A stretch of 14,484 nt of DNA from Methanobrevibacter sp. (GTDB lineage Archaea > Methanobacteriota > Methanobacteria > Methanobacteriales > Methanobacteriaceae): the NCBI GenBank assembly GCA_009784145.1, contig WRCI01000025.1:1-14484 (forward strand). Reading direction: 5' to 3'. Under the pieces are notes generated by a model. The model was not told the origin of the DNA and did no database searches. It was given only the letters and a program-made list of their open reading frames with translations. Every line of letters begins with the position of its first letter. Position 1 is the stretch's first letter. The translations under genes were made by a program, and so were the position numbers. Below are positions 1 through 14,484 of the stretch, piece by piece.

Positions 1-800
1 GATTGAACTTCTTCTAAATTCACCCGAGAAACATTCATCAAAACTAGTTTTTTCCTTTCTGCATCAATAACTCCTTTAATACTTGTAGCTACAGTTTCAA
101 TTAAAGATTTTTTATCATTATAATTTTTATTATTAGATTTCTTATTACTAAATTTCTCATTATCAGATTCTTTATTATTAAATTTCTCATTATCAAATTC
201 TTTATCATTAGATTTCTCATTATTAGCATAAGCATCTTTATTAGCTATTAGCTTTATAGAGCTATCTAAAATACTATCAATAATTTTAAGATGATTCATT
301 TTTAAAGTGGTTCCAGTACTAGTTAAATCAGCTATAATATCAGCTACTCCAATAAAAGGAGCTATTTCAGTAGATCCCTTTAGTTCAACTATTTTAGCAT
401 CAATGCCCTTATTTTTAAAATAGCTATCAGTTAAATTAGGAAATTCAGTAGCTACTACCACACCAGATTTCACATCTTCAATAGAATTAATATTAGAATC
501 TTCTGGAGAAGCTAAAACTAAAGTAGTTTGTCCAAATTTAAGGTCTTCTAAAATTTCAACATCTGCATTATTTTCATAAATAAGATCTAAGCCAGTTATT
601 CCCATATCTACAATTCCATCAGCTACAAATTCAGGAATATCTGCTGCACGTGAAAACATTACATCAATATCACTATTATGAGTTTTAGAAAATAATTTTC
701 TATTTCCAGCATCTTTAAGTCCAAGACCAGCTTTTTCTAAGATAGCTACTGCGGGATCGCTTATTCGTCCTTTTGAAGGTATTGCAATTTTAAGCTTCAT
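1..800 (-). CDS. hisG: ATP phosphoribosyltransferase HisG (partial, C-terminus beyond window)
   Basis: HisG catalyses the first committed step of histidine biosynthesis, condensing ATP and PRPP into phosphoribosyl-ATP in the cytoplasm. The ATG at 800-798 follows a good GGAGAG ribosome-binding site. 266 codons are visible without a stop. The N-terminus reads MKLKIAIPSKGRISDP, typical of the family. The PRPP-binding segment DLTSTGTTL lies near residues 155-163, preceded by GSTEIAPFIGVADIIA. The second half continues as IETVATSIKGVIDAERKKLV and LMNVSRVNLEEV, matching the start of the regulatory domain of long-form HisG, so allosteric control by histidine is likely (family knowledge). Between catalytic core and regulatory domain sits an extra stretch of about 40 residues (about 192-232) rich in Asn, Lys, Asp, Glu and Ser, encoded by a 30-bp tandem repeat. 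No other his gene adjoins it here; hisE is about 10 kb away. Confidence 0.95.
   Translation of the reverse strand, partial: MKLKIAIPSKGRISDPAVAILEKAGLGLKDAGNRKLFSKTHNSDIDVMFSRAADIPEFVADGIVDMGITGLDLIYENNADVEILEDLKFGQTTLVLASPEDSNINSIEDVKSGVVVATEFPNLTDSYFKNKGIDAKIVELKGSTEIAPFIGVADIIADLTSTGTTLKMNHLKIIDSILDSSIKLIANKDAYANNEKSNDKEFDNEKFNNKESDNEKFSNKKSNNKNYNDKKSLIETVATSIKGVIDAERKKLVLMNVSRVNLEEVQ
106..225. repeat. 30-bp tandem repeat, four units, in frame inside hisG
   Basis: Four consecutive 30-bp units are at 106-135, 136-165, 166-195 and 196-225. Units two and three end in the same 15 bases (AATTTCTCATTATCA), and the outer units are more diverged. Because 30 is a multiple of three, the hisG frame is kept and the array encodes a 10-residue repeat of the type KEFDNEKFNN / KESDNEKFSN / KKSNNKNYND. 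It sits in the linker between the catalytic core and the regulatory domain. Confidence 0.9.
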
Positions 801-1008
801 TTTCTCTCCATTAATCAGATTTTAAGGATTTTTGATATTTATATTAACTAATTTAATAATTAATACATTAATGATAAATTTATTTTATATTTATAATTAT
901 AATTTTATAATATTATTATATATTTATATAAAAATTATATATTTATAATAAAAATTTATAATTATAATTTTATAATATTTCTATATATTTATATAAAAAT
1001 TTATAAAA
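801..1008. other. AT-only intergenic region upstream of hisG, with a 65-bp direct duplication
   Basis: No gene is seen. Almost every base from 860 to 1008 is A or T. The segment starting at 890 (TTTATAATTATAATTTTATA) recurs at 955, giving two copies with a 65-bp period. They agree over about 47 bases with two mismatches (roughly 890-936 and 955-1001). The hisG promoter must lie in the right-hand part of hisG's upstream region, but so many TATA-like strings occur that I cannot choose one. Confidence 0.7.
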
Positions 1009-1179
1009 TTATTTTATAATTGATTTAGATATAATTTTTTCTTCATTTTTCAGTCCTTGAACTATATAATCATTCATTAATTGGTTTTGTGATACTTCTT
1101 TTTCAATAGCGACCTTTTTTAATGATTTAAACACATCGTCATCAAGATCTATGGTTGTTTTTATTTTATCATCATTCAT
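1009..1179 (-). CDS. Small ribbon-helix-helix DNA-binding protein (56 aa)
   Basis: This short gene encodes 56 residues starting MNDDKIKTTIDLDDDVFKSL. The pattern is that of a CopG/Arc-type ribbon-helix-helix protein: a short beta strand (KIKTTIDL, residues 5-12), a first helix (DDDVFKSLKKVAIEKE, about 13-28), a turn at VSQ, and a second helix (NQLMNDYIVQGL, about 32-43), followed by a charged tail. Such proteins bind DNA as dimers through the paired strands. The ATG at 1179 is preceded by AAAGGAGAG, an excellent ribosome-binding site. No toxin gene lies next to it: upstream is intergenic, and downstream after about 200 bp is hisG on the same strand. It could be an orphan antitoxin-like protein or a local transcriptional regulator; its targets cannot be told from sequence. 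Confidence 0.8.
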   Translation of the reverse strand: MNDDKIKTTIDLDDDVFKSLKKVAIEKEVSQNQLMNDYIVQGLKNEEKIISKSIIK

Positions 1180-1540
1180 TTCCTTATACTCTCCTTTAAT
1201 TATATATACAAGATTTTAGTATTATTATATTTTTCTGTAAAATTAGTAAAATTCCATAAAATTAGTAAAAATTAAAATAATTAAAATATTAAAATAATTA
1301 AGACAATATAAATAAAATGCTGAATATTGTCCAAACTTAGCTATACTTGTATATATCATATAAAAATAAATATAAAAAAATATAATCAATATATTATAAA
1401 ATAATAAAAAAATAATATAAAATAAGATATAAATAAAAAATAATAAAAAACACTATAAAAAAAATTAAAAAAACAAAGTTAAATCACATTAAAAACCATG
1501 TCACAATCAAAATTACAAGTATTCTAATTAAGGTGAAAAA
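1180..1540. other. Divergent intergenic region between the small RHH gene and dadD
   Basis: This 361-bp AT-rich region must hold the promoters of the RHH gene (leftward) and dadD (rightward). A TATA-like string AAATATAAT on the minus strand near 1223-1231 would put the start about 25 bases downstream, ahead of the GGAGAG site. For dadD I see no clear TATA box, only A-rich DNA from 1370 to 1490. No further gene is seen. Confidence 0.5.
1239..1270. promoter_or_regulatory. 19-bp-spaced direct repeat upstream of the RHH gene (possible operator)
   Basis: The 13-mer AAAATTAGTAAAA occurs at 1239-1251 and again at 1258-1270, 19 bp apart. It lies just upstream of the TATA-like string proposed for the small RHH gene. 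RHH proteins often bind short direct or inverted repeats near their own promoter, so an autoregulatory site is possible. The sequence is very AT-rich, so chance recurrence is a real alternative. Confidence 0.3.
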
Positions 1541-2860
1541 ATGGAAACAAAAAATATTTTAATAAAAAATTCAATTATATTAAATCCAAATGAAAATACT
1601 GTTGAATCATTTAAAGGAGATTTATTAATTGAAAATGATAAAATAATTGAAATAGCTAAAACAAACCAATCTTCAATATCCACAAAGGGTATTGAAAAAG
1701 TTATTGATGGTGAAAATAAAATATTGATGCCTGGTCTTATTAACACTCACACACATATTTCTATGAATTTATTTAGAGGATTAGCAGATGATTTAGCTCT
1801 TGATGAATGGTTAAATAACCATATCTGGCCAACTGAGGCGGGTTTGAATGGAGAATATTGTTATACTGGAGCTCTATCAGCACTTGTAGAAATGATTAAA
1901 TCAGGAACCACAACATTTAATGATATGTACTTTTTTATGGAAGATGTAGCTAAAGCAGTAGATGAGTCAGGAATAAGAGGATGTCTTTCCCATGGAATGA
2001 TTGATTTTGGAGATCAAGAAAAACGAGAAAATGAATTTAAAGAAAATATAAATCTAATTAAAAACTGTAATGGAATGGGAGAAGGTAGGATAAAAACTTT
2101 TTTTGGACCTCATGCAACATCTACTGCATCAAAAGATTTATTAGAAAGAGTAAGACATGAAGCAGATAAATACAAAGTTGGAATTCATATTCACATGAGT
2201 GAAACTAAAAATGAAGTAAATACTATAATGGAACAGGCAAAAAAAAGACCATTTGAATATTTAGAAGATTTAGGATTTTTAAAAGATGATGTTATAGCTG
2301 CACATGGAGTATGGGTATCTAAAGAAGAAATGGATATAATAAAAAAAAGAGATGTTAAAATATCTCACAATCCATGTAGTAATATGAAATTATCTTCAGG
2401 AATAGCTCCAATTCAAGAGATGATATCAAAAAGTATTTGTGTAGGGATTGGAACTGATGGAGCTGCATCAAACAATAATTTAGATATGTTTGAAGAGATG
2501 AAATTTGCTTCACTTCTTCAAAAAGTAAGTACTTTAAACCCTCAAGCTCTAAACTCTAACCAAACTATCCAAATGGCTACTATAAATGGAGCAAAAGCAT
2601 TGAACTTAAATAAAGAAATAGGTTCAATAGAAGAAAATAAAAAAGCAGATATTATACTAATAGATGCAAATTCAATTAATTTAACTCCAATAAGTGATCT
2701 AATAAGTTCAAATCTAGTTTATGCAGCTAATGGATCTAATGTAAACACAACAATTTGTAATGGTAAAATATTAATGGAAAATAGAAAACTCAGCATATTA
2801 GATGAAAATAAAATTATAAAAAAAGCTAATATAGCTATTAAAGAATTAAAACAGTTGTAA
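1541..2860 (+). CDS. dadD: 5'-deoxyadenosine / S-adenosylhomocysteine deaminase (amidohydrolase)
   Basis: This is a 439-residue metal-dependent amidohydrolase of the SAH/MTA/5'-deoxyadenosine deaminase family. In methanogens the DadD enzyme deaminates 5'-deoxyadenosine, SAH and related by-products of radical-SAM and methyltransferase reactions, so that the ribose and purine can be recycled. The metal and catalytic residues are all present: HTH at residues 70-72 in PGLINTHTHISMNLFRG, HIHMSE with His218 and Glu221, His255 in AAHGVWVS, and Asp306 in GIGTDGAASNNNLDM. The SHNPCSNMKLSSGIAP block (275-290) is characteristic of this branch. Length is normal for the family (about 420-440). The start is fixed by GGTGA five bases before the ATG. 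It is a single-gene unit. MtaD-type methylthioadenosine deaminase is the nearest alternative name; sequence alone does not separate the substrates. Confidence 0.9.
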   Translation: METKNILIKNSIILNPNENTVESFKGDLLIENDKIIEIAKTNQSSISTKGIEKVIDGENKILMPGLINTHTHISMNLFRGLADDLALDEWLNNHIWPTEAGLNGEYCYTGALSALVEMIKSGTTTFNDMYFFMEDVAKAVDESGIRGCLSHGMIDFGDQEKRENEFKENINLIKNCNGMGEGRIKTFFGPHATSTASKDLLERVRHEADKYKVGIHIHMSETKNEVNTIMEQAKKRPFEYLEDLGFLKDDVIAAHGVWVSKEEMDIIKKRDVKISHNPCSNMKLSSGIAPIQEMISKSICVGIGTDGAASNNNLDMFEEMKFASLLQKVSTLNPQALNSNQTIQMATINGAKALNLNKEIGSIEENKKADIILIDANSINLTPISDLISSNLVYAANGSNVNTTICNGKILMENRKLSILDENKIIKKANIAIKELKQL

Positions 2861-2950
2861 ATTTATAAAAATGGAATAAAGTTTAAATATTTTGAATAAT
2901 AAAATTTTAAAGCTTTTACAAACAGCGAATTGTCTATTTGCATTGATTAT

Positions 2951-2985
2951 AAACTAATGAATTATTTTCATGAAATTATTAGTTT
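2951..2985 (+). other. Inverted repeat / stem-loop downstream of dadD
   Basis: AAACTAAT at 2951-2958 pairs perfectly with ATTAGTTT at 2978-2985. The loop contains the perfect 10-bp palindrome TTTCATGAAA (2966-2975), off-centre by about 2.5 bp. The whole could fold as an interrupted hairpin. It lies 90 bases after the dadD stop, inside the 292-bp gap before the restriction genes. It may be a 3' end structure of the dadD transcript or a trace of the cassette boundary; no T-run follows it directly. Confidence 0.45.
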
Positions 2986-3095
2986 AAGAATATTTTAATA
3001 AAAATAGAATTGTATTGCTTTAAATAATATGAAAAACAAATCGAAAATAATTAATAAAAAATATAATAAATAGTTTTTGAAATTCTGGAAATATT

Positions 3096-3103
3096 TTTAT
3101 ATA
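3096..3103 (+). promoter_or_regulatory. Archaeal TATA box for the restriction endonuclease genes
   Basis: TTTATATA matches the archaeal TATA consensus. Transcription would start about 25 bases downstream, near 3127, leaving a leader that contains the GAGAGGT ribosome-binding site before the ATG at 3153. It is assigned by position only. Confidence 0.5.
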
Positions 3104-3152
3104 TTTTTAAATTAATTTCAATTACATCATTTATCATAAGAGAGGTTATTTA

Positions 3153-3899
3153 ATGGCTAATGATGGATTTAGAAATGAAGATGAAATTGTTTCAGTGCTA
3201 AATGGAAAAAGATATAAGGAAATTAATTCAAATATGAAGAAATTTTTAAAAACTATTTTTCAAATTGCACCCAAATCTAATGATATTATTATTTGTAATA
3301 AAATAGCTGGAACTGAAAAAACAGATATTTTTATTAAAATCAATGATGAAACTCACTATATCAGTATAAAAAAAGGAAGTGGGAACAGTGTCCATCAAGA
3401 ACCTGTGGAAGAATTTATAAATTATTTGAAAGAAAAATTTAATATTTCAAAGGATATTGCTGAGGATATACGATTTTTTATATGGGGAGATAATACTTTA
3501 GATGGGAAAGGAGATTTAAAGAACAGATTAAGTGCTAACCAACTGAAAAAAATGTTTCCTGAAAAGATTAAAAATATAAATAACTTTTTTGATTTGTATA
3601 AACAAGAATTAATAACTCGTTTTTTAATTGAAGGTTCTGAATGTGCTGTTGATCCAGATTATATATATTATGGTACTGCAGAAGAAGGTGTTGGAATTTC
3701 TATGGTTGACGCTGTGGAATGGCTAATTGAAACAAATAAAAATGTAAAATCCATTACCATCGGCAAATTAACATTTCAAGCATGGAATAGAAATATTAAT
3801 GGTGGGACAAAATCTGAAAATAAAAGAGGACAGATTCAAGTTAAGTGGGGAAGTATTGGAAAGGATACTACAAAAATCTGGGAGAATAAATATGGTTAA
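3153..3899 (+). CDS. Putative type II restriction endonuclease, subunit 1
   Basis: A 248-residue protein in a cassette with two m5C methyltransferases. I infer a PD-(D/E)XK-type nuclease from Asp58 in EKTDIFIKI followed by strand YISIKKG with Ser71-x-Lys73, and acidic residues Glu83, Glu86 and Glu87 in the next helix. A Ser in place of the usual Glu/Asp before the Lys, with a Glu about 13 residues later, recalls the rearranged active site described for Cfr10I/NgoMIV-type enzymes; that comparison is from memory. The N-terminus (N3, G5, E11) and C-terminus (GTKSENKRGQIQVKW) resemble the next gene's product, suggesting divergent homologues. The ATG follows GAGAGGT. The stop overlaps the downstream start by 8 bp (ATGGTTAA), implying translational coupling. 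The function call rests on context plus these motifs; the recognition site is unknown. Confidence 0.72.
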   Translation: MANDGFRNEDEIVSVLNGKRYKEINSNMKKFLKTIFQIAPKSNDIIICNKIAGTEKTDIFIKINDETHYISIKKGSGNSVHQEPVEEFINYLKEKFNISKDIAEDIRFFIWGDNTLDGKGDLKNRLSANQLKKMFPEKIKNINNFFDLYKQELITRFLIEGSECAVDPDYIYYGTAEEGVGISMVDAVEWLIETNKNVKSITIGKLTFQAWNRNINGGTKSENKRGQIQVKWGSIGKDTTKIWENKYG

Positions 3900-4674
3900 T
3901 AAGGGAACCTCTGAAGGAACCGAAGAAGAAATAAAATTTGTAAAAGAATTAAATAAGAAAAATAAAGAACTTTGGAATATTATTGATTTGGATTCTGAAA
4001 CACATTATGGAATCCATGTTGTTACAAAAAAATTTGGTAAAATAAGTAATCAAAAAGTTCTGCCTAAAGCAGATGTTTTTATAGCAAATGGTATTTTGAG
4101 TGATGATTTTCTAAGAAAAAATGATTATTATTTGAATGATAATCAAATAGATTCATTACACTTGAAACCAGTTGATTTGACTGGAATTTCTGTTAAAAGA
4201 CCAGATTCAAGAAGTTATCAAATACAAAAATTAACTCCTGAAACTTTCAAAAAAATTTTTGGAAGCTATGAACTTGGTGCTGGAGCATCATTATATTCAA
4301 AGTCTGAAAAAGATTTTCACAAAAATAACAGCGTTATTGAAGGTTGGAAAACTAATTTAAAAGATTTTTTAAACTTTTTTAGAGAAAAAAACAGATTAGA
4401 TATATCAAAAAATAATGTAGATTTTAATATAAGTGATGCTAAAATCATCAAGCATTTTGCTACATCAAAAATTTCTAAAATTGTTAATGAAAATGAATTA
4501 GTTTCAAAATTTGTTTTTCAAGGCATAGGAAATTTTGAAGAGCCTTACACAGTACATTATTTATTTGAAAAAGGAGAATTAAAAAAATCGTGCTTTATTC
4601 CTTTTTCAGTTACAACAGGCTCTGGAAGAAGTAAGGGAACATTTACAGTAGTGTTAAAACCTAAATCCCATTAA
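3892..4674 (+). CDS. Putative type II restriction endonuclease, subunit 2
   Basis: A 260-residue protein whose ATG at 3892 lies inside the end of the preceding gene and follows GGGAG; an upstream in-frame extension to 3799 would overlap that gene by 100 bp and is unlikely. The proposed nuclease motif is Asp61 (PKADVFIANG), then GISVKRP with Ser100-x-Lys102, and Glu117 in LTPETFKKIF. The spacing between Asp and Lys is much longer (41 residues) than in subunit 1 (15). The N-terminus MVNKGTSEGTEEEIKFVKEL has the Asn3, Gly5, Glu11 arrangement also found in subunit 1, and the tail TGSGRSKGTFTVVLKP echoes the other tail. The two proteins therefore look like distant paralogues that may form a heterodimer. 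The gene ends tail-to-tail with the methyltransferase gene, overlapping it by 14 bp. I do not recognise a named enzyme. Confidence 0.7.
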   Translation: MVNKGTSEGTEEEIKFVKELNKKNKELWNIIDLDSETHYGIHVVTKKFGKISNQKVLPKADVFIANGILSDDFLRKNDYYLNDNQIDSLHLKPVDLTGISVKRPDSRSYQIQKLTPETFKKIFGSYELGAGASLYSKSEKDFHKNNSVIEGWKTNLKDFLNFFREKNRLDISKNNVDFNISDAKIIKHFATSKISKIVNENELVSKFVFQGIGNFEEPYTVHYLFEKGELKKSCFIPFSVTTGSGRSKGTFTVVLKPKSH

Positions 4675-5683
4675 ATAATGTTTTAACAATTTCTTCTCCT
4701 ATGTATTTTACAACAGGTACTGTAACACTGTTACCTACTTGTTTATAACTTTGAAAATAATTTTCTTTAATTTTATAAGATTCTGGAAATCCTTGAAGTC
4801 TTAAACATTCACGTACTGATAGTTTTCTTTTCTCACTTACCAAAATAGGAACATTATTTCCACCAGTCCCCATTTTTGCTGTTAAACATGGACTAATCCC
4901 ATCATTTCTAAATGAGCATCTAGAAGGTCTTATTTCTGTTGCAAATAAAGGGTATGTTTTTTTAATTTTTTTCTTTAGTTCAAAAGAATTTAAATGAGTT
5001 TCTAAATGTTTTTCTGCTGTTTTTGTTATTGAAAAACCTTTAAGATTATTTTCTAAAATGTCAAATGCATTTATTTCTTTGTTTAATGGGTTTGGAAATT
5101 TAAAATAATCTATTTTATCTTTAAACCCCACAATATATATTCTTTCCCTATTTTGTGGAATTCCATAATCTTTAGAATTTAAAACTTCATAAAAAAGTGA
5201 GTATCCTAAATCTTTTAATGATTTTTTAATTATTTTAAATGTTTTCCCTTTATCATGATTAATTAGACCTTTAACATTTTCTAATATAAATGCTCTAGGC
5301 ATTTTATCCTTCAAAATTCTTTCAATTTCAAAAAACAATGTTCCTCTTGTATCACAAAAACCTTTTCTATATCCTCCAATACTGAAAGGTTGGCATGGAA
5401 ACCCTGCACATAATATATCATGATTGGGTATTTCATCAGTAAAAATGTTTTCAATGTTGCCTTTGGGATATTCTCCAAAGTTTAAAAAATAAGTTTCATT
5501 AGCCCATTTGTCAATATCCGAACTAAAAACACATTTTCCCCCAATTGATTCAAAAGCTAATCTAAATCCACCTATTCCAGAAAAAAGATCTATGAATGAA
5601 AATTCGACATTTTCATTACAAATATCCTTATCTGTAAAAGACAATAAATCTGTTTGAATATTTTCTTTCGTCTGATTACTCAT
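4661..5683 (-). CDS. DNA (cytosine-5) methyltransferase, GFPCQPFS type
   Basis: A 340-residue m5C methyltransferase that would protect one strand of the cassette's target site. The ordered motifs are clear: I, IDLFSGIGGF at 31-40 (SAM binding); IV, GFPCQPFS at 94-101 with catalytic Cys97; VI, ENV at 135-137; VIII, PQNRERIY at 176-183; a short target-recognition region about 190-290 with RPSRCSFRNDGISPCLTAKM and GTGGNNVPI; IX, RECLRLQGFPE at 291-301; X, QVGNSVTVPV at 315-324. I chose the ATG at 5683 because GGTG lies five bases before it and the upstream methyltransferase stops ten bases earlier. An in-frame ATG at 5743 has no ribosome-binding site and would overlap that gene by 50 bp. It is second in an operon after the other methyltransferase. 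It is not a recent duplicate of that gene: motif IV and the recognition domain differ. Confidence 0.93.
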   Translation of the reverse strand: MSNQTKENIQTDLLSFTDKDICNENVEFSFIDLFSGIGGFRLAFESIGGKCVFSSDIDKWANETYFLNFGEYPKGNIENIFTDEIPNHDILCAGFPCQPFSIGGYRKGFCDTRGTLFFEIERILKDKMPRAFILENVKGLINHDKGKTFKIIKKSLKDLGYSLFYEVLNSKDYGIPQNRERIYIVGFKDKIDYFKFPNPLNKEINAFDILENNLKGFSITKTAEKHLETHLNSFELKKKIKKTYPLFATEIRPSRCSFRNDGISPCLTAKMGTGGNNVPILVSEKRKLSVRECLRLQGFPESYKIKENYFQSYKQVGNSVTVPVVKYIGEEIVKTLFNGI

Positions 5684-5693
5684 ACAAACACCA

Positions 5694-6770
5694 TTAATAA
5701 GCTTTAAGATTGGTTTGATATTCAATTTTTTCATTTTTTCCATTTAACTTGTTTAAAACTTGATTTCCTATTGCAAAACCTAATAAAGGAGGTACTGCAT
5801 TTGCTAATTGTTGATGTTGGTCGGTTCTATTCCCCATTATTACAAAAGAATCTGGGAAAGATTGTAATCTAGCAGCCTCTCTTGCAGTAATGACTCTATT
5901 ATAATCAGGATGTATTATCATAGATTTAGTGGCATGTTTTATTGTAATAGATGGTTTATTTGGATTTAATCTCCGATAATTGTTACTATGATTGCCACCA
6001 ACATCATAAACCTCTGGAGGAATATCTTTCCAATTCCCCCCTTGTGGTACGCATTTAATTCTTTCAAGAACCTTTTCATTATGATTCATTTTATCATGGT
6101 TATATATAGATTTTTCATTATCCCACATATGTTCTTGAAATTTATTTTCAGGAGTATTGTATTTTGTTTTGTCAGTATCGGGAATGTTGCTTAATGCATC
6201 TAAAACAGTGATTTTTTCTTTTGACCTCTTTGGAAATTTTATTCTTCCAATTTTTGAGGCAATAAAAAAAACTCGCTTTCTTGATTGGGGTACATTATAC
6301 TCATCGGCATTTAAAATTTTATTTTCAACTATGTAACCTAATTTTTCTAATTCATTAATAATAATATCCTTAACATACTCTCCTTCAGGAGTTTTCATGG
6401 ACATTAAACCAACCACATTTTCAATGACAACAACTTTAGGAGCTATTATTTTAACTGCTCTAAGAACTTCTTTAAAAAGACTATTGCGAACATCATTTAC
6501 ATCTCTTGTGCCACACATAGAAAAACCTTGACATGGAGGTCCAGCAATTATTACCTCAACTTTCGAACTATATTTTTTATAAAAATCTTCAGTAATGTTG
6601 CAAACATCTTCATTTAAAATTTTTGTTGCTTTGTGATTTTTTTCAAAAGTTTCTAAAGCAGGAGACCAATTGTCTATTCCTAAAACCACATTAAATCCAG
6701 CCATTTCAAATCCTTTGCTAAATCCACCAATACCACAAAATAAATCAATGACTTTTGGTTTATTTTCCAT
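5694..6770 (-). CDS. DNA (cytosine-5) methyltransferase, GPPCQGFS type
   Basis: A 358-residue m5C methyltransferase, first of two in the operon. Motif I is VIDLFCGIGGFSKGF (8-22), motif IV AGPPCQGFSMCG (76-87) with catalytic Cys80, motif VI IENVVGL (116-122), motif VIII PQSRKRVFF (161-169), then a recognition region about 175-265. Motif IX is RLNPNKPSITIKHATKSM with REAARLQSFPD (to about 307), and motif X QQLANAVPP (320-328). All catalytic residues are present, so it should be active. The ATG at 6770 follows GGTGAT at ideal spacing; a TTG 21 bases upstream is in frame but has no such site. Only 41 bases separate it from the RHH gene upstream. With a different GFPCQPFS-type enzyme downstream, the pair most likely methylates the two strands of one asymmetric sequence. 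Confidence 0.94.
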   Translation of the reverse strand: MENKPKVIDLFCGIGGFSKGFEMAGFNVVLGIDNWSPALETFEKNHKATKILNEDVCNITEDFYKKYSSKVEVIIAGPPCQGFSMCGTRDVNDVRNSLFKEVLRAVKIIAPKVVVIENVVGLMSMKTPEGEYVKDIIINELEKLGYIVENKILNADEYNVPQSRKRVFFIASKIGRIKFPKRSKEKITVLDALSNIPDTDKTKYNTPENKFQEHMWDNEKSIYNHDKMNHNEKVLERIKCVPQGGNWKDIPPEVYDVGGNHSNNYRRLNPNKPSITIKHATKSMIIHPDYNRVITAREAARLQSFPDSFVIMGNRTDQHQQLANAVPPLLGFAIGNQVLNKLNGKNEKIEYQTNLKAY

Positions 6771-6811
6771 ACCATCACCCAAAATTGTCAACTAGATAAT
6801 TTTTTAAAAAT

Positions 6812-6997
6812 TTATTTATTTTTTGAAATTTTATTTTTAATACTTGTAGAAATGAAAGATTTCTCTGTAAGCCAGTTAATTACTATATTCCTAATAACAT
6901 CAGCATCACTTCCACCAAGTTCTCCTTTAAGTTTTTGAATTAACTCATATTGTTCAGGTGTGAAGTTTACTTGTATTCTTTTTGAATTATTACTCAT
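6812..6997 (-). CDS. RHH DNA-binding protein, candidate regulator of the methyltransferase operon
   Basis: A 61-residue protein starting MSNNSKRIQVNFTPEQYELI. It fits the ribbon-helix-helix fold: strand KRIQVNFT (6-13), helix PEQYELIQKLKGELG (14-28), a turn at GSD, helix ADVIRNIVINWLTEKS (about 32-47), and a basic tail ending KNKISKNK. The ATG at 6997 is preceded by GGAG with six bases spacing. A TTG at 7009 in frame would place this GGAG inside the coding region and is rejected. It is the first gene of an operon with the two methyltransferases (41-bp gap). Its promoter contains a perfect inverted repeat, so I infer autoregulation and control of the methyltransferases, a role usually filled by HTH-type controller proteins in type II systems. 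Confidence 0.82.
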   Translation of the reverse strand: MSNNSKRIQVNFTPEQYELIQKLKGELGGSDADVIRNIVINWLTEKSFISTSIKNKISKNK

Positions 6998-7026
6998 ATT
7001 TAACTCCAATAAAACTTAATATATAC

Positions 7027-7047
7027 TATATTACGACCCATAATATA
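7027..7047 (-). promoter_or_regulatory. Inverted repeat overlapping the RHH-methyltransferase promoter (candidate operator)
   Basis: On the plus strand TATATTA (7027-7033) and TAATATA (7041-7047) form perfect 7-bp arms around a 7-bp spacer CGACCCA, the only GC-containing stretch in the vicinity. It starts inside the TATA box and extends toward the expected transcription start, where a bound repressor would block TBP/TFB or polymerase. The likely ligand is the RHH protein encoded 30 bases downstream. This is inference from position and symmetry. Confidence 0.5.
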
Positions 7048-7051
7048 TAAA
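7044..7051 (-). promoter_or_regulatory. Archaeal TATA box of the RHH-methyltransferase operon
   Basis: Read on the minus strand, TTTATATA is preceded by purine-rich GAAAAG, a plausible BRE. The expected start, about 25 bases downstream (near 7020), gives a short leader carrying the GGAG ribosome-binding site of the RHH gene. Confidence 0.6.
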
Positions 7052-7114
7052 CTTTTCTAATTATTAATAATAATTTAAAAAGTTTAAATTGGAATATATA
7101 GAAGATATAATAGA

Positions 7115-8767
7115 CTATCTAAGAATAAACTTTATATCATGACCCTTGTTTATCACAATACTCTTTTTCCATTCGTCTTTTGTTTCAGGATAGTCTTCTC
7201 TGAAGTGAGCACCACGACTTTCTTTTCTAATTAAAGCAGATTCGACTATTAAAATAGCCATTTCAACCATATTAGTAGCTTCTAAAGCTTCTTGAAGTCC
7301 TTTATTATAGTGAGTTTCTTGACTAACATCCATATCTTTTAGTGTATCTTTTAATTTATTTATCTCAGATAATGCTGTTTTGAGGTCTTTTTCATTTCTT
7401 ATTATGGCTACATTCTCCCACATTATCTTTTGAAGATCTTTTTTAATTTCAAATGGGAAAATAGAACCTTTTTTAACAAGATTTTTTATTCTATCTTTTT
7501 CACATTTAATTTCTTCTTCATTTATCTCAAAGCTAGAAGTTTTAGCAGCTGTGGATGCAGAAATACCTGCTCTTTTTCCAAAAACTTGAGTATCAGCTAA
7601 TGCATTTCCTCCAAGCCTATTAGCTCCATGAACTCCACCAGCAGTTTCTCCAGCTGCAAACAAATTTTCTAAACTGGAATGACCATTTTCATCTATTCTA
7701 ACTCCACCCATAGTGTGGTGAGCAGTTGGAGCTACTTCCATTGGTTCTTTTCTTATGTCAATTCCAATATCTAAAAATTGGAAAAGCATGGTCTCAAGTT
7801 TTTCTTCAATTAATTCATCATCAAGGTGAGTAACATCAAGATAAACTCCACCATTTTCATTTCCTCTTTTACTTCGTATTTCATTATATATAGCTCTTGA
7901 AACAACATCTCGAGTAGCTAATTCCATTCTATCATCATAGTTACCCATAAAACGTTCATTATTTTTATTAAGAAGAATTCCTCCTTCACCACGAACGGCT
8001 TCTGTAACAAGAACTCCTTTTCTAGAGTCAGGATAAAGCATTCCAGTAGGATGAAATTGGATTTCTTCCATATCAATTAAGTCGGCTCCTGCATTGTAAG
8101 CTAAGCTAAATCCATCCCCATTTTTCTGAAATGTGTTGGAAGTTACTGGAAATAGTTGTCCAGCTCCACCCATAGCTAAAATTACTGATTTTGCCTGGAA
8201 AAATATAATCTCTGAATCTTTTAATGAAAATCCAACAGCTCCAATGACTTTTTTATTATTATTTTTATCAAGGATGAGAGAAGTCATCATAACTTCATCA
8301 ATAGTTTGAATCTTTTTCTTTATTATTTCCTCTTTAAGAGCCATTATAATCTCATGTCCAGTTCTATCTCCTTGAAAACAAGTTCTTCTGAAAGTCTGAC
8401 CACCAAATGGTCTTTGATTCAATTCACCAGAAGCTTGTCTATCAAATAAAGCACCATATTCTTCAAGGTCAATTAACCTATCTGGAGATTCATCAACTAG
8501 TATTCTAGCTAATTTGGGATCGTTTAGATAGGCACCTCCCTTAAGAGTGTCATTAAAATGAATATCCTTAGTATCTTCTCCATCCACAAAAGCAAATGCT
8601 GCATTATAGCCTCCTTCAGCCATTCCTGTGCATCCAGACCTAAAAGACAATCCTTTTGATACTATAATCGGATTAAGTCCGTTTTTTGATACTTCAATAG
8701 CTGCACGGCATCCAGCCCCTCCGGAACCTATAATCAATACATCGGATTTTATAATCTTGGTTTCCAT
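7115..8767 (-). CDS. tfrA: Thiol:fumarate reductase flavoprotein subunit A (CoM/CoB)
   Basis: A 550-residue flavoprotein of the fumarate reductase/succinate dehydrogenase/NadB superfamily. In methanogens TfrAB reduces fumarate to succinate with coenzyme M and coenzyme B thiols, yielding the CoM-S-S-CoB heterodisulfide, and feeds the incomplete reductive citric acid branch. The N-terminal FAD site is VLIIGSGGAGCRAAIE (10-25). SFRSGCTGMAEGGYNAA (41-57) lacks the His that carries covalent FAD in bacterial FrdA, so FAD should be non-covalent. Substrate-site motifs are HPTG (239-242), RGEGG (259-263), HHTMGG (350-355) and GETAGGVHGANRLGGNAL (373-390). There is no signal peptide, which fits a soluble cytoplasmic enzyme. 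No ribosome-binding site precedes the ATG, so the mRNA may be leaderless. TfrB is not in the window, as is usual in relatives. L-aspartate oxidase is the main alternative but fits less well. Confidence 0.88.
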   Translation of the reverse strand: METKIIKSDVLIIGSGGAGCRAAIEVSKNGLNPIIVSKGLSFRSGCTGMAEGGYNAAFAFVDGEDTKDIHFNDTLKGGAYLNDPKLARILVDESPDRLIDLEEYGALFDRQASGELNQRPFGGQTFRRTCFQGDRTGHEIIMALKEEIIKKKIQTIDEVMMTSLILDKNNNKKVIGAVGFSLKDSEIIFFQAKSVILAMGGAGQLFPVTSNTFQKNGDGFSLAYNAGADLIDMEEIQFHPTGMLYPDSRKGVLVTEAVRGEGGILLNKNNERFMGNYDDRMELATRDVVSRAIYNEIRSKRGNENGGVYLDVTHLDDELIEEKLETMLFQFLDIGIDIRKEPMEVAPTAHHTMGGVRIDENGHSSLENLFAAGETAGGVHGANRLGGNALADTQVFGKRAGISASTAAKTSSFEINEEEIKCEKDRIKNLVKKGSIFPFEIKKDLQKIMWENVAIIRNEKDLKTALSEINKLKDTLKDMDVSQETHYNKGLQEALEATNMVEMAILIVESALIRKESRGAHFREDYPETKDEWKKSIVINKGHDIKFILR

Positions 8768-9247
8768 ATTTATAATATTTAATTTAATTAAATAAATATT
8801 TTTATAATTTTTATCATTTATTTATGAAAATTTTTAAAAACTTCACTATATCAAAACTAATAAAATATTTAAAATTATTATAAATTATTTAAAATTGCTA
8901 TAAAATATATAAAATTATTATAAAATATATAAAATTACTATAAAATATATAAAATTACTATAAAATATATAAAATTACTATAAATTATATAAAATTACTA
9001 TAAATTATTTAAAATTACTATAAAATATCAAAACTATATAAAAATAGTACCTAATAATAATCGCGAACTATAATATAATAAATCAATTTTTATTAAAATA
9101 AGATAAATTTTATAATGTTTGTTTTAAAGAATATTAATATATTGATTAATATGATAATTTATTAGAACAATTATTAAATTGATATAAACTATATAATAGA
9201 TTCTATTTTATTGTTATTAGTATTATTATTACATTCTTAGGGATATT
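8768..9247. other. 480-bp divergent intergenic region between tfrA and larB
   Basis: No gene is seen on either strand. It holds the tfrA promoter at the left and the larB promoter at the right. A TATA-like CTATATAATA near 9190-9199 would give a start about 30 bases before the larB ribosome-binding site. The middle is taken up by a 20-bp tandem array. TCGCGA at 9061-9066 is a GC palindrome standing alone in AT-rich DNA, of unknown meaning. Confidence 0.6.
8861..9036. repeat. 20-bp tandem repeat array, eight units plus a partial ninth
   Basis: Units begin at 8861, 8881, 8901, 8921, 8941, 8961, 8981 and 9001, and a truncated copy begins at 9021. The commonest unit is TAAAATATATAAAATTACTA; the three copies at 8921-8980 are identical and the outer copies diverge (TTT for TAT, TTA or GCTA for ACTA). 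Each unit carries two AAAA tracts spaced 9 and 11 bases, close to one helical turn. Confidence 0.95.
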
Positions 9248-10096
9248 ATGAAAGAAATTCTTGAAAAACTTTTAAATGGAAAAATTGACCTTGAAACTTG
9301 TGAAAACCTTTTAAAAGCTAATACTATTTTAGAATTAGATGAGGTAGCTAAATTTGATAATCATAGAGAAGTTAGAACTGGTTTTCCTGAAGCTGTTCTT
9401 GCTCAAGGAAAAGAATACGATGATCTTTTAGCTATTATCAAAGGATATTTTGATGATAGTCGTGACAATCATGTTTATAAAGATTCCATTCTCATAACTA
9501 GATTAACTAAAGAAAGATATTCTAAATTAAAAGAAGATTTAGATTATTTAAGAAAAAAAGACTATAATTTAGATTATAATAATAAAGCTAAAATATTGAT
9601 TATATCAAAGAGTGAAAAAGTAAGCCATACTATAAATAATAAAGAAAATAAGGATATAGCTAACGATATATTAAGCACTAATACTAAAAAAAAGATAGGG
9701 ATAATAACTGCTGGGACTTCAGACATAGCTGTTGGTGAAGAAGCTAAGGTTATTGTTGAAAGAGGTGGTTGTGAAGCTATAACTTCTTATGATATTGGAG
9801 TAGCTGGAATTCATAGATTGTTTCCACAAATAGCTAAAATGATTGAAGAAAAAGTTTGTGCTATTATTGTATGTGCTGGTATGGAAGGAGCCTTGCCTTC
9901 TGTTGTAGCTGGACTTGTAGATGTTCCTGTAATTGGAGTTCCAACATCAGTTGGTTATGGTGTTGGTGGTGAAGGTAAAGCAGCATTATACGCAATGTTA
10001 CAATCATGTGCCCCAGGAATCGCTGTTGTAAACATTGACAATGGTTTTGGAGCAGGAGTATTTGCTCTTACAATAGCTAAAAATATGGACAAATAG
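9248..10096 (+). CDS. larB: LarB, nickel-pincer nucleotide cofactor biosynthesis (PurE-like carboxylase)
   Basis: LarB carboxylates the pyridinium ring of nicotinic acid adenine dinucleotide and releases AMP, the first step towards the nickel-pincer nucleotide used by lactate racemase-type enzymes. The 282-residue protein has the family's N-terminal part ([19 protein letters not shown], about 37-55) and the PurE-like C-terminal domain: [16 protein letters not shown] (151-166), [12 protein letters not shown] (182-193), [15 protein letters not shown] (209-223), [12 protein letters not shown] (230-241), and [17 protein letters not shown] (254-270). It is longer than usual because of a polar Asn/Lys-rich stretch at about 121-148 between the two parts. 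The start follows AGGGA. LarC, LarE and a LarA-type racemase are not in the window, so its client enzyme is unknown. A GNAT gene follows after 39 bases and may be co-transcribed. Confidence 0.9.
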
Positions 10097-10135
10097 GTTT
10101 ATAACCTTATTTATTTATAAATAGAGGATTTTAAA

Positions 10136-10813
10136 TTGATTTTTAAAGAATTTAATCCTAAAATTCATGATTATCATAAAGTTGCAGAACTCATGTATTC
10201 TGTAGATTTTAGAACTTACTTGGAAGTTTTTAAAACAAAAGAGAATGCTATTGTAGCTATTGAAGATTTACTTTTAGTTGAAAATGAAGAGATTACTAAT
10301 AGTAAAAATCAAGAAGATGTTGATGGGTTCTCTAAAATATATATTATTTTAGATGATAATGATTTTAAAAATAATGATAATGAAAACAAGGCCAATATCT
10401 CGTCTAAAGATATTATAGGTATTTTACAGGTTGTAAAAGGGGAAAAATATAACTTATTGACCTATGCTTTATATCTTCTAATAAAGTTGAAATTATCTTA
10501 TGCTCTTAAATTTTCATATATATCTTTTTTAGATTCTTTAGTTTTAAGCAATTTCAATGAAGATGATTTATACTTAGCAGAAATAGCTATTGATGAATCT
10601 CAAAGAGGAAAAGGTCTTGGAACAAAAATAATTAAAAAGGTAATTGAAAAAACTAAGAAAAAAGGATTTAAAAGAGTTGTATTAGATACCGACTTAAGAA
10701 ATATTGGAGCAACTAAACTCTATGAATCTCTTGGTTTTAAAAAATTCGATGAAAAATCTCCAAGATTCTTTAACAAAGAAAGAGGAATGAATAACATGGA
10801 ATATATTTTATAA
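10136..10813 (+). CDS. GNAT-family N-acetyltransferase
   Basis: A 225-residue protein with a C-terminal GNAT fold. Acetyl-CoA-binding motif A is EIAIDESQRGKGLGTKI (149-165), with the Q/R-x-x-G-x-G signature. Motif B is NIGATKLYESLGF (189-201), followed by a short tail. The N-terminal half (MIFKEFNPKIHDYHKVAELM) also fits the fold's first strand and helix. An Asn/Asp/Lys-rich stretch at about 52-90 (containing NSKNQED and NDNDFKNNDNENK) interrupts the expected alpha/beta order. The start codon is TTG at 10136, supported by AGAGGAT eight bases upstream and the absence of a suitable ATG. It lies 39 bases after larB and probably shares its transcript. Substrate is unknown. It converges on hisE with only 39 bases between the stops. 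Confidence 0.85.
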   Translation: MIFKEFNPKIHDYHKVAELMYSVDFRTYLEVFKTKENAIVAIEDLLLVENEEITNSKNQEDVDGFSKIYIILDDNDFKNNDNENKANISSKDIIGILQVVKGEKYNLLTYALYLLIKLKLSYALKFSYISFLDSLVLSNFNEDDLYLAEIAIDESQRGKGLGTKIIKKVIEKTKKKGFKRVVLDTDLRNIGATKLYESLGFKKFDEKSPRFFNKERGMNNMEYIL

Positions 10814-10852
10814 TAAAATAAATCCAAATAATTCATTGTTCATTGAAAACCA

Positions 10853-11143
10853 TTACTTGTGCCTTTTTTCAAATTCATCTAATAATTCATCTAATGAGAT
10901 TCCTTTATAAACTAAAAGAAGAAGTGTGTGAAAAATCAAATCAGCTGATTCATTGACAAGGTCATTATTATTTTTTGAAGCTATTATCACTTCAGCTGTT
11001 TCTTCACCTATTTTTTCAAGGATCTTGTCTTCAGCTAATTTATTAGTATCTTTCATTATATTTGAAGTGTATGAATCAATAGGATTGTCTCTTCGACTTT
11101 CTAATGTTTCATATATTTCTCTAATAATTTTATCATTAACCAT
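10853..11143 (-). CDS. hisE: Phosphoribosyl-ATP diphosphatase HisE
   Basis: HisE hydrolyses phosphoribosyl-ATP to phosphoribosyl-AMP and pyrophosphate, the step after HisG in histidine biosynthesis. The 96-residue protein has the normal length and the all-alpha MazG-like metal-binding residues: [13 protein letters not shown] (43-55) with Glu47, Glu48 and Glu51, and [14 protein letters not shown] (64-77) with Glu65 and Asp68. The ATG at 11143 follows AGAAGGAAA. It stands alone, separated from hisG by about 10 kb, so the his genes are scattered rather than in an operon. The upstream region is a long repeat-bearing intergenic. Confidence 0.93.
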
Positions 11144-11626
11144 GATTTTCCTTCTTTAATATTTTTTTATAAAATATAAAATTTTATTACAAATTTTATT
11201 ACAAATTTTATTACAAATTTTATTATAAATTTTATTATAAATTCATATAATAATATAAAATTCTATATAAATATATGATATAAAAAGTTAATTATAAATT
11301 CATTATATAAATGATTAAAATCCAGTAAATAGTATAATTAGATATTGAAATATAATATAATTAAATATTAAACCATAATATATTTAAATATTATATAATA
11401 ATAAATTAGATATTAATATAAAATATAAATATAAATATAAAATTATAAACTTATAATTATAATTTCTATAAAATAATTAAAATTCACATAAGCAGAATTA
11501 TAGAAGTATTTAAAAAAAACAAAATATTGTTGATTTTCTTTTCCTTTTATTGATTTTTTTATATTTTTATTAATCTTTTTATATTTTTATTGATTTTTTT
11601 ATATTTTTATTAATCTTTTTATATTT
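11144..11626. other. 483-bp AT-rich intergenic region between hisE and the CBS-ParB gene
   Basis: No gene is seen. It carries a 12-bp array next to hisE and a T-rich 20-bp array next to the CBS-ParB stop codon, with featureless AT-rich DNA between them (about 11245-11530). The hisE promoter must lie at its left end, but multiple TATA-like strings prevent a choice. Confidence 0.6.
11181..11240. repeat. 12-bp tandem repeat, five units, upstream of hisE
   Basis: Five contiguous 12-bp units: three copies of ATTTTATTACAA (11181-11216) and then two of ATTTTATTATAA (11217-11240). The array starts 38 bases upstream of the hisE start codon, so it overlaps the expected promoter region and copy number could affect expression. 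Confidence 0.9.
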
Positions 11627-11640
11627 TTATTGATTTTTTT
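11541..11640. repeat. T-rich 20-bp repeat in a 40-bp alternating pattern, crossing a stop codon
   Basis: Five 20-bp units start at 11541, 11561, 11581, 11601 and 11621. Two variants alternate strictly: ATATTTTTATTAATCTTTTT and ATATTTTTATTGATTTTTTT, so the true period is 40 bp. The last unit includes the CBS-ParB stop codon (11629-11627) and its final codons. The plus strand has runs of five to seven T, which could terminate transcription travelling rightward. Confidence 0.9.
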
Positions 11641-12457
11641 TATCTTTTTCTGATTTTATTTTATCAGGGCTTTTATTCTTTAAACTTTGTGTAAGAGCTA
11701 TAAGTGGATGTTGAGCATCATCAATTATTTCTATATCATCAAAAGTGTGTATTCCTGCTTTATCAGCTGTTTTTTCCATTCCTAATACTATATCTCTGTT
11801 TAAATTTATGACATAAGAATCAATCTTTTCACAGCCTAAATTTTTAGCTGCAACAGCTCGGTGATGTCCATCTATCAAAATCCACCTATCACCAGTTTTA
11901 ACAACAATTGTTGGTTCTGCCAAACCTCTTTTCAACTCATAACTTCTACCTTGTAGCTCATCAGCATATACTTTATCTTGAGTAGGTCTTAAATCATCAG
12001 TACTTACTTTTTGTCGTTTCAAAGTAGTCTTGATTGAATATAATTGCTCTAAAGTTTTTTTGAAGTAATTAACTTTAGTTGGAGTAGAACGCTCAATATG
12101 AGATCTAATCATGTCAGTATTTGTAATTATTCCATTTAGTTTCCCTTCTCTATTTACAATAGGTAATCTTGATATACCTTGTCTAAACATTACTCTTGAA
12201 GCATCATTAATTGACATATCTTGTTGAGCAACTACCACATCTGTTGACATTATATCTTCGACTAATTCATCCCATTCTTTAAGCAAAAGGTCAAAAGCGG
12301 TTACTATTCCTACAATTTGTTTTTCATCATTTATTACTGGAAAACCATCATGTCCAGTTTCTTTCATTAATTTTATAACATCTGCATTATTTGTATTTGG
12401 ATATACACTAATAACATCTTTAGTCATATAACTTTTTACTAAGGATTTACCACTCAT
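11627..12457 (-). CDS. CBS-domain pair fused to a ParB/sulfiredoxin-like domain
   Basis: The protein has two N-terminal CBS domains and a C-terminal ParB-like domain. Counting from the ATG at 12457 (276 residues), CBS 1 covers about 6-60 (MTKDVISVYPNTNNADVI, GFPVINDEKQIVGIVTAFDL) and CBS 2 about 68-118 (IMSTDVVVAQQDMSINDASR, GISRLPIVNREGKLNGIIT). A linker follows. The ParB-like part contains ADELQGRSYELKRGLAEP and WILIDGHHRAVAAKNLG, with the DGHHR signature at about 196-200. CBS pairs usually sense adenine nucleotides or SAM. DGxHR domains occur in ParB CTPases and in the archaeal free-serine kinase SerK, so a nucleotide-using enzyme or regulator is plausible. A GTG nine bases upstream (12466) is an alternative start; I prefer the ATG because GTGA lies before it. 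The biological role is unknown. Confidence 0.85.
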   Translation of the reverse strand: MSGKSLVKSYMTKDVISVYPNTNNADVIKLMKETGHDGFPVINDEKQIVGIVTAFDLLLKEWDELVEDIMSTDVVVAQQDMSINDASRVMFRQGISRLPIVNREGKLNGIITNTDMIRSHIERSTPTKVNYFKKTLEQLYSIKTTLKRQKVSTDDLRPTQDKVYADELQGRSYELKRGLAEPTIVVKTGDRWILIDGHHRAVAAKNLGCEKIDSYVINLNRDIVLGMEKTADKAGIHTFDDIEIIDDAQHPLIALTQSLKNKSPDKIKSEKDKKNQ

Positions 12458-12560
12458 TCTTTTCACTTCTTTTCCATTATTATCAATAAATAATTGTTAA
12501 ATTTTAACTTATTATTAAATTTCTCACCAAAAAATTCTATTTCTTGAAAATTATAAAATA

Positions 12561-12600
12561 TCAAAAACATGAAAGTTTTTGACAGAGTCTCTAAAAAAAC
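12561..12600 (-). terminator. Probable gatB transcription terminator
   Basis: Just after the gatB stop the minus strand has a run of seven T (12599-12593). A hairpin follows with perfect 8-bp arms, TCAAAAAC and GTTTTTGA, around a 6-base loop (12561-12582). Oligo-T runs on the coding strand are the main archaeal termination signal. It separates gatB from the CBS-ParB gene about 100 bases further on. Confidence 0.6.
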
Positions 12601-12606
12601 ATATTA

Positions 12607-13959
12607 TTAATCAAGACAATTTTTAAGTATTTTAACTGTTTCTCCAGGATCAGCTTTTCCTCTAGTGACTTTCATTACCTGACCAACTAAAAAGTTTAAA
12701 GATGCACCCTTACCTTCTTTGTAATCTTCCACTGCATCAGGATTATTTTTTATAGCTTCTTTTACAGCATTTAATACTTCATCAGTATCTACAACACCAA
12801 TTAAACCTAATTCTTCTGCAATTTCTTTTGGATTCTTTGAATTATTAGGCATTTGTTCAATTATTCTTTGTCCTGCTTTTGTTGTAATTTCTTTCTTTTG
12901 AAGAAGTTTTAAAAGTTCAATAATGCTTTTTGCAGTAATTTCACTTTCTACAAAGTCCATTTTATTGTAAGTTAAAACTCTTTTAAGTTCATCCCTCATC
13001 CACATAGATGCAAATTTAGGATCTATATCTTTAGCTACTTCTTCATAAACATCAGCTAAAGCAAGCTCTGAAGTTAATGTTTTTGCAGATTCTTCATCAA
13101 TACCATACTGTTCTATGAATCTAGCTACTTTATTATGAGGAGCTTCAGGCATGGCTTTAATTGCTTCTTTAAGTTGATTATCTTGAATTTTAATTGGAGG
13201 TAAATCAGGATCAGGTAAAAGTCTATAATCATCAGCATCTTCTTTTGTTCTCATACCTACTGTAATCATTTGAGATTCTAAAAATCCCCTAGTTTCTTGC
13301 TTAACTTCAACTCCTCGTTTTATTAAGTTTTTTTGCCTGATTATCTCAAATTTAAAAGCTTTATATGCTCCTTTTATAGAGTTAATATTTTTTATCTCTA
13401 CTCTGTTTCCACCTTCAAGAGACACATTAACATCTGCTCGCATTGTTCCTTCTCCACGAGCACATTCACTATATTTTAATACACGAATTAACTCTTTTAA
13501 AAATGCCCTAGCTTCTTCAGGAGAGTGCATATCTGGTTCTGTGACAATCTCCACAAGAGGAATACCAGATCTGTTAAAGTCAACTGTTCCGAAATCTGGT
13601 TTGAATTGCCCAGGATCTTCTTCCATGTGAATTTCTCTTATTCTGACTCCATTTAAATCTCCTTCAAATCCAATAGGGACAGAAGTTTTTTGATATCCAG
13701 CAGGTAAATCTGGATAATCATAATGTTTTCTCAAAAAATAGACTACATCATTGTCTATTTTACAATTCAACATCAAGGCTATCCTTAAAGCAGCTTCAAT
13801 AGCTTTTTCATTTGTAGGAAATGGTTTTGCTCCTGGTTGAGTTAAACAAACTGGACAAATGTTTGTGTTTGCTGGAGCTTCTTGATAATTAGTAGGGCAA
13901 TCACAAAATAATTTTGAGTCAGTTTTTAATTGTACATGAACTTCAAGTCCACATTTCAT
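12607..13959 (-). CDS. gatB: Aspartyl/glutamyl-tRNA amidotransferase subunit B
   Basis: GatB is the tRNA-binding kinase subunit that activates misacylated Asp-tRNA(Asn) (or Glu-tRNA(Gln)) with ATP for amidation by GatA. Archaea use GatDE for Gln-tRNA, so GatB here should mainly serve Asn-tRNA. The 450 residues begin MKCGLEVHVQLKT. Zinc ligands are likely Cys19, Cys21, Cys35 and Cys38 (CDC, CPVC). The family signatures YDYPDLPAGYQ, REIHMEEDPGQ, FNRSGIPLVEIVTEPD, EGTMRADVNVS and VEIKNINS follow in order, then the helical GatB/YqeY tRNA-binding tail (about 300-450, with KGKASLNFLVGQVM-like KGASLNFLVGQVMK). The ribosome-binding site GGAGG lies 13 bases before the ATG, unusually far; no other standard start codon lies between. 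GatA is not in the window. Confidence 0.96.
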   Translation of the reverse strand: MKCGLEVHVQLKTDSKLFCDCPTNYQEAPANTNICPVCLTQPGAKPFPTNEKAIEAALRIALMLNCKIDNDVVYFLRKHYDYPDLPAGYQKTSVPIGFEGDLNGVRIREIHMEEDPGQFKPDFGTVDFNRSGIPLVEIVTEPDMHSPEEARAFLKELIRVLKYSECARGEGTMRADVNVSLEGGNRVEIKNINSIKGAYKAFKFEIIRQKNLIKRGVEVKQETRGFLESQMITVGMRTKEDADDYRLLPDPDLPPIKIQDNQLKEAIKAMPEAPHNKVARFIEQYGIDEESAKTLTSELALADVYEEVAKDIDPKFASMWMRDELKRVLTYNKMDFVESEITAKSIIELLKLLQKKEITTKAGQRIIEQMPNNSKNPKEIAEELGLIGVVDTDEVLNAVKEAIKNNPDAVEDYKEGKGASLNFLVGQVMKVTRGKADPGETVKILKNCLD

Positions 13960-13993
13960 ATTAATGTTAATTCCTCCAATAATATTCTCAATA

Positions 13994-14010
13994 AGTATAC
14001 ATAATATACT
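13994..14010 (-). promoter_or_regulatory. Palindrome in the gatB upstream region
   Basis: AGTATA and TATACT form perfect 6-bp arms around CATAA, 35 to 51 bases before the gatB ATG. On the minus strand it reads AGTATATTATGTATACT and overlaps the likely core-promoter/start region. It may be an operator or simply AT-rich coincidence. Confidence 0.3.
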
Positions 14011-14136
14011 AAAATTAAATTTAATTATAATATAATATGTTAAAATAAATTTAATTTATTAATGATAAGTTGCATTTAATTATAACAATTATTATATAAA
14101 TTAGAATAATATTATATAAATTAGTGAATATATTTA

Positions 14137-14182
14137 ATTCTATTTTTTACAATATTCTATTTTTTATAATATTCTATTTAAA
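14137..14182. repeat. 17-bp tandem repeat, about 2.6 units
   Basis: Units ATTCTATTTTTTACAAT (14137-14153) and ATTCTATTTTTTATAAT (14154-14170) are followed by a partial ATTCTATTTA. They lie mid-way in the gatB upstream intergenic region. Confidence 0.75.
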
Positions 14183-14295
14183 TTTTTCATTAGTTATAAA
14201 TTTTTCTAAATATTCAGTTTTTGACAATCACTAAAATATTACTAAACTTATAAAAATCAGTTAAAACTATGAAAATTAATTCAAATTATAAGATT

Positions 14296-14433
14296 ATTCT
14301 AAATTAGTACTTGTTCTTATTTTAAATTAGCATTTGTTACTATTCTAAATTAATATTTCTTATTATTCTAAATTAGTGCTTGTTGTTATTCTAAATTAGC
14401 ACTTATTACTATTCTAAATCAATATTTGTTTTT
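14296..14433. repeat. 23-bp tandem repeat, six units, crossing a gene's stop codon
   Basis: Six units begin at 14296, 14319, 14342, 14365, 14388 and 14411. Each starts ATTCTAAATTA or a close variant and has a variable second half with a TTTGTT/CTTGTT-like core. The rightmost unit (14411-14433) contains the stop codon and last four codons of the minus-strand gene at the window edge. The other five units lie downstream of that gene. Confidence 0.92.
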
Positions 14434-14484
14434 CAAAGATTCTTTTATGTATCTTTTAATAAATGGATCTAAATCTGAGTTAAA
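14419..14484 (-). CDS. C-terminal end of an unidentified protein (partial)
   Basis: Reading in from the right edge on the minus strand gives 21 codons and a TGA stop at 14421-14419: FNSDLDPFIKRYIKESLKNK then Tyr. The composition, with a regular helix-like pattern and a Lys-rich end, is protein-like, but the piece is too short to identify. Its final codons fall inside the last 23-bp repeat unit. It could be a chance open frame in AT-rich DNA. Confidence 0.45.
   Translation of the reverse strand, partial: FNSDLDPFIKRYIKESLKNKY

Follow-up and report, generated by a model that had tools for sequence, protein, structure and literature searches.

The window analysed here, a stretch of 14,484 nucleotides from a Methanobrevibacter sp., very probably carries an AciI-family Type IIT restriction-modification (R-M) system in a two-gene form, in which two putative nuclease subunits, R1 and R2, would pair and the site is most likely CCGC/GCGG. 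An AciI-type system is itself of a known kind, and the two-gene form in a methanogen is a further member of it. The less expected feature of this otherwise known system is its replaceable second methyltransferase. The R-M cassette occupies about 4 kb and is flanked on each side by another gene, in a genome of 1.5 Mb with an estimated completeness of 65%. The features are as follows:

1541-2860, + strand: amidohydrolase gene, left neighbour of the cassette
3096..3152, + strand: region upstream of R1, with an A/T-rich TATA-like stretch, TTTATATA, and a GAGAGG ribosome-binding-like stretch ahead of the ATG, both putative and read from the letters
3153-3899, + strand: R1, predicted nuclease subunit resembling the N-terminal half of R.AciI; 248 aa, 38% identity to R.AciI 12-253, model PDLC03402
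3892-4674, + strand: R2, predicted nuclease subunit resembling the C-terminal half of R.AciI; 260 aa, 35% identity to R.AciI 264-527
4661-5743, - strand: Ma, m5C methyltransferase, ortholog of the second half of M.AciI; 53% identity to M.AciI 383-701
5694-6791, - strand: Mb, second m5C methyltransferase, non-orthologous to the first half of M.AciI; identities of 26% with that half and 29% with the other
6812..7009, - strand: small ribbon-helix-helix/ParG-like protein; PF09274, E 1.4e-5
7115-8767, - strand: fumarate reductase-type flavoprotein gene, right neighbour of the cassette

A preliminary description of this DNA had read it as two small overlapping genes facing two full m5C methyltransferases. 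The open reading frames bear this out (PF00145, E 4.8e-96 for Ma and 2.3e-71 for Mb), and the translations contain the two versions of motif IV that it had distinguished, GFPCQPFS in Ma and GPPCQGFS in Mb. The reading frames of R1 and R2 share 8 nt, and the convergent genes R2 and Ma share 14 nt at their 3' ends. The longest reading frame of R2 opens at 3799; the ATG at 3892 was taken as its start, and 30 of 32 aligned homologs begin at most two residues away from it, with P0193 beginning later and P0216 earlier. Judging from the available ATGs, our guess is that the true starts of Ma and Mb lie inside their longest reading frames, at about 5683 and 6770, respectively. The ribbon-helix-helix-like protein is a possible regulator of the methyltransferase genes; a scan of the 37 other loci of our set (L017-L053) gave one more match to a PF09274-type small protein, in L017. 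Because the layout of the cassette is seen again in unrelated hosts, it has not arisen by chance.

The identity of R1 and R2 was established by comparison with a characterised enzyme. The PADLOC model REase_II (PDLC03402, 527 positions) is covered by R1 at positions 11-256 (E 1.9e-51) and by R2 at positions 264-527 (E 1.5e-36). A protein search of plasmid records led to two records, one of which is the Arthrobacter citreus NEB 577 plasmid pAciIRM (CP053690.1), whose 527-aa protein carries the name AciI in UniRef. R1 and R2 align, in order, to consecutive halves of this protein, at the residues and identities given above. AciI has been described as a Type IIT enzyme whose one chain holds two catalytic domains that differ from each other, and whose methyltransferase is a composite of two (PMC4081073). 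Since R1 and R2 match the two halves of R.AciI, itself a single-chain Type IIT enzyme with the site CCGC, they together represent a two-gene relative of AciI. Their function as nucleases is inferred from this homology, as searches of the PDB by sequence gave no solved structure: for R1, R2 and the fused form, sequence and profile searches yielded nothing convincing, the lowest E value being 0.007, for a sialyltransferase with the R2 profile. R1 has no Pfam or NCBIfam match at the curated cut-offs, and none is listed for R2. LlaJI-type (McrBC-like) systems have a GTPase-type nuclease subunit. Membership in that group was considered and rejected, as neither R1 nor R2 matched a GTPase-type Pfam or NCBIfam family at E <= 1.

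The comparison with the A. citreus system extends beyond the nuclease halves and their order to a shared D...SxK pattern, a methyltransferase of the Ma type and a common recognition segment. There are also differences. The AciI nuclease is one 527-aa chain and its methyltransferases are one 703-aa chain, whereas the window has four separate genes; and AciI has helix-turn-helix genes alongside it, in place of the small ribbon-helix-helix-like gene. We did not hold the one-chain form to be family-defining, because, of the 33 loci that have both halves, 21 encode them separately.

These 33 belong to a set of 38 loci, consisting of the window and L017-L053; in the other 12 of the 33, R1 and R2 form one chain (9 loci) or the arrangement R1-R1-R2 (3 loci). 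The R1 frame is broken in L026 and L038, and L043 keeps only the end of R1. Among the five loci outside the 33, L027, L045, L046 and L050 reach the end of the sequence, and L048 has a short R1 remnant. A wider sample came from three protein searches, which found 289, 307 and 140 matches; the best 120 of each were classed. These 360 listed matches comprise 121 with R1 alone, 121 with R2 alone, 101 with R1-R2 (R.AciI among them) and 17 with R1-R1-R2, and no other domain order occurs among them. These counts should not be read as frequencies, because the searches admit only lengths of 0.55-1.75 times that of the query and include fragments. The fixed order and the frequent natural fusion are our main ground for a one-to-one partnership, and we infer that R1 and R2 pair as subunits.

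Putative catalytic sites were sought among conserved residues. In R1, the residues D58, S71 and K73 (D...SxK) are invariant in all 237 first or only copies that were aligned from the matches listed, and in R2 the residues D61, S100 and K102 (again D...SxK) are invariant in all 234 aligned domains from those matches; domains under about 200 aa (2 for R1 and 5 for R2) were left out. Other conserved stretches of R1 are GNSVHQE and Q-x-K-W. The 17 triple proteins provide a natural control. In their second R1 copy, only 5 keep D58, 9 keep S71 and 5 keep K73, but all 17 keep H81, E83, Q209, R225, Q229 and K231. That an extra copy may lose D...SxK while other residues persist supports a catalytic role for this pattern. 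D58/S71/K73 and D61/S100/K102 would thus be the two catalytic sites, and the six persistent R1 residues probably serve folding or DNA binding. Type IIT enzymes have two different catalytic sites and an asymmetric target; at the level of sequence, R1 and R2 display two distinct conserved motifs. We considered whether R1 and R2 share a common ancestor and found no support for this idea: their profiles do not align, with a probability of 0.9% for 33 sequences each and 3.1% for wide sets, so that there is no detectable mutual similarity, and the feature that they share is the D...SxK pattern.

The active sites of R1 and R2 may resemble those of the NgoMIV/Cfr10I-type SxK enzymes. The preliminary description had taken BbvCI and Bpu10I, which are heterodimeric Type IIT enzymes, as its model. 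The analogy would hold with respect to two subunits, an asymmetric site and one catalytic site per subunit, and the logic of two methyltransferases for an asymmetric site also fits AciI. However, the relatives in sequence are AciI and its family rather than BbvCI or Bpu10I, and the motif is SxK instead of ExK: the BbvCI motifs are ED...EVK and HD...ECK (PMC6326814). BbvCI did not appear in PDB profile searches with R1 or R2 at E <= 10, although the PDB copy may lack it.

The two methyltransferases relate to M.AciI in different ways. The identity of Ma to M.AciI 383-701 extends over 320 aligned positions, and Ma is thus the ortholog of the second half. Mb has no such relationship to the first half and fits best in a class of its own, here called beta. 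The two methyltransferases are thus not the pair of AciI: Ma is of the AciI type, while Mb belongs to a different class from AciI's first half. The best PDB matches, M.HhaI for Ma and M.HaeIII for Mb, name the fold and not the site. An ortholog of Ma occurs in 31 of the 38 loci (split over two reading frames in L026, and more than 4 kb from the nuclease gene in L028), and a second m5C methyltransferase is present in all 31. This second enzyme falls into three classes: alpha, which is AciI's own (11 loci); beta, which includes Mb (11 loci); and gamma, with GSPCQDLS (9 loci). L022 and L034 were classed from partial genes, and L028 from its genome contig. In the fused-nuclease loci L023, L024, L025 and L031, no m5C methyltransferase was found in the flanks examined, those of L024 being short; the other loci lacking Ma, namely L027, L046 and L050, are all cut by the end of the sequence.

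We then compared the class of the second methyltransferase with the phylogeny of the nuclease. A tree of R1 and R2 together contained 28 loci, of which 24 were labelled; the long branches L035 and L047 and loci with incomplete domains were excluded. At least 6 changes of class are needed on this tree, while 300 shuffles of the labels gave a mean of 10.2 changes, and 1 of the 300 gave 6 or fewer. Trees of the separate domains gave 6 changes for R1 (25 labelled; shuffle mean 10.5; 1/300) and 7 for R2 (27 labelled; shuffle mean 12.6; 0/300), and keeping the long branches again gave counts of 6 and 7. The class therefore tracks the nuclease in part, yet has also been exchanged. For example, a beta system, L032, is sister to an alpha one, L033, on the nuclease tree, and the beta systems L036 and L044 lie within an otherwise alpha group.

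Prediction of the recognition site depends largely on Ma. Residues 271-301 of Ma (in its 360-aa reading) line up with what we take to be the recognition part of an HhaI-like enzyme. In 29 other orthologs from alpha, beta and gamma systems, M.AciI included and L026 left out, 21 to 31 of the 31 positions of this segment match, and M.AciI itself is identical at 24. Eight other m5C methyltransferases match at only 4/26 to 14/31, although it should be considered that the segment was picked after its conservation was seen and that the alignment of unlike recognition regions is loose there. In the catalytic part, these eight enzymes are identical to Ma at 59 to 91 of 153 positions; the L033 ortholog has 86/153 in this part, yet 26/31 in the segment. 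A published data set reports m5C at CCGC in A. citreus NEB 577, detected at 320 of 8,549 sites, and at 304 of the 1,324 that are open to cutting by the method (PMC8112702). Given that Ma must read the site itself, that the segment is conserved and that A. citreus has m5C at CCGC, we predict with moderate confidence that the site of the window's system is CCGC/GCGG.

Because Mb is not AciI's partner enzyme, the site could differ. It is possible, although we consider it rather unlikely, that this is an AciI-family Type IIT system for another asymmetric site, e.g., a longer or shifted one, with a new specificity that came with Mb. Such a site would be consistent with the different class of Mb from M1.AciI, with the identity of only 35-38% between R1/R2 and AciI, and with the gamma systems, which differ within the Ma segment (IRKSR or VRKSR in place of IRPSR). 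It would also agree with the lack of avoidance of CCGC in the genome sampled: in 365 kb of the window's genome, CCGC is not depleted, at 96 seen against 63.5 expected. A relative in which the nuclease family gave no match has 110 against 67.8 expected. Site avoidance was therefore set aside as a way to read the target, given that CCGC is over-represented in the window's genome (G000, 365 kb), in G013 (400 kb, no nuclease-family match) and in G018 (400 kb). The most depleted 4-mers in G000 are GGCC and GATC, which may reflect other systems. CCGC/GCGG occurs three times in the window and is absent from the cassette, but these counts are uninformative, as they are too few in such an A+T-rich sequence. 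What argues against a different site is that Ma must recognize the site itself and has a segment identical to that of M.AciI at 24 of 31 positions, and that beta and alpha partners swap between the sister nucleases of L032 and L033.

Two further explanations seem to us highly improbable. In one, Mb is an orphan or part of another system, and the unit consists of R1-R2 and Ma; Mb is indeed no ortholog of the expected partner, but 11 of the 31 loci with Ma have an enzyme of the Mb class next to it, these loci coming from methanogens, a viral contig and several groups of bacteria; the recognition region of Mb is conserved across these 11 beta systems, and all 31 loci with Ma also carry an enzyme of one of the three m5C classes. 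In the other, R1 and R2 are each homodimeric and cut different sites, as their separate genes and lack of detectable similarity might suggest; this is hard to reconcile with the 101 of 360 listed matches, R.AciI included, that carry R1-R2 in one chain and in the same order.

The cassette looks like an insertion between the amidohydrolase and flavoprotein genes. Among five genomes of the genus, the window's own included, matches to the same flanking genes are only 103 bp apart in G013 and 87 bp apart in G012, where the cassette is missing; in G014 and G015, gaps of 459 bp and 1.7 kb, respectively, separate the matches to the flanking proteins, and other reading frames lie in these gaps. Within the family-level group, 5 of 138 genomes, counting the window's, gave a match to the nuclease family, as did none of 14 control genomes. 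Among the matches listed, the closest named relatives of the R1 and R2 genes are from Methanobrevibacter curvatus and Candidatus Methanoflexus mossambicus, and named relatives of the methanogen proteins are annotated as hypothetical. Members of the family are also carried by mobile elements, i.e., Staphylococcus kloosii plasmid NZ_CP027847.1 and Terrisporobacter phage TPDSL_ph1. The phage system has two separate nuclease genes, as the window does; in both, the second methyltransferase belongs to the alpha class, that of AciI, unlike Mb. Our literature search found no published account of an AciI-type enzyme made from two genes, or of an AciI-type system in methanogens, although REBASE entries may exist.

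The homology to AciI supports the core of the preliminary description, namely a single Type II system that acts on an asymmetric site, with two nuclease subunits and one methyltransferase per strand. In the AciI-like mechanism that we propose, R1 and R2 would pair like the two halves of AciI within its one chain, and the D...SxK site of each subunit would cut one strand of the asymmetric site. Ma, of the AciI type, would methylate one strand, and Mb, of another m5C class, the opposite strand. Homology, gene layout, conserved residues and the conserved segment of Ma are observed, whereas the pairing, the strand-wise nicking, the site and the strand served by each methyltransferase are predictions. 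Weighing against this reading are the lack of PDB relatives of R1 and R2 and of similarity between them, the undepleted CCGC, the class of Mb, and the four fused-nuclease loci in whose flanks no m5C methyltransferase was seen. Of the two strands, GCGG offers one cytosine and CCGC three. We tentatively suggest, at a low level of confidence, that the AciI family is modular: Ma and the nuclease would fix CCGC/GCGG, while the three m5C classes would be interchangeable as the methyltransferase of the other strand, and the cytosine of the C-rich strand that is marked may differ from class to class.

If this modular arrangement is correct, the two-gene form would amount to a natural pair of half-enzymes, each specific for one strand of a 4-bp site. 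Methanogen proteins whose relatives are labelled hypothetical are now tied to a characterised enzyme, with a predicted site. A two-subunit AciI would allow nicking variants for a 4-bp asymmetric site to be tested subunit by subunit. Finally, the swap of the second methyltransferase around a conserved nuclease and Ma provides a clean case for studying how an asymmetric system can exchange its modification half and yet spare the host.

The interval in which the cassette lies, between the amidohydrolase and flavoprotein genes (window positions 2861-7114), may be an insertion hot spot, because its content varies among relatives: it measures about 100 bp in two of them (G012 and G013) and holds other ORFs in two more (G014 and G015). 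Members of the AciI family are also found on mobile elements, where two systems comprise both nuclease halves and two methyltransferases:

L053, 5004-8560: system in Terrisporobacter phage TPDSL_ph1
L052, 3179-6810: system on a mobilizable Staphylococcus kloosii plasmid

Ahead of Mb, the second m5C methyltransferase of the cassette, there is an additional small gene:

Window, 6812-7009: ribbon-helix-helix/ParG-like gene

Among the 37 other loci scanned, this gene recurs only in L017, and it is possibly a regulator that stands in for the control protein of AciI.

In the window's own genome, GGCC and GATC are depleted, occurring at 0.48 and 0.61 of expectation, respectively (20 stretches, 365 kb). 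GGCC is not depleted in the relative G013, and contig C14 of the window's own genome carries another m5C methyltransferase.

Nuclease organization also varies within the family. Genome G018 (C1:35722-37224; loci L009, L015 and L016) has R1 and Ma together with an interrupted R2 gene, which makes it a natural example of the loss of the second predicted subunit. At four loci from Campylobacteraceae/Sulfurovum genomes (L023, L024, L025 and L031), the AciI-like nuclease is fused and no m5C methyltransferase adjoins it; three of these loci (L024, L025 and L031) have neighbour genes in common. Elsewhere in these genomes, a Ma-type enzyme is present in two of the four (G138 and G141) and a gamma-type methyltransferase in G140, while a search of the fourth, G139, found neither type.

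A further arrangement is the triple R1-R1-R2 protein, exemplified by:

L032, 5170-7521: R1-R1-R2 triple protein
L033, 5980-8355: R1-R1-R2 triple protein
L035, 5983-8373: R1-R1-R2 triple protein

Seventeen such proteins fall between P0289 and P0315. Their second R1 copy has frequently lost residues of the putative catalytic D...SxK (D58 and K73 are each retained in 5 of 17) and retains the other conserved residue set. The second R1 copy is perhaps an extra recognition domain that would have no role in cutting.
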